Source: Myxococcales bacterium
GTDB taxonomy: Bacteria; Myxococcota_A; Polyangia; Polyangiales; Houyiibacteriaceae
Length of the DNA stretch: 64,000 bases
Direction: 5' to 3'
Assembly: GCA_029861865.1 (NCBI GenBank)
Contig: JAOTYL010000004.1
Location: 62,001-126,000 of the forward strand
Program-made: the position numbers and the translations under genes
Part shown: piece by piece, positions 1-64,000 of the stretch
Position numbering within the stretch: the stretch's first letter is position 1
Layout: every line of letters starts with the position of its first letter
Notes under the pieces: generated by a model
Seen by the model: only the letters and a program-made list of their open reading frames with translations
The model's database searches: none
Told to the model about the DNA's origin: nothing

Positions 1-1
1 C

Positions 2-1003
2 ACCACTTTCGAGCTCGGGGGGCCGGCACGGTTCTTCGTTCGTGCCGGAGGCACGGAGACCCTCGTTGCGGCGCTTCGTTGGGCTCGCGAAGAGGGTCAC
101 GGGGCGGCCATTCTCGGCGGCGGCTCGAATTTGATCGTACCCGACGAAGGCTACTCGGGTCTCGTGATCCACATGGCCCTTGGTGACATCGATTTTGAAG
201 ACAGTGGGAGGGTCGAGGTTGGTGCGGGCGTTCCGTGGGAGGTCGTCGTCGACGGAGCAGTGACCCGCGACTGGGCAGGCCTCGAGTGCCTGACCGGCAT
301 TCCCGGCTCGACCGGGGCCACACCGATTCAGAACGTCGGCGCGTACGGCCAAGAGGTCGCCGAGGTGATCGAACGCGTCCTGGTGGTCGACCGGGAAAGC
401 CTCGTGCTCGGGGAGCTCGCTCCCGGAACCTGTGAGTTCGGCTACCGCGACAGCATGTTCAAGCGAGAGCCCGAGCGGTATGTCGTCGTCGGCGTGCACT
501 TTGCGCTTCGCCCCGGTGGCGCAGGAACCGTTCGCTATGGCGAGCTCGAAAAGCAAGTTCGACCAAGCGCGTCGCTCGGCGAAATTCGAAACGCCGTCCT
601 CGACCTCCGACGCAAAAAGTCGATGGTGATCGATCCCGACGATCCGAATCACCGGAGCGCAGGATCGTTCTTCCTGAATCCGGTCGTCACGAGGACGGAA
701 GCCGACCATGTCGCGGCGCTTGCTGTGGCTGAAGGGCTAGTTCCTAGCATCGCTGCGGTCCCCAGTTATCCCACGCCAACCGGTGAGGTGAAGCTCGCGG
801 CCGGTTGGCTGATCGAGAAGTCCGGCATCGCCAAAGGCACGCGCCGCGGAGCGGTCGGGATATCGAGCAATCACGCCCTAGCGTTGGTGCACCACGGCGG
901 AGGCACTACCGCTGAGCTACTCGCCTTCGCAGACGAAGTTCGCGCGCGCGTGGCAGACCGCTTTGGCGTTCAGCTGAAGCGCGAGCCCAGGCTCTTGGTC
1001 TAG
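2..1003 (+). CDS. murB: UDP-N-acetylenolpyruvoylglucosamine reductase MurB (5' end cut by window)
   Basis: Catalyses the NADPH-dependent reduction of UDP-GlcNAc-enolpyruvate to UDP-MurNAc in cytoplasmic peptidoglycan precursor synthesis. The frame is open from base 2, so the start lies outside the window; 333 residues are visible. The FAD-binding half carries GGGSNLIV (nt 113-137) and GIPGSTGATPIQNVGAYGQ (nt 295-351). The C-terminal domain has SAGSFFLNP near nt 657-683, containing the catalytic serine of the family, and a C-terminal HALALVHHGGG segment typical of E. coli-type (type I) MurB. The end DRFGVQLKREPRLL matches the usual end of the family, so only the N-terminus is missing. The gene converges on a decayed minus-strand gene whose stop lies 2 nt away. 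Confidence 0.95.
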   Translation, partial: TTFELGGPARFFVRAGGTETLVAALRWAREEGHGAAILGGGSNLIVPDEGYSGLVIHMALGDIDFEDSGRVEVGAGVPWEVVVDGAVTRDWAGLECLTGIPGSTGATPIQNVGAYGQEVAEVIERVLVVDRESLVLGELAPGTCEFGYRDSMFKREPERYVVVGVHFALRPGGAGTVRYGELEKQVRPSASLGEIRNAVLDLRRKKSMVIDPDDPNHRSAGSFFLNPVVTRTEADHVAALAVAEGLVPSIAAVPSYPTPTGEVKLAAGWLIEKSGIAKGTRRGAVGISSNHALALVHHGGGTTAELLAFADEVRARVADRFGVQLKREPRLLV

Positions 1004-1004
1004 T

Positions 1005-1222
1005 TATTCGGCGAATGGGTCGCTGAAGGCGGGGTTATTGAGGAAGTCGTCGTCGGTCAGGGCGTTGAGGAAAGCTTTCAGGTCTTCCCGCTGTTCCGCC
1101 GCGTGCATAGTGATCGATCACGTCGTCCAGGGTCACAAGCGAGCCATCGTGCAGCACACGAGCTAGGAACGCCTCATCGGGTTGTCCTCGGGAACCCGAG
1201 GCAGAGGGATTGCTTCCGGCCA
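1005..1222 (-). pseudogene. Remnant of a di-haem cytochrome c peroxidase / MauG-like gene
   Basis: Three short pieces of a MauG/CcpA-type peroxidase lie in order on the minus strand but in different frames. PLPRVPEDNPM (about 1205-1175) resembles the N-terminal region, DEAFLARVLHDGSLVTLDD (about 1178-1122, continuing as VIDHYARGG to 1095) the C-terminal haem-domain segment, and EQREDLKAFLNALTDDDF (about 1090-1035, ending at TAA 1005) the C-terminus. The central region with both CxxCH haem sites is absent, and there is a frameshift at each joint, so no functional peroxidase can be made. The family normally has 300-400 residues; about 70 codons survive. The remnant sits just downstream of a truncated sensor-kinase gene, which suggests one deletion event removed the end of one gene and most of the other. 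The reading is by motif recognition only. Confidence 0.65.
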
Positions 1223-1244
1223 TCGAGCCGTGAAAAACGATTGG

Positions 1245-1751
1245 CTACCAGGTGCCGGGTTCCCGCCAAAGGGCAGCCCGAGGTTGCCGAAGATCGAACG
1301 CCACGAACATTCCGTAGAGATGCGTCTGGAAATTTTCGCCATGACCATGCTCACCGAGATCGCTGGCCGGGATGTGAACATAGAACAGCCCCGCAAACGA
1401 CACCATCGACAACGCCGCGATCGTCCACGTCCACACCCCCGACAGCATCACCGCCGACATCGCGACGTAGACGACATAAATGATGCTGAACGGGTTGGTC
1501 GGACCCCCCGAGAGATAGAGCACGCCCGTCAACAGAGCCACGTCCAGCACGAAGAATCCGCCGAGAACCTCGACCGACCCCAACGACAGCCAAAGGTTCG
1601 AAACCGCGCCGACCGTGAGCAGCCCCCACATCCATGCCGTAGGCAGCTCGAGCCCTAGCAATCTTTCCGCGACCAGGATCGACGCGGCTTCAATCGCGAG
1701 CGCACCCCAACGCATGCGAGCAAGCCACTGGGCGTTGGTCACCCGAGCCAT
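1245..1751 (-). pseudogene. RegB/PrrB-like membrane sensor domain, kinase part missing
   Basis: The 168-residue product has about five hydrophobic segments and resembles the N-terminal membrane module of RegB/PrrB/ActS redox sensor kinases, notably YLSGGPTNPFSIIYVVYVA (about residues 79-97), the region carrying the GGxxNPF quinone-sensing motif. After HLYGMFVAF (about residues 144-152) the similarity stops abruptly and the frame runs 16 more codons to a stop. The H-box, N and G boxes of the kinase are nowhere downstream. The ATG lies 1 nt after the dnaK stop, so it is probably co-transcribed with the heat-shock operon. It is most likely a truncated gene; a surviving stand-alone membrane protein cannot be excluded. 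Confidence 0.55.
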
Positions 1752-1752
1752 G

Positions 1753-3600
1753 TTACGAGTCTGATTGAGCTTCGCCTTCGGCCTGCGCTTCGAGATCGAC
1801 GCTTCCGTACATGGCCTCGGCGATCTTGTAGGCGCTCAGCTCCAAAGTCTCGAGAGAGTCTCTGATCGCGATCGCGTCGCCGTTTTCTATGCATTGATGA
1901 AGCGTCTCGATGTCGGCTTCGACCTGCGCGACCACGTCTTCGGGGACCATCTCACGACATTCGGCGACTGCGCGCTCACTCGTGTAAAGCAGGGCCTCCG
2001 CCGCGTTTCGCAGCTCGGCGAGCTCACGGCGCTTTTCGTCTGTCGTCTTGTAGGCGTCAGCTTCTTCGATGATCCGCTTGATGTCTTCTTCGGACAGGCC
2101 GCTCGATGCGACGACTCGAATCGCCTGTTCGCGACTGGTCCCAAGGTCCTTGGCTGAAACGTTGACCACTCCATCAGCGTCGATGTCGAAGGTCACTTCG
2201 ATCTCGGGCACTCCGCGGGGCGCTGGGAGGATCGGCGCCAGCTCGAACTTGGCCAACGACTTGTTGTCCTCGCTCATCTCACGCTCCCCTTGGAGCACGT
2301 GAATCGGTACGAAGCTTTGATTGTCGACGCTTGTCGTGAAGATTTCGCGGGCGCGAGTCGGAACCGTGGTGTTCCGTGGGATGAGCTTGTGAAAGACACC
2401 ACCGCCGGTTTCGACACCCAGACTGAGCGGAGTCACGTCGAGAAGAAGCATTTCTTCCACCTCGCCCGCGAGCGCCGCCCCTTGCAACGCAGCGCCCATC
2501 GCGACGACTTCGTCCGGATTGACGCGCTTGTAAGGAGCTTTTCCGAAAAAGTCCGACACTTTGGACTGGACCATCGGCATCCGGGTCTGACCACCGACCA
2601 GGAGGATTTCGTCGATCTCCTCCCTCTTGATACCCGCATCGGTCAGGGCTTGCCCGCACGGTCCGAGTGTTCGGTCGACGATCTCGGAGACGAGTATTTC
2701 GAGCTCACTTCGCTTGAGCTTGGTTTCCAGATGCTTGGGCCCAGTCTCGTCCGATGCGATGAAAGGCAGGTTGATCTCGGTTTCGAGCGAGGAGGACAGC
2801 TCGTGCTTTGCTTTTTCCGCTTGTTCTTTCAAGCGCTGAAGAGCCACACGGTCGTCCCGCAAATCGATGCCACTACTCTTTTGGAATCGACTCGCGAGCT
2901 CTTCGACCAACGCGTTGTCGATGTCTTCGCCGCCGAGATGCGTGTCGCCAGCGGTCGATTTCACGCTAAAGACGCCATTTGCGATCTCGAGGATCGAAAT
3001 ATCGAACGTGCCGCCCCCCAAGTCGTAGACAGCAACGCGCTTTCCTTCTTTTTCCTCGAACCCGTAGGCCAATGCGGCGGCCGTCGGCTCGTTGATGATC
3101 CGGCGCACCTCGAGCCCGGCGATCTTGCCGGCAGCGATCGTGGCGGAGCGTTGCGCGTCATTGAAGTAAGCGGGCACCGTGACGATGGCGTCTGTGACGT
3201 CCTCCCCGAGGAACGACTCCGCAACCTCACGCATCTTCTCGAGCACCATCGCGGAGATTTCCGGCGGCGAGTAGCGCTTGTCCTCGATTTGAACCCAGGC
3301 GTCCCCCCGTTCGCTTTCGACGACGCGGTAGGGCGCCAAGCGAGCGTGCTTTTGTGCTTGCTCCGAGTCGAAAGACAAGCCCATCAGCCGCTTGATCGCG
3401 AAGACCGTGCTTTCGGGATGCGTCACGCCTTGACGCTTGGCGACGCTTCCGACGCGGCGCTCACCATCCTTGGCGAACGATACGACTGAAGGGGTCGTAC
3501 GGCTGCCTTCGGGGTTCGGAATCACCCGCGGCTCGCCATTATCGACAAATGCCACGCAAGAGTTGGTCGTACCCAGATCGATCCCGATGATCTTCCCCAT
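1753..3600 (-). CDS. dnaK: Hsp70 chaperone DnaK
   Basis: ATP-dependent cytoplasmic chaperone acting with GrpE and a J-protein. The 615 residues hold the nucleotide-binding domain from [13 protein letters not shown] (residues 5-17) through the second phosphate loop [12 protein letters not shown] (about 192-203) and [12 protein letters not shown] (about 332-343), then the substrate-binding domain with [14 protein letters not shown] (about 382-395) and a helical lid. The C-terminal tail is acidic and short (ends AQSDS) and lacks a clear EEVD-like end, as is common in bacteria. The start ATG has AGGGCGAG just upstream. The order hrcA-grpE-dnaK on one strand is the classical class I heat-shock arrangement; dnaJ is not adjacent. 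A truncated RegB-like frame follows after 1 nt. Confidence 0.97.
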
Positions 3601-3666
3601 CTCGCCCTAGCCTTCTTTATACCCCGCCGTCGACGATTGTCGCATCTTGTGGCATTTGGGGGCCGA

Positions 3667-4356
3667 TTATTCCGGAGTTGGGTCTTCGCCGTCTGCGTTG
3701 GGGGCGTCATCGTCGCTTTTGCCCTGATCACCTGTCCCGGTCGCGGGTACGGCCACGACGACCATCGCCGGCCGGAGGAGCCGATCTCCGAGCTTGTACC
3801 CGGGCACCACTTCCGCGACGATCGTGCCGGGTGGGTGCTCGTTGGTGGCCTCTTGCTGCATGGCATCGTGGATCGTCGGGTCGAACATCTGTCCAAGAGA
3901 CTCCACGCGCGTCAGCCCCAGCCGATTCGCAACTTCCTCGAAGCCCCGAAGGACCATCTGGACGCCCTCGGCGACAGCCGCCAGGTCGGTGGCGCCGGCA
4001 GTGGCGTCCGTGGCCCGTTCGAGGTTGTCGATGACCGGAAGCACCTCCCGCACCGTGTCTTCGATCGTGCGCCTGCGGACTTCTTCGATCTCTTTGCGGG
4101 ACCGCTTGCGGAAGTTGTCGAAATCCGCCGCGATCCGCAGCAGCTGTTCCCGCATACGATTTCGTTCGGCGCGAGCGCTTTCGACCGCCGACTGCTCTTC
4201 GTCGACCTCGTCCGCTTCTTGGGCGGCTCCGTCTTCTTCGGTGCCCGCCGCCATCTCGCTCTCCGTGGCGGTCTCTTCGTCCGGGTAGATGGTATCTTCA
4301 TCTTCCCTCGCCGCGCTTTGGTCGTCGTCGGATTTTTCCCCCGCGTGTTCGCTCAT
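3667..4356 (-). CDS. grpE: Nucleotide exchange factor GrpE
   Basis: Releases ADP from DnaK. The protein has 229 residues, with a long acidic disordered N-terminus (residues 1-55), then the dimerising coiled-coil helix (RNRMREQLLRIAADFDNFRK, about 65-84) and the C-terminal beta domain with MFDPTIHDAMQQ (about 160-171) and PGTIVAEVVPGYKLGDRLLR (about 179-198), which is the GrpE signature region. An acidic tail of about 25 residues follows. It lies 18 nt downstream of hrcA and 66 nt upstream of dnaK, so the three are very likely one transcript. Confidence 0.95.
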   Translation of the reverse strand: MSEHAGEKSDDDQSAAREDEDTIYPDEETATESEMAAGTEEDGAAQEADEVDEEQSAVESARAERNRMREQLLRIAADFDNFRKRSRKEIEEVRRRTIEDTVREVLPVIDNLERATDATAGATDLAAVAEGVQMVLRGFEEVANRLGLTRVESLGQMFDPTIHDAMQQEATNEHPPGTIVAEVVPGYKLGDRLLRPAMVVVAVPATGTGDQGKSDDDAPNADGEDPTPE

Positions 4357-4374
4357 GATCTGTTCGACTTTCCC

Positions 4375-5427
4375 CTAAGAGTCTTTGGATGTCCCCGGCA
4401 GCCGCCCGTCGAGGAGATCGCTCAGCACATCGGCCGCGAAACCCACCAAGGGTACGTATTGCCTGTAATCCATTCTAGTGGGCCCGACGATTCCAAACGA
4501 GCCTATACTCGAACCATCGCGTCGGTAGGGGCTCGAAATGACGCTGATGTCCTGAACCTCCGAGAGTGCCGCCTCGTGCCCGATAAATACCTGGACGCCG
4601 TCGGTTTCGAGGGTGCGCTCCAATAGCTCGAGAAGCTTCTGCTTCTCCTCGAAGGCATTGAGGTAGCTGCGGATCTTCTCGGCATCTCCGAACTCGGGTC
4701 TGTCGAAGAGAGCTCCCTGCCCTTCGATGACGACGCTCGCGCTTTCGGCCTGACCCTCGACCGTCGCCTCGATCATCCGTTGCGCCTGCTGGCGCAGGTG
4801 TTGGTATTGTCCCTGCTCGGTGGCCAAGCGAACGGCGAGCAAGTCACGCACCGCGCGGAGAGTTCGACCACCGACGAGCTCGGCCAGATAGTTGTTCACG
4901 CGCTCGAGGATGTGGTCGTCGACCGTGAGCTCCGTCACCACGACGCGGTTTTCGACGGAGCCCGAGCGCATGACCAACACCGCCAACGTGCGGTCGCCGG
5001 CCAATCGGATGAATCTCAACTGATCGAGCCGCGCGTCGGCAACCGATGGGCGAGCGATGATCGTTGCCGTGCCCGTGAGATGGCTCAGAAGCTGCCCGGT
5101 CGCACGCACCGCGTCGTCTCCAGGCGCGAGAGCTCGTAGCCGATCGATCAGAGCGGTCCGATGCGCGTCGGAGATCTCTCCTGCCGTCGCCATCGCATCG
5201 ACGAAGAAACGAAACCCCGCGTCCGTAGGCACGCGACCGGCGCTCGTATGGGGCTGATGGAGCAACTCGCTTTCCTCGAGGTCAGCCAGCACGTTTCGAA
5301 TCGTCGCCGGTGACAAGCCCACGGTGTAGCGCTTCGCGATCTGTCGCGAGCTCACGGGCTTTCCCGACGCGATGTACTCAGTTACGACCGCGAACAGGAT
5401 CCGCCGGTGTCTTTCGTCCAATGTCAC
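4375..5427 (-). CDS. hrcA: Heat-inducible transcription repressor HrcA
   Basis: Repressor that binds CIRCE operators upstream of class I heat-shock operons and depends on GroE for folding. The 350 residues begin with the winged-helix domain (LDERHRRILFAVVTEYIASG, then SSRQIAKRY and LSPATIRNVLADLEE), followed by PHTSAGRVPTDAGFRFFVD, the best-conserved HrcA segment, then the GAF-like dimerisation domain. I placed the start at GTG 5427 (VTLDERHR) because GAGG lies 7 nt upstream; the frame stays open to an ATG at 5481, but the extra 18 residues do not resemble the family. I see no perfect CIRCE (TTAGCACTC-N9-GAGTGCTAA) in the 100 nt upstream, so autoregulation through a standard operator is not evident here. 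Confidence 0.93.
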   Translation of the reverse strand: MTLDERHRRILFAVVTEYIASGKPVSSRQIAKRYTVGLSPATIRNVLADLEESELLHQPHTSAGRVPTDAGFRFFVDAMATAGEISDAHRTALIDRLRALAPGDDAVRATGQLLSHLTGTATIIARPSVADARLDQLRFIRLAGDRTLAVLVMRSGSVENRVVVTELTVDDHILERVNNYLAELVGGRTLRAVRDLLAVRLATEQGQYQHLRQQAQRMIEATVEGQAESASVVIEGQGALFDRPEFGDAEKIRSYLNAFEEKQKLLELLERTLETDGVQVFIGHEAALSEVQDISVISSPYRRDGSSIGSFGIVGPTRMDYRQYVPLVGFAADVLSDLLDGRLPGTSKDS

Positions 5428-5529
5428 CGCCACGCCTCGACAAAGTAGAATCCCGGCTCGTCCTGTCAAGCCCGCGACCATGGTCCGGAAATTGGCCCCG
5501 CCGAGCGCCCCGAGGCAGGCTCAGGGCAG

Positions 5530-5814
5530 ATGAAACCCACCGTGGCGCTCCTTCCCTTCCTTCTGATGGTCATGGCGATCATGACCGTGCCGACGTTGGT
5601 CCTCGATGAGCAGGGGTTGCCCCGCTATCGACTGCTCCGCGCCGAGCTCGAGAACCTCCGCGGCTCCAATGAAGAGCTGGTGCAGGAAATCGCCCGTTTG
5701 AAGATCGAGATCGACTCGCTTCGCTCCGACACCAACTACGTCGAACGCATCGCCCGCGACGAGCTCGGGATGGTGCGTCCCGAAGAGTTCGTGTTTCAGT
5801 TCCCGTCCCAATAG
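5530..5814 (+). CDS. ftsB: Septum formation initiator FtsB/DivIC-like protein
   Basis: A bitopic cell-division protein that bridges FtsL and FtsQ in the divisome. The 94 residues have a short cytoplasmic N-terminus, one membrane helix (about residues 5-23, ALLPFLLMVMAIMTVPTLV) and a periplasmic coiled coil (LLRAELENLRGSNEELVQEI, about 34-53), then YVERIARDELGMVRPEEFVF (about 71-90), the C-terminal FtsB/DivIC signature. Length and architecture are normal for the family. It is divergent from hrcA and is followed closely by a c-di-GMP cyclase gene. Confidence 0.88.
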   Translation: MKPTVALLPFLLMVMAIMTVPTLVLDEQGLPRYRLLRAELENLRGSNEELVQEIARLKIEIDSLRSDTNYVERIARDELGMVRPEEFVFQFPSQ

Positions 5815-5883
5815 GTGGGCGCCCGCCATACATCGGGCGGATTTTTTGCTGAACGGGTAGCTGCGGCGTACCACCTCTTGGGT

Positions 5884-7971
5884 ATGACCGCCCTCGTCCA
5901 GGCAGCGCTCCGCGTGAGGCGAACAGCGCGGTCGATGTGGGGAGTTGCCGTCGCCTTTCTGTTGGGCGCGGCTTTGCTCGCTGGCTTCTTCCTTCCGTCC
6001 GATCGGTCACTCGGATGGCAGCATCTCGCCTGGGCTCTCACGTGGGCAACCGTGTTTGGCACCAGGGCTCGGGCCGCCGTTCAGCATGGCGCAGAGCCGC
6101 GGTCGTCGTTCGAGCTCGGCGCGCTACTGCTCGTCGGTGTCCATGCGCTCGTTCAGCTCCGCGGGGGCGTTGTCAGCGAGCTCTACCCTTTGACCTACGT
6201 GGCCGTGGCGTTAGGAGCATCGTTCGCAACAGGTTGGGCTGGGGCGAGCATCGTCGCCTTCGCTGCTGCCCTCGACTTCGGTATTTCGTTTTTCGCTGAG
6301 CACATCAGCGACCCTTCGGTCCTGGCGGCTCATGGATTCTTCGTCATGTCGTTCGGGGTTTTGAATCTCGTCTTCACCCGTGCAGAGATCAGCCGCGTGC
6401 GTAGGAAGTCCAAGCTCGCGTTCCAAGCGCAACAGGACAGAGTGCGCGACGAGACACGCCTATTTCGACTAGTCGCCCCCGCTTCAGAGGGCCTTCGCGA
6501 CGAAGATCGCCTCTACCAGACCAGCGTCCAAGAGGTGCATCAAGCCCTCTATCACACCATCGAGCTCCTCCATCGTACGCTCGGCTTGCACACGTGCATG
6601 CTCTTGATGCCCGGTGAGGACGGCGAGCGGCTTCACATCGTGGAGCTGGTCACCTCCAGCGAGGACATCGCCGATGGACCATTTACCCTAGGGTCAGGGG
6701 CGGTTGGCGCTGCGGTCCGACGCAAGCTGACCACGAACCTCCAGCAGATTCGCGCCGGCTATCGCGGGCTCTGTTATTATCGCGGGCCCGCGGCGGTTCG
6801 CTCGTTTCTCGCGGTTCCGGTGCTCGACAACGGTCACTTTCGGGCGGTGCTGTGCGCCGACCGACTCGACGATAGGCCTTTTACGCCGAAAGAAGAAGAG
6901 CTCTTCCGAAGCAGCACGTCGCACATCCTTCGGTGCGTCGAAAACGAGCGAGTCTTCGTCCAGCTCGAGAGCTCCAAGCGGCAGCAAGAGATCCTCTACC
7001 GGGGCTCGACCGCTTTGAGCACTGCTCTCAACCAAGACGAGGTGATGGAGGTAGGGCTCTCTACCGCAGCCGAGATCGCACCGCACGACTTTGCAGCGAT
7101 CACCGAGTACCAGTCCGAGGGGCGGCGCCACATCGTGCGTCGCGCGATCGGTGAGCACAACCTCGATTTTCAAGGACTTCGTTTCCGCGACAATGCCTCG
7201 CTCACCGCGATGGTGGTGAAGAACAAGCACTACCTTCCTTACCGGGGCGAGTTCGACGCAAAACAACAAACGCTCTTCACCAAGAAAGCCAAGCTCAAAG
7301 GGATGGGTTCATTGCTCGTGTTGCCGCTCGTCGTTCGAGAGGAGCCGATTGGTACCCTGATCGTGGCTGCCAAGTCCGCGCAAGCCTTTGGCGCATCGGC
7401 GCGGGAGACTCTCCAGGCCTTGGCCAACCAACTCGCCGTTGCGATCGCCAATGCTCGCGCCGTTCGCCTGCTGGAGGAAAAGGCCACGACCGATGGGCTC
7501 ACCGGTTGCCTCAACAAACGCGCGTTCCTCGCCGAGATGGAGCAGAGGATCCTTGCGGCCCAGCGATTTCGGCGTAAATTGTCTCTAATTGTGACAGATC
7601 TGGACCATTTCAAGACCGTAAATGACACTTATGGTCATGCCAGCGGTGACCAGGTGCTGCGAGAGCTCGGCCGCGTCCTCAAGCGCGTCAAACGCGAGAC
7701 CGATCTGGTGGCGCGTTTCGGTGGAGAAGAGTTTTGTGTTCTTTGCGAGGAGACCGATGCGCGCGGTGCAAGGCTTCTCGCCGAGCGGGTTCGCGAGGAG
7801 CTACAAAACACCGAGGTGGCCACCGAGCTCGGACCGCTGAAGGTTACGGCTTCGCTCGGGGTCGCGACCTTTCCAGACGATGCAACCACGGCTGAAGCTC
7901 TCTTTGCCCAGGGCGACAAGGCGCTCTACGAGGCGAAAAGTCGCGGCCGAAATCAGGTCTGCACCGTATAG
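5884..7971 (+). CDS. Membrane-anchored GAF-GAF-GGDEF diguanylate cyclase
   Basis: Predicted to make c-di-GMP from two GTP. The 695 residues start with a hydrophobic region of several membrane segments (about residues 18-160), followed by a coiled linker, two GAF-like sensor domains (about 215-360 and 385-530) and a C-terminal GGDEF domain (about 540-690). The active site reads ARFGGEEF near residue 613 and is preceded by RETD five residues earlier, the RxxD inhibitory site, so the enzyme should be active and product-inhibited. I prefer ATG 5884; the frame is open to GTG 5815 directly after ftsB, but that extension reads as untranslated spacer. The ligand of the GAF domains cannot be read from the sequence. 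Confidence 0.9.
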   Translation: MTALVQAALRVRRTARSMWGVAVAFLLGAALLAGFFLPSDRSLGWQHLAWALTWATVFGTRARAAVQHGAEPRSSFELGALLLVGVHALVQLRGGVVSELYPLTYVAVALGASFATGWAGASIVAFAAALDFGISFFAEHISDPSVLAAHGFFVMSFGVLNLVFTRAEISRVRRKSKLAFQAQQDRVRDETRLFRLVAPASEGLRDEDRLYQTSVQEVHQALYHTIELLHRTLGLHTCMLLMPGEDGERLHIVELVTSSEDIADGPFTLGSGAVGAAVRRKLTTNLQQIRAGYRGLCYYRGPAAVRSFLAVPVLDNGHFRAVLCADRLDDRPFTPKEEELFRSSTSHILRCVENERVFVQLESSKRQQEILYRGSTALSTALNQDEVMEVGLSTAAEIAPHDFAAITEYQSEGRRHIVRRAIGEHNLDFQGLRFRDNASLTAMVVKNKHYLPYRGEFDAKQQTLFTKKAKLKGMGSLLVLPLVVREEPIGTLIVAAKSAQAFGASARETLQALANQLAVAIANARAVRLLEEKATTDGLTGCLNKRAFLAEMEQRILAAQRFRRKLSLIVTDLDHFKTVNDTYGHASGDQVLRELGRVLKRVKRETDLVARFGGEEFCVLCEETDARGARLLAERVREELQNTEVATELGPLKVTASLGVATFPDDATTAEALFAQGDKALYEAKSRGRNQVCTV

Positions 7972-8000
7972 GCGTTAGTGGCGTCCCGCCGATAGTGTCG

Positions 8001-8486
8001 TCAACCTCGCCGAAGCTCGAGTGTCTCGGGATCGAGCATCCACTGGAAGGAGCCCTTCCCGTCCTCGACCCGTATCAAGGATGCCGAGCCGGTTCTGAAC
8101 GAACCAAACCCCCGCAACTGGCACAGGTTCCCAGCGAGAATCTCGATCTTGGGCATATGGGTCACCAACACGATGACATCGTCGTTGGCCGCATGCCCGA
8201 GTGGCTCGAGTGCTTGTGCCGTAGTCCCCTCGTCACTCGAAAGGGGGGTGTGCACTTCGACCGGACCCGCGAACTCCGTTTGGGTAGCGGCGAGGATCTC
8301 CGCGGTCTGGATCGCACGAACGAGTGGGCTCGTGTAGATGCAGGCGTACTGTAGGTCCAATCTGGCGAGGGCTTTCCCGACCTCGGTGATCGATGTGCGT
8401 CCCCGGTCGGTCAGCCATCGCAGATGGTCGGTCGGCGCCGACGTCGTATCTACGGCCGCCCCATGCCTCACGAGAAGAACTTGCAT
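8001..8486 (-). CDS. sixA: SixA-like histidine phosphatase
   Basis: Member of the histidine phosphatase (phosphoglycerate mutase-like) superfamily, closest in size and motifs to SixA, which dephosphorylates phosphohistidine on signalling or phosphotransfer proteins. The 161 residues open with MQVLLVRHGAAV, the RHG motif holding the catalytic histidine; YTSPLVRAIQTAEIL (about residues 54-68) supplies the second arginine, and VLVTHMPKIEILA (about 105-117) the second histidine. Start ATG 8486 was chosen because the core begins there; the frame is open another 36 codons into the permease end. It follows the permease gene by 22 nt. The partner protein is unknown; no phosphotransfer gene is adjacent. 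Confidence 0.85.
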   Translation of the reverse strand: MQVLLVRHGAAVDTTSAPTDHLRWLTDRGRTSITEVGKALARLDLQYACIYTSPLVRAIQTAEILAATQTEFAGPVEVHTPLSSDEGTTAQALEPLGHAANDDVIVLVTHMPKIEILAGNLCQLRGFGSFRTGSASLIRVEDGKGSFQWMLDPETLELRRG

Positions 8487-8508
8487 GGGCTGGAGCCTTG
8501 CACGCGGG

Positions 8509-9969
8509 TCACGGTTCGTCTCGCCGGGCGTGAGCGGATCGCGCGAAAGATTCTTCCGGCGCAAGGACCAGCTTGTGTCGTGCGTAGAGCGCAAACCACA
8601 AGAGCCCGAGCCCGTACCACACCGCAGCGCCTACCACGACCTTTTGATAGATCGGGTCTGTGACGAAGAGCGCGATGAGCGTCACGAGGGACACGATCAG
8701 GGCGACCGCAGCACCGGGGATCCCCAACGGGCTACGGTAGGGCCGTGCGATATTGGGCAGCCGCACGCGGAGAAGAATGTACGACAGCATCTGGAGTGCG
8801 TACGCGATCACCGCACCGAACACGGCCATATTCAACAGCACCGCTCCGACGGGATGCTCGGGTCCAAGCGCGTGAATTCCATAAGCGACCGCATAACCGA
8901 GTGCAGCGCCGACCAATAGGGCGGCATGCGGGGTCTGGCGAGTGTGGTGTGTGCGAGACAACCAGCGGGGGAAGTAGCCGGCCCTCGAGAGCGAGAAGAT
9001 CTGCCTCCCATAGGCAAAAATGATGCTGTGAAAGCTGGCGACCAAGCCGGTCACCGCCACCAGCGCGAGCAACTTGGCACCGAGGCCCGCGCCGAAGGTG
9101 GTCTTGAACCCCTCGAACAGAGGCTCGGCGGATGAGCCCAGCACCGAGGAGCCAGGGGCGATGCCCGCGTTGAGAAACAGCGTCAGGAATGCAGCCACGA
9201 CCAACGTCAGAAGTCCGAGTAGAAGACCCCGCGGGAGGTCGCGCCCAGGGGCCTCCGCTTCCTCAGCGGCCAGCGGGAGTTGTTCGATCGCCAGAAAGAA
9301 CCAGATCGCGAAGGGCAACGCCGACAAAATCCCGACCGGGCCGCGGGGCAGCCACCGCGTGCCGCCGGGTTCCGGCTCGATGTTGAGCGCCCACGCCATG
9401 TCGAAGTGCGGGAGGGCGGAAACCCAGAACACCAAGAGCACGCCGAGCGCCAAACCCGTGATCAAGACGGTAAACCGAAAGGTGATCTCGACCCCTTTAA
9501 TGTTGAGCCCGACGAACAGGGCATAGCTGACCAGCCACCAAAGCGGCTCCGCAGCAGGCGGCGTTCCGAAGATCGCACCGAGATAACCCCCGATGCCGAC
9601 CACGATGACGGCTGGCGTGAGGATGTACTCCATGTTCTCGGCAAGGCCCGTGATGTATGCCCCCCACGGGCCCATCGCCGAGCGCGCAAACGAGTACGCG
9701 CCTCCGGTGTGCGGTAGCGCTGCGGTCATCTCGGCGATGCTGAAGCAAAGGCCGGCATACATGACGGTGATGATGACGGTGGCGATCAGCAGCCCCCCAA
9801 AACCCCCGGCTGCGAGCCCGAAGTTCCAGCCGAAAAAGTCACCCGAGATGACCGCGCCCACACCGAGCGCCCAGAGCGACCACACCCCCGCATAACGGCG
9901 CAAACCGCGCTCTCGAAAGTACTTCTCGCCGACTCGATCGTATTCGACGCCCTGATCCCGCCTTGGCAT
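8509..9969 (-). CDS. APC-family permease, ethanolamine permease type
   Basis: Inner-membrane transporter of the amino acid-polyamine-organocation superfamily with about 12 membrane segments over 486 residues. The N-terminal half closely resembles the ethanolamine permease subfamily: GVGAVISGDFFGWNFGLAAG (about residues 36-55), ALPHTGGAYSFARSAMGPWG (about 84-103) and LAENMEYILTPAVIVVGIGG (about 109-128). The start ATG 9969 (MPRRDQGVEY) is preferred over a longer arginine-rich frame. No ethanolamine ammonia-lyase or eut genes are in view, so the substrate could also be an amino acid or other amine. It is divergent from fabI (47 nt between starts) and is followed by the SixA-like gene. Confidence 0.82.
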   Translation of the reverse strand: MPRRDQGVEYDRVGEKYFRERGLRRYAGVWSLWALGVGAVISGDFFGWNFGLAAGGFGGLLIATVIITVMYAGLCFSIAEMTAALPHTGGAYSFARSAMGPWGAYITGLAENMEYILTPAVIVVGIGGYLGAIFGTPPAAEPLWWLVSYALFVGLNIKGVEITFRFTVLITGLALGVLLVFWVSALPHFDMAWALNIEPEPGGTRWLPRGPVGILSALPFAIWFFLAIEQLPLAAEEAEAPGRDLPRGLLLGLLTLVVAAFLTLFLNAGIAPGSSVLGSSAEPLFEGFKTTFGAGLGAKLLALVAVTGLVASFHSIIFAYGRQIFSLSRAGYFPRWLSRTHHTRQTPHAALLVGAALGYAVAYGIHALGPEHPVGAVLLNMAVFGAVIAYALQMLSYILLRVRLPNIARPYRSPLGIPGAAVALIVSLVTLIALFVTDPIYQKVVVGAAVWYGLGLLWFALYARHKLVLAPEESFARSAHARRDEP

Positions 9970-10016
9970 GGCGCGGAGTGTAGCGGCTAGGCGCCGCTGG
10001 GGATAAGGTTCCGCGC

Positions 10017-10937
10017 ATGTTGTCGATCGATCTGTCCGGGAAGCGGGCTTTCGTCGCGGGAGTCGCCGATGACGCCGGGTTTGGCTTTGCGATTGCCAAA
10101 GCACTCGCGAGCGCTGGGGCTTCGGTGTGCGTCGGAACGTGGCCGCCCGCTTTGGGCATCTTCGAAACGCTTCTTAGGCGAGGGAAGCTCGACGAATCGC
10201 GCAGGCTTCCTGGAGGTGGAATGCTCGAGCTCGAGGCGATCTACCCCCTCGATGCCGAATACGACTCGCTCGAAGACGCGCCGGCGGAGCTGCGAGCCGA
10301 GAAGCGTTACCGGGATCGCGGTGACTTCAGCATCGACGGTCTGGCGCAGAGGCTGCGCGATGACTTCGGAGAGCCGTGCCTCGACATCGTGGTGCACAGC
10401 CTCGCGAACGGGCCCGAAGTCACCAAGCCGCTTCTCGAGACCAGCCGCAAGGGGTACCTCGCAGCGGTCGGGGCCAGTGCGTATTCGTTCGTGTCGTTGG
10501 TGCAGCGACTCCAGCCGCTCATGCGCGACGAAGGTTCCTTCTTGGCGCTTTCGTACCTGGCGAGTCAGGGGGTGGTCGCCGAGTACGGAGGCGGCATGGC
10601 GTCGGCGAAGGCGGCGCTCGAGAGCGATGCCCGCATGTTGGCGTTCGAAGCCGGACGTCGTTGGGGACACCGCGTCAACGTGATTTCGGCGGGTCCCTAC
10701 GCCTCTCGTGCGGCTACGGCGATCGGCTTCATTCACAAGATGATCAAATACTACGAGCTCAACGCACCGCTCCGGGATGCGCTCCGCGGCGATGAGGTGG
10801 GAAACGCGGCGGCCTTCCTCTGCAGCCCGCTTGCGAGTGGAATCACGGGAACGGTCCTCTACGTCGACAAGGGCTACCACGCGATGGCTACCCCCGCCGA
10901 TGTCGAGGGCTTGGTCGACAAGCTGACAAGCGCCTAG
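10017..10937 (+). CDS. fabI: Enoyl-ACP reductase, plant/Chlamydia-type FabI
   Basis: NADH-dependent reduction of enoyl-ACP, last step of each fatty acid elongation cycle, in the cytoplasm. The 306-residue protein is a short-chain dehydrogenase fold with cofactor region [20 protein letters not shown] (residues 9-28). It has the long insert [18 protein letters not shown] (about 41-58) and [20 protein letters not shown] (about 77-96), characteristic of chloroplast, apicomplexan and chlamydial enzymes and absent from E. coli FabI. The catalytic region reads [16 protein letters not shown] (about 188-203), with the Tyr and Lys. It ends with [12 protein letters not shown]. The stop overlaps that of the convergent kinase gene in a shared CTAG. 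Confidence 0.93.
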
Positions 10938-11902
10938 GCGGCGACCATTTCGTGCTGCGCCGTTGGCCGGATGCTCGAGGTTTCGGCTTCGACGTGCAAG
11001 GTCTCGGCTAGCGCTCGTTCGGTGTGCACGCGCTCCTGAAGCCAAGGCTCGAGGGCTCGCATCAGCGCACGAGCGGATGGGTGTCTCGCTGCGGGATTAC
11101 GGCTCATCAGCTTCGACAGAACACCGTCCATCTCGTGACACACGTTCGGCGACAACAACGATGCGCGCGGAGCATCTTCGCGAATGATGCGGCGAAGAAC
11201 GGTGTTCACGTCGTTGCCGGTGAACGGGAGCCGACCGGTGAGCGCCTCGAACATGGTGATCCCCACCCCGAAGAGGTCGGCGCGCGCATCGACGTAGGGG
11301 TTCCCGCTCGCCTGTTCGGGCGATGCATAACTCGGAGTGCCATACACGCGCCCCCGCTCCCGGGATCGTTCATCGGCGGGTGCCGTTTCGGCGGCGCAAA
11401 TCCCGAAATCGAGCAGGTGCACGTCGAGCTCACCGTATGCGCCGCGATTCATCAAGATGTGCTCGGGCTTGATGTCGCGGTGGACGTAGCCGTGTCGGTG
11501 CACGCTATGCAGGATCGACGCGAGGCGCGCCATGATCACCGAGACTTGCGGCGGGCTGAGAGGGCCTGAGCGTCGAAGATAGGTCGCGAGGCTCTCCGAG
11601 CGCATGTACTTCATCACCACGTACGGCGACTCGTCGTCGAGCGATCCGTGGTCGATCACGGGGACGATGCCAGGATGAAACACTCGGCGCGAGACTTCGA
11701 CCTCTCGTCGGACCCGGGCCATCAGATCAGGATTTCCGGCGTACGCGGGACGCAGCATCTTCACGACGATCCGTTCGAGGGTGGCCAGGCGTTCGGCCTC
11801 GAAGACGATTCCCGTGCCTCCAATCCCGATCGCGTTGCCCACGCGGTAGCGGCCGTCCAAAATCTGCCCGCGCAGCTCGCTCCGCTCCGGCAACACCGAC
11901 AT
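10934..11902 (-). CDS. Hanks-type Ser/Thr protein kinase with altered catalytic loop
   Basis: Soluble 322-residue protein consisting of a single kinase domain (about residues 18-285) and a short C-terminal tail without membrane helix or sensor domain. Visible elements are the glycine loop [12 protein letters not shown] (26-37), the lysine in IVVKML (45-50), the alpha-C glutamate in RREVEVS, catalytic [10 protein letters not shown] (about 142-151), LLDFGI (about 164-169) and YASPEQASG (about 191-199). The catalytic-loop asparagine usual in HRDxxxxN is histidine here (KPEH for KPEN), which should affect metal binding. All other invariant residues seem present, so activity is possible but uncertain. 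It converges on fabI. Confidence 0.9.
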
Positions 11903-12123
11903 GACCCCACCTTCTGTCGGGGGCGATCAGGGGTCAAAAAAAGCGCAAGTCCGGGGAAGTTGTCCCTGTCGGGTCCGTTCGCGGCCATGTTTGGTAATTT
12001 ACCTCACCATTCGAATCCGACGGATTCCGAAGCAACAAGTATGCAACGCCAATCGATTCATCGTTGACAGGATCATCCCAGTTGCGCCTAAATCCGAGCC
12101 CGCCGCACGATCAGCCCCCTCCT

Positions 12124-12165
12124 AGGAGGCAGTCCCCACCCGCCCGTGATTGGGGGCTGCCTCCT
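12124..12165. terminator. Long inverted repeat between the kinase and SDR genes
   Basis: Arms AGGAGGCAGTCCCCA (12124-12138) and TGGGGGCTGCCTCCT (12151-12165) pair over 15 bp with one G-T pair around a 12-nt loop. On the plus strand a T-rich stretch (CTTATCTTTCT) follows. It lies 57 nt past the stop of the minus-strand SDR gene and is the only structure I see in the 320 nt between that gene and the start of the kinase gene. It is plausibly a terminator or transcript-end stabiliser, but the T-run is on the opposite strand from the SDR transcript, so the role is uncertain. Confidence 0.4.
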
Positions 12166-12222
12166 CTTATCTTTCTGCGGTGAGCGCGTGCGAATCCGAC
12201 GGCAGCCCCTCCAGATTCGGCT

Positions 12223-13137
12223 CTACCGCGCAGCACGAAACGCATCGATCGTTTCGCGCTCGTCGTAGCGATGCTGGTAGTCGGTTGCGCGCTTGAACGC
12301 ATCGCTGTCGACCACGATCGGGTACTTCAAATGATCGATCGCAGCCGGCGGCAAGTTGGGAAGGGCCAGTCGGCTGAGCCCCAGGCTGATCAGGGTCGCC
12401 GGCACTGGAACTGGGCGCCCGCCAACTGCACGTACGATGGTGGAAATCGGGACCGGTGACGGACCCGAAACGTTGTAAACCCCGTGCAGCTTGCGGCTGA
12501 GGGCAGTGACGATGGCCTCCGCTGCGTCCTCTTCGTGGATGAAATGGATCAGCGGGTCAAAGCCCATCACGACGGGGACCGTCGAGCCCTTGAGGTACGA
12601 TGCGAGCGTCCCGTGTTTGCTTGGGCCGAGGGTGTATACGATCCGAAGCACGCAGGTGGTGATCTCCGGATAGCGCCATAGCGCGGACGATGCGTACAGG
12701 TCGGCGGCTACCAGATCGGCGAGCTCCGGGAACGTATGTGCCGACATCGGAGGCTCGTCCTCGGTGTGATAAAGCGGGGAATCGGCGGCAGCGCCGTAAT
12801 ACGTATGTCGGCCGACGAAGATCGCCTGCTTCACGTCGTACTTTTGGCAATGCTGAATGAACGCGCGCGTCCCATAGAGGTTCACCCGCATTCTGTCCGG
12901 GCTCTTGTGAACGAGGTGGGTGACCGTTGCCATGTGGATGGCGGCTTGAGGACGGCGTGCTCGAAATACGTCTTCGGCCGTTCGCTTGCGAATGTCGTGC
13001 TCGTACATCTCGATCGACTCGGGAGCTCCTGGCCAGGGGCGCCGGTCGATGCCGATGACGTCATAACCACGCTCGACGAGTCGCATTGCCACGATCCGCC
13101 CCAAAGTCCCCGCAACCCCTGTGACCAGAACCCTCAT
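12223..13137 (-). CDS. NAD-dependent epimerase/dehydratase family (extended SDR) protein
   Basis: A 304-residue Rossmann protein starting MRVLVTGVAGTLGRIVAMRL, with the TGxxGxxG cofactor motif at residues 6-13 and an acidic residue ending the second strand (IGIDRRPW). The usual SDR active-site YxxxK is not obvious; the region after GRHTYYG has no clear Tyr-x3-Lys, so the catalytic chemistry is doubtful. The start ATG 13137 overlaps the stop of the upstream acyltransferase gene by one base (TGATG), indicating translational coupling. SDR plus lysophospholipid-acyltransferase pairs of this kind occur in Actinobacteria and Myxococcota; I infer a joint role in lipid metabolism but cannot name a substrate. 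Confidence 0.8.
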   Translation of the reverse strand: MRVLVTGVAGTLGRIVAMRLVERGYDVIGIDRRPWPGAPESIEMYEHDIRKRTAEDVFRARRPQAAIHMATVTHLVHKSPDRMRVNLYGTRAFIQHCQKYDVKQAIFVGRHTYYGAAADSPLYHTEDEPPMSAHTFPELADLVAADLYASSALWRYPEITTCVLRIVYTLGPSKHGTLASYLKGSTVPVVMGFDPLIHFIHEEDAAEAIVTALSRKLHGVYNVSGPSPVPISTIVRAVGGRPVPVPATLISLGLSRLALPNLPPAAIDHLKYPIVVDSDAFKRATDYQHRYDERETIDAFRAAR

Positions 13138-13973
13138 CACAATACGAGGTCCGCTTCGGTGATGTTCTTCTCTCTCAGCTGACGTCCCTGGCGAATCAAG
13201 TCCCTGATCTTCGTTCTGACTTCCTCGACCATCGCCCCACAAACCTCATCGCGCTCGTGTCCTGAGCCCTCGAAGATCATCGGCTTTCCGTAAAGAAGCT
13301 GAAACCGGGTCGGCTTTGGCACGAGCAAGCCCCATTTCGTGACCGGGATGTAGGGGACTCCGAGCAGCCGGCCTAGGGACTTCAGGTTGGCCACCGTTGG
13401 GAGCGCCTCTCCCCCGCCGACGAAGCCGAAAGGAATGATCGGGCTTTTGGTCTCGAGCGCCAGTCGCATGAACCCCGTCCCAAAGGTCACGAGGCTGTCG
13501 GCGTCTTTCGCGAGCTTCGCCGTCCCGCGAGCGCCCTCGGGAAACACGAGCAGGAGTCGGTCGTCCCGGAGCAATCGCATGGCTTGTTCTGGGTTTCCGG
13601 TGAACTGGCCGGTTCGGCTCATGAGCCGAGAGGCACCGGGAAAGTGGTGAATGAATTTGTCGAGCATCGCATGCGCGAGGCGCGGTGTCTCTGCATCCAG
13701 GAGCATCGAGCCCGTGACCATCGCACCGTCGATTGCAACTCCGCCCGAGTGATTGCCGACCAGAATCGCTCTCCCGCGGGGTGGCACGTTCTCCAATCCG
13801 TAAACATCCACTTTGAAGTAGTGCCGATAGAACCACGCAAATACCGACATGGATCGAACCAGGTCCTTCTTCGCGATGCCGTACGGATCGACCCCGAACT
13901 TGTTGAACGAAAGGTCGAGTGCGTCAACACGCGCGGCCACTTCGGGATCGGTGGGTAGAAGATTGTCCAGCAA
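13137..13973 (-). CDS. Lysophospholipid acyltransferase (LPLAT, MGAT-like) family protein
   Basis: Membrane-associated acyltransferase of about 278 residues. Motif I appears as VGNHSGGVAID (about residues 72-82) and motif III as LLLVFPEGARGT (about 141-152), followed by IIPFGFVGGGEA (about 178-189), as in the monoacylglycerol-acyltransferase-like branch of the PlsC superfamily. The start is uncertain: there is no ATG. I used TTG 13973 with GAGG four bases upstream; the frame is open to TTG 14030 immediately after the NtrX-like gene. The stop codon overlaps the ATG of the SDR gene, so the two are probably translated together and may act on the same lipid. Confidence 0.85.
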   Translation of the reverse strand: MLDNLLPTDPEVAARVDALDLSFNKFGVDPYGIAKKDLVRSMSVFAWFYRHYFKVDVYGLENVPPRGRAILVGNHSGGVAIDGAMVTGSMLLDAETPRLAHAMLDKFIHHFPGASRLMSRTGQFTGNPEQAMRLLRDDRLLLVFPEGARGTAKLAKDADSLVTFGTGFMRLALETKSPIIPFGFVGGGEALPTVANLKSLGRLLGVPYIPVTKWGLLVPKPTRFQLLYGKPMIFEGSGHERDEVCGAMVEEVRTKIRDLIRQGRQLREKNITEADLVL

Positions 13974-14030
13974 AGTCGCCTCAGCCCCGACGGGGCCTCG
14001 ATCTCTATGAGGAGAGCGCCCAGAACGCAA

Positions 14031-15401
14031 TCACTCGTTGCCGGACCTGCGGATCCCGAGCGCACGCATCTTCTTGTAGAGATGGCTCCGCTCGAGGCCT
14101 AGATCGGCGGCGGTCTTGGTCACGTGCCCGTCCCGAAACTCCAGTGCTCGCTCGATCAGATCCCGCTCCGCGGCTTCCAGCATTTCGCGGAGCGCCGTTT
14201 CGGGCCGAAAATAGGAGCCACCCGACTCCCCTGTTTGGATCGGAAGCACGGCTCGCGTGTGGGCCGCAGTGATCATCTCGTCCGGGGTGAGGATGACGAG
14301 ACGCTCGACGAGATTGCGTAGCTCACGGACGTTGCCCGGGTACGGGTAGCCTTCCAGCACCCGCATGGCGTCCTCTGCGATCCTCTTTTCGGGCCTATCG
14401 TGCACCTCACACGCAAGGGCAAGGAAATGCTCGGTCAGCAGCGGCACGTCCGCGATGCGTTCCCTGAGCGCCGGGATCTGCAAAGGCAAGACATTCAACC
14501 GGTCATACAGGTCCGGCCGAAACCGCCCGGCTTCGATCTCCGCTCGAAGGGACTTGTTGGTCGCCGCAACGACACGCACGTCGACCTCGATCGGCGCGCC
14601 ACCCCCCACCCGCTCGATCTCGCCCTCCTCCAAGACCCGAAGGAGCTTTGCCTGCATTTGAGCGGGCATGTCTCCCACCTCGTCCAAGAAGAGTGTGCCT
14701 CCGCTGGCCCGCTCGAACTTCCCACGACGCTGCGTGGTGGCCCCGGTGAACGCCCCGGCCTCGTGGCCGAACAGCTCACTTTCGATCAGCCCTTCAGGAA
14801 CTGCGGCGCAATTGAGCTTCTCGAGTGGCCGGCTAGCCCGCGACGACGCGGCGTGTATGGCCGACGCAACCAGCTCTTTGCCGGTCCCGCGCTCCCCGAA
14901 GATCAGGACCGAAGCATTGGAATTGCCGGCGAGCTCGATCTGTTCTCTGAGCTTCGACATGGCCTGGCTTTGTCCGAGCAGTGATGCCCCGAAGTCGTAC
15001 CGCCGCCGAAGCTCGCGATTCTCCCGCTGAAGCTCGTGGATCTCGAGACTTCGCTTGAGTGATAGAACCAGGCGGTCGCTTCCGATCGGCTTTTCGATGA
15101 AATCGTCCGCGCCGCGTCGGGTCGCCTCCATCGCGGTTTCGATGGTCGCGTGTCCGCTCATCATGATCACCGGCGTGCGGATGCCGCGCTTTCCGAGCTC
15201 GGCCAACAACGTGAGCCCATCCATCCCCGGCAGTTGGACATCGAGCAGAATCGCATCGAAGCTCTCCTTTGTGAGCTTTTCGAGCGCGATCTCGGCGCTC
15301 CCTGCGACTTCCACCGCGTAGCCTTCGAGCCCCAGCGCGCGAGATACCGTCGTCAGGATGTTCTGTTCGTCGTCGACGACGAGAATCGTCGCGGCCGCCA
15401 T
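14031..15401 (-). CDS. NtrX-like sigma54-dependent response regulator
   Basis: Transcriptional activator of 456 residues: receiver domain (residues 5-120, phospho-acceptor Asp about 54 in ILLDVQLPGMDG), AAA+ domain (about 140-375) with Walker A FGERGTGKE, the sigma54-contact loop GAFTGA (about residue 218) and GTLFLDEVGD, then a Fis-type helix-turn-helix (HVTKTAADLGLERSHLYKKM, about 425-444). The receiver (GADDFIEKPI) and the C-terminal LERSHLYKKMRALGI are like NtrX. It should activate sigma54 promoters on phosphorylation. No kinase is co-directional; the two hybrid kinases at 17.3 and 21.5 kb are nearby candidates. The acyltransferase gene follows directly. Confidence 0.92.
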   Translation of the reverse strand: MAAATILVVDDEQNILTTVSRALGLEGYAVEVAGSAEIALEKLTKESFDAILLDVQLPGMDGLTLLAELGKRGIRTPVIMMSGHATIETAMEATRRGADDFIEKPIGSDRLVLSLKRSLEIHELQRENRELRRRYDFGASLLGQSQAMSKLREQIELAGNSNASVLIFGERGTGKELVASAIHAASSRASRPLEKLNCAAVPEGLIESELFGHEAGAFTGATTQRRGKFERASGGTLFLDEVGDMPAQMQAKLLRVLEEGEIERVGGGAPIEVDVRVVAATNKSLRAEIEAGRFRPDLYDRLNVLPLQIPALRERIADVPLLTEHFLALACEVHDRPEKRIAEDAMRVLEGYPYPGNVRELRNLVERLVILTPDEMITAAHTRAVLPIQTGESGGSYFRPETALREMLEAAERDLIERALEFRDGHVTKTAADLGLERSHLYKKMRALGIRRSGNE

Positions 15402-15431
15402 AAGGCTACGCTAGCACACCGCGGCGTCGGC

Positions 15432-17210
15432 TCAGGAGCCTGTCCCGCCGCCCTGCTTCTTGACCGGCATTGAGCGAATCTTGGTCTCCGAGACGCGTTG
15501 GTGGGCTCCGAGCCATGGTGTCAGCGTTTCGGTCGATTCGGGACGCGCGTAGAGATAGCCCTGCGCGATGTCGCAGCCATGGTGGCGCATGTATTCCAGC
15601 TGTTCCTCGGTTTCCACGCCCTCGGCGATGACCTCTAAGCCCAGATTTTGCGCGAGGCCGATGATCATGTTGGAGATTGGGCCACCCCGCCCGTGCGATC
15701 CGACACTCTGTACGAAGTTCTTATCGATCTTGAGGGCATTGAGTGGAAACTCGTGGAGATACATCAGTGACGAGTAACCGGTCCCAAAGTCGTCGATCGC
15801 GATGCGAACCCCCACATCCCGGATTTCGCGGAGAAGACTGCTTGCCATGGCCGCATCGGACATCAGTGAGCTCTCCGTGACCTCGAGCTCGAGAAACTCC
15901 GGAGGGAGCTTCGTTTCGCCGAGCGCGTTGCGAATCTTGTCAATGAACATCGGGTCTTCGAACTGCTGCGCCGATACGTTCACCCCGACCCGCATCGGCT
16001 CGAAATCCATCCTGTGCCAACGCTGTAGCTGCTCACAAGCGGTCATGAGGACCCATTCCCCGACTTGCGTGATCAACCCGAACTCTTCGAGACCCGAAAT
16101 GAAGTGATAGGGCGTCAAGAGGCCACGTGTGGGGCTCATCCAGCGGATCAACGCTTCGACGCCGATGACTCGCCCCGTTCTCAGGCAGAGCTGCGGTTGA
16201 TAGACCAGCTGAAATTCCTGCTTGTCCACGGCGCGACGCAAGGCCCAAGCGAGCGCATGCCGTGATTGCGCTTCCTCTTGCATGGCACTTGCAAAGAACT
16301 GATAGCACCCACGCCCCGACGACTTGGCCCGATACATCGCGAGGTCTGCAGCCCGCAAGAGCTCGGACAAGTCGTTTCCGTTGTCCGGGTACATCGCGAT
16401 TCCTATGCTGCTCGAGCTGGTAACCTCGTTGCCGTCGATGCTTCTGAGCGTCTGGAGATTTTCGATGATCCGCTCGACCACCGGCAACACCTCCTTCGCC
16501 TCGCTGACCCCTTCGAGGATTACCGCAAATTCGTCACCGCCGAGACGAGCGACCGTATCTTGATCACGCACACTGGCCCGGATACGCCTCGCGGCTTCGA
16601 CGAGAAGCTTGTCGCCGACCTCGTGTCCGAGCATGTCGTTGATCTCTTTGAAGCGGTCCATGTCGAGAATCAGAGTCGCTACCCCGGTGCCGTTCCTCGT
16701 CGCTCGTCTCAACGCACGATCGACCCGCTCCCGAAGCAGCGTACGGTTTGGCAGGGATGTGAGCTGGTCGTACTGTGCGAGCCGCACGAGCTCGAGCTCG
16801 GTGCGTTTGCGCTCGACCGCGTAACGAATGACTCGGTGAAGATTCGCCCCGTCGATGTGCCCCTTGACGAGGTAGTCTTGAGCGCCCGCCTTCACCGAAC
16901 GAAGGGATATCGCCTCGTCTTCCCAGGCGCTGACGATCACCAGCGGAACGTCGGGGTAGGATGTCTGCAGGCTCGACACGGTTTGAGTGCCGCGCGAGTC
17001 CGGCAAGTTGAGGTCGGCCAGAATCACGTCCGGTGCGAGCTCCTCGGCCGAAAGCACGGCGTCGTTGAGGGTTCGCACGTGAGTGATTCGGTAGTACGCG
17101 TCGGTGATCCTGCGCAGCAGCCTTCGGACGAGCTGGGCGTCGATGAGGTTATCCTCCACGAGGAGGACTTCCCGGACCTCAGCCTGCTTCTCCTCCCGGT
17201 CGCCCAGCAT
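15432..17210 (-). CDS. Receiver-GGDEF-EAL c-di-GMP protein
   Basis: Cytoplasmic 592-residue protein with an N-terminal receiver (about residues 12-130, Asp in ILADLNLPDS about 66), a GGDEF domain (about 145-305) and a C-terminal EAL domain (about 325-575). The cyclase site is intact (ARLGGDEF near residue 223) with an RDQD inhibitory site five residues before it. The EAL domain has EALIRW (about 353) and IDDFGTGYSS (about 450), the metal and catalytic signatures, so both making and breaking c-di-GMP are possible; which one dominates cannot be read. Phosphorylation of the receiver presumably controls it. The gene is divergent from the hybrid kinase gene at 17281, its most likely partner by position. 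Confidence 0.92.
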   Translation of the reverse strand: MLGDREEKQAEVREVLLVEDNLIDAQLVRRLLRRITDAYYRITHVRTLNDAVLSAEELAPDVILADLNLPDSRGTQTVSSLQTSYPDVPLVIVSAWEDEAISLRSVKAGAQDYLVKGHIDGANLHRVIRYAVERKRTELELVRLAQYDQLTSLPNRTLLRERVDRALRRATRNGTGVATLILDMDRFKEINDMLGHEVGDKLLVEAARRIRASVRDQDTVARLGGDEFAVILEGVSEAKEVLPVVERIIENLQTLRSIDGNEVTSSSSIGIAMYPDNGNDLSELLRAADLAMYRAKSSGRGCYQFFASAMQEEAQSRHALAWALRRAVDKQEFQLVYQPQLCLRTGRVIGVEALIRWMSPTRGLLTPYHFISGLEEFGLITQVGEWVLMTACEQLQRWHRMDFEPMRVGVNVSAQQFEDPMFIDKIRNALGETKLPPEFLELEVTESSLMSDAAMASSLLREIRDVGVRIAIDDFGTGYSSLMYLHEFPLNALKIDKNFVQSVGSHGRGGPISNMIIGLAQNLGLEVIAEGVETEEQLEYMRHHGCDIAQGYLYARPESTETLTPWLGAHQRVSETKIRSMPVKKQGGGTGS

Positions 17211-17233
17211 TCAGTTCACCCGCTAAAAATACG

Positions 17234-17262
17234 TTACCAACGCTCTATTACAGTGCTATGGT
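17234..17262 (+). promoter_or_regulatory. Candidate sigma70-like promoter for the hybrid kinase gene
   Basis: TTACCA (17234-17239) and TATGGT (17257-17262) are separated by 17 nt in the 70-nt divergent gap. Each hexamer matches 4 of 6 consensus bases, so this is a weak prediction. Confidence 0.25.
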
Positions 17263-17280
17263 TTATGAGGGGCGTCAAGG

Positions 17281-19251
17281 GTGATTCCGCCCCTAAGGGT
17301 TGGCGTGCTAGCGGGCAAGGCAGAAATCTCATTGGTTTCGAGCAGGAGGCGCATTCGAGTCCTCATCGCCTCGGGTAATCCGGAACGGATCATGCTGGTC
17401 CGAGAAAGCCTCCACGCATGGCCCGAAACAGTGGTCTGCCGGGTAGCGGTCAACGTCGAAGACACCGTCATCCACATCGATAGCCACGCGCCCCACATCA
17501 TTTGCTGGGATACCGCGCTTGGGCCTGAGCCTCCGGCCGCCGCACGCGGCGTCTGCGTGCTGCTGCTTGGCGAGGAGGCCTGTCAGCTACCGACCGAGCC
17601 GTCCCACGACATGGCGCTACCGACTGCCTACCTCGTCGGGCTTCAACGCTCGATCAACCGCGAGTACGAGCTCCGACGAGTGCTCGTGCAGCTTCGCGAC
17701 GCACATGGCTCCGAGACGCAAAGCCGATTGCTCTTGGCACGCGCCACGGACGGGATCGTCGTCATCGATGCCTCCGGGGCCGTGGTCTTTGCGAACCCCG
17801 CGGCGCGCGGTTTGCTCGGCGTCGAAAGCGCCGCCGCCTTCCATCAGATCTTCGAAGCGAAGGTGCCTGAAAACGGTAAGCCGGCCGTCTACGAGGTGGA
17901 GCTCGCCAACGGTGCTACCTCTTCGGTGACCGGCACCGCGATTGCATCCATGTGGGATGGCCAGGAGGCGACGATCGTCCAACTACAGCCGACGCTCAAC
18001 CCGAGTGTGCCGCCTCCCCTCGGCCCTCGGGTGCCCGAGGATCGCCTGCGTGCGATCGGACGACTGGCCGCAGGTCTTGCTCACGAGGTAAATAATCCGC
18101 TGACCTTCGTTCTCGCCAACCTCGAAAGCCTTCGCGAATCCCACCAGGTCATTCGGCGGTTCGTGCGCAAGCTCCGGGTCGACTTGGCCCACGATGGGGA
18201 GATCAGCCCGAAGGCGTTCGAACAACTGACCGAAGAGGTCAACCTCGAGGAAGTCATCGACGACGCTACTGAAATGTTGACCGACTGCAACAAGGGCATG
18301 CATCGCATTCAAGACATTGCCCGTAGTTTGGGAACCTTCTCGAGGGCAGACGACGACCAGGCCGAGCTGATCGACCTGGCGCGTGTCGTCGATGACGCCT
18401 GCGCGATGGTGTTCAACCAGATTCGCTACCGTGCACGGCTCGTGAAGCGATTCGAACCGATTCCCATGGTCGCCGCCTATCCCGGCCGAATCGCCCAGGC
18501 CCTGGTCAACATGCTCACCAATGCAGTAGAGGCGATCGACGGCGGCGCTTATGAAAAGCATCGGATCGTGGTCTCCACGCGTCTCGAAGACGACCACGTG
18601 ATCATCGGTGTCAGCGACACCGGCACCGGGATCGACGAGGGAGATGAGGCACGTATCTTCACACCCGGATTCACGACCAAGGCGCAAAACGGCGGAATGG
18701 GCCTCGGACTCTCCCTCTGCAAGCGGGTTGCCGAGGAACACGGCGGGCGGGTAGAGGCTCATCGCTTACTCGACCAAGGTATGCGCTTCGAGCTGATCAT
18801 TCCGGCTGAGACCGGACTTCAGCCCATCGAACGAAAGCGCGAGAGCCGGCCGATCTCCGAGGCGCCAGCCACCCGTTCGCGGATCCTGATCATCGACGAC
18901 GATGCCATGGTGCTCTCGGCGCTTCGGCGCCGTCTTCGGAGGCGATACGACACCGTGACGGTTCTCGGAGGGGTCGAAGCCCTGGCGCGTCTTGCGGAAG
19001 ACTCGGAGTTCGACGCCGTCATCTGCGACCTCATGATGCCCGAGGTCGACGGAAAGTCCTTCTACGACACCATTCAGCAGAGGCACCCCGAGTTGGTCGA
19101 CCGCGTCGTGTTCATGAGCGGCGGCGCCTTCACGCCTCGACTTCGGAAGTTCGCCGCCTCCGTGTCAAACCCCGTGATGGAAAAGCCGGTGACGCGAGAG
19201 CACCTCGAATACATGCTTGCCTCGATTCAGGAAGAAGCGAAGGAAGACTGA
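17281..19251 (+). CDS. Hybrid histidine kinase: receiver-like, PAS, HisKA-HATPase, C-terminal receiver
   Basis: Soluble 656-residue sensor kinase with no membrane segment. Residues about 23-115 look like a degenerate receiver, 145-215 like a PAS domain (GIVVIDASGAVVFANPAARG). HisKA follows with LAAGLAHEVNNPLTF (phospho-acceptor His about 268), then the ATPase with LVNMLTNAVEAID, VSDTGTGID and GGMGLGLSLC. A receiver closes the protein (about 535-650, Asp in VICDLMMPEVDG). Start GTG 17281 is the longest choice; later GTG codons are possible. A sister kinase at 21472 shares the kinase-receiver half including the receiver segment FMxGGAFTP, so the two are paralogues. It converges on an NtrC-type regulator gene 6 nt away. 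Confidence 0.9.
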   Translation: MIPPLRVGVLAGKAEISLVSSRRRIRVLIASGNPERIMLVRESLHAWPETVVCRVAVNVEDTVIHIDSHAPHIICWDTALGPEPPAAARGVCVLLLGEEACQLPTEPSHDMALPTAYLVGLQRSINREYELRRVLVQLRDAHGSETQSRLLLARATDGIVVIDASGAVVFANPAARGLLGVESAAAFHQIFEAKVPENGKPAVYEVELANGATSSVTGTAIASMWDGQEATIVQLQPTLNPSVPPPLGPRVPEDRLRAIGRLAAGLAHEVNNPLTFVLANLESLRESHQVIRRFVRKLRVDLAHDGEISPKAFEQLTEEVNLEEVIDDATEMLTDCNKGMHRIQDIARSLGTFSRADDDQAELIDLARVVDDACAMVFNQIRYRARLVKRFEPIPMVAAYPGRIAQALVNMLTNAVEAIDGGAYEKHRIVVSTRLEDDHVIIGVSDTGTGIDEGDEARIFTPGFTTKAQNGGMGLGLSLCKRVAEEHGGRVEAHRLLDQGMRFELIIPAETGLQPIERKRESRPISEAPATRSRILIIDDDAMVLSALRRRLRRRYDTVTVLGGVEALARLAEDSEFDAVICDLMMPEVDGKSFYDTIQQRHPELVDRVVFMSGGAFTPRLRKFAASVSNPVMEKPVTREHLEYMLASIQEEAKED

Positions 19252-19257
19252 CCGCAC

Positions 19258-20652
19258 TTACCCGTCGCGTAGCCCGAGCTCCTTCATCTTGTTCTGAAGG
19301 CTCTTTCGCGAGATTTTCAGCAGCCGAGCGGTGTGGGTGACGTTGCCGCCTGTGCGCTCGAGAGCCCGAGAGATGAACTCGCGCTCGAGCTTGAGCGTCG
19401 CCTCTCGGACCGCTTCCTTGAGGCCGGTCTCGCCTGGTGTGACGTCGAGTCCCGTCCCCAAAGACGTCGTGGCATCGCCGTCCGCCTCACGCACTTCTTG
19501 GGTCAGGTACTGTGCGCCTACCTCGCCGTCCTCGGCGAAGATCATGCAACGCTCCACGACGTTTTCGAGCTCCCTGATGTTTCCCGGCCAATCGTAGCGA
19601 AGAAGACTTCGGAGCGCGCCGTCGTCAAAGCCGGTCACCGACCGATCGAGCTTCCGATTGAACTGCTGTACGAAATGATCGAGGAGCAGCGGTATGTCGC
19701 TCGGCCTCTCGCGGAGGGGAGGCAAGTGCACATGGACGACGTTGAGTCGATAGTAGAGGTCTTCTCGGAAGCTCCCTTCGGCGATCTGCTCCTTCAAGTC
19801 TCGGTTGGTTGCCGCGATGAGGCGAGAATCGACGGTGATCGTCTTGATGCCACCGACGCGCTCGAACTCCTGCTCCTGGATCGCTCGGAGAAGCTTCACC
19901 TGCATGCTGACCGGGATCTCCGCGATCTCGTCGAGGAAAAGCGTGCCGCCGTTGGCGAGCTCGAAGCGCCCGGGCTTGCTCGTGACCGCCCCCGTGAATG
20001 CACCCTTCTCATAACCAAAAAGCTCGCTTTCCAATAGATCGGGCGGGATTGCTGCACAGTTGACGCTGACGAAAGGCTTGTCTTTTCGCGCGCTGTTCTC
20101 GTGCAGCGCGCGCGCGATCAGCTCCTTGCCCGTGCCGCTTTCACCGGTGATCAGGACGGTGCTTGGCGTGTCCGCCACCTTCTCGATGACGTCGTAAACC
20201 TCCCTCATCGGCGGCGATTGGCCGATGATGCGATACCGCCCACGCTCGTTGGGGTCGCCACTCACGTGTGCCTGCGAGAGCTCTCGAGTGCGCGCGGCCT
20301 TGTGAACGACGTTTCGAAATTCCGTTTGGTCGAAGGGCTTCGTGACGTAGTCGAACGCACCGAGCTTCAGGGCCTCGACCGCCGTATCCACCGTGCCGTG
20401 AGCTGTGATCATGATCACGGGTAACCGCGGGAACCGTGAGCTGACCGTCTCGAGCACACGCATGCCATCGAGCTTCGGCATTCGCAAGTCGGTGATCAGA
20501 ACGTCGATATGGTGTTCGTCGAGCGCACGAAGCACCGATTCGCCGTCCGCGACGGTATGGACCTCATATCCGTCGTGCTGAAGCTGCGCCTTCAGCACTC
20601 GGCGCAGGTTGTCCTCGTCGTCTGCGACCAGGACTTGCTTCGTTTCGGTCAC
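19258..20652 (-). CDS. NtrC-family sigma54-dependent response regulator
   Basis: 464-residue activator with a receiver (residues 6-120; Asp in VLITDLRMPKLDG, about 54), AAA+ domain (about 142-380) carrying Walker A TGESGTGKE, GAFTGA (about 219) and GTLFLDEIAE, and a C-terminal Fis-type helix-turn-helix (GNVTHTARLLKISRKSLQNK, about 436-455). All residues required for ATP-driven sigma54 remodelling seem present. It is transcribed towards the hybrid kinase at 17281, and the next hybrid kinase begins 820 nt upstream on the other strand, so either could be its phosphodonor. Confidence 0.93.
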   Translation of the reverse strand: MTETKQVLVADDEDNLRRVLKAQLQHDGYEVHTVADGESVLRALDEHHIDVLITDLRMPKLDGMRVLETVSSRFPRLPVIMITAHGTVDTAVEALKLGAFDYVTKPFDQTEFRNVVHKAARTRELSQAHVSGDPNERGRYRIIGQSPPMREVYDVIEKVADTPSTVLITGESGTGKELIARALHENSARKDKPFVSVNCAAIPPDLLESELFGYEKGAFTGAVTSKPGRFELANGGTLFLDEIAEIPVSMQVKLLRAIQEQEFERVGGIKTITVDSRLIAATNRDLKEQIAEGSFREDLYYRLNVVHVHLPPLRERPSDIPLLLDHFVQQFNRKLDRSVTGFDDGALRSLLRYDWPGNIRELENVVERCMIFAEDGEVGAQYLTQEVREADGDATTSLGTGLDVTPGETGLKEAVREATLKLEREFISRALERTGGNVTHTARLLKISRKSLQNKMKELGLRDG

Positions 20653-20688
20653 GGGCGGAGTGTAGCTCCGCCCGTGCCGCTGTACAGA

Positions 20689-21345
20689 CTAGCTCGCGGC
20701 AAGCCGTTGCTTGGCGGCCCGAATGACCGTTGCTCGGTTCTTGCCCGCCTGCTCGTAATCGAGCAATGCCGTGGCCTGCGGCTGGGATAGCCGCTGAATA
20801 CGTCCCACGACATCCTTCGCGGTCAGCCGGTCGTAGTCGCGAATCGGGGCGCCCGAGCCTTTGCGCTTCGTCGGCCTTCTCTTCGTCGGAATCGTGGTCC
20901 GGGAGGCCGGCTTCCTTGCCCCGGTCGCCTGCCGGAGTCGTTGATCGACGACACCCTGCGCGCCGTCCAGCAGATCGTGGGTCGCACGGAGGACGCTCGT
21001 CTCGAGAGCGGCCGGTCGAAGTGCTTGCTTTGCCGAGCTCGCACGATCTTGGACGCCGCTGACCTGGTCCTTCAGGGCTTGGAGGTACGCATCTCGGGTC
21101 CTGATTACCAGGTTGCGCCAGTTGAGGGCCTCCTTGTGGAACGCACGCTGCAGGGTGCCAGCAGAGCGCCCGGTGGTGCGGACCAGCTTTTGGGTCGCAG
21201 AGCTGATCTCAGCGCCGAAAGCAACGGTTGCCGCACGGGCTTCGGAGACGAACGCACCCCCGGAGTGCTGGGTTTGTTCTATGAAGAGCAGGCTCTGCCG
21301 CTTGAGGCGTCTGCCGCTCAGCACGAGTTGATCGGTGTGAGACAT
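20689..21345 (-). CDS. Phasin-like helical protein with C-terminal DUF8129-type domain
   Basis: 218 residues, no signal peptide or membrane helix. The first 130 residues are helical and alanine/glutamine-rich, resembling phasins or granule-associated proteins. A basic linker (RKPASRTTIPTKRRPTKRKG, about 143-162) follows. The C-terminus (PIRDYDRLTAKDVVGRIQRL, about 166-185, then SQPQATALLDYEQAGKNR) resembles the short domain at the end of some actinobacterial lipid-droplet-associated proteins (DUF8129). I infer binding to a storage granule or membrane surface through the N-terminus and to nucleic acid through the lysine-rich linker; neither is proven. It lies 36 nt upstream of the NtrC-type regulator on the same strand. 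Confidence 0.6.
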   Translation of the reverse strand: MSHTDQLVLSGRRLKRQSLLFIEQTQHSGGAFVSEARAATVAFGAEISSATQKLVRTTGRSAGTLQRAFHKEALNWRNLVIRTRDAYLQALKDQVSGVQDRASSAKQALRPAALETSVLRATHDLLDGAQGVVDQRLRQATGARKPASRTTIPTKRRPTKRKGSGAPIRDYDRLTAKDVVGRIQRLSQPQATALLDYEQAGKNRATVIRAAKQRLAAS

Positions 21346-21471
21346 GATTTCCTTTCCCCTTCGGATGACGCGCTGCGTTATCCGCCGATTACCTTAGCCA
21401 CGAACCGGCCGGAGTCAAACCGGACGCGAAACCATGAACCTTTGGGCGAGTTGCATTAGACTTTAGGGCTA

Positions 21472-23022
21472 GTGAGTGGGAACTTCCGAACGCTGGTCGT
21501 CGAAGACTCGAGCTCCATGAGGAAGCTCCTGTGCGAGCAGTTGCGTGAGCGAAATTACGATGTGGTCGCGGTGAGGACTGCCGAAGAAGGCTTGGCCGCC
21601 CACCAAGCCATCCCGTTCGAGCTCATGCTGGTCGATTGGACCCTCCCCGGGATGTCGGGGTTGGACCTCTGTCGCGCCGTCCGGGCGCGCGAGGGCGGCG
21701 AGGACGTCGTGATCCTCGTCATCACGGGCCGCAATCGAGCCGAGGACCTCAACACCGCGCTAGACGCGGGAGCCTCGGACTACCTCTCCAAGCCGATCGA
21801 CTCGGAAATCCTCGGCACCCGTCTGCTGATCGCCGAGCGGGCAATCCGCGAAAGCGCTCGACGTGCCCTCGAACGCAAGGACATGCAGTCACGTTTGGTG
21901 TTCGCCGACCGGATGGCCTCGGTTGGCACTTTGGCGGCGGGCGTCGCCCACGAGCTCAACAACCCGCTCATGTACGTCCTGTCGAACCTCCATTTGACCC
22001 GGGAGGAGCTCGAAGCCCCGAGCGACGGGGCCTGGCTCGACCGAGCCAAACAGCAGCTCGACGAGGCCATTCACGGGGCGGTCCGCATGCAGAACGTTGT
22101 CCGAGATCTCAAGACGTTCTCGCGCGTCGATGACGAGCAACGCGGCAACGTCGACGTTAGAGGAGTGCTCGAGTCGTCGATCAACATGTGCTGGAATCAG
22201 ATCCGCCACCGCGCGACCCTGAAGCGCGACTTCGAGCCAACGCCACTGGTCGAGGTCAACGAGTCGCGTCTCGGCCAGGTGTTCCTGAACCTGCTGATCA
22301 ACGCTTCCCAAGCTATGCCGGAACGGTCCGTCAAGACCAACGTGATCGTGGTGCGCACGTATACCAACTTGGATGGATGGGCGGTCGTCGAGGTAATCGA
22401 CAACGGCACTGGGATCGCACCGGAGACCCGAGGACACATTTTCGATCCATTCTTCACCACCAAAGGAGTTGCGGAGGGCACCGGGCTCGGTCTTTCGATC
22501 TGTCGCAACATCATTCAAAGCGCAGGCGGTTCGATCGACGCCGACAGTGAGGTCGATCGTGGAACCACATTTAGGGTCAAGCTTCCGCCGTCGAAGCGCT
22601 CCTACATACCACTCGTGCCTCAAGCCCCGCCCATGGTACACGCCGGGGCCCGTGCCAGGGTCGTCGTCGTCGATGATGAGCCGCTCGTGGGACGATCGAT
22701 CCGGCGTGCGCTTCGCCACCACGACGTCCAGGTGTTTTCGAGCGGCAAGGAAGCGATCGACGCCCTTTGCTCTGCCGAGCCTTGCGATGTCGTCTTTTGC
22801 GACCTGATGATGCCAGAAGTGAGTGGCATGGAGGTCTTTGGAAAGGTTGCCGATTGCCGACCCGACATCGCTTCACGTTTCGTTTTCATGACTGGCGGCG
22901 CTTTCACCCCGCAGGCGCGAGAGTTCTTGAAGCAGACACACCTGGTCTGTCTCGAGAAACCCTTCGAGCTTCATCAAATACGCGACCTGGTCAGAGAGCG
23001 CGCGGAGCCCGCCGTCGGCTGA
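21472..23022 (+). CDS. Receiver-kinase-receiver hybrid histidine kinase
   Basis: Soluble 516-residue protein with a complete N-terminal receiver (residues 6-120; Asp in LMLVDWTLPGMSG, about 55), then HisKA with LAAGVAHELNNPLMYV (His about 160), an ATPase domain (LNLLINASQAMP, IDNGTGIAP, GTGLGLSIC), and a C-terminal receiver (about 395-510; Asp in VVFCDLMMPEVSG, about 443). The input receiver suggests it relays phosphate from another kinase rather than sensing directly. Start GTG 21472 (MSGNFRTLVVEDS). Its kinase and final receiver are closely similar to those of the kinase at 17281. The last 49 nt overlap the end of the convergent cyclase gene. Confidence 0.92.
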   Translation: MSGNFRTLVVEDSSSMRKLLCEQLRERNYDVVAVRTAEEGLAAHQAIPFELMLVDWTLPGMSGLDLCRAVRAREGGEDVVILVITGRNRAEDLNTALDAGASDYLSKPIDSEILGTRLLIAERAIRESARRALERKDMQSRLVFADRMASVGTLAAGVAHELNNPLMYVLSNLHLTREELEAPSDGAWLDRAKQQLDEAIHGAVRMQNVVRDLKTFSRVDDEQRGNVDVRGVLESSINMCWNQIRHRATLKRDFEPTPLVEVNESRLGQVFLNLLINASQAMPERSVKTNVIVVRTYTNLDGWAVVEVIDNGTGIAPETRGHIFDPFFTTKGVAEGTGLGLSICRNIIQSAGGSIDADSEVDRGTTFRVKLPPSKRSYIPLVPQAPPMVHAGARARVVVVDDEPLVGRSIRRALRHHDVQVFSSGKEAIDALCSAEPCDVVFCDLMMPEVSGMEVFGKVADCRPDIASRFVFMTGGAFTPQAREFLKQTHLVCLEKPFELHQIRDLVRERAEPAVG

Positions 23023-24458
23023 GACGCTACAACACAGTTGCGTCCAAGATCTTTGGCCTCGTAGAGGGCGTTGTCTGCACGTGCCAAGAGATCGGCGCCG
23101 GTCTCATCCGGCTCAAGCGAAGCCACACCGACGCTCACCGTGAGCGCACCCCCTGGCTGACCCTCGCCGCCTGGGAACTCGGTGGTCTCCACGATCGAAC
23201 GAAGCTTCTCGCCAACTTTGGCCGCGACGCCAACATCGGTGCGCGGTAACAAGACGACGAACTCCTCGCCGCCGATGCGCGCGATCGTGTCGATGCGCCG
23301 CAGGTTTCGCGTCATCAGGCCAGCGAGCTTTCGAAGCGCGGCATCGCCGGTCGGGTGACCATGTCGGTCGTTGAGCGCTTTGAAGTAGTCGACATCGATC
23401 GCAAGAACGCTCACGGCCTCGCCAAAACGCTGGGCGCGGTGCAGTTCGTCTTCGAGGCGAATGCGCAGCAGTCTTCGGTTCCCGAGCCCGGTGAGGTCAT
23501 CGTGCTGTGACCCCCGCCGGAGCTCATCGAAGAGCTGGGTGTGGCGAATTGCGAGACCCAATTGGTCTGAAATCGCGGCCAGAAGACCGGTTTCGACCTC
23601 GGAAAACGCGGTCTTTTCGGATCGTGTGGCAGCGAGAACACCCGTGGTTGCGCCGTGATGAACGACCGGCAGGATCGCCATCGATCCGCGCTGCTCGATC
23701 GGTTCCCACAACGAGCTCTCCGGGAGCGTTTCCAACTCGTCGACTACGACCGCCTCGCCTGTCTTCGCGACCCTTCCGAGAGGTTGTTCGTCGAAGAGCA
23801 CGATCCGTTCGAGGAGCTCGCCTGGCTTCTCAAAGCCATACGCCGCTCGCAGCGTGAGCCGCTCTGTCTTTGCATCGACGAGAAACAACATGCACTCCCG
23901 GAGCTTCAACGCTTCGCCGAGCCGAGCGGTGATCTCGGCCAGGACGGAATCGAGCTCTCGCTCGGAGGCGCTCGCGCGAACAATGTCGAAGAGAAGCGCA
24001 CGCTCGCGAAGGCGTTGCTCGAGCTCGGCGGTTTTTTCGCCGAGGTCTCTCTCGAGAGTGAGCTCGTCACGCGTGGTCCGCAGCTCTTGGCCCTGCTCGA
24101 TCATGCGAACCTCGAGCGAGGTGAGGTTTGCCAGGAGCGCATTGATAGCGCGCCCGATCTCGCCGATTTCGTCGCCGCCCAAATCCGGCAGTCGTTGTAA
24201 GCTTCGCTCCCGCGCGTATGCATCCAAAGCCCGAACGACTCGTGTGATGCGACGACTGACCGCGAACTCCACGTAGAAGCGAGTCAGCAAGCCGGCGGTA
24301 AGCGTTGCACCTGCGGTAATCCAAACGAACACTGGAAGGCGCACGTCGATGCCCGCTGAACGCAAAGCGAACCAGCCAGCACCGGACAAGATCACCGACA
24401 GCGCCGATGCTTGAAAGCCGGCACGGCGGGCGAGTCTTCGGCGGGAGGCCCCGGGCAT
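22974..24458 (-). CDS. HAMP-GAF-GGDEF diguanylate cyclase
   Basis: 494-residue membrane protein with two hydrophobic segments (about residues 18-62), a HAMP-like linker (about 62-115), a coiled coil (about 115-152), a GAF domain (about 155-305) and a C-terminal GGDEF domain (about 320-480). The active site reads ARIGGEEF near residue 396 with RRID five residues before it, so cyclase activity and product inhibition are both predicted. The final 16 codons or so are antisense to the end of the kinase gene at 21472. Upstream, on the same strand, lies tRNA-Met. Together with the cyclase at 5884 and the GGDEF-EAL protein at 15432 it makes three c-di-GMP enzymes in 19 kb. Confidence 0.9.
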   Translation of the reverse strand: MPGASRRRLARRAGFQASALSVILSGAGWFALRSAGIDVRLPVFVWITAGATLTAGLLTRFYVEFAVSRRITRVVRALDAYARERSLQRLPDLGGDEIGEIGRAINALLANLTSLEVRMIEQGQELRTTRDELTLERDLGEKTAELEQRLRERALLFDIVRASASERELDSVLAEITARLGEALKLRECMLFLVDAKTERLTLRAAYGFEKPGELLERIVLFDEQPLGRVAKTGEAVVVDELETLPESSLWEPIEQRGSMAILPVVHHGATTGVLAATRSEKTAFSEVETGLLAAISDQLGLAIRHTQLFDELRRGSQHDDLTGLGNRRLLRIRLEDELHRAQRFGEAVSVLAIDVDYFKALNDRHGHPTGDAALRKLAGLMTRNLRRIDTIARIGGEEFVVLLPRTDVGVAAKVGEKLRSIVETTEFPGGEGQPGGALTVSVGVASLEPDETGADLLARADNALYEAKDLGRNCVVASQPTAGSARSLTRSRI

Positions 24459-24541
24459 CTATTCACGCTACGCAGTACACTCGTTCAGTCAAGCGTCTTA
24501 CAAGCGCGTGGGGAGACGACCCACCCCTCGAGCCCTGGGTC

Positions 24542-24618
24542 TGGTGGCGATGGGTGGACTCGAACCACCGACCTAGCGCGTATGAAACGCCCGCTCTAAC
24601 CACCTGAGCTACATCGCC
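24542..24618 (-). tRNA. tRNA-Met (CAT), elongator type
   Basis: A 77-nt cloverleaf with encoded CCA. Reading the minus strand, the acceptor GGCGATG pairs with CATCGCC, the D arm is GCTC/GAGC, and the anticodon stem GGCGT/GCGCT (G-T pairs at both ends) encloses loop TTCATAC with anticodon CAT. The T arm is GGTGG-TTCGAGT-CCACC. The loop and variable region resemble elongator tRNA-Met; a lysidine-modified tRNA-Ile with the same anticodon is the main alternative. Confidence 0.92.
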
Positions 24619-24724
24619 AAAGCGGCGCGAGTATAGGCGTGGGCGAGTGCCGTGCAATGTGGACCAGTGTGGCGGAAAGTACGCGCTTGGCAGGGAAGCT
24701 TGCTTGGTTTATGCGAGCACGGTG

Positions 24725-25873
24725 ATGAAGCGAACAATTGTTGCGTTCCACGCCGCCGCCGCGTTCGGCCTGCTGATGACGTCGAGCGCGCTGGCCCAGT
24801 CCGGCTGGGGGCAGCCACTTGAACCCAAGGCGCCACCGGCTCCGGTGTCCGAGCCCACGCCAGCGCCGACCCGAGAGCCCGCCCCGAAGCCCACGGAGCC
24901 GACACGCACCGAGCCGAATCCAGATTGGGCCGACGCGCCACCAACCGAGTATGAGCAGCAGTCTGCTGAAAATCCGGATTGGGTCGAGGAGGACGAAGCA
25001 CCGCCCGTCGGTTCCCAGCGCGACAATGCGTCGGGAAGCTATGACATTCGCTACGCCAACCGGAGCCTCACGATGCCCCGTGGCATGATGCGGGGCACTT
25101 TCGATGTGGTCATCGGCCGCAGAGAGGAGGTCCAAGGCATGTTCGAACCATTTGGGCCCACCGGGACCATCTCCACCCTAAATCTCGGTGCTGCGCTCAC
25201 GATTGCGAACGACTTCGAGGTCGGCTTCTCCCGCTACCGCATGGGCAGCTATCCCCCGGTCAGCCTCTTCCCGGACTATGGGTTTGGTGGCGCGGGGCTC
25301 ATCTCGATGATCGTCGCGCCCGACGTGAAGTTCGGCGACATGCCGTTCTACGCACGCTTCCAACCGCTCAACAACGGCGTTTCCCAGATCGCTCTCGATG
25401 CGGTGGTTCGAATTCCGACCCGCACCGAGGTTGGCTTTCTGATGGGGGTCCCGATGCGCTTCGTCGCCAGCGAGCACTACGCGTTCGACACGGGGATCGA
25501 TTTCAGCGTCGACAACAACCCGAATGGGCCGTCGGTTTGGTCGTTGACCATTCCGTTTGGTTTCGTCGCGAATGTGACCGATCAGGCTTTCGTGAAGCTC
25601 GACTCGGGTATGCACTTCTTCGACTTGAGCCAGGTCATTGGCACCGCGACTTCGGGGCTGATCGACGGACCTTTTTACTTTTTCCCGTTGGGCGTTGGCG
25701 GTGGTTACACGGTCGAAGCCGGAAGCACGATGATCGATGTCTTTGCGAGCTTCAGGTTTCCTACGCTTTACGGGTTCACCAGCTCGGCCTCGGAGGTCAA
25801 TGCCGAAACCTGGGCGGTGACGATCGGTTTCAACATATACTCTCCCATCCTCTTCAAGGGCAGCGCGCTCTGA
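24725..25873 (+). CDS. Secreted/outer-membrane protein with proline-rich N-terminus
   Basis: 382-residue protein with a clear signal peptide (MKRTIVAFHAAAAFGLLMTSSALA, cleavage after ALA near residue 24). A proline- and glutamate-rich linker (about 30-105) follows, then a domain of alternating hydrophobic strands rich in aromatic residues ending FNIYSPILFKGSAL, consistent with an outer-membrane beta barrel. I do not recognise a named family. Start ATG 24725 was chosen for the signal peptide; the frame is open a further 26 codons upstream. The stop codon overlaps the next ATG (TGATG), so it is coupled to the carbonic-anhydrase-like gene although a functional link is unclear. Confidence 0.7.
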   Translation: MKRTIVAFHAAAAFGLLMTSSALAQSGWGQPLEPKAPPAPVSEPTPAPTREPAPKPTEPTRTEPNPDWADAPPTEYEQQSAENPDWVEEDEAPPVGSQRDNASGSYDIRYANRSLTMPRGMMRGTFDVVIGRREEVQGMFEPFGPTGTISTLNLGAALTIANDFEVGFSRYRMGSYPPVSLFPDYGFGGAGLISMIVAPDVKFGDMPFYARFQPLNNGVSQIALDAVVRIPTRTEVGFLMGVPMRFVASEHYAFDTGIDFSVDNNPNGPSVWSLTIPFGFVANVTDQAFVKLDSGMHFFDLSQVIGTATSGLIDGPFYFFPLGVGGGYTVEAGSTMIDVFASFRFPTLYGFTSSASEVNAETWAVTIGFNIYSPILFKGSAL

Positions 25874-26403
25874 TGATCTACGAGCTCGACCAAAGGCGAG
25901 TGCGCATCGAGGGCGAGGTCTTCGTGGCGGATTCCGCCGACATCATCGGCTCTGTCGTGCTCAAGAACAGGTCGAGCGTATGGTTTCACGCTGTCGTGCG
26001 CGGCGACTCGGACGAGATCATCATCGGCCAAGAGAGCAACGTGCAGGACGGTGCCCTGCTGCACACCGATCCCGGCATTCCGCTGAGCTTGGGTCGCGGT
26101 GTGACGGTAGGGCACCACGCGGTTGTGCACGGTTGCCAGGTTGGGGACTACAGCTTGATCGGCATCAACGCGGTCATCCTGAACAACGCCACAATCGGCA
26201 AGTACTGTACGATCGGCGCGAATGCGCTGGTGACCCAGGGCCAAGAAATCCCCGACTACTCGGTGGTCTTGGGCTCGCCCGGCAAGATCGTCCGGCAGCT
26301 CGAACCGAGCAAGCGCGAGGGGCTCGAAAAAAGCGCCGCGGGCTACGTCGAGCGCGCACGCCGCTACCTGAAGTCACTCCACCCCGACATCCGCTTCTCA
26401 TAA
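25873..26403 (+). CDS. Gamma-carbonic anhydrase-like hexapeptide-repeat protein (YrdA/CaiE family)
   Basis: 176 residues forming a left-handed beta helix: repeats such as VFVADSADIIGSVVL, SNVQDGALLHTD and VTVGHHAVVHGCQVGD are visible, with a C-terminal helix (YVERARRYLKSL). The histidines in LHTD (about 64) and GHHAVVHGC (about 81-89) correspond to the zinc ligands of gamma-class carbonic anhydrases, so metal binding is likely; enzyme activity is not assured in this subfamily. Its start overlaps the preceding stop. The gene ends right at a hexamer repeat array that fills the space to the convergent exonuclease gene. Confidence 0.87.
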   Translation: MIYELDQRRVRIEGEVFVADSADIIGSVVLKNRSSVWFHAVVRGDSDEIIIGQESNVQDGALLHTDPGIPLSLGRGVTVGHHAVVHGCQVGDYSLIGINAVILNNATIGKYCTIGANALVTQGQEIPDYSVVLGSPGKIVRQLEPSKREGLEKSAAGYVERARRYLKSLHPDIRFS

Positions 26404-26463
26404 CAGTGTCAGTGTCAGTGCCAGCGCCAGTGCCAGTGTCAGCGCCAGTGTCAGCGACAGTGT
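26404..26463. repeat. Degenerate hexamer array CAGYGY (10 units)
   Basis: Ten consecutive hexamers: CAGTGT, CAGTGT, CAGTGC, CAGCGC, CAGTGC, CAGTGT, CAGCGC, CAGTGT, CAGCGA, CAGTGT. The array fills the whole 62-nt gap between two convergent stop codons (26403 and 26466). The complement, RCRCTG, recurs at 31360-31437 and in shorter pieces at 31.28, 38.51, 38.72 and 38.94 kb. Confidence 0.9.
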
Positions 26464-26465
26464 CG

Positions 26466-27329
26466 TTAGTCGAATCGGGTTAGCAGTCGTGTCTCGCCGA
26501 GCTTTTCGCAGAGCGTTTCGAGGGCGGGGCGATCGACACCGCGCCACTTCATGTCGTCTAACGATTGTTCGATCGGAACGTCGAGTCTCAAGGTGGCGAG
26601 CTCTCGATAGAGCTTTGCGTCGTCGAGCATCGCGTTCAGATTCTTCGATAGCACCGCGGCGCCCCTAACCTTGATCCCCCACGCCTCGTGATCGACCGGA
26701 ACGTCCTCGACGTGACCGAACTTGGCAAGCACGGCTGCCGTGCTCTTTGGCCCCCAACGCGCAATCCCGGGGATACCGTCAGCACTGTCACCTGCGAGCG
26801 CGAGATAGTCGGGGATCGATTTGGGTGGCACGCCGAACTTGTCTCGAACCCCTCGCTCGTCCAGTGAGATCTTTCGCCGACGATCGAGAGTAACGATACG
26901 GCTACCCCGAACGCATTGGCAAAGGTCCTTATCGGGCGAGCAGATGATAACGCGTTCGACGCCCGGTGCATCGTCGAACCTCGCCGCCGCCGTCGCCAGC
27001 GCATCGTCTGCCTCGAACTCGACCATCGGCCAAGTGACCATTCCGAGTGCCTCGCTCGCTCGCTCTGCGAGTGGGAATTGCGCAACCAAGTCCGGGTCCA
27101 AATCCTCGCCGGTCTTGTAGCCGTCGAACAGCTCGTTGCGAAACGACTCAACCGTGTGATCAAAGGCGCACCCCACGTGCGTCACCTCGGGATCTTTTAG
27201 GAGCGCCGCCATCGACCGGAGGAAACCGCGTGTCGCCCCGACCTCCATTCCGCTCGGTGAGATCGCTTCGGGCGCTCCGAACCAAGCGCGAAACAGCTCG
27301 TACGTTCCGTCGACGAGGTGCACTTTCAT
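26466..27329 (-). CDS. Stand-alone 5'-3' exonuclease (PolA N-terminal / FEN-like)
   Basis: 287-residue protein matching the 5'-nuclease domain of DNA polymerase I, without polymerase. It starts MKVHLVDGTYELFRAWFGAP (metal-binding Asp at 7), carries FEADDALATAAARF (about 104-117) and CSPDKDLCQCV (about 130-140) with the acidic metal ligands, and the helix-three-turn-helix LALAGDSADGIPGIARWGPK (about 172-191), where GDSADGIPG replaces the usual GDSSDNIPG. It probably removes RNA primers or flaps in the cytoplasm. It could be the local supplement to a PolA elsewhere. The hexamer array lies between its stop and the neighbouring gene. Confidence 0.87.
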   Translation of the reverse strand: MKVHLVDGTYELFRAWFGAPEAISPSGMEVGATRGFLRSMAALLKDPEVTHVGCAFDHTVESFRNELFDGYKTGEDLDPDLVAQFPLAERASEALGMVTWPMVEFEADDALATAAARFDDAPGVERVIICSPDKDLCQCVRGSRIVTLDRRRKISLDERGVRDKFGVPPKSIPDYLALAGDSADGIPGIARWGPKSTAAVLAKFGHVEDVPVDHEAWGIKVRGAAVLSKNLNAMLDDAKLYRELATLRLDVPIEQSLDDMKWRGVDRPALETLCEKLGETRLLTRFD

Positions 27330-27534
27330 GGCCCGGTCTTACCGCAACTCGCCGTTCCAGCACGGGCGGCAGGGAGAACGATCGGCATTTCGAACACTTG
27401 TGAAACGATCTTCTAGGCCCGAGCGACCCTGCATCGAGAGGCAGCACGGCAGGTCGCAATGAGATCGGGGCTGTAACGATGAGGTGACAGTGCCCCCAAA
27501 TGTTGCGTCTTTTTTGCGAGTGCACCCCCACATC

Positions 27535-27563
27535 TTGTACCCTGTAGGTTGTGACCATACATA
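27535..27563 (+). promoter_or_regulatory. Candidate sigma70-like promoter for nrdJ
   Basis: TTGTAC (27535-27540) and TACATA (27558-27563) are 17 nt apart. Overlapping it is the imperfect dyad TAGGTT (27545-27550)/AACCTA further downstream, which could be an operator. If used, it gives a leader of about 300 nt. Nothing recognisable was found in 27330-27534. Confidence 0.35.
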
Positions 27564-27569
27564 AAATGT

Positions 27570-27876
27570 AACCTAATGCGTCTCTCGCGCGACCCTGTCT
27601 TTCGAGGGTCCCGACCCCGGGAAAATCGCCTCCGATCACCCTTCTCAACCGACTGAAATCATGAATGAAATGAAGAAAGAGCAATCGGTCGAACATTTAT
27701 GCTTGACTGGGTCGTCCCCGGGGGGCTACTTGCCAGGCTCGTCCCCTAGCGGTTGCGGTGGCAAGGAGGCTGCCAGCGCAATCCCTTGTGGGATGCTTGT
27801 GGATGGTGCGTGGACTACCTGGGGAAGGTGGGTGGCTCGCGTGGAGTGGTGAAGTGCGTCTGGTTGGAGGTATGCT
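27570..27876 (+). ncRNA. Long structured leader upstream of nrdJ (possible cis-regulatory RNA)
   Basis: About 300 nt without a convincing gene separate the candidate promoter from nrdJ. Visible hairpins are GACCCT/AGGGTC near 27590-27608, CTTGCCA (27729-27735) with TGGCAAG (27759-27765), and ATCCC-TTGT-GGGAT (27781-27794). A class II reductase gene is a natural target for B12-dependent or NrdR control, and a conserved RNA motif upstream of nrdJ genes has been described. I do not see the standard adenosylcobalamin riboswitch core here, so identity stays open. A 63-codon frame at 27661-27852 lacks a plausible protein. Confidence 0.35.
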
Positions 27877-30800
27877 GTGGCACTAGAAACTAGGGGAATG
27901 ACGAGCAATTTGGAGATCGAAGGCGCCCGGAGGGCGGAAGTGTCACAGAAGGCCGGCGGCTTATCGGTCGAACGGCAGCTCACCGAGCCTAACGAAAGCC
28001 CGCTCGATACCGTCGAGTATGTTCTCCGCGACAGCCAGATCACCAACTCGGATGGCTCGGTCGTCTTCGAGCTCAAGGGCGCGGAAGTCCCCGAGGGTTG
28101 GAGTCAACTCGCCACCGACATCGCTGTTTCCAAGTATTTCCGGAAGGCCGGGATTCATGGCGACAAGAACCGTGGCGAGAAGAGCGTTCGCGAGTTGGTC
28201 TATCGCGTGGCCCATTCGATTCGAGAGGCCGGCGAGGGCCTTGGGGGTTACTTCGCCGATGCCAAGGCGGCCGAGACCTTCGAAGCCGAGCTCTCGCACC
28301 TCTTGATTCACCAAAAGGCTGCCTTCAACTCCCCGGTTTGGTTCAACTGCGGCCTCTATCAGCGCTACGGTATCGAGGGGTCCGGCGGAAACTACGCCTG
28401 GCATCCAGAGCAAGACGTCATCTTTCAAACCGACACGGCGTACGAGCATCCGCAGTGCTCCGCGTGCTTCATCCAGGCGGTCGATGATGACCTCATGGCG
28501 ATCTACGACCTCATCAAGAACGAAGCCCGCCTCTTCAAGTACGGCTCGGGCACCGGCACCAACTTCTCCAAGATTCGCGGCAAGCAGGAAAAGCTCTCGG
28601 GTGGCGGTACGTCGAGCGGTTTGATGAGCTTCCTCGAAGTGCTCGACCGTGCGGCCGGAGCGACCAAGTCCGGCGGGACGACCCGCCGCGCAGCCAAGAT
28701 GGTCTGCCTCGACATGGACCATCCCGAGATCGTCGATTTCATCGAATGGAAAGTCCGCGAGGAGAAGAAGGCGCGAGCGCTCATCGAAGCTGGTTACGAC
28801 GCCGATTTCAACGGCGATGCCTACCACACCGTTTCGGGTCAGAACTCGAACAACTCGCTTCGCGTCACCGACGAGTTCATGAAAGCGCTTGAGACCGACG
28901 GAGAGTGGAAGACCACTTTCAGGACCACGGGGGAGGTTTCCGACACGTACCGGGCGCGGGAGCTCTGGCGGAAGATCGCGCAAGCCGCTTGGGGTTGCGC
29001 CGATCCCGGCGTCCAGTACGACACGACGATCAACGACTGGCACACCTGTCCCAACACCGACCGGATCAACGCTTCGAATCCATGCTCGGAGTACATGTTC
29101 CTCGACAATTCAGCGTGTAACCTCGCCTCGATCAATCTTTCGAAGTTCCTCGATCAGGAAGGCGGATTCGATATCGAAGGCTATCGGCAGGCCATTCGGG
29201 TGCTGATCATCGCGATGGACATCCTGGTCGACTACGCGAGCTATCCAACTCAACCGATCGCCAAGAACAGCCACGATTACAGGCCGCTCGGGCTCGGCTA
29301 CGCAAACCTCGGCACGCTCTTGATGCAGCTCGGCATCCCTTATGACAGCGACGAAGGGCGGACGATCTGCGCGGCTCTGACTTCGATTCTCTGCGGTCAT
29401 GCCTATGCGACGTCGGCCGAGCTCGCAGCGACAAAAGGGCCTTTTGCGGGTTTCCAGCGGAACCGGCAACCGATGCTGCGTGTGATGGGAAAGCATCGCG
29501 AGGCGGCTTATCGCGTCAATGAGGTAGGCGGGCCAGGCATGACCAATGGAGAACCGACCGCGTGCCCACCGGAGCTCATGGATGCCGCCCACGAGGATTG
29601 GGACCTCGCATGCAAGCTTGGGGAGATGTACGGCTACCGGAACTCGCAGACGACGGTGCTCGCGCCGACCGGAACGATCGGGCTCCTGATGGATTGCGAC
29701 ACGACGGGGATCGAGCCCGACTTTGCGCTCGTGAAGTTCAAGAAGCTTGCTGGCGGTGGTTACTTCAAGATCGTCAATCAGAGCGTTCCGAACGCGCTCG
29801 AGCGTCTTGGATACACCGCCGCGCAGGTGACAGACATCGTATCGTACGTGACGGGCACCAACACCTTCACCGGCGCACCGCACTTCGGTCGCAAGGCGCT
29901 GCTCGACAAGGGCGTAACCGAGCGTGAGCTCGAGAAGGCGGAGAGCGCGCTTCGAGGCGTGTTCGATGTTGGTTCGGCGCTGGCGCCTTGGGTCATTGGA
30001 ACCGAGGCCTACGACCGGCTCGCAATCCCCTCGGACGTCTACAACAAGCCGGGCTTTCACCTCCTTCGATACTGGGGCGTTTCCGACAAAGAGGTCGGCG
30101 AGATCAACGACGTGGTCATCGGCCGCATGACCGTCGAGGGCGCACCGCATCTTCGAGCCGAGCATCTGCCGGTGTTCGATTGCGCTAACCGTTGCGGCAA
30201 GATCGGCGAGCGGTTCATCGAGCCGATGGCCCACATCCACATGATGGCGGCAGCGCAGCCGTTCCTTTCCGGTGCGATCTCCAAGACGGTCAACCTTCCG
30301 GCAGACTCGACGGTCGAGGACGTCGAGCAGATCTACAAAGAAGGTTGGAAGCTCGGGCTCAAGGCCATCGCGCTCTATCGCGATGGGTCGAAGTCATCGC
30401 AGCCCCTCAACACCGTGGATGACTCGAACGGCGAAGAAGAAACACAGGGTGTGGCGCAGGCCCTCGAAGCTCCGGTGCGCGAATGGCTGACGCCCCCGCC
30501 GACCCGCCGACATCGGCTCCCCAAGAAGCGCCGTGGCTTCACGCAAGAAGCGCGAATCGGCGGTCACAAAGTATTCTTGCGGACAGGCGAGTACGAAGAC
30601 GGCTCTCTTGGCGAGATTTTCATCGACATGCACAAGGAGGGGGCGGCCTTCCGTTCGTTGATGAACTGTTTCGCGATCAGCGTATCGATGGGTCTACAGC
30701 ACGGCGTTCCGCTCGATGCGTATGTCAGGCAGTTCACGTTCACGCGGTTCGAGCCGCAAGGGATCGTCGAGGGTCATCCGAACATCAAGTTCTCGACGTC

Positions 30801-31152
30801 GATCATCGACTACGTCTTCCGCGTGCTCGGGGTCGAGTACTTGAAGCAGTACGACTTCGCTCAGGTGCCCCCGAAAGAGGAGCAAGAAGAGCTCCAGAAC
30901 CCAACGGACGTCGCGGCGGTGCACCGCCTCGAAGGCTCCACACCAAGTGAGCCTCCTCCGGAGATCGAGCCTGCCGAGCAGGTCACGTTCGGCTTCGACG
31001 ATAAAGCCGGCGCGCAACCCAGTCCTCTCGACCAACAACTCGGCGAGATGATGGGCGATGCACCGATGTGCGACAAGTGCGGGCACATCACGGTGCGCAA
31101 TGGGGCCTGTTACAAGTGCCTGAACTGCGGCAACTCCATGGGCTGCTCCTGA
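27877..31152 (+). CDS. nrdJ: Class II (adenosylcobalamin-dependent) ribonucleotide reductase NrdJ
   Basis: Makes deoxyribonucleotides independently of oxygen, using a B12 radical. The 1091-residue protein has the ten-stranded barrel with the substrate-reducing cysteine in HPQCSACF (about 191-198), NPCSEYMF and DNSACNLASI (about 399-416; thiyl Cys plus partner), and APTGTIGLLMDCDTTGIE (about 595-612). The C-terminus ends in a cysteine-rich zinc-ribbon-like tail (CDKCG, CYKCLNCG), about 1065-1091, typical of long NrdJ. Start GTG 27877 has GGAGG six bases upstream; ATG 27898 is an alternative. The stop codon lies inside the left arm of a long palindrome. No nrdR or other reductase subunit is adjacent. 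Confidence 0.96.
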   Translation: MALETRGMTSNLEIEGARRAEVSQKAGGLSVERQLTEPNESPLDTVEYVLRDSQITNSDGSVVFELKGAEVPEGWSQLATDIAVSKYFRKAGIHGDKNRGEKSVRELVYRVAHSIREAGEGLGGYFADAKAAETFEAELSHLLIHQKAAFNSPVWFNCGLYQRYGIEGSGGNYAWHPEQDVIFQTDTAYEHPQCSACFIQAVDDDLMAIYDLIKNEARLFKYGSGTGTNFSKIRGKQEKLSGGGTSSGLMSFLEVLDRAAGATKSGGTTRRAAKMVCLDMDHPEIVDFIEWKVREEKKARALIEAGYDADFNGDAYHTVSGQNSNNSLRVTDEFMKALETDGEWKTTFRTTGEVSDTYRARELWRKIAQAAWGCADPGVQYDTTINDWHTCPNTDRINASNPCSEYMFLDNSACNLASINLSKFLDQEGGFDIEGYRQAIRVLIIAMDILVDYASYPTQPIAKNSHDYRPLGLGYANLGTLLMQLGIPYDSDEGRTICAALTSILCGHAYATSAELAATKGPFAGFQRNRQPMLRVMGKHREAAYRVNEVGGPGMTNGEPTACPPELMDAAHEDWDLACKLGEMYGYRNSQTTVLAPTGTIGLLMDCDTTGIEPDFALVKFKKLAGGGYFKIVNQSVPNALERLGYTAAQVTDIVSYVTGTNTFTGAPHFGRKALLDKGVTERELEKAESALRGVFDVGSALAPWVIGTEAYDRLAIPSDVYNKPGFHLLRYWGVSDKEVGEINDVVIGRMTVEGAPHLRAEHLPVFDCANRCGKIGERFIEPMAHIHMMAAAQPFLSGAISKTVNLPADSTVEDVEQIYKEGWKLGLKAIALYRDGSKSSQPLNTVDDSNGEEETQGVAQALEAPVREWLTPPPTRRHRLPKKRRGFTQEARIGGHKVFLRTGEYEDGSLGEIFIDMHKEGAAFRSLMNCFAISVSMGLQHGVPLDAYVRQFTFTRFEPQGIVEGHPNIKFSTSIIDYVFRVLGVEYLKQYDFAQVPPKEEQEELQNPTDVAAVHRLEGSTPSEPPPEIEPAEQVTFGFDDKAGAQPSPLDQQLGEMMGDAPMCDKCGHITVRNGACYKCLNCGNSMGCS

Positions 31153-31274
31153 CGGGGCCCAGGCACGCCGTTCGGCGGCTTACCTCCTCGAAGCTCCGCT
31201 GCGAAATACGTTCGTATTCCTCACTCCGCTCCTGCGGGGGCGCTCGCCGATCGACGCACCTGAGCCCCGTCAGG
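31148..31274. repeat. Long imperfect palindromic element after nrdJ
   Basis: The left arm begins CCTGACGGGGCCCAGGCACG (31148-31167); the reverse complement of the right arm (ending 31274) reads CCTGACGGGGCTCAGGTGCG, 17 of 20 identical, and similarity continues inward (CCGTTCGGCG against CGATCGGCG). The centre has AATACG-TT-CGTATT near 31205-31218. The left arm includes the nrdJ stop codon TGA. A hexamer-type stretch (31277-31306) follows. As RNA this would be a stable hairpin and might end or protect the nrdJ transcript. Confidence 0.7.
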
Positions 31275-31276
31275 AC

Positions 31277-31306
31277 CCACTGACGCTCACGCTGACACTT
31301 CCACTG
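31277..31306. repeat. Short hexamer stretch (RCRCTG family)
   Basis: Reads CCACTG ACGCTC ACGCTG ACACTT CCACTG across 31277-31306, the same degenerate unit as at 26404 but in the other orientation, placed between two palindromic elements. Confidence 0.6.
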
Positions 31307-31346
31307 TTCTCGAGGAGTAGGTGCCGTGGTCCGAGTCACCGGTTGA
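31305..31346. repeat. Small palindromic element, short form
   Basis: Left end TTCTCGAGGAGTAGGTG (31307-31323) and right end CCGAGTCACCGGTTGA (31331-31346) enclose only 7 nt. The same two ends border a 152-nt element at 38791-38942. GGTG and CACC pair at the tips. Hexamer arrays lie on both sides. Confidence 0.65.
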
Positions 31347-31359
31347 CGCAGAGCGCTGT

Positions 31360-31437
31360 CACTGACGCTGGCACTGGCACTGGCGCTGGCACTGACACTG
31401 GCGCTGACACTGCCACCGACACCGACCCTGACGCTCC
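31360..31437. repeat. Degenerate hexamer array RCRCTG (about 13 units)
   Basis: Units such as GCACTG, GCACTG, GCGCTG, GCACTG, ACACTG, GCGCTG, ACACTG, then drifting copies CCACCG, ACACCG, ACCCTG. It is the reverse complement of the 26404 array. It ends 28 nt before ATG 31466. It is translatable as a Thr/Gly/Asp-rich stretch in frame with the regulator, but I regard it as upstream non-coding DNA. Confidence 0.85.
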
Positions 31438-31465
31438 GGGCGTCGTCTGTTACAGTGGGTCACGT

Positions 31466-33286
31466 ATGCCGAGCCTCAAGTGGATCGTCCCTCGAGGTCG
31501 ACCCCGCGTGTTTGCGATCTACAAGCGTGTGACGTCGATCGGTCGTGCCGGCGCCAATGACATCTCCGTCGATGAGGACTCGTTGCAAGATCACCACGCC
31601 CAAGTCGTTTTCGACGGCAGAGACTTCTCGCTCAGCACCGTAGACCCCGAGAGCGTGATTCTCGTCAACGGCAAGAAGAAGAAGAAGTCGAAGATCTTTC
31701 ACAACGACAAGCTGACCCTCGGCGACCTCGAGCTGGTTTTCTCGCTTTATGACGAGGGGTCCTCACGCGAGCGGGGTGACGCCGAAGGGTCGCAGACCTC
31801 GGAGCTCGCGGGGATGATGAAGCTCAGTGACTTCAATCGTCGGCTTCTCGAGATACGCGCGGTTCCCGACCAAATCGAGGCGCTCCTCGATGCGGTGATC
31901 GATGTGGTTCACGCCAACAAAGGCTTCGTGATTCTCCTTCGGGATGGCGATCCCGAGATCGCGGCAGCGCGGAATGTCGATCAAGAAACGATTCCAGACG
32001 CGGTTACCCAGCTCTCCGACAGCATCCTTCGGCAGTGCATCGACTCAAGGCAGCCGCTAATCGTCAGCGATGCGGTCAACGACACGATGTTCCGTTCGAG
32101 CGAGAGCGTCCTGAACCTTCAGTTGAGCTCGGTGATGGTCGCGCCGCTCATCGCACAGGGCCAGCTCCTCGGCTTGATCTACGTCGGGAACGACAACGTG
32201 GTGAACCTGTTCGAGCAGTCGAGCCTCGAGATCTTGACCGTCTTCGCGGCCCAGGCCTCGCTGATCCTACAGAACGCAATCCTGCTCGATCAGCTGATCA
32301 CCGATCGCGATCGCATGGCTGAGGAGCTCGATGCGCAGCGCTTCGGCGACATCATCGGCAGTTGCCCCAGCCTTCTTCAGGTGTTTCATCGCGTCGAGAA
32401 GGTCGCGGTCGCCAACATCAATGTGTTGATCACCGGCGAAACAGGCACGGGAAAGGAGCTGATCGCGCGTGAGCTTCATCGTCGGTCGAACCGATCGGAA
32501 AAGCCGTTCATCGTCGTCAATTGTGGTGCGATTCCCGAGAATCTGATGGAGTCGGAGCTCTTCGGTCACGTTCGTGGCGCGTTTACCGGGGCCATAGCAA
32601 CCCGCGAGGGTAGCTTCCAAGCGGCGGACGGCGGCACTTTGTTTCTCGACGAGATCGGCGAAATGCCGCTTGCGCTTCAAGTGAAGCTCCTTCGAGCCCT
32701 TCAGGAGCGCGAGGTGGTCAAGGTCGGGGATACAAAACCGCGATCGGTCGATATCCGCGTCATCGCTGCGACCAACCGTGAGCTCGAGGCCTGCATCAAG
32801 GAGGGCACGTTTCGCGAAGATCTCTACTACCGATTGAATGTGGTCAATCTCCACCTCCCGCCACTTCGGGAACGGGGCGACGACATCGTGATCCTGGCCA
32901 AGTTTCTACTCAAGAAGTACGCAACCGAGTTCGGCGCCACGGTCAAGGGCTTCACACCAAAGGCGCTCGCGGCGATGCGCGACTACGACTGGCCTGGGAA
33001 TGTCCGACAACTCGAGAACCGGATCAAGAAGGCGATCGTCCTCGCCGACAAGACACTGATCGGTGTCGATGACCTCGATCTCGGAGGCGACCAGCGACGC
33101 ACGGTCGTTCCGTTGGCCCAAGCGCGTGAGGATTTCACCCGGCAATACATCCTCGACATCCTCGAGCGAAACGGCGGCAACCGAACCCGGACGGCCCGAG
33201 ATCTCGGGGTCGACCCGCGCACGGTTTTCCGTTACCTCGAACGCGAGCCCGACGCCCCAGACCCCGGTGGGGCTGCCGGGGGCTGA
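31466..33286 (+). CDS. FHA-GAF sigma54-dependent activator (enhancer-binding protein)
   Basis: 606-residue activator that reads phosphothreonine signals instead of a receiver phosphate. Domains: FHA (about residues 15-95, with TSIGRAGANDISVDEDSLQD), GAF (about 130-275), AAA+ (about 295-530; Walker A TGETGTGKE about 324, GAFTGA about 371, GTLFLDEIGEM), and a Fis-type helix-turn-helix (NRTRTARDLGVDPRTVFRYL, about 572-591). FHA-containing activators of this type are characteristic of Myxococcota and are thought to respond to Ser/Thr kinases. The frame is open upstream through the hexamer array to 31343; I placed the start at ATG 31466 (MPSLKWIV), where the conserved protein begins. The stop overlaps a terminator-like hairpin. 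Confidence 0.9.
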   Translation: MPSLKWIVPRGRPRVFAIYKRVTSIGRAGANDISVDEDSLQDHHAQVVFDGRDFSLSTVDPESVILVNGKKKKKSKIFHNDKLTLGDLELVFSLYDEGSSRERGDAEGSQTSELAGMMKLSDFNRRLLEIRAVPDQIEALLDAVIDVVHANKGFVILLRDGDPEIAAARNVDQETIPDAVTQLSDSILRQCIDSRQPLIVSDAVNDTMFRSSESVLNLQLSSVMVAPLIAQGQLLGLIYVGNDNVVNLFEQSSLEILTVFAAQASLILQNAILLDQLITDRDRMAEELDAQRFGDIIGSCPSLLQVFHRVEKVAVANINVLITGETGTGKELIARELHRRSNRSEKPFIVVNCGAIPENLMESELFGHVRGAFTGAIATREGSFQAADGGTLFLDEIGEMPLALQVKLLRALQEREVVKVGDTKPRSVDIRVIAATNRELEACIKEGTFREDLYYRLNVVNLHLPPLRERGDDIVILAKFLLKKYATEFGATVKGFTPKALAAMRDYDWPGNVRQLENRIKKAIVLADKTLIGVDDLDLGGDQRRTVVPLAQAREDFTRQYILDILERNGGNRTRTARDLGVDPRTVFRYLEREPDAPDPGGAAGG

Positions 33287-33308
33287 CATTTGTGTCATAG
33301 GAAGCCCC
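33279..33308 (+). terminator. Nested hairpin at the end of the FHA-GAF activator gene
   Basis: GGGGCT (33279-33284) pairs with AGCCCC (33303-33308), enclosing the perfect inner hairpin TGACA-TTTG-TGTCA (33284-33297, sharing one base). TGGTTTTC follows. The short T-run makes this a fair rho-independent terminator candidate. Confidence 0.4.
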
Positions 33309-33364
33309 TGGTTTTCGTGGAATAATCCATGAAAACTGCGTATTTTCGGCGCGGGAGCCCCGGC

Positions 33365-33928
33365 ATGGCCCTTGCTTCTAAATTCCCGTGGATGGTTCTG
33401 TTTGCTTCATGCGCATCGTTGGGTCTCGCCGCCTCGAGCTCGGGCTGCATTGCGACCGATCGCATCGAATTCGAGCCGACCGAGAACTTCCCCCCCTCGA
33501 TCATCAGCCAGCCGGAGGCCGAGTTTCCGTTGAACGAGATCGGGGAGATCAATCTCGATGATCCGCTGCCGCCCGGGCAAGCGGCCGAGATGCCACTTCA
33601 AACCATCGTCCGAGACCCGAACTTCGACCAAACGCTCGAGTACAGGATCTTCCTCGACTCTCCGCCCCCGCCTGCAGCCGAGTTCCCCATTCAACAGGGC
33701 ACTGTAGAGCCCAGTGGCTTCCTCGAGCGTCCAAGCGCGTTTTTCATTCCTTACGAGGCGCTCGCCCCGGCGATCTGTCATAAGATCGAGCTGATTGTTG
33801 CGGGCGAGTTCGCGAGCGGAAGTGTCGAGCCACGGCGACCCGTCGACCCAGGTGACTTCGACCTAGTGACCTGGTGGGTCGAAGTCACAGACGACATCAA
33901 CCCAGAGATCACGCAGGGGTGTCGATGA
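33365..33928 (+). CDS. Putative lipoprotein of unknown function
   Basis: 187-residue exported protein. The signal peptide MALASKFPWMVLFASCASLG is followed by a lipobox ending SSGC (Cys near residue 27), giving outer- or inner-membrane lipid anchoring. The rest is proline-rich with no recognised domain. I chose ATG 33365 because GGGAG lies 8 nt upstream; ATG 33329 is in frame but has no ribosome binding site. Its stop overlaps the start of the following lipoprotein gene (ATGA), so the two are co-translated. Confidence 0.65.
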   Translation: MALASKFPWMVLFASCASLGLAASSSGCIATDRIEFEPTENFPPSIISQPEAEFPLNEIGEINLDDPLPPGQAAEMPLQTIVRDPNFDQTLEYRIFLDSPPPPAAEFPIQQGTVEPSGFLERPSAFFIPYEALAPAICHKIELIVAGEFASGSVEPRRPVDPGDFDLVTWWVEVTDDINPEITQGCR

Positions 33929-35661
33929 GCCCCGTAAAACCGACGCTTCCCCTCGCTCACGGGGCATTGCTATTGCTGTTGGCCGTGATCTGTGGATGTG
34001 ATTTCGGATCGGACGAGGTCATGCCCTTGGTGAATGACTGTGCCGGCGAAGGTGACTGCGTGCAGGGCGTCTGTGACGACGGGATTTGCATCGATGATTC
34101 TTCGAGCGAAGTCACGATCGCCGTCCAGGTGCTTCGGGGGAACGCCGACATCCAGGGCCAGACTCCAGCCGGCTGGACCTTCGCGCCAGAAACGTTTTCG
34201 AGGGCGAGCGAGCGCGACTACACCCTTCCTCCGATTCGGCAAGTCGTTGGGGCCGTGCGTTGGCAAGGCACCCCGGTTCCCGCCACTCTGCGATTCACCC
34301 GGCGGATGGGCGAGTCGGTCGCTGCGCTTTCGGCACCGCCGGTTGAGGTGGACACCGTTCGCGAGGCGACCGAGGGAGACGACCCAAGCAACGTCGATTA
34401 CAGCACGGTGCTCGTCGCGGGTCAGAGGTACGACGTGGCGGTCGTCCCCAGCAGCGACGTCATTCAGAGCGCTGATCAGACGGCTGCGGCGATTCGCTCG
34501 CTTCCGCCCATCTACACCTCAGTTGAGCTCGACGATGTCATCGACGGAGCGTTCCGATTCGATGTGCGCTTTCCGGACACGCTCGACCTCGAGTGTGCAA
34601 TGAACCAGCTCTCCGGTTGCGAGCTGAGAGGAACGGTCCTCAGCTGCGACGGCCAAAACGACACGCCGGCCGTCGGGCTTCAGGTCCGCGCAGTAGAGAA
34701 GGAGTCCGGCCGGGTCGTCTCTTCGGTCGGGGAGACAGGCCAGCTCGGAGAATTCGCCATTCGTGTGAGCGATCAGGCCGCGGCTTACGTGCTTCTAGTA
34801 ACTGCGGGTGCTGGTAGCGATCCTTTCCCTTCGGTATCGGTCGATCTCGACCTCGTATTCATCAACGATCCTGCACGACGGCGCATCCTCGTGCCGCGCG
34901 TCGATCCCGTACAGTACACCGGTGCAGTTCGCGACGAAGAAGGCCGAGGGGTTCAGGGTGCAACCGTTCGATTCTCGTCCATCGAGATCTTCGAGCAATG
35001 CGAGCTCGGGCTCGCGCCCACGTTCAGCACATCGACGACGACCAACGAGGAGGGCAGCTTCAGCCTCGAGCTCCTCCCAGGCCGCTACAACGTGATCGTG
35101 ACTCCCCCCGAGGACTCCGAAAATGCCTGGGCTCCGGTCTCTGCTGAGGCGTTCGTGGTCGACGAGTTGATCACCGAGCTCGAAGATCTGGTTCTTCCTT
35201 CGCAGATCGCATTGTTCGGGTCATGCAAGACCTTCAATGAAGATCCCGCGAGCGGCGTCACTATTCTCGCACGGGCGCGTGGAAATGTCGGAGATCTCCA
35301 ACGCTCGCAAGAAACGGTCTCGAGTCAGTCGGGGACGTTTCGGATGAACGTCGACGCCGGACGGTACGACATGTTGATCAAGGTCGCGGACGTGACCGGT
35401 TTCCCTTGGCTGATCGAGCCCGAGCTGGTCATGAGCCGGGAGGGTGGCGACATGATGCGCGACTACACTCTGCCACCTCCGATCGTGGTCCGTGGAACGG
35501 TTCAAGCTGCCAGCGGCGCGTTCGTCGGAGGGGCTCCGATCCGCGCGTACATCTTCGAAGATGACGACGGTGAGACGCGCCCGATCCAAGTCGCCGAGAC
35601 GATTTCTGCCGATGATGGGAGCTACCGGCTTCTCATTTCGCCGGCCCTCGACGGGCGATGA
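33925..35661 (+). CDS. Large lipoprotein with carboxypeptidase-regulatory-like (CNA-B type) repeats
   Basis: 578-residue exported lipoprotein: signal segment PLAHGALLLLLAVICGC with lipobox Cys near residue 24, an acidic Cys-containing stretch (VNDCAGEGDCVQGVCDDGIC, about 34-53), then several beta-sandwich repeats of the CarboxypepD_reg type, seen as YTGAVRDEEGRGVQGATVRF (about 331-350) and VRGTVQAASGAFVGGAPI (about 523-540). Such domains usually mediate surface display or protein contacts. The ATG overlaps the upstream stop by 4 nt. The final 29 nt overlap the end of the convergent lnt gene. No enzyme function is visible. Confidence 0.7.
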   Translation: MSPVKPTLPLAHGALLLLLAVICGCDFGSDEVMPLVNDCAGEGDCVQGVCDDGICIDDSSSEVTIAVQVLRGNADIQGQTPAGWTFAPETFSRASERDYTLPPIRQVVGAVRWQGTPVPATLRFTRRMGESVAALSAPPVEVDTVREATEGDDPSNVDYSTVLVAGQRYDVAVVPSSDVIQSADQTAAAIRSLPPIYTSVELDDVIDGAFRFDVRFPDTLDLECAMNQLSGCELRGTVLSCDGQNDTPAVGLQVRAVEKESGRVVSSVGETGQLGEFAIRVSDQAAAYVLLVTAGAGSDPFPSVSVDLDLVFINDPARRRILVPRVDPVQYTGAVRDEEGRGVQGATVRFSSIEIFEQCELGLAPTFSTSTTTNEEGSFSLELLPGRYNVIVTPPEDSENAWAPVSAEAFVVDELITELEDLVLPSQIALFGSCKTFNEDPASGVTILARARGNVGDLQRSQETVSSQSGTFRMNVDAGRYDMLIKVADVTGFPWLIEPELVMSREGGDMMRDYTLPPPIVVRGTVQAASGAFVGGAPIRAYIFEDDDGETRPIQVAETISADDGSYRLLISPALDGR

Positions 35662-37174
35662 GCATCGACGCGATCGCGGCAAGACTCAGCCAGCCAGGCC
35701 AGTCTCCGAACTGGGTGTAGACCGTTTGACCTTGCATCATGTGGACCTCGTAGCGAAGGTTTTCTCTCGTGAGCACCCCGGTCCGCGCCACGATTCGACC
35801 TACCGGATCGATGACCGCGCTGATGCCGCTGTTGGTCGAGCGCACCAAGTAGCGGCGGTGCTCGATCGCCCGAAACTGAGCTAACACGAGGTGGATCCAG
35901 GGCTCCTGCGAGTCTCCAAACCAGGAGTCGTTGGTGAGGTTGACCAACAAGTGCGGGTTCGCCTCGCGGACCATCGCGCGGGTGAAGGTGGGAAGCACAT
36001 CCTCGTAGCAAACCGGAGTGGAGATCCGCCACTCCCCCAGCTGAAGTGCGTTGACTTGGTTTCCGGGCGTGAACTGGCCGCTATTCGGAGACAGCTCGTA
36101 AAGCACCGGGAACGTTTCCCCGAACGGCAGATACTCCCCAAACATCAAGAGATAAGTCTTGTCGTACATGGAACGAATAATGCCGTCGGCCTCCATCATG
36201 AACGCGGTATTGAACATCCTGCCACGACCTTCGCCGTATTCTCGCGACATGCCACCGAAGAGGATCGGGGTGCGAACGTCCTTTCGAATCGCGTCGCCTG
36301 ACATCGGAAGCTTGCGCGGGAGGCTTCGGATGTAGGCGGATTCCGGCCATACGATCAGATCGAGCTCATCCTCCCGTTCGAGCTCGCGGCTCTGTTCGAG
36401 GTGGCGCCGATGCCCCTCGGCAGCCTCGCCTCGCTTTTCGAAGATGCCCATGTTGACCTGGACGACCCCCAACCGAAACGGGGGAGCGGCGGCCATGGCC
36501 GCTTCGACCTGCGGGATTCGGATCATGCCGTAGCCGACCGTGAGACCGACAGATAGGATCGCGATCGCCCATACGGCGCGTGGAGCACCGCGCACAGCTC
36601 TCCTCCAGCGCCAGGTTTCGAAGACAGCAAGGTTGACCATAGCGGCCACCGCGGTGACCAGAAGTGGACCGCCGAGGTCGGCGGTCTGTACGAGCAGCGG
36701 CAGTTGATTCAAGCTGTTCGCGAGGTAGACCGGAAACAGCTTCGGGTAGAGCCACTCCGCGGCGATCAAAGGCGGGATGGCCACGAGGGCCACCGACCAG
36801 CCGCGTCGCCTGAGCCACGCGTAGACCAGGCCATAGACACCGTATTGGGCTCCGATGAACGTCGAAAACGCCAACCAAAAGCCGACGCTCGCGAACGAAC
36901 CATAGCCCGAAAACACCTCGAAAAATGGCACGAGCCAGTGGTAGCCGCCCGCGACCATCACGATCCCGTAGACCCAGCCCACGCCGAGAGCGTCCCGCCA
37001 AGGTCGTTCTGAGAGCTCGAGCGCAACCCACAAGGGCACGAGAGAGACGAGCGCGAGCGGCCAATACCCAAACCCGGCCCATCCGAGGAAGTAGATCACG
37101 CCGCCGAGCACTGCCCACACGTATGCTCGAGTGCGGTCCGTGGAGTTTGCGTTGTCCTCTGCGGCGTCGGTCAC
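35633..37174 (-). CDS. lnt: Apolipoprotein N-acyltransferase Lnt
   Basis: Adds the third acyl chain to lipoproteins in the inner membrane. The 513-residue protein has about six N-terminal membrane segments (residues 18-230), a nitrilase-like periplasmic domain (about 235-480) and one C-terminal membrane helix. The catalytic triad is visible as Glu in VWPESAY (about 276), Lys in YDKTYLLMFGEYLPFG (about 339) and Cys in TPVCYEDVLP (about 387). Start GTG 37174 overlaps the bioA stop (GTGA), so translation is coupled. The many lipoproteins in this window are presumably its substrates. Confidence 0.95.
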   Translation of the reverse strand: MTDAAEDNANSTDRTRAYVWAVLGGVIYFLGWAGFGYWPLALVSLVPLWVALELSERPWRDALGVGWVYGIVMVAGGYHWLVPFFEVFSGYGSFASVGFWLAFSTFIGAQYGVYGLVYAWLRRRGWSVALVAIPPLIAAEWLYPKLFPVYLANSLNQLPLLVQTADLGGPLLVTAVAAMVNLAVFETWRWRRAVRGAPRAVWAIAILSVGLTVGYGMIRIPQVEAAMAAAPPFRLGVVQVNMGIFEKRGEAAEGHRRHLEQSRELEREDELDLIVWPESAYIRSLPRKLPMSGDAIRKDVRTPILFGGMSREYGEGRGRMFNTAFMMEADGIIRSMYDKTYLLMFGEYLPFGETFPVLYELSPNSGQFTPGNQVNALQLGEWRISTPVCYEDVLPTFTRAMVREANPHLLVNLTNDSWFGDSQEPWIHLVLAQFRAIEHRRYLVRSTNSGISAVIDPVGRIVARTGVLTRENLRYEVHMMQGQTVYTQFGDWPGWLSLAAIASMLIARRGPAK

Positions 37175-38487
37175 GAATCCTTCACCAATACGCGCTCGGT
37201 GGCTTTACGCACGATGTGCAGGAGCTCATCGAGGTCGTCGTCAGCGATGTTGAGCGGGGGGACGACATAGATCGTATTGCCGAGCGGTCTGAGGTGTGCG
37301 CCGAGCTCGAGCGCAGCATCGGAGATCTCCCAGCCGATCTTGCCCATGTAGCCGGTGTCGCCGACATCGAACGCCCCGCACATGCCGAGCGCTCGTGGAT
37401 GACGCACCCGAGGGAGAGAACCGATGTCGTCGATCGCCGCGGCGAGCCTGGCGGCTTTGCGTCGGGCCTGCTCGAGGATCTGCTCTTCGCGATAGATCGC
37501 GAGCACTTCGAGGGCCACCGCGGCGCCCAAAGGATTGCCGAAGAAGGTGTGCCCATGCATGAGCGCGCGCTCTTTTCCGCCACGAAAACCCTCGTAAATC
37601 CGTTCGGTCGCCAACGTTGCCGCAAACGGCAGGACTCCGCCCGACAGCCCCTTGGCCGTACACAGCAAGTCCGGGGCGATCGCTCCGTGGTCGGAGGCCC
37701 ACATGGGCCCCGTGCGTCCGAAGCCCGTAAAGACTTCGTCGGCGATGAGGAAGGTGTCTGCCTTGTCAGCCTCCTCGCGAAGGGCGGCGAGTAGCTTCGG
37801 AGCATACATTCGCATGCCAGCGGCGCCCTGCACGATTGGCTCGACGATCACGCCCGCGATGCGATCCCCGTCTTTTCGAAGTCGTGAGAAAAGGGACTCG
37901 AAGACCGGCTCCCAGTCGTGCTCTACCGGCTCGTCGGGTCGCGCAGCCTCGAACAGGAGCGGTCGAAAAACGCCGCTGAACTCATCGACCGCGCCGACGC
38001 TCATCGCTCCGAGGGTGTCGCCATGGTAGCCCCCAGGAAGCGTCAGGAAGAGGTCCCGATCGGCGCGGCCGTTTTGCTGCCAGTACTGAAATGCGATCTT
38101 CAGGGCCACTTCGACCGCGGTCGAGCCGTTGTCGCTAAAAAAGACGCGCGTCAGCCCTCGAGGCGCGACTGCCAAGAGCTCCGATGCCAGCCGGACAGCG
38201 GGCTCGTGCGTCGCCCCGCCAAACGTCACGTGCATGAGCTGCTCCGCTTGGCGACTCAATGCCAGCCGAAGCCGGGCGTGCCCATGGCCGAGGTTGTTGC
38301 ACCACCAAGAGCCGCTCGCATCGAGTACCCGTTGGCCTTGAGGTCCGATCAGCCAGGGACCTTCGGCACGATCGACAATGAAGAGCGACCGCTTCTCGTG
38401 ATCCTCGCTCGAGGTATAGGGCCTCCAAAGATGCCGGCGATCGAGGGCAAGAAGCTCGTCATCCGAAAGCCGCATGCGCCAAACCAT
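37171..38487 (-). CDS. bioA: Adenosylmethionine-8-amino-7-oxononanoate aminotransferase BioA
   Basis: PLP enzyme of biotin synthesis that converts KAPA to DAPA using S-adenosylmethionine as amino donor. The 438 residues show HLWRPYTSSEDHEKR near the start, SGSWWCNNLGHGH (about 59-71), the PLP-phosphate region FFSDNGSTAVEVALK (about 116-130), FLIADEVFTGFGRTG (about 243-257) and the Schiff-base lysine in CTAKGLSGGVLP (about 277). Tyr/Trp residues in the substrate region fit BioA rather than a general class III transaminase. Start ATG 38487 or 38475. It is coupled to lnt; no other bio genes are nearby. Upstream lies the palindromic repeat region. Confidence 0.9.
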   Translation of the reverse strand: MVWRMRLSDDELLALDRRHLWRPYTSSEDHEKRSLFIVDRAEGPWLIGPQGQRVLDASGSWWCNNLGHGHARLRLALSRQAEQLMHVTFGGATHEPAVRLASELLAVAPRGLTRVFFSDNGSTAVEVALKIAFQYWQQNGRADRDLFLTLPGGYHGDTLGAMSVGAVDEFSGVFRPLLFEAARPDEPVEHDWEPVFESLFSRLRKDGDRIAGVIVEPIVQGAAGMRMYAPKLLAALREEADKADTFLIADEVFTGFGRTGPMWASDHGAIAPDLLCTAKGLSGGVLPFAATLATERIYEGFRGGKERALMHGHTFFGNPLGAAVALEVLAIYREEQILEQARRKAARLAAAIDDIGSLPRVRHPRALGMCGAFDVGDTGYMGKIGWEISDAALELGAHLRPLGNTIYVVPPLNIADDDLDELLHIVRKATERVLVKDS

Positions 38488-38504
38488 GCGCCAGCAAGGC
38501 GCAA

Positions 38505-38526
38505 AGCGCCAGTGGCACTGACGCTA
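38505..38526. repeat. Short hexamer stretch upstream of bioA
   Basis: GCGCCAGTGGCACTGACGCT matches the RCRCTG family over about three units (GCACTG, ACGCT). It borders the left arm of the palindrome starting at 38533. Confidence 0.45.
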
Positions 38527-38532
38527 CATACC

Positions 38533-38700
38533 GGTGAACCGCGGTGCGGCGCGCAGCACGCCCTCGCCCGCTCAGACATCCTCGGCGGGGGTGTTAGAAA
38601 ACGGTGTCGAAGCCCTCTAGGTGGCGAGCGTCGGAGTGATGGGTTGGCGCCTGCGGAACTCGCGTTCGAGGACATGCCGCGCGCCGCACTCCGGTTCACC
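38533..38700. repeat. Palindromic element with 25-bp imperfect terminal inverted repeats
   Basis: The left arm (38533-38557) starts GGTGAACCGCGGTGCGGCG; the reverse complement of the right arm (38676-38700) starts GGTGAACCGGAGTGCGGCG. 22 of 25 positions agree. The interior of 118 nt has no open gene. The tips share GGTGA/TCACC with the neighbouring element at 38791-38942. Hexamer stretches lie outside both arms. This is miniature-transposon-like architecture without a transposase. Confidence 0.7.
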
Positions 38701-38716
38701 CACTTCGCCAGAAACA

Positions 38717-38790
38717 CGGACACTGGCGCCCTGTAGAGCCGACGCTGTCAGTGGCACGGCCGCCGACACTGGCACCGACGCTCACCCTGT
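38717..38790. repeat. Degenerate hexamer array between two palindromic elements
   Basis: Contains ACACTG GCGCCC, ACGCTG TCAGTG GCACGG, ACACTG GCACCG ACGCTC ACCCTG with interruptions, the same RCRCTG unit as at 26404 and 31360. Confidence 0.55.
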
Positions 38791-38942
38791 TTTCGAGGAG
38801 TAGGTGACTCGGGCCGCGGCGCGGGATGGGTAGCACAGCGGTGGGGAGGAGCCCGCGTCAAGATCCATACTCATCGCAAAGGGCGACCGGGGCCCCGCCG
38901 CGAGCACACCCGTCCCGTGCCGCGGCCCGAGTCACCGATTGA
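38791..38942. repeat. Palindromic element with perfect 18-bp inverted repeats, long form
   Basis: GGTGACTCGGGCCGCGGC (38804-38821) and GCCGCGGCCCGAGTCACC (38919-38936) are exact reverse complements separated by 97 nt. The outer ends TTTTCGAGGAGTAGGTG and CCGAGTCACCGATTGA match the ends of the 42-nt element at 31305-31346, so these are a long and a deleted form of one repeat. No gene is visible inside. Confidence 0.75.
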
Positions 38943-38953
38943 AGCTGACGCTG

Positions 38954-41302
38954 TTAGTGCGGGCTGACCAGGACTTCTCGGCGACCGCCCGCCTTTGAGC
39001 TCGGGGGGCCGACGACTCCATCTTGCTCCATCCGTTCCACCAGCTTGGCGGCCTTGTTGTAGCCGACGCTCAACTGGCGTTGGACGTGGCTTATCGAGCA
39101 GTAGCCGGCGTTGGCGACGACCTCGACGGCTTTGTCGTACAGGGGGTCGTCGCTTTCGGCGAGGCTTCCATCCTCGTCTCGTGGCTTGAGGATTTCGTTT
39201 TGGTATTCGGGATCGCCTTGCTGCCGAAGGAAATCGCACATCCTTCGGACCTCGTCCTCGCCGATGAAGGCGGCGTGCACGCGCTCGAGGTCGCTCGAAC
39301 CGGGGGGGATCATCAGCATGTCGCCCATGCCGAGGAGGTGCTCGGCGCCCGAGCGGCCTAAGATCGTCATCGAATCTTGGCGTTGCGAAACCTTGAACGC
39401 CACGCGCGCCGGAAAGTTCGCTTTGATCATCCCGGTGATGACATCGACGCTCGGGCGCTGGGTCGCCAGGATCACGTGAATCCCGGCCGCGCGTGCCTTC
39501 TGGGCGAGCCGCGCGACGCACGCTTCGACGTCTTTGGCCGCCACCATCATCAAGTCGGCGAACTCGTCGACGACCACCACGACGTACGGGAGCTTCTCTG
39601 GGTCGTAGTTTTCTGCATCGGGCGCCTCCCCATCGACTGGGTCGAGCAGCACCTCCTTGCCCGAGGCGTCCTGGGCACTGACCTTCCCTTTGCGCTTCGG
39701 CATGAACTTCTCGAGTGAAAGGTCTCCGCGGAGCACGCGGTCGACCCGTCGGTTGTAGGTGTCGATGTTCCGGGTGCCGGCGTCGGCGAATATCTGGTAG
39801 CGCCGCTCCATTTCGTCGACCGCCCAACGCAACGCGAGAGCTGCCTTCTTCATGTCGGTGACCACCGGAAGAAGCATGTGCGGAATCCCGTCGAAGACCT
39901 GAAGCTCGACCACCTTCGGGTCGATCATCAGCATCCGAACTTCTTCCGGCGTCTTCTTCGCGAGAATCGAGGCCAACATGACACTCAGCGCGACGCTCTT
40001 CCCCGAACCCGTGGCGCCTGCGACGAGCAAGTGCGGCATTCTTGCGAGGTCGGCATACACCGGTTGACCGCCGATGTCCTTGCCGAGTGCGATCGGAAGC
40101 GCCCCGCCTTGGTTCACCCACCGTCGGTCTTCGAGGATCTCTCGCAGGTAAACCATGTTGCGGTCGTCGTTGGGAAGCTCGAACCCAACGCGCGCCTTGC
40201 CTGCGATCGGAGCCACGATGCGCACTTTTTGGGCAGCGAGCGCCATCGCGAGGTCGTCGGCAAGGCCGGCGATCTTCGAGACTTTGGTCCCGCTTCGCGG
40301 CTCGAATTCGTACATGGTCACGACGGGGCCTGGATGGATTTCATCGACACGGCCCTGGACGCCGTAAGCGGCGAGCTTCTCGGTGAGGAGCTCGGCGTTG
40401 TCGCGAAGCGCTTCTGCGTCGACCCGGATGATCGACGCGTCCGGCTTGTCGAGCAGACTAACCGGCGGCAGGTGGAACTCGTGCTTCGATCGCTTCGGTC
40501 GAGTCGAAATCGAAAGTGGCTCCTGTTTGGTTTCTTTCGGGGCGACGATCGTAGGGCTGCCCTCTTTGGATTTCCGCTTCGACTCTGGCGCGGGCCTCGC
40601 CGCAGCCGTTGGCTCCACGTCATCGACCTCGAGCTCATCGCCGACGTCGAAAATCGTGCCCATGATCCTCGGCTGACTCGCCCGGATCTCCTCCTCATGG
40701 AGCTCGCGAGCCTCGGCCCACGCTTCACGCATCGCGATGACGATGCTCGTGACCTTTTGCCCGATCGCGTGGCCGGCACGCACGAAGGCCTGTCCCACTT
40801 CCTCGAGGGTCCACGGCGTTCGAAGCACGACCGCGATCCCGAGGACCGCGAACCCTAGGATCACCGTCCCCGCGAAGCCGAGCAACGATCGAAGCACCTC
40901 GCCGAGCAGCTCGCCGACCGCCCCCCCAGGCGATGCCCCCCACATCGCCTGGGGCTCGATGAGCAGATGCGCCAGGGCCGCACCGATCACCACGAGGACC
41001 AACGTCGAGGCCAGCGTGGCCAACCCCAGCATCGCGGCACGACGTCGAAACAGTCGATACGTAAGCAAAGCGCCCTCGAAGGGAAGCAACCAAGCCACCA
41101 ACCCGAAGGCCAACATCACCGCGCGCGCCAGCTTGTGGCCAACTGGGCCGACCAAATTCGCCGCCCCGTTTCGGGCGTCATACGAAATCAGCGCAAGAGT
41201 CAGCAAAACGGTGCCGGTCAGGGTCAGGATCGCGAGCACGTCCTGCCGCCTGCCCTCGGGCGCCACCAGGTCGCCCGAAGAGGTGGTTTCATGTACGCCC
41301 AA
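38954..41302 (-). CDS. ftsK: DNA translocase FtsK/SpoIIIE
   Basis: Septum-located motor that pumps chromosome ends and coordinates dimer resolution. The 782-residue protein has four or five N-terminal membrane segments (about residues 22-180), a short charged linker (about 190-290), the alpha/beta motor with Walker A LLVAGATGSGKSVALSVML (about 425-443), Walker B VVVVVDEFADLMM (about 565-577) and ATQRPSVDVITG (about 600), and the C-terminal winged-helix gamma domain (about 715-775, SISHVQRQLSVGYNKAAKLV) that reads KOPS-like sites. The short linker is SpoIIIE-like rather than the long one of E. coli FtsK. Only array remnants lie downstream; upstream, a divergent promoter region separates it from the HEAT-like lipoprotein gene. 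Confidence 0.95.
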   Translation of the reverse strand: MGVHETTSSGDLVAPEGRRQDVLAILTLTGTVLLTLALISYDARNGAANLVGPVGHKLARAVMLAFGLVAWLLPFEGALLTYRLFRRRAAMLGLATLASTLVLVVIGAALAHLLIEPQAMWGASPGGAVGELLGEVLRSLLGFAGTVILGFAVLGIAVVLRTPWTLEEVGQAFVRAGHAIGQKVTSIVIAMREAWAEARELHEEEIRASQPRIMGTIFDVGDELEVDDVEPTAAARPAPESKRKSKEGSPTIVAPKETKQEPLSISTRPKRSKHEFHLPPVSLLDKPDASIIRVDAEALRDNAELLTEKLAAYGVQGRVDEIHPGPVVTMYEFEPRSGTKVSKIAGLADDLAMALAAQKVRIVAPIAGKARVGFELPNDDRNMVYLREILEDRRWVNQGGALPIALGKDIGGQPVYADLARMPHLLVAGATGSGKSVALSVMLASILAKKTPEEVRMLMIDPKVVELQVFDGIPHMLLPVVTDMKKAALALRWAVDEMERRYQIFADAGTRNIDTYNRRVDRVLRGDLSLEKFMPKRKGKVSAQDASGKEVLLDPVDGEAPDAENYDPEKLPYVVVVVDEFADLMMVAAKDVEACVARLAQKARAAGIHVILATQRPSVDVITGMIKANFPARVAFKVSQRQDSMTILGRSGAEHLLGMGDMLMIPPGSSDLERVHAAFIGEDEVRRMCDFLRQQGDPEYQNEILKPRDEDGSLAESDDPLYDKAVEVVANAGYCSISHVQRQLSVGYNKAAKLVERMEQDGVVGPPSSKAGGRREVLVSPH

Positions 41303-41377
41303 GTAAGAGGCCTCCTACATTCCGAGGCTAAGCGCCGCCGGCTGGATTCGTCAAGAAATCACGCGTCTTACACCCTC

Positions 41378-41405
41378 TTGATTGCCTGGCTGAATCCTCT
41401 ATTAT
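41378..41405 (+). promoter_or_regulatory. Candidate sigma70-like promoter for the envelope operon
   Basis: TTGATT (41378-41383) and TATTAT (41400-41405, 5 of 6 consensus) are 16 nt apart. The predicted transcript start near 41412 leaves too little leader for ATG 41419 and favours translation from 41449 or 41458. Confidence 0.45.
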
Positions 41406-41448
41406 CCTCACGGGTTGCATGCCCCCGGGGGATTGGTTCGCGAGCCAA

Positions 41449-43002
41449 ATGCGTTGGATGAGCAAGATCGTGCTGATTTGCACTGCGGTCGCCACGATGT
41501 GGGCCGGCTGCAAGGCCGATAGCGACAACATTGAGGCGTGGAAGGGGACCGTCAAAGGCCCGACCCGGCTGATGGCGGTCGTCGGGAGCGATCACTACTC
41601 CGACGACCTTCGAACCGAAGCGGCGTTGGCAATCGTCGAAATGGAACGGAGCGACGTGAGCAGCCTCAACCTGCTCAAACAGGCTTTCGATGAGCTTCGT
41701 CGCGAAGACCCGCAGGCCGGTGAGACGATCATCGCGGGCATGGTCCCTCGTCTCGAGGCGCTTCTTGCAGAGGAGTCCGCGGCGAGCGAAGAGAGTTCAC
41801 TTCAAGCACAGGTGCGCGCAAAAGACGCCGCGTACATGGTGATCCCCTATGCGCCCGAGGAGTCACGCGCCGCACTCACCCGATCGGTGGTCGGTTGGTA
41901 TTCCCGCGATTTCGAGCGGAGAAGCCTCGCTGGTGACTATAGCGCCGAGCAGGTGACCCGTACTCTTGGCGCCGAAGCGGCAGGGATGCTTGTCGATGCC
42001 CTGCACGAGAAGATAGCCCCACAGGCGATGCTCAAGATAGCCGAAATCATCGGCGAAGATGGCGATCCGCAGACGAAGAAGCGCGCTGCGGAGCGGCTCG
42101 TGCAAATCGAAAAGGAAATGGAAAGACCGCGCTTCGTACAATGGCTGAGTGGCGAGATTCGGAAGTCGCTCGAAGCCGCGGGGGAGCCGGTCGACGATGC
42201 GCGGGTGGCAGCGGTCGCGATCTACAACCGCGAAAACTACATCAACAATGGGGCGCTCCCAGCGATGAAGCACCTCGCCGATCAGCAGGTCGTATCCACT
42301 CGCCTCTTGCGCATCGCGGATACCAAGCCTGGAGCGACCGACACCGAAGCCTGGACAGAGCGCCTCAACGCCCGACGCGCAACCGCTCTACGGGCTCTAG
42401 AGGGGCACGTGTCGCGCACGCATTTGAACCGGTTGCTCTCGATTGCGCTCGACCCGGGCAACTCGATCGAGGTTCGTGACTATGCCTTCGACCGTGTCGG
42501 CGACATCCGGAGCCGGAGCGCGCTCCCCCGTCTCTGGCCGCTGGTCCAGCTTCCGGGCTGCACTACGAGCCCCTGCACCGCATCGGCAAAATTGGACAAG
42601 CGCCTTCGCTGGCGAGCGGGTGAGCTGGTCCTCTCCGTGGGCGGGCCGTCCACCATAGAGAAATTTGCTCAACAATTACCTGCAGTTTCCGGGGTTCAGT
42701 ACGAGCCGGAGGAGCTGGAAGGATACGCGACTCGGATGAGCCAGATGACACCTCCGCCTACATCGACGGTCCTCGAGCTGCTCGATTCGCAACATTGGTG
42801 GAATCGTGTCGTCGCGTTGCGCTATCTTGAACGCAGAGGTGGGGAGCAGGATGTCCCCGCCATGAAGCGATTGATGGCGGACACGACAGCAGTGGCGGGA
42901 GAAGGCTGGTCTGAGCTCAACCCTCCGGCGAAACGAGTCGGGGACGTCGCGAAGGCGGCACTTGATGCATTGCGAACGCGCGAACAGGGTGACAACGAGT
43001 AA
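41449..43002 (+). CDS. Lipoprotein with HEAT-like helical repeats
   Basis: 517-residue lipoprotein: signal MRWMSKIVLICTAVATMWAG with lipobox Cys near residue 21. The remainder is almost entirely helical with repeated units of about 35 residues (for example DLRTEAALAIVEMERSD, and later KRAAERLVQIEKEM), consistent with HEAT/Armadillo-like repeats, a scaffold for protein contacts in the periplasm. The start is ATG 41449 or 41458; ATG 41419 sits too close to the predicted promoter. It is followed after 8 nt by the RHH-FHA gene, and the run of four genes to 45125 is probably one operon. No catalytic motif is visible. Confidence 0.7.
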   Translation: MRWMSKIVLICTAVATMWAGCKADSDNIEAWKGTVKGPTRLMAVVGSDHYSDDLRTEAALAIVEMERSDVSSLNLLKQAFDELRREDPQAGETIIAGMVPRLEALLAEESAASEESSLQAQVRAKDAAYMVIPYAPEESRAALTRSVVGWYSRDFERRSLAGDYSAEQVTRTLGAEAAGMLVDALHEKIAPQAMLKIAEIIGEDGDPQTKKRAAERLVQIEKEMERPRFVQWLSGEIRKSLEAAGEPVDDARVAAVAIYNRENYINNGALPAMKHLADQQVVSTRLLRIADTKPGATDTEAWTERLNARRATALRALEGHVSRTHLNRLLSIALDPGNSIEVRDYAFDRVGDIRSRSALPRLWPLVQLPGCTTSPCTASAKLDKRLRWRAGELVLSVGGPSTIEKFAQQLPAVSGVQYEPEELEGYATRMSQMTPPPTSTVLELLDSQHWWNRVVALRYLERRGGEQDVPAMKRLMADTTAVAGEGWSELNPPAKRVGDVAKAALDALRTREQGDNE

Positions 43003-43010
43003 TCGACGAG

Positions 43011-43637
43011 ATGGCTGATCAAGGCGACAGAAAGACCGTTCGCGCGTTTCAATGTCGGGACTATCTGTATGAGATCTACGATCGACTGAGTGACGAGCTC
43101 GAATGTTCGGTCGATTACCTGATCAACGAAGCGATGCGCGAGTATGCTCGCTCCCGCGACCAAGTCGTAGCTCGGCTAGGAGCACAGCAAGCGGTCGCAT
43201 CGGCCGCTGCTGCGGCAGACCATGGCGCGGGCCCGGCTCAACAACAGCGTTCCATGCCGCAAGCCCGTCGAGCCCCCCTGCTAGCACCGACGCCCTCCAG
43301 ACGTCCCACTGCGCCACCTCCATTACCGGGTCATCGACCGTCGGATGCGGTTTCGCGCCGTGTGCTCGTGTTGGAGTTCAAAGGCCAGGACTTCCCCGTC
43401 GAAAAGGACGAGTTCATCATCGGGCGGGGCGCCAAGAGCGCGGACCTCGCGATTCGCGATGGTAATATTTCGCGTCGACATGCGGCCGTGGTGTTTCATG
43501 ATGGCGTCTACTTCATGAAGGACTTGGGCAGCACGAATGGAATCGAATTCGCGGGTCAACGTGTCGAATCCAAGCGCATCGAAGAAGGCGACGTCTACCG
43601 TATCTGCGACTACGAGCTTCGCTTCACGTATCAGTAG
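43011..43637 (+). CDS. Ribbon-helix-helix-like plus FHA domain protein
   Basis: 208-residue cytoplasmic protein. Residues 8-48 (KTVRAFQCRDYLYEIYDRLS, then CSVDYLINEAMREYARS) look like a ribbon-helix-helix/CopG fold: one beta strand, two helices. A proline/alanine-rich linker (about 60-112) leads to a C-terminal FHA domain (about 120-205) with the phosphothreonine-binding signature IIGRGAKSADLAIRDGNISR and HAAVVF, DLGSTNGIEF. This suggests a DNA-binding or dimerising head controlled by a phosphopeptide, presumably from a Hanks-type kinase. It lies between two envelope genes, an odd place for a DNA-binding protein. The next gene starts inside its 3' end. Confidence 0.8.
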   Translation: MADQGDRKTVRAFQCRDYLYEIYDRLSDELECSVDYLINEAMREYARSRDQVVARLGAQQAVASAAAAADHGAGPAQQQRSMPQARRAPLLAPTPSRRPTAPPPLPGHRPSDAVSRRVLVLEFKGQDFPVEKDEFIIGRGAKSADLAIRDGNISRRHAAVVFHDGVYFMKDLGSTNGIEFAGQRVESKRIEEGDVYRICDYELRFTYQ

Positions 43638-44091
43638 CCGAGCCCAGCACGCCGTTTTCGTAGGCTTTTTGGCCTTCGGCGTGACTGTTGTCGTCTCTGA
43701 AGGAGCCCTCGGCGACGAACGCGCGCCCGATGCCTCGATCGATTCGCGGCTTCGCGAACGCACGGCTGACCTTCAGCGCCGTCTGGTCGACCTCGAAGCG
43801 CTGGAGGACGCAGAATACGCCAAGGGTGCTCTCGAGCAGGCTCGACTCGCGCTCGAGGCGGCGAGCGGTCTTGCCGAAGACCGGTCCGCCGCCACGCGCG
43901 CTCAAGCGATCGCCGACGCCTCGATGGTGTTGGCCGATCGCCAGCTTGCGCGACGGCAATCCCAGGCTGCGCTCCTTCGGACGAAGCGACGACTGAATGC
44001 CGTGCGCGAGCGAGCCCAGGCACAACGCCGGGTCCTCGAGACACTCATGCGCCAGCGTGCCGAGTTGGCACGGTCGACGGAGTCGCCTTGA
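43537..44091 (+). CDS. Exported coiled-coil protein, DUF4398-like
   Basis: The convincing part is an exported alpha-helical protein: membrane/signal segment AQHAVFVGFLAFGVTVVVSE followed by a continuous coiled coil (LRERTADLQRRLVDLEALED, then LEQARLALEAAS) to the end, resembling DUF4398 proteins that are encoded next to OmpA-family lipoproteins. The start is unclear: ATG 43537 or GTG 43561 give a signal sequence after a 30-residue basic stretch and overlap the FHA gene by 77-101 nt; later TTG/GTG codons would destroy the signal. The stop TGA overlaps the ATG of the next gene (TGATG). Confidence 0.6.
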   Translation: MESNSRVNVSNPSASKKATSTVSATTSFASRISSRAQHAVFVGFLAFGVTVVVSEGALGDERAPDASIDSRLRERTADLQRRLVDLEALEDAEYAKGALEQARLALEAASGLAEDRSAATRAQAIADASMVLADRQLARRQSQAALLRTKRRLNAVRERAQAQRRVLETLMRQRAELARSTESP

Positions 44092-45125
44092 TGCGCACTT
44101 GGGCGGCGATTGGTGTTTGCTTGATGGCGGCGGGCTGTGCGGCGCAGCAAGCGCCGTCCACCGAAGACACCCTCTTCACCTCATTGGCGGCCGAGCGCGC
44201 CAAAGAGCTTGCTCCGGATCTTCATCGCCGTGCACAGACCGCTTGGTCGGCAGCGCGCGAAGCGGACCGGGGCGGAGATGCAAAAGCCGCCGATGACTTT
44301 CGAACCGAAGCGCGGTTGTGGCTGGCCGCTGCCGCCGCCGAAGCGGAGCGCGTGGAGCTCGGCCGGCGCCGCATCGAGCTTCAAGCCGAAGAAGAGCGCT
44401 GGGCCAAGCAGCTGGCGCGGGACCAGGCTGCAGCAGGGGTCGTGGCCCAAGACATTTCGCGCTACGAGGCACGGGCGGTGGCTCTCAAAGAGGCCGAACG
44501 ACTCTCTCCTGCTTCGGATCACGGTTCGAGTGAGGAGGTCGTGGCCGCGCTACTCACCCGGGTCAGGCTAAATCTCGCGCTTGCGAAGGCGCTTGGCGCG
44601 AACGAAGGCGAGCTTCTTCCACTCGAGAAGCGCGCTGACTCGATCGAGCGGCAGTACCCGAGATCCGCGAAACGGGCCGAGACGCTGCACCTCGAAACCG
44701 AGGCGCTGATCGGCGCCATGCGAGCACGATGGCCAGAGCCGCTTCCTGGCGCCGCAGCCGAGCTGGTCGAGACGGCGTTGGTCACGGGTTTTTCTGCAGA
44801 CCGCACCAACACCGGCGTGATCGTTCGGTCTGAGCGCTTCTTCAAGGCATCGGGACAAGTTTCGTCGGCGACGGTCAAGCGCTTCCACGGCCTGCTCCAA
44901 GCGTTTCCTCACGGGCCCGTCGCTTGCCAAGTCGCAGTTCCCGAGCTTCGCAGCCGCGTCTGGGCGCGACGGGTGGCTTCCCTGGTCGAACGATTTGGAC
45001 GGATGGGCGATCCGGGCCGTGTGTCGACCGGAATGGTGGTGACCGACGCCCTCGGCGCGGGCACCGTTCAGTGCACATTCGCCGCGTACCGTGGGGGTGG
45101 TGGGGCGGAACCAATTGCCCGCTAG
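44091..45125 (+). CDS. Lipoprotein with coiled coil and degenerate OmpA-like C-terminus
   Basis: 344-residue lipoprotein with signal MRTWAAIGVCLMAAGC (lipobox LMAAGC, Cys near 16). A long alanine- and glutamate-rich coiled coil (about 30-215) follows, like DUF4398-OmpA proteins. The C-terminal region (about 225-335) has the spacing of an OmpA peptidoglycan-binding domain: VIVRSERFFKASGQVSS, then LLQAFPHGPVACQVAV, then RVWARRVASLVERFG and RVSTGM. The TDxxG and NxxLSxxRA residues that hold diaminopimelate are not conserved, so murein binding is doubtful. Coupled to the preceding gene; the stop shares CTAG with the convergent lipoprotein gene. Confidence 0.65.
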   Translation: MRTWAAIGVCLMAAGCAAQQAPSTEDTLFTSLAAERAKELAPDLHRRAQTAWSAAREADRGGDAKAADDFRTEARLWLAAAAAEAERVELGRRRIELQAEEERWAKQLARDQAAAGVVAQDISRYEARAVALKEAERLSPASDHGSSEEVVAALLTRVRLNLALAKALGANEGELLPLEKRADSIERQYPRSAKRAETLHLETEALIGAMRARWPEPLPGAAAELVETALVTGFSADRTNTGVIVRSERFFKASGQVSSATVKRFHGLLQAFPHGPVACQVAVPELRSRVWARRVASLVERFGRMGDPGRVSTGMVVTDALGAGTVQCTFAAYRGGGGAEPIAR

Positions 45126-45649
45126 TCGAGCCTTTTGAAGTCGCGTCGCGCGCGTTGGAGCGTTTCGGTCTTGGGCGGTGGATATGCTGGCGGAGGTGGA
45201 AGCTCGGTGATCGACACGCGCGTCAGACCGTTGCCGATGTCTAGGATCGAGACATCGACCTTGGTGGGGCTGACCTCGGCGCCCCGGACGCTTGCGGTTC
45301 GGTAGACGGCGCCCTTTCCTTGCCGTTCTACCTTTCCGGTGACCAGCATCGGTCCGAAGTAACTGAGCACCTTCCCGATCGGCGCACGAATTCGATAGAC
45401 GTGAAGGCCCCCTTCCTCGCGGAATAGCTTGAGACCGCGCGGAAGCCGAACCCCCACGACGAAGTCGTCCGACGGGATCAGCGCCCCGCTGGCGTCGTAA
45501 ATGTAGACGATCTCCTCGGGTTTCGGGAGGGCCTCTTCGGTCGCGACGGGATGCGGCGCAGGTGCGGATGGAGGTAACTCCGCCGGCTCCGAACGGCACG
45601 ACATCACGAGCAAGGAAGAGGCTAACAAGAGTGGCCGGAGCTCTGGCAT
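45122..45649 (-). CDS. Putative lipoprotein downstream of pilY1
   Basis: 175-residue lipoprotein: signal MPELRPLLLASSLLVMSC with lipobox Cys at 18, a proline-rich stretch (about 22-45), and a compact alpha/beta C-terminal region (VYIYDASGALIPSDDFVVGV and ALIP to about 155) that I do not recognise. It follows pilY1 by 32 nt on the same strand, so it may belong to the pilus operon and help assembly or anchoring. Its stop is in a CTAG shared with the convergent OmpA-like lipoprotein gene. Confidence 0.65.
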   Translation of the reverse strand: MPELRPLLLASSLLVMSCRSEPAELPPSAPAPHPVATEEALPKPEEIVYIYDASGALIPSDDFVVGVRLPRGLKLFREEGGLHVYRIRAPIGKVLSYFGPMLVTGKVERQGKGAVYRTASVRGAEVSPTKVDVSILDIGNGLTRVSITELPPPPAYPPPKTETLQRARRDFKRLD

Positions 45650-45681
45650 TGCTTCCTACCTGGTTATCACTGCAAAGCTGA

Positions 45682-48600
45682 TCATTCCAGCGTCTCGGCC
45701 ATCCCGGAGACCACCGTAAACATCTCGGGTGCCGTGATCGTTTCGCCAAGAACGTCGATCGATAGGCCGCTGACGGGTGTCCCGGAGCCACTGAGGTGAG
45801 CCATGAGCTTGAACTCGCGTCCGCTCGTGTTGACCGGCATCATCAGGGAGAGAGGACCGCCAAATGGATCGGTCACCGGGACCGAGGCCAAAGTCGTACA
45901 TACGGGCTGCTGGGCCACCTGTAGCCCGACGACCAGCGAGTTCTGCAGATCGGGGATGTCGGTGCCATCGAGGAATGTCGTGGGATTGCTCATCGCATCG
46001 ACCAGTAGCGGCACCAGGTCTCCTGCGCTCGTTGGGTCATCCAAGAAGTCGACACCGAAGATTCGGCTGCCCCCGATGCCACATGCGTCGATCGGGTTCG
46101 CACCGGCGGCCTTGAACGACCCGAAGAAAACTTGGCCTCCGAAAAGCTCGATCGGTCCGGTCATCTGTTCGCCGTCATCGAGCACGATCTCCCAGTTGAG
46201 CCGTCCCTCGAGCGTGCTGATATTGCCGCTACCATCGAAAGAGAGCTCTTCCGTGATCGAAACGACCCGGTTCTTGGCGGTCGCGTCGTCGAGCACGTCG
46301 ATGTTGCCGGTCCCCAGCAGAATGACGACATTGCCTGACCTGTCGACCGTGAGCGAAGGGGGATAATAGGTCGGCTCGGCATCGTCGTAGCCGCCTCCGT
46401 AGTACATGTCGTGAAGCGCTTCGACGGTCCAGTCTTCCGGATCCGAGGGCGCCATGTCGACGCGCCAAAGGACGCCGTCGGCGTCTACGGTGTACGCGGC
46501 GCTTCCTACCGTGCCCGTATCGCCGCGGAAGACCGAGACAGCGCCGTTGAGGGGCGCCGGGAAGTCGTTTTCGTCCAGCTTTCGGATGATTGATCCGGTC
46601 GCTAGGTCGATGAAGTAGAGCGCGCGTCCGGTTGGGGTCGCTGGTGGCATCGAGCTCGAGCCTCGCCAACAACGCCGGTCAGACCTCGGCGTGATCGGCG
46701 TGGTGCCATCGGCTTCGTCCATCCCTTCGGGGAGCAGGGGGCCCGAAGCAATCGTGCAAGGGCTCGCCGCGGCGTCTTCGACTCCCTGTCCGCCAGGCAA
46801 AATGACCACGCCGTGCGCCTGCCGCGGCTTGAACACGATCGGACCGCCGGCCCCGCCGGAGACCGGCAGAGGGTCTTGGTCCTCGAGAAAGATCTGTGCG
46901 GCAGTCGGCTGGCCGTAGGTGTCGCCGAGGTCGCCTTCGGTGAACTGCCAAAGGAACTCGGGCTTGCAGGGGTTGGTCACGTCGAGCGCGATCATTCCGT
47001 TGCCCCCGTTTCGGAAGCTGAGGAACATCACCGTGCGCCAAACGTTGGTGTTGCTAGCCGAGGAATCGATCGTGGAGCCCATCCCGTCGTCTTCGGCGAA
47101 CTTGCGGACGTCGTAGAGATTGCGGATCACGATGTTGCCGTCGGCGAACCACTGCTTGCTGCCTCCTGCGAGTAGATCGTCGAGGTCGTCCAAGAACATC
47201 GGCGGAATGAAACCCCAGAGCTCGGTGCCGGCGGCTTTTCCGTCTGCGCACTCGAACTCGTCGAGCATGTTGCCTGCGGTGAAGGTGTTTGCGGCGTAGT
47301 CATCCGCGAGGAAGGCGTGAATGATGCCGTCGTTGGTCGAAGCATAGATGACCCGCGGACGTCGATTCAGCTGCCAACCATCGGCCGAAAGATCCTCGAG
47401 GGGATCCGGGCTGAGCTGGTGGCCGAGCCCGAGGCGCCAGTTGTTGAAGGATTCGTCCTCGACGTCGTCGACGAGCGGGCCGACGATGGCCGGGGTCGAA
47501 TGATAGATGTCGCCCAGGCGCTCATTTTCCCTGCCGCTTCCAGCGACTGCGTGGAGATAGTTCACGACCGTGTCTCGCTGGGCGGTGTCGACGCTGCCGA
47601 GCCCGAAGAAGTACTCCGGGTTGACCGAAAGGTTGAGCTCGCCCACGGGCACGTTTCGGATTTCGAGGCCGGAATCATTGGGCACGTCGATCCCGTCGTC
47701 GCCCAGCGCCGTGATCTTGCTCTTGCCGTTGCCGACGAGGTGCGCGTTCACATCCGCGGGGTTCGACGGAAGCACGGTCCAGAGATTCCTATCGAACCCA
47801 CCGGTGAAGGCGACGCCATTGCCTGAGCCAAAAGGCTCGACATTGCCTGGAGCCGTCGACTGGTTGTTGAGCACCACCTGGAAGCGATCGGCGTCGGTGA
47901 CGTTCTGCTCGACCGGCACGGGGGGGGTGCCCACGCAGAGCACGCGGCGTCGCTCGAGAACTCCGTCCCACGGGTCCGTTACACCCAACGACGCCCTGAA
48001 CCCCGAGATGAACTCGGATTGAATGAGCCCTGGCGACAGCCCGGTCAACACCGGCGCCGTCCGGCTGGTGGCGCCTGGGTTCTGTTCGTTGAGGATCGTG
48101 CTCAACGCGGTCACGAGCTCTGCCCGATCCGCGACCAAGTACGCTTCGGTCGTATCCCCCACCGAGGCGATGTCATCGAGCAGGGCTTCGACGGCGGCCA
48201 CCTCGGCCGGGTCCCCATCGAGCGCGAACCCGATCACGTAGAACTGATCGAGCTCGCCGGCCGCGATCATGGCGGCGACCGTCGTTTGGATTTCCTCATA
48301 CGGGCAGCCCGTCGGGCCGACCGGTTGACCCAGGGCTTCGCAGAAAACGGGGCTCCCCCGCATGTCTCCGTTTGGGAAACCGTCGGTGATCAGGATGGCG
48401 CTCTTTTGGCGGCAGTTGTAATAGGCGTCTCCCGGGCCCGGATCCGCGGTCTTCTCGATGAATTCGGGGTCGTTTTGGACGAAGAACTGGAGGTCGGTCA
48501 CCATGGCCGCCGTCGGGGTCGCACCAAACGGCCGAAGGGGATTCTTTCCGAGGCCCGCATCTCCGAGAATCGTTGCCTGGATCGCGTCATTGGTTGCGGT

Positions 48601-49287
48601 CATCGCGGCCGTGCTGTCGTCGCCGACGGTGACCAGACCGCCTTCGGTGGCAATCGCCGACCGTGCGCCGGCGTTGATCATGTACGGTGTTCCCCCTGCG
48701 CCGGGAAACGTGAAGGGCGCGTCGGCCGCGTAGGAAAACATCCCCTTGGTCCCAAGCGACTCGGCGGGGAACGGGGCAGTCGTGAAGACGGCCTGCGTGA
48801 CGAGCGGAGGCTGGTCACTCAAGGTGCCGACCGAGTCGAAAGTCATCAGACCGAACTTGATGCGCTCGAGGTAGATATCGAGGACGCCATTGCCGCCCTG
48901 TGAGCCGGCGTAGGTGCCGATCTCTTGGGGCAAGAGAATGTGGGGAAGGAAGTAGCCCTCGTCGTACTGGCCGGCGTAGATGCCGCCGATTCGGTTCTCG
49001 GAGCTGCACTCGTAGGGCGTGAATTCGCCGGTCAGTGCCTGGGCGACGACCGACCACCGGTTTTCCTCGAATGTGACCCCGCTACAAACCGGGAGGCATT
49101 CGAGGCACGCGACAGTCGTGCACAGGCAGTCTGGTTTCCGCTCCATCGAACCCGAGGTGTCGACGAGCAGCATGACGTGCGGGCGGATGTTGCGGACGTC
49201 CGGTTGCGCGGCGGCGTGCCTGCCAGGCGCGAGTACGACGAAGAGAAGAAGAAATCCAAGTGCTATGTGAAGTGAAGTACGCATCAT
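45682..49287 (-). CDS. pilY1: PilY1-like type IV pilus tip adhesin/assembly protein
   Basis: 1201-residue secreted protein with signal peptide (MMRTSLHIALGFLLLFVVLAPG, cleavage near 27 after AAA). The N-terminal half is a von Willebrand A domain: MLLVDTSGSMERK (about 39-51) is the MIDAS motif, followed by a cysteine cluster (CLCTTVACLECLPVC, about 54-68). The C-terminal half (about 590-1100) is a PilC/PilY1 beta propeller with many Gly/Asp-rich turns, such as GTGNIDVLDDATAKNRVVS. It probably sits at the pilus tip and supports extension, retraction and surface sensing. The ATG overlaps the pilX stop (ATGA). Confidence 0.88.
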   Translation of the reverse strand: MMRTSLHIALGFLLLFVVLAPGRHAAAQPDVRNIRPHVMLLVDTSGSMERKPDCLCTTVACLECLPVCSGVTFEENRWSVVAQALTGEFTPYECSSENRIGGIYAGQYDEGYFLPHILLPQEIGTYAGSQGGNGVLDIYLERIKFGLMTFDSVGTLSDQPPLVTQAVFTTAPFPAESLGTKGMFSYAADAPFTFPGAGGTPYMINAGARSAIATEGGLVTVGDDSTAAMTATNDAIQATILGDAGLGKNPLRPFGATPTAAMVTDLQFFVQNDPEFIEKTADPGPGDAYYNCRQKSAILITDGFPNGDMRGSPVFCEALGQPVGPTGCPYEEIQTTVAAMIAAGELDQFYVIGFALDGDPAEVAAVEALLDDIASVGDTTEAYLVADRAELVTALSTILNEQNPGATSRTAPVLTGLSPGLIQSEFISGFRASLGVTDPWDGVLERRRVLCVGTPPVPVEQNVTDADRFQVVLNNQSTAPGNVEPFGSGNGVAFTGGFDRNLWTVLPSNPADVNAHLVGNGKSKITALGDDGIDVPNDSGLEIRNVPVGELNLSVNPEYFFGLGSVDTAQRDTVVNYLHAVAGSGRENERLGDIYHSTPAIVGPLVDDVEDESFNNWRLGLGHQLSPDPLEDLSADGWQLNRRPRVIYASTNDGIIHAFLADDYAANTFTAGNMLDEFECADGKAAGTELWGFIPPMFLDDLDDLLAGGSKQWFADGNIVIRNLYDVRKFAEDDGMGSTIDSSASNTNVWRTVMFLSFRNGGNGMIALDVTNPCKPEFLWQFTEGDLGDTYGQPTAAQIFLEDQDPLPVSGGAGGPIVFKPRQAHGVVILPGGQGVEDAAASPCTIASGPLLPEGMDEADGTTPITPRSDRRCWRGSSSMPPATPTGRALYFIDLATGSIIRKLDENDFPAPLNGAVSVFRGDTGTVGSAAYTVDADGVLWRVDMAPSDPEDWTVEALHDMYYGGGYDDAEPTYYPPSLTVDRSGNVVILLGTGNIDVLDDATAKNRVVSITEELSFDGSGNISTLEGRLNWEIVLDDGEQMTGPIELFGGQVFFGSFKAAGANPIDACGIGGSRIFGVDFLDDPTSAGDLVPLLVDAMSNPTTFLDGTDIPDLQNSLVVGLQVAQQPVCTTLASVPVTDPFGGPLSLMMPVNTSGREFKLMAHLSGSGTPVSGLSIDVLGETITAPEMFTVVSGMAETLE

Positions 49288-49961
49288 GATCCTGTGGCAA
49301 ATGGCCCACTCACGATGTAGGCACGGAAGTCGGCGCCGGTTTCGTTGCGCTCGCGCTCTTGATCAGCGGCTTCCTTGGCGACGTCACCCGCGGCCACCCG
49401 CGCTCGGGCTCGTGCCGTGAGCGTGGTGCGCATGTACTTGAACTTGGAGCCGCCCTGGGCTGCAGCGCCGGGCGCGAGCTTGCTGATGATGTGCTCGTCG
49501 TAGATGTCGATCGTCACGATCGGGGTCAGCGCGGTGAATGCTCCAAATGAAGTCGCTTGTTCGTAGGGCTCGTTGACGAGCAAGCCAGGTCCTCCGCCAG
49601 CCGCCGTCAGCTTCGAGAAGTGTTCCGGGTAGAGCCGATAGGCGCGGCGCCCGTTGGCCATCGGGATCTCCGGGTAACAGGTGCCGCCGCTCGCGCAGGT
49701 GAAGGTGACCCCCTCGGTGCTTCCCGGGGCGAGCATCAGGTTTCGGACCGTTTCGGGCCCAAAGATATCGAACCAATCCATCGCGGCGGTGAGGCCGGCT
49801 TTGGCGGTATGGCGGGTTTGCATTTGCTGACGGGCAAAGCCAGTGCCCCGGACTTCATGAGAGACGGTGGTGGCTGAGAACACGGCGCTCGCGGTCCCGA
49901 CCATGACGATCATCAGGACGATAAAAAGGGCTGCGCCTTCCTGTTTGCGAGGACGCTTCAT
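49284..49961 (-). CDS. pilX: PilX-like minor pilin
   Basis: 225 residues. After a short basic leader (MKRPRKQEG) there is a hydrophobic helix AALFIVLMIVMVGTASAVFS with Glu before it, consistent with a type IV pilin N-terminus in the PilX/PilX_N family, which often lacks a perfect FTLIE box. A mainly polar domain with one Cys pair (TCASGGTCYPE, about 90-100) and a charged C-terminal region follow. By position and size it is the PilX member of the priming minor-pilin complex. Its start overlaps the pilW stop and its stop overlaps the pilY1 start, both by 4 nt. Confidence 0.8.
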   Translation of the reverse strand: MKRPRKQEGAALFIVLMIVMVGTASAVFSATTVSHEVRGTGFARQQMQTRHTAKAGLTAAMDWFDIFGPETVRNLMLAPGSTEGVTFTCASGGTCYPEIPMANGRRAYRLYPEHFSKLTAAGGGPGLLVNEPYEQATSFGAFTALTPIVTIDIYDEHIISKLAPGAAAQGGSKFKYMRTTLTARARARVAAGDVAKEAADQERERNETGADFRAYIVSGPFATGS

Positions 49962-51331
49962 CCCAGGTTCCTCCTGGCGACGCTCATCACCGGAACTTCA
50001 ATCCGTAGATGTCGAACGCGGGCTGAGCCTTGGGCATCCTTGTCGACCTCGAAGCGGGTTGGCGAACCGTCATATTGGAGAGACGGATCTTCGAGCGGGC
50101 TACGGATACCGAGGTCGATGATGACCGAGCGCACCTGCTCGGGGTTGCCGTTGACCGTCGCTTCGGCTGTCGCGCCTGTTTCGAGGCTGAGCAGAGGTGG
50201 AGAGCCCGAGGTCGTCGAGCCGGAGTTGGCGTCGACGATGAAGCTCACTTCGAAGTGGGTGACGAACTCCGCAACGACCTGGGTCGAGTTTGCCTTCACC
50301 GAACCGTCGTTGGCGTCCAAGATCCGCCGGACCAACACCCGATTGGGAGACTCGAGGAGGTCGGCCTCGGTCAATGCATGGACATCATGGATGGGGCTGT
50401 CGGCGTCGGCGAGGTCCCCGAAGAAAATGCCGTCGAACTTGAGAAAGTCGTCTGGGTTGGAAGTATCGGCGGGGGCAAACGGGTCGATGATGGCGTATTC
50501 CACCCACTGAAGCGGGGCGATGGTGGAGCCTTCGGCGGCTCCCGGAAGGCAAGCCGTCCCGATCGGCAGGCCGTCCCCCGCGGCCAGCACCAAGCGGATT
50601 TGGTTTTCTACGTTGGCGCCCTTGCCGAACACCGATCGAAAGAAATGGCGGCCTTCGGGGGTCTCGACGTGAAGAACCGAGCCGCTTTGGAACGCGCGCG
50701 CGCCTCGTTGTCCGATGCCCTTCCAGCTCCCGGCTTCACTGCCCCAAGCGGTGTCCCAGTTGAGGTCGCCCGAGAGGTAGTCGGGGGGCGAGCCACTGGT
50801 GAAGGGGCCCGCGGTGCCTCCCCAGGCAAACGTCCGGCGGTAGGCCTGGTTGCCGGTCTGGAGGACGATGACCTCGCCATTGATGCTGGTCGAGCTCACC
50901 AGAAGCTGCTCGGTCAGATACATGCTGGTGAGCACCCGGAGCCGGTCAGCCCGCGCCCCCACGTTCACGCTATCGGGATCGAGAACCGCGATGTCTTCGT
51001 TCGTGTAGTACTGAAAGGCCCCCATCGGGCCATTGCCGCCACCGAGCCTGGGAAGCTCTGGAGCGATGGGGTCGCAGGTAGGCTCGAACCGATTGACACC
51101 GGGGCCACCGACGAGCGAGGCGTTCGGCGTGCCAAAGAGGCCTGCGCGCGAGATGTCCTGCCGAAGCTCCAAAGTGGCGACGCGCGAGGTGCCTTGCGAA
51201 GAAGCCACCCGTTGCTCGACGAAGAACTGCTCGCTCATCGCCGAGCCCAGCGCGTAGACCGAGCTGACCGCGGTCAGGCCGACGACCATGGCGATCATCA
51301 ACTCGATCAGGGTGAATCCACTTTGCCTCAT
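49958..51331 (-). CDS. pilW: PilW-like minor pilin
   Basis: 457 residues beginning MRQSGFTLIELMIAMVVGLT, a prepilin-peptidase site (cleavage G/F) followed by the conserved Glu and hydrophobic helix. The rest is a long globular domain with several Cys residues; it is larger than the usual 250-350-residue PilW. Start ATG 51331 was chosen because it gives the short leader and overlaps the pilV stop (ATGA); a TTG-like extension to 51352 is less likely. It is part of the pilus-priming complex under the PilY1 tip. Confidence 0.85.
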   Translation of the reverse strand: MRQSGFTLIELMIAMVVGLTAVSSVYALGSAMSEQFFVEQRVASSQGTSRVATLELRQDISRAGLFGTPNASLVGGPGVNRFEPTCDPIAPELPRLGGGNGPMGAFQYYTNEDIAVLDPDSVNVGARADRLRVLTSMYLTEQLLVSSTSINGEVIVLQTGNQAYRRTFAWGGTAGPFTSGSPPDYLSGDLNWDTAWGSEAGSWKGIGQRGARAFQSGSVLHVETPEGRHFFRSVFGKGANVENQIRLVLAAGDGLPIGTACLPGAAEGSTIAPLQWVEYAIIDPFAPADTSNPDDFLKFDGIFFGDLADADSPIHDVHALTEADLLESPNRVLVRRILDANDGSVKANSTQVVAEFVTHFEVSFIVDANSGSTTSGSPPLLSLETGATAEATVNGNPEQVRSVIIDLGIRSPLEDPSLQYDGSPTRFEVDKDAQGSARVRHLRIEVPVMSVARRNLG

Positions 51332-51954
51332 GGCGTGTCCCTCCGGAGCCAAGTCACTGCAGTGGACGCGAAGATCACGTGGACGTTGGGCGCCTCACCG
51401 AGGTCCCAACCGTCCGCGGTTGCTGCGATACAATCCGCCGAACGAAACGCGCTCGCGGCCACCCATTTTCCATGCGCTGGAGTTCCGATCATGTGCCCCT
51501 CTCGAAGCCAATACGTGCGGACGTCGACGCGAACCGAGCTGCCTTGTCGAAGCCAACCCAGTTTGAGATTGACGCAGAACTTCGTGTCGGAAGAGTTCGG
51601 GGTGTCGTTCCCGAAAAAGTCGAAGCTCGCGTACTCCCCCGCGCCGGTTGGGATCGGTTTGAACCACGCGGTTTCATCGGCCACCCCTGCGATCTCTTTG
51701 AGGTAATCCGTTCCCTGAAGCTCAGTGGTGTTGAAGCCTTGCGCGGTCCAGAGCAGCCCATCCCGCTCCACACGCTCGATCCAAGTCTCGGTGATTGCGA
51801 GAGCGGCGTTCATTTCACGCGCGTCTCGGTTGGCTCGGGTGACCGCCTGATGCATCGAGAGGATCCCGAGCGAGCCTACGGTCATGACGCCGATCGCGAT
51901 CATGACCTCGACCAGCGTGAAGCCTCCCCGGGCATTTCGAGTAGAGCGCCTCAT
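51328..51954 (-). CDS. pilV: PilV-like minor pilin
   Basis: 208 residues starting MRRSTRNARGGFTLVEVMIA, with cleavage site GG/FTLVEV and a hydrophobic helix to about residue 38, as in PilV/GspI-type pseudopilins. The globular part has two Cys. The start ATG 51954 overlaps the fimT stop by 4 nt. The larger open frame upstream (to 52233) is antisense-like noise and was not used. Confidence 0.82.
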   Translation of the reverse strand: MRRSTRNARGGFTLVEVMIAIGVMTVGSLGILSMHQAVTRANRDAREMNAALAITETWIERVERDGLLWTAQGFNTTELQGTDYLKEIAGVADETAWFKPIPTGAGEYASFDFFGNDTPNSSDTKFCVNLKLGWLRQGSSVRVDVRTYWLREGHMIGTPAHGKWVAASAFRSADCIAATADGWDLGEAPNVHVIFASTAVTWLRRDTP

Positions 51955-52595
51955 CGCAAGATCCTCGGCGACCCCGTGCCGGATGGGACCAAGACTTTTC
52001 GCGCGACGCCGGTCGTGGTTCCACCGACCTCGCGATAGACGACGAAGCCAAAGCCGGCCTGTGACCGTGGCGCTTCCCAGTTCGTGTAGAGCACGGTGTC
52101 GATGAACACCTGGTTGTTGGAGCCTGCCTCGTAGCAAAAGGTGGTGTCCCCCCAACCGTCCACCCGAACGAGATCGTTGTCGGCCGTGTTCGGGTCGAAC
52201 GTGCTCGCGTAGAGATGATCGACACAACGCCAATGGTTGGCGTTGTCGCAGTCGAGATCGGCGAGGGTGATGCCCGAAGCGTTCTCGAAGCTGCTCACCG
52301 AGCAGCCACCAGCCGTGCCGCGGAGTGTTTCGAAGGCGAAGGGCTCAGCGGTGAGCCCGGTGCCGTTGTCGTTGTCGTAGACGACCTGATGCGCCCGCCC
52401 GTAGGCGCTCGACATGTATCGTGCGCGCTGAAACAGGCCGACGACCTCGCGGGCGACCATCGCCACCCGCCGGTCGGCGAACCCTTCGCCGATGCTCGGC
52501 AAGGCGGCACTGACGAGCACGCCCATCACCGCCAGCACGACCATCAGCTCTATAAGCGTGAATCCAACTAATCTAGGTTTGGGGTTCCCGGGCAC
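51951..52595 (-). CDS. fimT: FimT/FimU (GspH-type) minor pilin
   Basis: 214 residues with leader MPGNPKPRLVG and cleavage site before FTLIELMVVLAVMGVLVSAA, then the GspH/FimT domain (ADRRVAMVAREVVGLFQRAR, about 40-59). Two Cys pairs are visible (GGCSVSSF, LDCDNANHWRCVDH). First gene of the minor pilin cassette. The only available start is GTG 52595. A GG-N10-GC sequence ends only 2 nt upstream of the transcript start this would imply, so a sigma54 start here would be nearly leaderless; regulation is unresolved. Confidence 0.85.
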   Translation of the reverse strand: MPGNPKPRLVGFTLIELMVVLAVMGVLVSAALPSIGEGFADRRVAMVAREVVGLFQRARYMSSAYGRAHQVVYDNDNGTGLTAEPFAFETLRGTAGGCSVSSFENASGITLADLDCDNANHWRCVDHLYASTFDPNTADNDLVRVDGWGDTTFCYEAGSNNQVFIDTVLYTNWEAPRSQAGFGFVVYREVGGTTTGVARKVLVPSGTGSPRILR

Positions 52596-52606
52596 ACCGG
52601 TCTCTC

Positions 52607-52623
52607 TTGCAACCCTCGTACCG
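52607..52623 (-). promoter_or_regulatory. Weak sigma54-like -24/-12 element upstream of fimT
   Basis: On the minus strand the sequence is CGGTACGAGGGTTGCAA, matching GG-N10-GC (GG at 52622-52621, GC at 52610-52609) with one deviation from TGGCACG-N4-TTGC. The predicted transcript would start near 52597, two bases before GTG 52595, which makes it doubtful. Confidence 0.2.
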
Positions 52624-52798
52624 AAACTCGAATGAACCTAAATAGCTGAAACTAAACGATTTCACCCTGCGGTCTGGGCACTCGACCCCGCATTTCGTGC
52701 GGTTGCTATGAAAAAAATACAGGGTGGACGTGTGTTTCGAGGGTGCTTTGGCGTGTGCCTTGACAGGGTTGGGGTCAACGTCTACCGAGTTCTCTTCA

Positions 52799-52884
52799 GC
52801 GGAAGTGGCGGAATGGCAGACGCGCATGATTCAGGTTCATGTGAGGTAACACTCGTGGAGGTTCGAGTCCTCTCTTCCGCACCA
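52799..52884 (+). tRNA. tRNA-Leu (CAG)
   Basis: An 86-nt class II tRNA with encoded CCA. Acceptor GCGGAAG pairs with CTTCCGC; anticodon stem CATGA/TCATG with loop TTCAGGT gives anticodon CAG; the long variable arm (GAGGTAACACTC region) is typical of tRNA-Leu; T arm GGAGG-TTCGAGT-CCTCT. Its 3' end is copied 162 nt downstream. Confidence 0.93.
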
Positions 52885-52900
52885 GGCTAGAAATAACGGC
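52864..52900. repeat. Direct repeat copy 1: tRNA-Leu 3' end plus 16 nt
   Basis: 37 bp running from CGAGTCCTCTCTTCCGCACC through GGCTAGAAATAACGGC, identical to 53026-53062. It covers the 3' part of the T arm, the acceptor strand and CCA. A tRNA-derived direct repeat is typical of an integration site. Confidence 0.85.
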
Positions 52901-53025
52901 AAATTACGTACGTGCGAGGACTCGTACCTACGGTGTACTCGGCCCTTCGGGCCTCCGTACTGGCCCTGGACGACTGCGGCTCCACGGACTCGGGTCCGTT
53001 CCGCTCGCACCCCTCCAGTCCCACA

Positions 53026-53062
53026 CGAGTCCTCTCTTCCGCACCAGGCTAGAAATAACGGC
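53026..53062. repeat. Direct repeat copy 2 (possible att-site scar)
   Basis: Exact copy of 52864-52900. The 125 nt between the two copies hold no gene, only short hairpins such as GGCCC/GGGCC, so any integrated element has been lost or this is a tandem duplication. Confidence 0.85.
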
Positions 53063-53063
53063 T

Positions 53064-53085
53064 AAAAGGGGACTGTCCCCTTTTT
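53064..53085. terminator. Strong symmetric hairpin, terminator or REP-like
   Basis: AAAAGGGG (53064-53071) and CCCCTTTT (53077-53084) flank ACTGT, with T5 on one strand and A/T-rich ends on both. It overlaps the stop codon of the small minus-strand gene and could terminate both strands. GGGGAC-GTCCCC hairpins of this form also occur as REP-type repeats near transposase-like genes in many genomes. Confidence 0.65.
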
Positions 53086-53338
53086 AGGCGGCGCGTTTGG
53101 CTTGTTTTCTGGTGCCGGCTTTGGAGAGGGCTAGGACTAGGCCTTTCATCGTGAGGCGGGTGCGGTGGGCGTCGACGAGGCCTTGGGCGTCGAGGCGGAT
53201 CAGAAGATCTCGGAGTTGGGGTTCGGGCGTGTCCAGCCAGTCGGCGAGCGCCTTGAGGGTGGCGGGGATATCGGCCCGGGCGAGCTCGTAAAGGGCCTCC
53301 AACGCGGATAGGCCTCGTTGTTCGTCGTTGTCTTTCAT
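53084..53338 (-). CDS. Small winged-helix-like protein
   Basis: 84 residues with the pattern of a winged helix-turn-helix: SALEALYELARAD, then PATLKALADWLDTPEPQLRD (helices 2-3) and LLIRLDAQGLVDAHRTRLTM (wing). It ends in a basic tail (SKAGTRKQAKRAA). Such proteins can be MarR-like regulators, but it is short and has no ligand domain. The gene ends inside a strong hairpin and sits next to the duplicated tRNA-Leu end, so it may be a remnant cargo gene of a lost element. Target genes are unknown. Confidence 0.6.
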   Translation of the reverse strand: MKDNDEQRGLSALEALYELARADIPATLKALADWLDTPEPQLRDLLIRLDAQGLVDAHRTRLTMKGLVLALSKAGTRKQAKRAA

Positions 53339-53447
53339 CAGAGAGCCAGAATACCCAATACTGATAATCAGTCCAGTTTTTGGTGTTCAGTGGGTCTGAA
53401 ACCGTAACTCGATCGGCAACCGATCGAATTCTATACGATTTTGGCGC

Positions 53448-56078
53448 TCAGATCTCAAGCTCGATCAGCAACAACTTGTTGCAGTCCCGCTTCGTGGAGA
53501 GCTCCCGGATCGGCCGGTCGGGGACCAACTTCTTGAAGCTTGGGTACCGCTTGTGCTCGAACACGAAGTAAGCCCGCCGTCCCCGATTCTCTTCGAGCCA
53601 CTTCGTGATCCGTTTGTTGTCGATCTCGGCGAACACGTGAACGCGATTGCCGGTATAGAAGTTCTCGCCCTTCCAGTTCATCTGCCAGGCCACGAGGGGC
53701 TCGTCGGCGCTTTGCCGATCTGCGTAGTAACGCTCGGTCAAGTTTCGGATGCCCCAGTGATCGGCGAGATCCACCATGTAGACATTGAGGGCCCAGGCCG
53801 AGAACACGATCGCGAGCCCCATGAGCCCCCGGCTCGCCACTTGTCGCCAAGCTTGAAAGCCCGCCGCGGCGGTGAGAAGGGTGGCGGTGATCGCAAAGCC
53901 GCTCAGAATGGGCCGGTAGTCGAGGTGCTCCGGCCACAGACGGCCGTAGTTATAGACGAAGAGGTGGATTAGCCGCTCGTTTCCCTGCGGTCGTGCGGTG
54001 GTGACCCAACTCAAGTCCCGCCCGACGAAAGCGACGGCACAGGCGCCCATGATCAAAGCCACCCCGATCGCGATGCTCCACCGAGGTGAGGGAATGCGAG
54101 TCACGGCCCTTGCGAGGTCGGAGCGGGCCACCGCGATGATCAGCAGCCCGACCGCGAGGCAAGCGTAGGCCTTGGCCGGGTCGGCCTGTTGCAAGATCCA
54201 GTCGTCGATCTCCATCGCCTGGGCCGGGATGATTCCGCGCGGGTCACCGGTCAGAAACGCGAAACCCAACACGAAGAACACAGCAGCGGCAGCAGCCAAC
54301 AGCGTGGCAAACGGGCGTCTTGGCCCCCACCATTGCGACATCGCGATGCCGATCAGGATCGCGGCGGGGATGATCGCAGGAAGGATGTAGTGATGGAACT
54401 TGGTCGCCATCGCGCTGAAGAGAACAAACGACGACAGCAACCAAAGCCCCAAGAAGAGCAAGGTGTCGCTTCGGGAGTCGTTCATCGAACGCGCGTGGGC
54501 GCGGTACCCAAGGAACGCCACGAGAGCTGCCGGAATGAGAGCGACCCATGGGAAGGTGGCGTACCCGATCTGGGCGAGGAAGTACTCGATGGTGCCCTTG
54601 TCGCCGTGGACGCCGCTCGCGAGCCGATTGATGTGATCGTGAATCAGTAGCCGGTTCGTGAAGCCCGACCCGTGTCGCACGTACATCGCGAGGTACCAGG
54701 GCAGGCTCACGGCAACGACGACGAGCGTACCTGAAGCGATTCGGAGCTCGCCGTTCCCGAGCAACGCCCAGCGCTGCGAGGCGATCAGATAGAGAAGCGC
54801 GATCAGCCCCGGGATCGCGAGCCCCAACAGGCCCTTCGCCATGAACGCGATCGCGCAAGAGAAATAGAAGGCGTACATCAAGAGTGGCCGTTGGCGACGC
54901 TCCTTGCGAAAGATGAATGCGATCGCGCAAAGGGCGCAGAGCCAGAGAATACCCTGGACGAACGGCTGGCCCCCGAAGCCCTGTACCCGAGGCAGTTGCT
55001 CTCGGGGGTCTGGATTTCCAGGAATGTCGATGTTGCCGGCAGACCCGTAGAGAAAGCGGTCGGGATGGGTCACCAGGTGCCAACCGTCGATCCACGAGAC
55101 ATTGCGTGAGATCAGGTAGGCCGCCTGCGGAAGAACAGCGAGCACGACCAAGAACAAGATCGCGTGCTGGAGCGACAGCTTGACGGGGCCGATTCGGAAG
55201 ACCGTGGCTTCTCGCTCGGGATCCTCCTCCACTGCGAGCAGCAAGCAGCAGGCCGCGATGGTGATCGCAGCGACGAGAGGGAGGTCGGTGATCGCCTGTC
55301 GCGAAATGAAGAAGAATTGTGGCATCGTCGCGGTGACCAAGACGGCAAGGGCCCCCGCCCGGGCGCCGAATTGGCGCCGTATCGTTGCGTAGATGACGCC
55401 AAGCGCGGCGATCGTCATGACGAAGGTCGGCATCCGAATCGCCCATTCCGGATGTGCTGGATGAGCGTCGGGCAAAAAGTCCACTCCGGCCACGCCCATG
55501 CTCCAAGCCTCAGCCCAGAAGAGAAGGATCGGTTTCGACCAGAACCAGTTGTCCTGCGCCCACCACAAGCTGATCCAGTCGTTGCGCGCCAAGATCTCTC
55601 GCGCGACCTCGCCGTAGTGCGTCTCCCACGGATCCCACAGGCTGTAGGTGCCGAGCAGCGGCAGGTAGATGGCAGAGACGATGATCAACACCAGGAGTCC
55701 CGGCCGCCGCAGCGCAGGAGGAACCAAGCAGGCGAGCGCGACGCAGATCGTGATCGGCAAGCCGTCGTAGCCGCCGACCAAGCATCCGATCGCGACCACG
55801 GCCGCGGCCAAAGCCCCGGCGGCGATGGGTGATATGACCTCTCCGGGCTTCTTGCCGAGCGTCGTTTCACGCCAGGGAACCGGGTCGCCCGAGGGTACCG
55901 GGACGAGCCACGCGACCCATCCCGCGGAAGCGACCAGCGCGATCAGGGTTCCCCACAAGGGTCCGAGAAAGAACGGATCGCGCTTGGCCATCCACAGGAC
56001 CATCGCGACGGAAGCCAGCACGGCCACGACCAACGCGGTGACCTTCTTCGATTCTCTGGGACCCTCCGCGCTCGGCAA
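53448..56078 (-). CDS. ArnT/PMT-family membrane glycosyltransferase
   Basis: 876-residue inner-membrane protein with about 12-14 membrane segments and a C-terminal soluble part. The first periplasmic loop has YSLWDPWETHYGEVAREILA (about residues 146-165), the acidic catalytic loop of ArnT and related GT-C enzymes that use polyprenyl-linked sugars. PQFFFISRQAITDLP (about 250-264) is the second conserved region. It is longer than ArnT (about 550) owing to inserts near residues 340-370 and the C-terminal domain (about 775-876). The acceptor (lipid A, protein or another glycan) cannot be told. Start is TTG 56078, with no ATG upstream in frame. The small membrane protein gene upstream is probably co-transcribed. 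Confidence 0.82.
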   Translation of the reverse strand: MPSAEGPRESKKVTALVVAVLASVAMVLWMAKRDPFFLGPLWGTLIALVASAGWVAWLVPVPSGDPVPWRETTLGKKPGEVISPIAAGALAAAVVAIGCLVGGYDGLPITICVALACLVPPALRRPGLLVLIIVSAIYLPLLGTYSLWDPWETHYGEVAREILARNDWISLWWAQDNWFWSKPILLFWAEAWSMGVAGVDFLPDAHPAHPEWAIRMPTFVMTIAALGVIYATIRRQFGARAGALAVLVTATMPQFFFISRQAITDLPLVAAITIAACCLLLAVEEDPEREATVFRIGPVKLSLQHAILFLVVLAVLPQAAYLISRNVSWIDGWHLVTHPDRFLYGSAGNIDIPGNPDPREQLPRVQGFGGQPFVQGILWLCALCAIAFIFRKERRQRPLLMYAFYFSCAIAFMAKGLLGLAIPGLIALLYLIASQRWALLGNGELRIASGTLVVVAVSLPWYLAMYVRHGSGFTNRLLIHDHINRLASGVHGDKGTIEYFLAQIGYATFPWVALIPAALVAFLGYRAHARSMNDSRSDTLLFLGLWLLSSFVLFSAMATKFHHYILPAIIPAAILIGIAMSQWWGPRRPFATLLAAAAAVFFVLGFAFLTGDPRGIIPAQAMEIDDWILQQADPAKAYACLAVGLLIIAVARSDLARAVTRIPSPRWSIAIGVALIMGACAVAFVGRDLSWVTTARPQGNERLIHLFVYNYGRLWPEHLDYRPILSGFAITATLLTAAAGFQAWRQVASRGLMGLAIVFSAWALNVYMVDLADHWGIRNLTERYYADRQSADEPLVAWQMNWKGENFYTGNRVHVFAEIDNKRITKWLEENRGRRAYFVFEHKRYPSFKKLVPDRPIRELSTKRDCNKLLLIELEI

Positions 56079-56106
56079 CCCGGGCCGAGCATAGCAGGCC
56101 TGCAGC

Positions 56107-56478
56107 TCACTCCCTCAGGTCGAATCGCGTCAGGCCTTCGGCCGGAACGGTCAGCGGTCGGCTGTGCTCGATCCCGCGACCGGCGGGCCCGTAGATCGTA
56201 ATCCGCGCCCTGTACTGACCTGGCTGAAGGCTGAGCTTGTGAAAAATGGCACCGTCGTCACCCGTAGCGCGGTTAAAGCGGGCGCTCACCACAGCTTTTC
56301 CGTCCTGAACGATGTCCACATCCACTCGGCGGACTTCGGGACCAGTCTGATAAGCCACTTGGATGTCCCGCGGCCAGGCCCGAGCCAGCTGACCTCCGAC
56401 GACCGCCAGGCCGACCACCGCGATGACGGTTGCTAGCCGTTTCCGGGCCAAGAAGGGAGTCGACTGGGCTTGCGTCAC
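56107..56478 (-). CDS. Small membrane-anchored protein of unknown function
   Basis: 123 residues with one N-terminal membrane helix (LATVIAVVGLAVVGGQLA, about 15-32) and a beta-rich exported domain (PEVRRVDVDIVQDGKAVVSA, about 47-66; LQPGQYRARITIYG, about 84-97). No named family is recognised. It lies 28 nt upstream of the glycosyltransferase gene on the same strand and diverges from relA/spoT, with the 104-nt gap holding a promoter for the latter. Confidence 0.55.
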   Translation of the reverse strand: MTQAQSTPFLARKRLATVIAVVGLAVVGGQLARAWPRDIQVAYQTGPEVRRVDVDIVQDGKAVVSARFNRATGDDGAIFHKLSLQPGQYRARITIYGPAGRGIEHSRPLTVPAEGLTRFDLRE

Positions 56479-56527
56479 TCAATTCGTGGTTATGATGATT
56501 AGATGCGAAAGTGCGAACGTCACTACC

Positions 56528-56556
56528 TTGGCACCAATTGGAGTCGGTGTTAAATT
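56528..56556 (+). promoter_or_regulatory. Candidate sigma70-like promoter for the relA/spoT gene
   Basis: TTGGCA (56528-56533, 5 of 6) and TAAATT (56551-56556, 4 of 6) with a 17-nt spacer; predicted start near 56563, 20 nt before ATG 56583. Confidence 0.45.
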
Positions 56557-56582
56557 GAACGTTGCCCAATAAGTACGCCGTT

Positions 56583-58727
56583 ATGGTCCGCCTCACCGAC
56601 ATTCTTGAAAAGGTGAAGGGATACCATCCCCGAGCGGACACCGATCTGATCAATAAGGCCTACGTCTACTCCGCCCGAATGCACGACGGGCAGAGCCGAA
56701 AATCCGGAGACCCCTACTTCGCGCATCCGGTGGCGGTGGCCGACGTCATCGCCGACATGCGTCTGGACTCCTCGAGCGTTTGCGCCGCCCTCCTTCACGA
56801 CGTGGTCGAGGATTGCGAGGCGAGCATCCCCGACATCGAAACGGTGTTTGGCGAAGAGGTCGCCTTCCTGGTCGATGGCGTCACGAAGCTCGGCAAGATC
56901 AATTTCGCATCACGCGAAGATCGTCAGGCCGAAAGCTTTCGAAAGATGCTGGTGGCGATGGCCCGGGACATTCGGGTGTTGCTCGTCAAGTTGGCGGACC
57001 GGCTCGATAATATGCGCACGCTCGAGCACATGTCGCCAGACTCGCAAGAGCGCATCGCGCGGGAGACTTTGGAGATTTACGCGCCCCTCGCTGGCCGACT
57101 CGGCATCCAGTGGCTCAAAGCCGAGCTCGAAGATCTCAGCTTCAAGCACCTCGAGCCAGAGGCGCACGACCTACTCGCCGCCGAAGTCGAGGGGGTCGCG
57201 AAGATCACCGACAGCTACATTGCGGACGTCACGGCACAGTTGAAGAAGATGCTGTTGACGCGCGGTTTCTCGGTCCAGATCAGCGGCCGCCGTAAGCATC
57301 TCTATTCGCTTCACCGCAAAATGAAGAGCACTGGAGTCGGGTTCGAGCAGGTGCACGACTTCGTCGCGTTCCGAGTCATCACCGAGAGCGTTGCCGATTG
57401 CTATGCCACCCTCGGCGTGATCCATTCCGAATGGACGCCGGTGCCGGGTCGTTTCAAGGACTATGTCGCGCTCCCGAAGTCGAACATGTACCAATCGCTG
57501 CATACGACCGTGATCGGGCCCGGAAACCGCCGCGTCGAGGTCCAGATACGCACGCACGAGATGCATCGCACTGCTGAGTTCGGGATTGCCGCACACTGGG
57601 TGTACAAAGACCACACCGGAGGGATCGACCCGAAGGATGCCGCGCGGTTCGTATGGCTCAGGCAGCTGATGGAGTTCCAAAAAGAAGTCGCCGATCCCGA
57701 GGAGTTCTACGAGAGCGTCAGGGTCGACCTCTTCCCTGAGGACGTTTATGTGTTCACTCCGAAAGGCGACGTCAAAACGTTTCCTCGAGGCGCTACCCCC
57801 ATCGACTTCGCCTATGCGGTTCACTCCGAGGTGGGGCACCGGTGCTCGGGAGCCCGGGTCAACGGCGCGATTGTACCGCTCCGTCACAAGCTTCAGAACG
57901 GCGATGTCGTCGACATCATCACGAGTAAGAAGCATCACCCCAGCAAGGATTGGCTCGAGTTTGCCAGCACGAGCCGTGCGCGCTCGCGCATTCGAGCATA
58001 CCTGCGGATGGAGGAACGAAATCAGGCCGTCGAGCTCGGCCGGGAGCTGCTCGAAAAGGAGATGCGCAAGAACAAGCTGTCGCTATCCCGTTTTCTCAAG
58101 AGCAATCGTGCGAAAGAGATCCTCACGCGGTTCGGTACGGGTAGCGAAGACGAGCTCTACGCCCGAATCGGGATCGGAAAGCTCGCGCTCCCGACCGTCA
58201 TGGAGGCGATCGTTCCGAGCGAGGATGGTGAGCGCGACAGCCTTCGGCCAGGCTTCATCGAACGCACGGTCCAGCGCGTTTCGAAGAGCTCGGACACCAG
58301 CGGCATTCGCATTCAGGGCATCGACAACATGCTCGTCCGGTTTGCCCAGTGCTGTAGTCCCGTTCCCGGTGATCCGGTGACCGGCTGGATCACCCGGGGT
58401 CGCGGCGTATCGGTCCATCGCCGAGGCTGTCCGCGGGTTCTCGAGCTCGATCCGGAACGGCGCGTGCAGGTGACTTGGGCCGACGATGTCAAGGTCGACC
58501 TTCCGGTGTCGCTCCGCGTGATGACCGACGACCGTTCCGGTATCCTCGCATCGGTTTCGTCCGTTTTTTCGTCGAATGGCGTGAGCATCAACGAAGCCTC
58601 GTGTCTCTCAAAGGATGGTCGCGCCGAAAACATGTTTTACTTCCGCGTTGGCGACCTAGACCTCCTGCGGGAAATCATGCGCGGCGTCGCCAAGGTCCAG
58701 GGCGTCATCGACGTCGAACGCATCTAG
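56583..58727 (+). CDS. Bifunctional RelA/SpoT (p)ppGpp synthetase/hydrolase
   Basis: Controls the stringent response by making and degrading (p)ppGpp. The 714 residues contain an HD hydrolase (about 25-180; YFAHPVAVADVIADM, LLHDVVEDCEAS, VKLADRLDNMRTL), the synthetase domain (about 235-350; SGRRKHLYSLHRKM, FRVITESVADCY, VPGRFKDYVALPKSNMYQSL), TGS (about 385-450), and a C-terminal ACT domain (about 640-714). The RFKD motif at about 289 is the RxKD type found in bifunctional SpoT/Rel enzymes. Both sites look intact. Start ATG 56583 (MVRLTDILEK); the TTG at 56562 only adds seven residues. Three nt separate it from the convergent protease gene. Confidence 0.95.
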   Translation: MVRLTDILEKVKGYHPRADTDLINKAYVYSARMHDGQSRKSGDPYFAHPVAVADVIADMRLDSSSVCAALLHDVVEDCEASIPDIETVFGEEVAFLVDGVTKLGKINFASREDRQAESFRKMLVAMARDIRVLLVKLADRLDNMRTLEHMSPDSQERIARETLEIYAPLAGRLGIQWLKAELEDLSFKHLEPEAHDLLAAEVEGVAKITDSYIADVTAQLKKMLLTRGFSVQISGRRKHLYSLHRKMKSTGVGFEQVHDFVAFRVITESVADCYATLGVIHSEWTPVPGRFKDYVALPKSNMYQSLHTTVIGPGNRRVEVQIRTHEMHRTAEFGIAAHWVYKDHTGGIDPKDAARFVWLRQLMEFQKEVADPEEFYESVRVDLFPEDVYVFTPKGDVKTFPRGATPIDFAYAVHSEVGHRCSGARVNGAIVPLRHKLQNGDVVDIITSKKHHPSKDWLEFASTSRARSRIRAYLRMEERNQAVELGRELLEKEMRKNKLSLSRFLKSNRAKEILTRFGTGSEDELYARIGIGKLALPTVMEAIVPSEDGERDSLRPGFIERTVQRVSKSSDTSGIRIQGIDNMLVRFAQCCSPVPGDPVTGWITRGRGVSVHRRGCPRVLELDPERRVQVTWADDVKVDLPVSLRVMTDDRSGILASVSSVFSSNGVSINEASCLSKDGRAENMFYFRVGDLDLLREIMRGVAKVQGVIDVERI

Positions 58728-58730
58728 CCA

Positions 58731-59585
58731 TCACGGGCCGTCTTCCGTAGCGCGCCACACCACGGTCAGGAGCCCAGCTACCGCCAGGATCGACACGAAG
58801 ATCAGCCACAGACCGATGTGCTCTACTCGATCGGAGAGGGTGTTGAAGCCCTCGACTCGAACCAAGGTAACTGGGAGCAGCAGTGGCGTGGCGTTGATGC
58901 CAGCGTGTAACGCGATGCTCGCCAAGGTGGATCTCGTCCGCAGTGCGACGATGCCGAGGATCAGCCCACCGAGGGTTGCGTAGATTGCTCCCGGCCAGCC
59001 GTGGACGATCCCGAAGAGGACCGAGCTCCATACCAACGCGACGCGCGTGCCATAACGTGCTTGCAGCGCGGGGAGGAGCCAGCCTCGAAATACGAGCTCC
59101 TCGGTCACGGGGGCGACCAAAACGAAGGCGACCAGGGCCGACATCCCACCCCACCAAGTGGTGGGATTCAACATTTGATAGCGTCGGGCCAACTCGTCGA
59201 ACGCGAGTGGCCAGATTTCCTGCGCGACGTTTCCGATCTCGGCCAACGAAAATTGCAGAAAGAGCCCAGCCGCAAAGCACAGACCAACGATGCCTCCCGC
59301 CAAAGGACGGACGTGAACGGCTCCGAGGAATCCCGCCTCGCGGGACTTGTGTGGAAACACGAAGATGAACAACAGGCACACACCGGCGGCCTGCGCCAAT
59401 GCGAGATTGATCGGTGCGTCGGCGCCGGCCCGAACGGCCTCGGTCCAACCGGACCAGGTCATCGAGAACTTCTTCAACTGGAGAAAACCGGCCAACGCCA
59501 GGAAGACGGCGTTGAGTACCGGTACGGCGAGCGCAATGAGCAGCGTCTCCAGCGCTATCGGCAGAGCTCGGAAGTCTCGTCCCAC
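58731..59585 (-). CDS. CPBP-family intramembrane metalloprotease
   Basis: 284-residue membrane protein with about eight hydrophobic segments. It carries the three motifs of the CAAX-protease/bacteriocin-processing family: TEELVFRGWLLPAL (about 160-173, catalytic Glu-Glu and Arg), FGIVHGWPGAIY (about 191-202, His) and ALHAGINATPLLL (about 227-239, His). Bacterial members mostly have unknown substrates and some process or protect against small peptides. It lies in its own transcription unit between relA/spoT and the TPR lipoprotein. Confidence 0.88.
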   Translation of the reverse strand: MGRDFRALPIALETLLIALAVPVLNAVFLALAGFLQLKKFSMTWSGWTEAVRAGADAPINLALAQAAGVCLLFIFVFPHKSREAGFLGAVHVRPLAGGIVGLCFAAGLFLQFSLAEIGNVAQEIWPLAFDELARRYQMLNPTTWWGGMSALVAFVLVAPVTEELVFRGWLLPALQARYGTRVALVWSSVLFGIVHGWPGAIYATLGGLILGIVALRTRSTLASIALHAGINATPLLLPVTLVRVEGFNTLSDRVEHIGLWLIFVSILAVAGLLTVVWRATEDGP

Positions 59586-59675
59586 GTCCTCGCGTAGCCT
59601 GACATGGACCGAGGGGTATCGGGCAAGATATGAGCCTGCCCTGTTCGGCCTACCCTGCTATAGCGGCTGAGCGGC

Positions 59676-61796
59676 ATGAGAATTCGGTCCCTCGCCATCC
59701 TTGGCTTACTCAGCCTCGCAGCAGCGTGTGCGCACTCGCGATCGGCGACCAAAGCGCGGGCCCCCGTCCGAAGCGCCGAGCCGATCCCGCGAGTCGAGTA
59801 TCCTGCCGAGTCGCGCCGATACATGCAGATGACGAGCTCGGACCCCGATCGTTTCATGCTTCGCGATCGACTGATCGCCACGATACTCGTCGAGGCTCAG
59901 AGTCTTGCCGACATCGACGACTACGAAGGCGTCATCGCCCAAACCGAAAGGCTCGCCGATGTCCTTACGCCGTCGGATTTCGCGACGGGGGTGCTCCCCC
60001 GAGACCTCGAGCCCATCGCGACATTCCTTGCGGACCGCGGTGGACGCCTCGGTGACGAGGGACCCGTCCTCGCGGCGTACTATCTGCTCGCACGCCTCAC
60101 CGAGGAGGAAAGATACCAGCAGAGCTATGATCGCATTGCCGCTTGGGGCCAAGAGGCGCGCAGCCAAGTCGAAGATGCCCTTCCACGCTACGGCCAGCTT
60201 CTCGGCGTTTGGACGAAGCACTCGGACCTCACACCAGCACCCGAAGTCCTCGATACGCTGGCCGGGCTTTACATCGCGCGCCGGGATGCGTTGTCGGCCG
60301 AGTCATCGGAGGCGCGCGGCCAATACGGGGCCATCACCAATCGCATCTGGCGGATCGCGCCCCTCGATGTCGCCGCCGTATACCTCGCTCACGGGGACGT
60401 GGAGTCTGCGATCACGCGAGTCGAGGGTATGGGCCCCGGCGGAGATTTACAGATTCGACTGCTCGATCTTCTGCGGCTGGCGAGGAGCCCTGGAGAGGAA
60501 GGTGCCCAAGCCACCTACGAGCTTGTCGAAGGTTTTTCTGTGGCCCGGCCCGACGTGACTTCTGGCCTCTGCCGCGTGTCGCTCGGTCGTTATCCAAAAG
60601 ATTTCCGATTTCGACGTTGTATGGCGCGGGTCGCCGCTGACGAGGGCCAATTTGCGGACGCGACGGCGTGGTACGTGAGCGCGATCGACTTGGCCCCAGA
60701 AATGGTCGAGCTCTACGACGAAGCGCTGAATCAGCTCGACGAGTTCATCGAAAGCCGACTGATGGACCCCCATCCCGAGCGGTCGAGCTCACTAGCTCGG
60801 GGTGCCGAACAGATCCTCGCGGCGCGCGTCGAGCGATGGCCCGAGTCCCCACCTCCGATCGCGCCCGACCAGCTCGAGTTCCTGATCGGCATGTTGGAGA
60901 TGAACGCCGGCCGAGTCGACGAGGCCGAGCAACGATTCAAAGCGAGCATCGAGCGCGACGAGAACGCCAATGCCCTGCTTCAACTCGGCCTTCTTCTCGA
61001 GCGCACGGGACGCCCCGAAGACGCAGAGGCCCATTACCAGAGGGCTCTTTCGCTGACTCCTTCGAATACTCTGAGCGATTCGCTCCATCGCGCCGAGATC
61101 CTAGAGCACGTCGGCAATGCGGCGGGCGCTCGAGGTCGCATGCGAGAGATGCAACTGAGCTACGAAACTGCGCTCGCCGCCTGGAGTGAGGCGATAGGCC
61201 TCGTCGAGGGGCCGACCGCGGCACTGGTCGAGATCCGTCGCGGGATCCTACTAGACCATCTCGGCCGTCACGACCAAGCCCTCGACGCGTTCCATAGCGC
61301 GATGGCTCTCGCCCCCCAGTGGCGTGAAGTGTACGCCACCATCCTATCGCATCTCGTCGTTTCGGAGCCCGACTTCGAGTTCGCATCGACGGTCTGGCGC
61401 CGCGCGCAGCTTCAGCTGAACCTTCCGCCCGAGTGGAAGGTGTACTTCACTTTGTGGCTCCAGTTCATCGCGGCGCGTGCCGAACAAGGCCCAAGCCCCG
61501 AGCATACCGAGCTGCTTCGCCGCCTTGGGCAACCCGCGAACTGGTGGGGAAAGCTCGCGAGCTTTGGGGCACGGGAGATCAGCTACGGCGATCTCGTTAC
61601 CGTCGCCTCGAGCCTGGGCGAGGAGACCGAAGCCTTGTTTTACGAGGGTACACGGCTTTTCGTGTCGGGCGATCGCGCGAAAGCGAACGCCCAGTTCCGA
61701 CGGGTGCTCGATACCAAGATGGTGAGCTTTTACGAATACGAGATGGCTCGAAAGCTTCTGCTCACACAGTCGAAGCCGGGAGTCGACAAGCGGTGA
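59676..61796 (+). CDS. TPR-repeat lipoprotein
   Basis: 706-residue lipoprotein with signal MRIRSLAILGLLSLAAAC (Cys 18). The body is helical, with clear tetratricopeptide repeats in the middle and C-terminal half, for example LEFLIGMLEMNAGRVDEAEQ (about 406-425), ALLQLGLLLERTGRPEDAEA (about 437-456) and ILLDHLGRHDQALDAFHSAM (about 524-543). Probably a periplasmic scaffold. Its stop overlaps the GTG start of the HerA-like ATPase gene (GTGA), coupling an exported protein with a cytoplasmic ATPase. Confidence 0.82.
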   Translation: MRIRSLAILGLLSLAAACAHSRSATKARAPVRSAEPIPRVEYPAESRRYMQMTSSDPDRFMLRDRLIATILVEAQSLADIDDYEGVIAQTERLADVLTPSDFATGVLPRDLEPIATFLADRGGRLGDEGPVLAAYYLLARLTEEERYQQSYDRIAAWGQEARSQVEDALPRYGQLLGVWTKHSDLTPAPEVLDTLAGLYIARRDALSAESSEARGQYGAITNRIWRIAPLDVAAVYLAHGDVESAITRVEGMGPGGDLQIRLLDLLRLARSPGEEGAQATYELVEGFSVARPDVTSGLCRVSLGRYPKDFRFRRCMARVAADEGQFADATAWYVSAIDLAPEMVELYDEALNQLDEFIESRLMDPHPERSSSLARGAEQILAARVERWPESPPPIAPDQLEFLIGMLEMNAGRVDEAEQRFKASIERDENANALLQLGLLLERTGRPEDAEAHYQRALSLTPSNTLSDSLHRAEILEHVGNAAGARGRMREMQLSYETALAAWSEAIGLVEGPTAALVEIRRGILLDHLGRHDQALDAFHSAMALAPQWREVYATILSHLVVSEPDFEFASTVWRRAQLQLNLPPEWKVYFTLWLQFIAARAEQGPSPEHTELLRRLGQPANWWGKLASFGAREISYGDLVTVASSLGEETEALFYEGTRLFVSGDRAKANAQFRRVLDTKMVSFYEYEMARKLLLTQSKPGVDKR

Positions 61797-64000
61797 TCGA
61801 CTTCGAAAAGCTGGGTGCGTTCTACTTGGGCCGACTCTTCGATCAGGAAACGGGAAAACCGACCGACACTCCGGTTCTTTACGATGCCAAAGACCTGACC
61901 ACGCACGCCGTGTGTGTCGGGATGACGGGGAGCGGCAAGACCGGCCTCTGTCTCACCCTCCTCGAAGAAGCCGCGATCGATGGGATCCCGGCCCTGTGCA
62001 TCGATCCCAAAGGAGACTTGGGGAATCTACTTCTCACCTTTCCGGAGCTGCGCCCGAGCGATTTCGAGCCTTGGATCGATCCTGCCGAGGCCGAGCGAAA
62101 GGGCCGCTCGGTGGCGGAGCATGCCGAGGCGGTGGCGAACCTGTGGAGCGAGGGGCTCGCGAGCTGGGGCCAGGACGGCAACCGAATCTCCCGTTTCCGA
62201 GACGCAGTCGACCTCGCGATCTACACACCCGGAAGCTCTGCGGGGCGACCACTCCGTGTGCTCGATGCCTTTACGCCGCCATCGGGGGCCGATGTCGACA
62301 CCGATTGGAAGCGCGAGGAGCTGATGAGCGCGGTTTCGAGCCTGCTCGCCTTGATCGGAATCGAGCCGGATCCGGTGAATAGCAAGGAGCACATCCTTCT
62401 CTCCAATCTCTTGTCCCACGCGTGGGACCGGGACGAGGCCGTCGGCCTCGGCGACTTGATTCGCTGGATCGGCGCTCCCCCGATCGACCGAATCGGAGTC
62501 ATGGACCTGGATTCGTTCTATCCCGCGGCCGATCGGCAGAAGCTCGCGATGCGAATCAACGGCATGATCGCATCGCCAGGGTTCTCGACGTGGCTCGAAG
62601 GGGAGCCCCTCGACATTCAGAGTCTCCTTTGGACCGAGGAGGGAAAGCCGCGGATTTCGATCCTTTCCATTGCGCACTTGAGCGACGCGGAGCGGATGTT
62701 CTTCGTGAGCACGTTGTTGAGCCGTGTCGTGACCTGGATGCGAAAACAGTCGGGCACCTCGAGCCTCCGCGCGATCGTGTACATGGACGAGGTCTTCGGG
62801 TTTCTTCCGCCGGTTGCAGAGCCGCCTTCGAAAGGGCCGCTCCTCACGTTGCTCAAACAGGCCCGCGCGTACGGGGTTGGCGTCGTGTTGGCGACGCAGA
62901 ATCCGGTCGACATCGATTACAAGGCGCTCTCGAACTGCGGCACCTGGTTCCTTGGAAGGCTTCAGACCGAACGCGATGTGGCCCGGGTGCTCGATGGCCT
63001 GGCGGGCGCGTCGGAGGCCGCCGGTCACCCACTGCGACGGGGCGAGGTCGAAAGGCTTCTGGCCGGGCTCCGCAGCCGTGTCTTTCTCTTGAACAACGCC
63101 CACGAGGACGGGCACCTCTTGTTTCACACCCGATGGGCGATGTCGTATCTGCGCGGCCCGCTCACCCGAACCCAGATCAAGCAGTTGACTCCGGTCATTC
63201 ACGCGGCACCAGAGAAGACAGCCGCGCCGACACCTTCGAAAGCGAGCACGAGCGCTTCTGGGGGTGCGCCTCCAGTTCTTCCGGTGGGGATCGAGCAAGT
63301 GTTTTTGGACGACGGTCCAGGGACCTACGAGCCTCATCTGGTCGCGGCCGTCTCGCTTCACTATTCCCGGGCCACCTACGGTCTCGACGAGTGGAAAGAG
63401 CAGGTTCTTCTCGCGCCGCTCGAAGACGGAGACCCATGGGAGCAAGCGGAGGTGTTCGAGCCCGATGCGCTCGATCTGCTCGACACTGCCCCCGAACAGG
63501 CGGAGTTCGCGTCGCCGCCACCTCGCTCACTCGGAAAGATGCGCTTTCGGAGCTACAAAAAACAGCTCAAGAGCCACGTTTACCAGAACCAACCGAAAAC
63601 CCTCTGGCAGTGTAAGCCCCTCAAGCTTCGTTCGAAGCCCGAAGAATCGAAATCCGAGTTTGCTGCGCGGGTTCAGCTGGCGGTTCGCGAAAAGCGAGAC
63701 CTCAAGGTCGATGACCTCCGCGCGCGCTTCGAAAAGAAGATCAAGCAGATGGAACACCGGGTTCGTCGGGCGGAGGCTCGGGTCGAGCGCGAAAAGGGCC
63801 AGTACGATCAGCAAAAGCTGCAGACCGGGATCTCGATGGGTGCGACGATTCTCGGCACGATTTTCGGGAGCCGTGGTTTGGGGCGGGCGACGACGGCGGC
63901 ACGAGGCGCCGGTCGCGCCGCACGCGAACGCCAGGATGTCCTTCAGGCCGAAGAAGATATGCGGACGCTCGAGGAAGAACAAGAAGCGCTAAAGATCGAA
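61793..64000 (+). CDS. HerA-like ATPase (DUF87/DUF853-type), 3' end outside the window
   Basis: Open from GTG 61793 to the window end (736 codons) without a stop. The visible protein has Walker A VCVGMTGSGKTGL (about residues 41-53), a DPKGDLGN motif (about 70-77), Walker B-like VYMDEVFGFLP (about 329-339) and VVLATQNPVDIDY (about 363-375), as in HerA/VirB4/FtsK-fold motors. A charged coiled coil (about 610-670) and a glycine-rich hydrophobic stretch (GISMGATILGTIFGSRGLG, about 680-698) follow. Such proteins are usually called ATP-binding proteins of unknown function; I infer a hexameric pump or helicase. It overlaps the TPR lipoprotein gene by 4 nt, so they are likely to function together. 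The missing end is probably short. Confidence 0.85.
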   Translation, partial: MIDFEKLGAFYLGRLFDQETGKPTDTPVLYDAKDLTTHAVCVGMTGSGKTGLCLTLLEEAAIDGIPALCIDPKGDLGNLLLTFPELRPSDFEPWIDPAEAERKGRSVAEHAEAVANLWSEGLASWGQDGNRISRFRDAVDLAIYTPGSSAGRPLRVLDAFTPPSGADVDTDWKREELMSAVSSLLALIGIEPDPVNSKEHILLSNLLSHAWDRDEAVGLGDLIRWIGAPPIDRIGVMDLDSFYPAADRQKLAMRINGMIASPGFSTWLEGEPLDIQSLLWTEEGKPRISILSIAHLSDAERMFFVSTLLSRVVTWMRKQSGTSSLRAIVYMDEVFGFLPPVAEPPSKGPLLTLLKQARAYGVGVVLATQNPVDIDYKALSNCGTWFLGRLQTERDVARVLDGLAGASEAAGHPLRRGEVERLLAGLRSRVFLLNNAHEDGHLLFHTRWAMSYLRGPLTRTQIKQLTPVIHAAPEKTAAPTPSKASTSASGGAPPVLPVGIEQVFLDDGPGTYEPHLVAAVSLHYSRATYGLDEWKEQVLLAPLEDGDPWEQAEVFEPDALDLLDTAPEQAEFASPPPRSLGKMRFRSYKKQLKSHVYQNQPKTLWQCKPLKLRSKPEESKSEFAARVQLAVREKRDLKVDDLRARFEKKIKQMEHRVRRAEARVEREKGQYDQQKLQTGISMGATILGTIFGSRGLGRATTAARGAGRAARERQDVLQAEEDMRTLEEEQEALKIE

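Follow-up and report, generated by a model that had tools for sequence, protein, structure and literature searches.

The 466-nt gap between ftsK and bioA in the window analyzed here, 64,000 nucleotides of a Myxococcales bacterium genome, contains two long imperfect palindromes that we consider fairly likely to be two distinct mobile palindromic repeats, non-autonomous and of the ERIC/BIME kind, located at a pre-existing hexamer array behind ftsK (Table 1). Since they are positioned at arrays of a simple six-letter repeat immediately downstream of genes, and since the same sites look different in sister species, the palindromes are probably small mobile DNA hairpins that belong to a family not described before. 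Both families are dispersed in the genome, comparison of sites between genomes supports their mobility, and we infer an enzyme that moves them and any role that they may have behind genes.

The initial annotation described both palindromes, with GGTGA/TCACC tips, and these features are real. The arms of element 1 (38533-38571 and 38662-38700) are 39 nt each and 82% complementary; those of element 2 (38803-38846 and 38893-38936) are 44 nt each and 80% complementary, with their outermost 18 bp perfectly paired, as had been claimed. An exact 15-bp inverted repeat within 300 nt occurs nowhere in the window except at element 2, and first-order Markov controls contained no such repeat in 28 of 30 cases and one in the remaining 2 of 30. 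Folding as single-stranded DNA gave z = -5.6 for element 2 and z = -2.1 for element 1. The hexamer stretches are also genuine (CASTGNCRSYGNC at one mismatch, 83 matches in the window versus 25 ± 6 expected), but they do not lie mainly on the outer sides of the elements, where they had been placed. Read in the direction of ftsK, the order is ftsK stop codon, hexamer remnant and head 2, element 2, tail 2, decayed hexamers, tail 1, element 1, head 1, hexamer remnant, and bioA, such that most hexamers lie between the elements, the tails point inward, and only short remnants (~38508-38524 and ~38942-38953) are found outside the pair. The arrangement of element 2, array and inverted element 1 recurs at G000:C18:208835-209226. 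A piece of another recurring palindromic module, built around GCGTCGGCTYTACGGGGTGCC (L284; L182), is present between the elements at 38733-38747, and also in the ftsK-bioA gap of the sister genome G018.

Table 1. Features in and around the ftsK-bioA gap and at two other sites in the window.
Feature	Position	Strand	Description and evidence
Hexamer array without palindrome	26404..26464	+	Directly behind a stop codon; sequence and pattern
Stub of composite	31320..31340	-	21-nt hairpin, tail 31307-31319, head from 31341, hexamers on both sides; head/tail patterns
bioA	start 38487	-	
Head 1 (ACATACC)	38526..38532	+	ATACC end common to other core-1 copies of the same subtype
Element 1 (core 1)	38533..38700	+	168-nt imperfect palindrome; inverted repeat, 11 further places in the genome, arm covariation
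Tail 1 (CACTTCGCCAGAAACACGG, variant of TACTTCGCGAGAACAC)	38701..38719	+	Aligned copies
Decayed hexamer array	38716..38787	.	Between elements 1 and 2; hexamer matches
Tail 2 (TACTCCTCGAAAACA)	38788..38802	-	Genome pattern search
Element 2 (core 2)	38803..38936	- (head-to-tail direction)	134-nt imperfect palindrome; inverted repeat, ~16 further places, genus-wide core, covarying arms
Head 2 with hexamer remnant	38937..38953	-	Directly behind the ftsK stop codon; alignment of the gap with relatives
ftsK	end 38954	-	

Sequence searches of the whole genome, as the initial annotation had recommended, identified 11 further places for element 1 (above 60 bits, mostly 77-88% identical) and about 16 for element 2 (some of them partial; most long ones 85-91% identical), so the possibility that the elements have no further copies is rejected. 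The proposal of a single family holds for the arm tips and flank context, which are common to both, but the interiors are unrelated and the copy sets separate, making two families. In a typical copy, a stop codon is followed by the head TCTGCGTCAACC, an imperfect palindrome of 134-168 nt, the tail TACTCCTCGAGAACA, and an array of (CAGYGN)n; in the 19 copies with clear ends, the succession is TCTGCGTCAACC, palindrome, TACTCCTCGARAACA and (CAGYGN)n. In 16 of these 19 copies, a hexamer run is found no more than 60 nt away on the tail side, and in one no more than 50 nt away on the head side; of 1066 bins of 60 nt in the window, 22 contain such a run. One core-1 subtype has the head ATACC, the tail TACTTCGCGAGAAC and an array in the opposite orientation. 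Cores, heads, tails and arrays, along with another downstream module, thus occur in varied intergenic combinations, as in a BIME-like mosaic. A further core type may be represented elsewhere in the window by a 129-nt palindrome (31147-31275; 31-nt arms, 84% complementary), which begins at the stop codon of a class II ribonucleotide reductase gene and has a hexamer array behind it.

The initial annotation took the array as the shared flank of one repeat family; it proved to be a separate, genus-wide feature. Its unit has four fixed and two nearly free positions, and a strict four-hexamer pattern has 1059 forward matches in this genome versus 16 for the reversed control. Among the 18 other genus members searched, 17 also have more matches to this pattern than to its control; in other genera of the family the excess is only weak. 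At the ftsK-bioA gap itself, hexamers are present without a palindrome in five relatives (G018, G009, G004, G007 and G016), and at this locus they are therefore probably older than the elements.

The flanks of 18 copies were used to locate the corresponding sites in G018, and most were located. The two genomes differ at the same sites by apparent absence, deletion, interior inversion or presence of a different core. Where this genome has core 1, G018 has a shortened core 2 at two sites (L007 and L010); where this genome has core 2, G018 has a third core of ~150 nt at two others (L032 and L034). At three sites in G018 (L008, L037 and L042) the head is joined to the tail with no core (GTCACCTACTCC or a close variant). 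The initial annotation had suggested looking for such empty sites in related strains; joined ends do exist, but they can be read either as deletions between GTCA repeats or as pre-insertion sites. Insertion of element 1 as a unit is best supported by a nested copy at G000:C6:202669, where core 1, preceded by CCACC and followed by TGCTCC, takes the place of GG within the conserved GGGATGGGCAGCAC of a copy of core 2. The G018 counterpart is an uninterrupted core-2 copy whose interior is in the opposite orientation. No target duplication is visible at this one clean insertion, and GTCA at socket ends is ambiguous as a target duplication. The annotated description of the elements as MITE-like, lacking a visible transposase and a clear target duplication, is supported. 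At L340 in G018, a core-2 interior is positioned between wholly different, equally complementary arms (GGTGTGCTGCGCGGGC / GCCCGCGCAGCACACC), and arms and interior can therefore be exchanged independently.

Against the mobile-repeat interpretation, the core swaps at the same sites could be products of gene conversion, the emptied sites have two possible readings, the clean insertion is a single event, and the Y1 transposase family is absent from this genome. Alternatively, and in our judgment rather improbably, the cores are no longer mobile, and what we see are old dispersed repeats shaped by template switching, slippage and gene conversion. Emptied sites that join at GTCA repeats and the interior inversion at one locus fit this alternative, as does the ability of template switching during replication to maintain complementary hairpin arms (PMC8794818). 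The nested core-1 insertion with its uninterrupted sister copy argues against it, as do the several relatives with hexamer sites that have no palindrome.

Covariation of the arms is strong in both families. The alignment of core 2 (42 sequences) has 92% of cells paired and two-sided change in 15 of 37 pairs, with 79 two-sided-change cells versus 21.6 ± 3.5 in shuffles, and that of core 1 (13 sequences) has 91% paired and two-sided change in 12 of 26 pairs, with 32 such cells versus 9.1 ± 2.8; the structures were written from alignment members, which favors them over slid versions (slid registers of core 2 pair at 35-51%), and related copies are not independent. By a codon-usage score applied to 31 copies in two genomes, 23 have the head pointing toward the 3' end of a gene, often at a distance of 1-26 nt from its stop, and 2 have gene starts on both sides, although this placement is rough (the ftsK copy itself was mis-scored) and copies at orthologous sites do not count as independent. 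An excess of TAG stops at heads (11 of 17 counted by hand, compared with 12 of 44 genes in the window; Fisher p = 0.009) was noted post hoc and is not relied on. Both the covariation and the placement would be expected if the palindromes were kept mainly as RNA hairpins at 3' ends, selected for structure as transcript stabilizers or terminators. We regard this explanation as unlikely. Covariation indicates a maintained palindrome and not necessarily a selected RNA, because template switching can also keep arms complementary; passive repeats show the same placement behind genes; and presence, core type and intactness vary between sister genomes at the same genes. No T-run of the kind expected of an intrinsic terminator follows the stems, which instead have TACTCC, TACTTC or TACG-type tails. 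A search for a known RNA family in Rfam returned no match at the gathering score, and at E <= 5 only spurious microRNA and lncRNA models.

The finding of different cores at four orthologous sites and of joined ends only at three could also reflect site-specific exchange, in which array ends carry a fixed docking site, the head/tail socket, where a recombinase inserts and replaces unrelated palindromic cores as hairpin cassettes. We consider this quite improbable: genus members without cores show no head/tail sockets beyond chance-level tail matches, the nested copy sits outside a socket, and the recombinase involved is a putative one. A broader version, a hairpin-cassette system in which cores with unrelated interiors are either inserted or exchanged by a putative recombinase at a fixed docking site marking one end of the degenerate hexamer array, seems only slightly less doubtful; its cores would probably move as folded single strands.

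A relationship to GTAG-type REP/REPIN elements moved by a RAYT (Y1) transposase is very unlikely. GTAG directly precedes the palindrome on one strand in this genome, and location behind genes resembles that of REPs (PMC3733652), but GTAG does not adjoin the stem in several relatives, the units are several times longer than the 20-40 bp of REPs (134-168 nt), and the genome lacks a Y1 transposase, although control genomes gave a signal in the same search. REP units are of GTAG and CGTC types and lie behind genes, and REPtrons may be lost in some species (PMC3733652). We give next to no credence to a retroelement whose reverse-transcribed 3' tail is the array, even though the array is at one constant end and variable in length and the genome encodes one reverse transcriptase, since relatives have ftsK-bioA hexamers without the element and the enzyme is of the UG4 type, at a locus with no head, tail or array and unlinked to the palindromes. 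The UG4-type gene (L375; G000:C6, around 2949-3413) lies near a contig start, beside a relic of a TraI-like relaxase.

If the palindromes are mobile repeats, as we favor, a putative enzyme acting in trans would move short units, each consisting of the palindrome and a few nucleotides on each side, with no target duplication. Afterwards, slippage between GTCA repeats would delete cores, and template switching or gene conversion would equalize arms, flip interiors and perhaps swap cores. Transcribed at gene 3' ends, the units could form strong hairpins with a putative role as RNA.

The elements share features with several described systems. ERIC and YPAL of enterobacteria are about 127-167 nt, imperfectly palindromic over their whole length, intergenic and dispersed, and are not known to have a transposase of their own. 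The palindromes described here resemble them by length and shape only, as long imperfect palindromes that are intergenic and dispersed; they differ in belonging to another phylum, in showing no evident sequence relation and no TA duplication, and in docking at hexamer arrays with several interchangeable cores at one site. With MITEs they share short, non-coding, multi-copy units having inverted ends, and similar ends around unrelated interiors; in contrast to MITEs, the one clean insertion lacks a target duplication, and neither an autonomous partner nor a copy with a gene between the element ends was found among the retrieved loci. Integron attC sites, like these elements, have hairpin arms with conserved mismatches on either side of a variable middle; the elements differ in having no RYYYAAC / GTTRRRY end boxes and no cassettes, their ends being CTGCGTCAACC and TACTCC. 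As in BIMEs and the GTAG and CGTC REPs (PMC3733652), the palindromic units occur together with other modules, both downstream of genes and in the space that separates convergent genes.

Among 84,980 species genomes, the invariant core-2 motif was found in 85 stretches. Of 80 loci listed, 69 come from Myxococcales, Deltaproteobacteria and related MAGs that form a group including SG8_38, and the other 11 are scattered single matches; by this search, the motif is almost confined to one myxobacterial lineage, SG8-38. Judging by these neighbors, the genome that contains the window would also be a member of GTDB genus SG8-38. Matches in other families of the order (G034 and G036), and short ones in G003 and G008, fall in coding-like sequence and look like chance. 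Relatives have the same core-2 interior with other arms (GGAGAACGGC/GCCGTTCTCC) and other tails, sometimes with another downstream module in place of the hexamers, and we therefore call the elements mosaic. Literature searches did not turn up any account of such repeats from this lineage.

Most of what is known about long palindromic repeats comes from a few cultured groups. In the uncultured lineage studied here, the same sockets hold several core types, nearly every genus member examined has hexamer arrays, and since filled, swapped and emptied sites are present in sister genomes, insertion, palindrome deletion and template switching should be separable by comparison. Several metagenome contigs of the lineage (L298, L309, L334, L337, L238 and L246) end at or inside these palindromes, and fragmented assemblies therefore probably undercount copies. 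At L032, L045 and L276, a near-identical inverted repeat (GATTTCCTTTCCGAGCG...CGCTCGGAAAGGAAATC) follows the arrays, ahead of a small gene (start MGLIVQQKAL) that is apparently duplicated in the genome.
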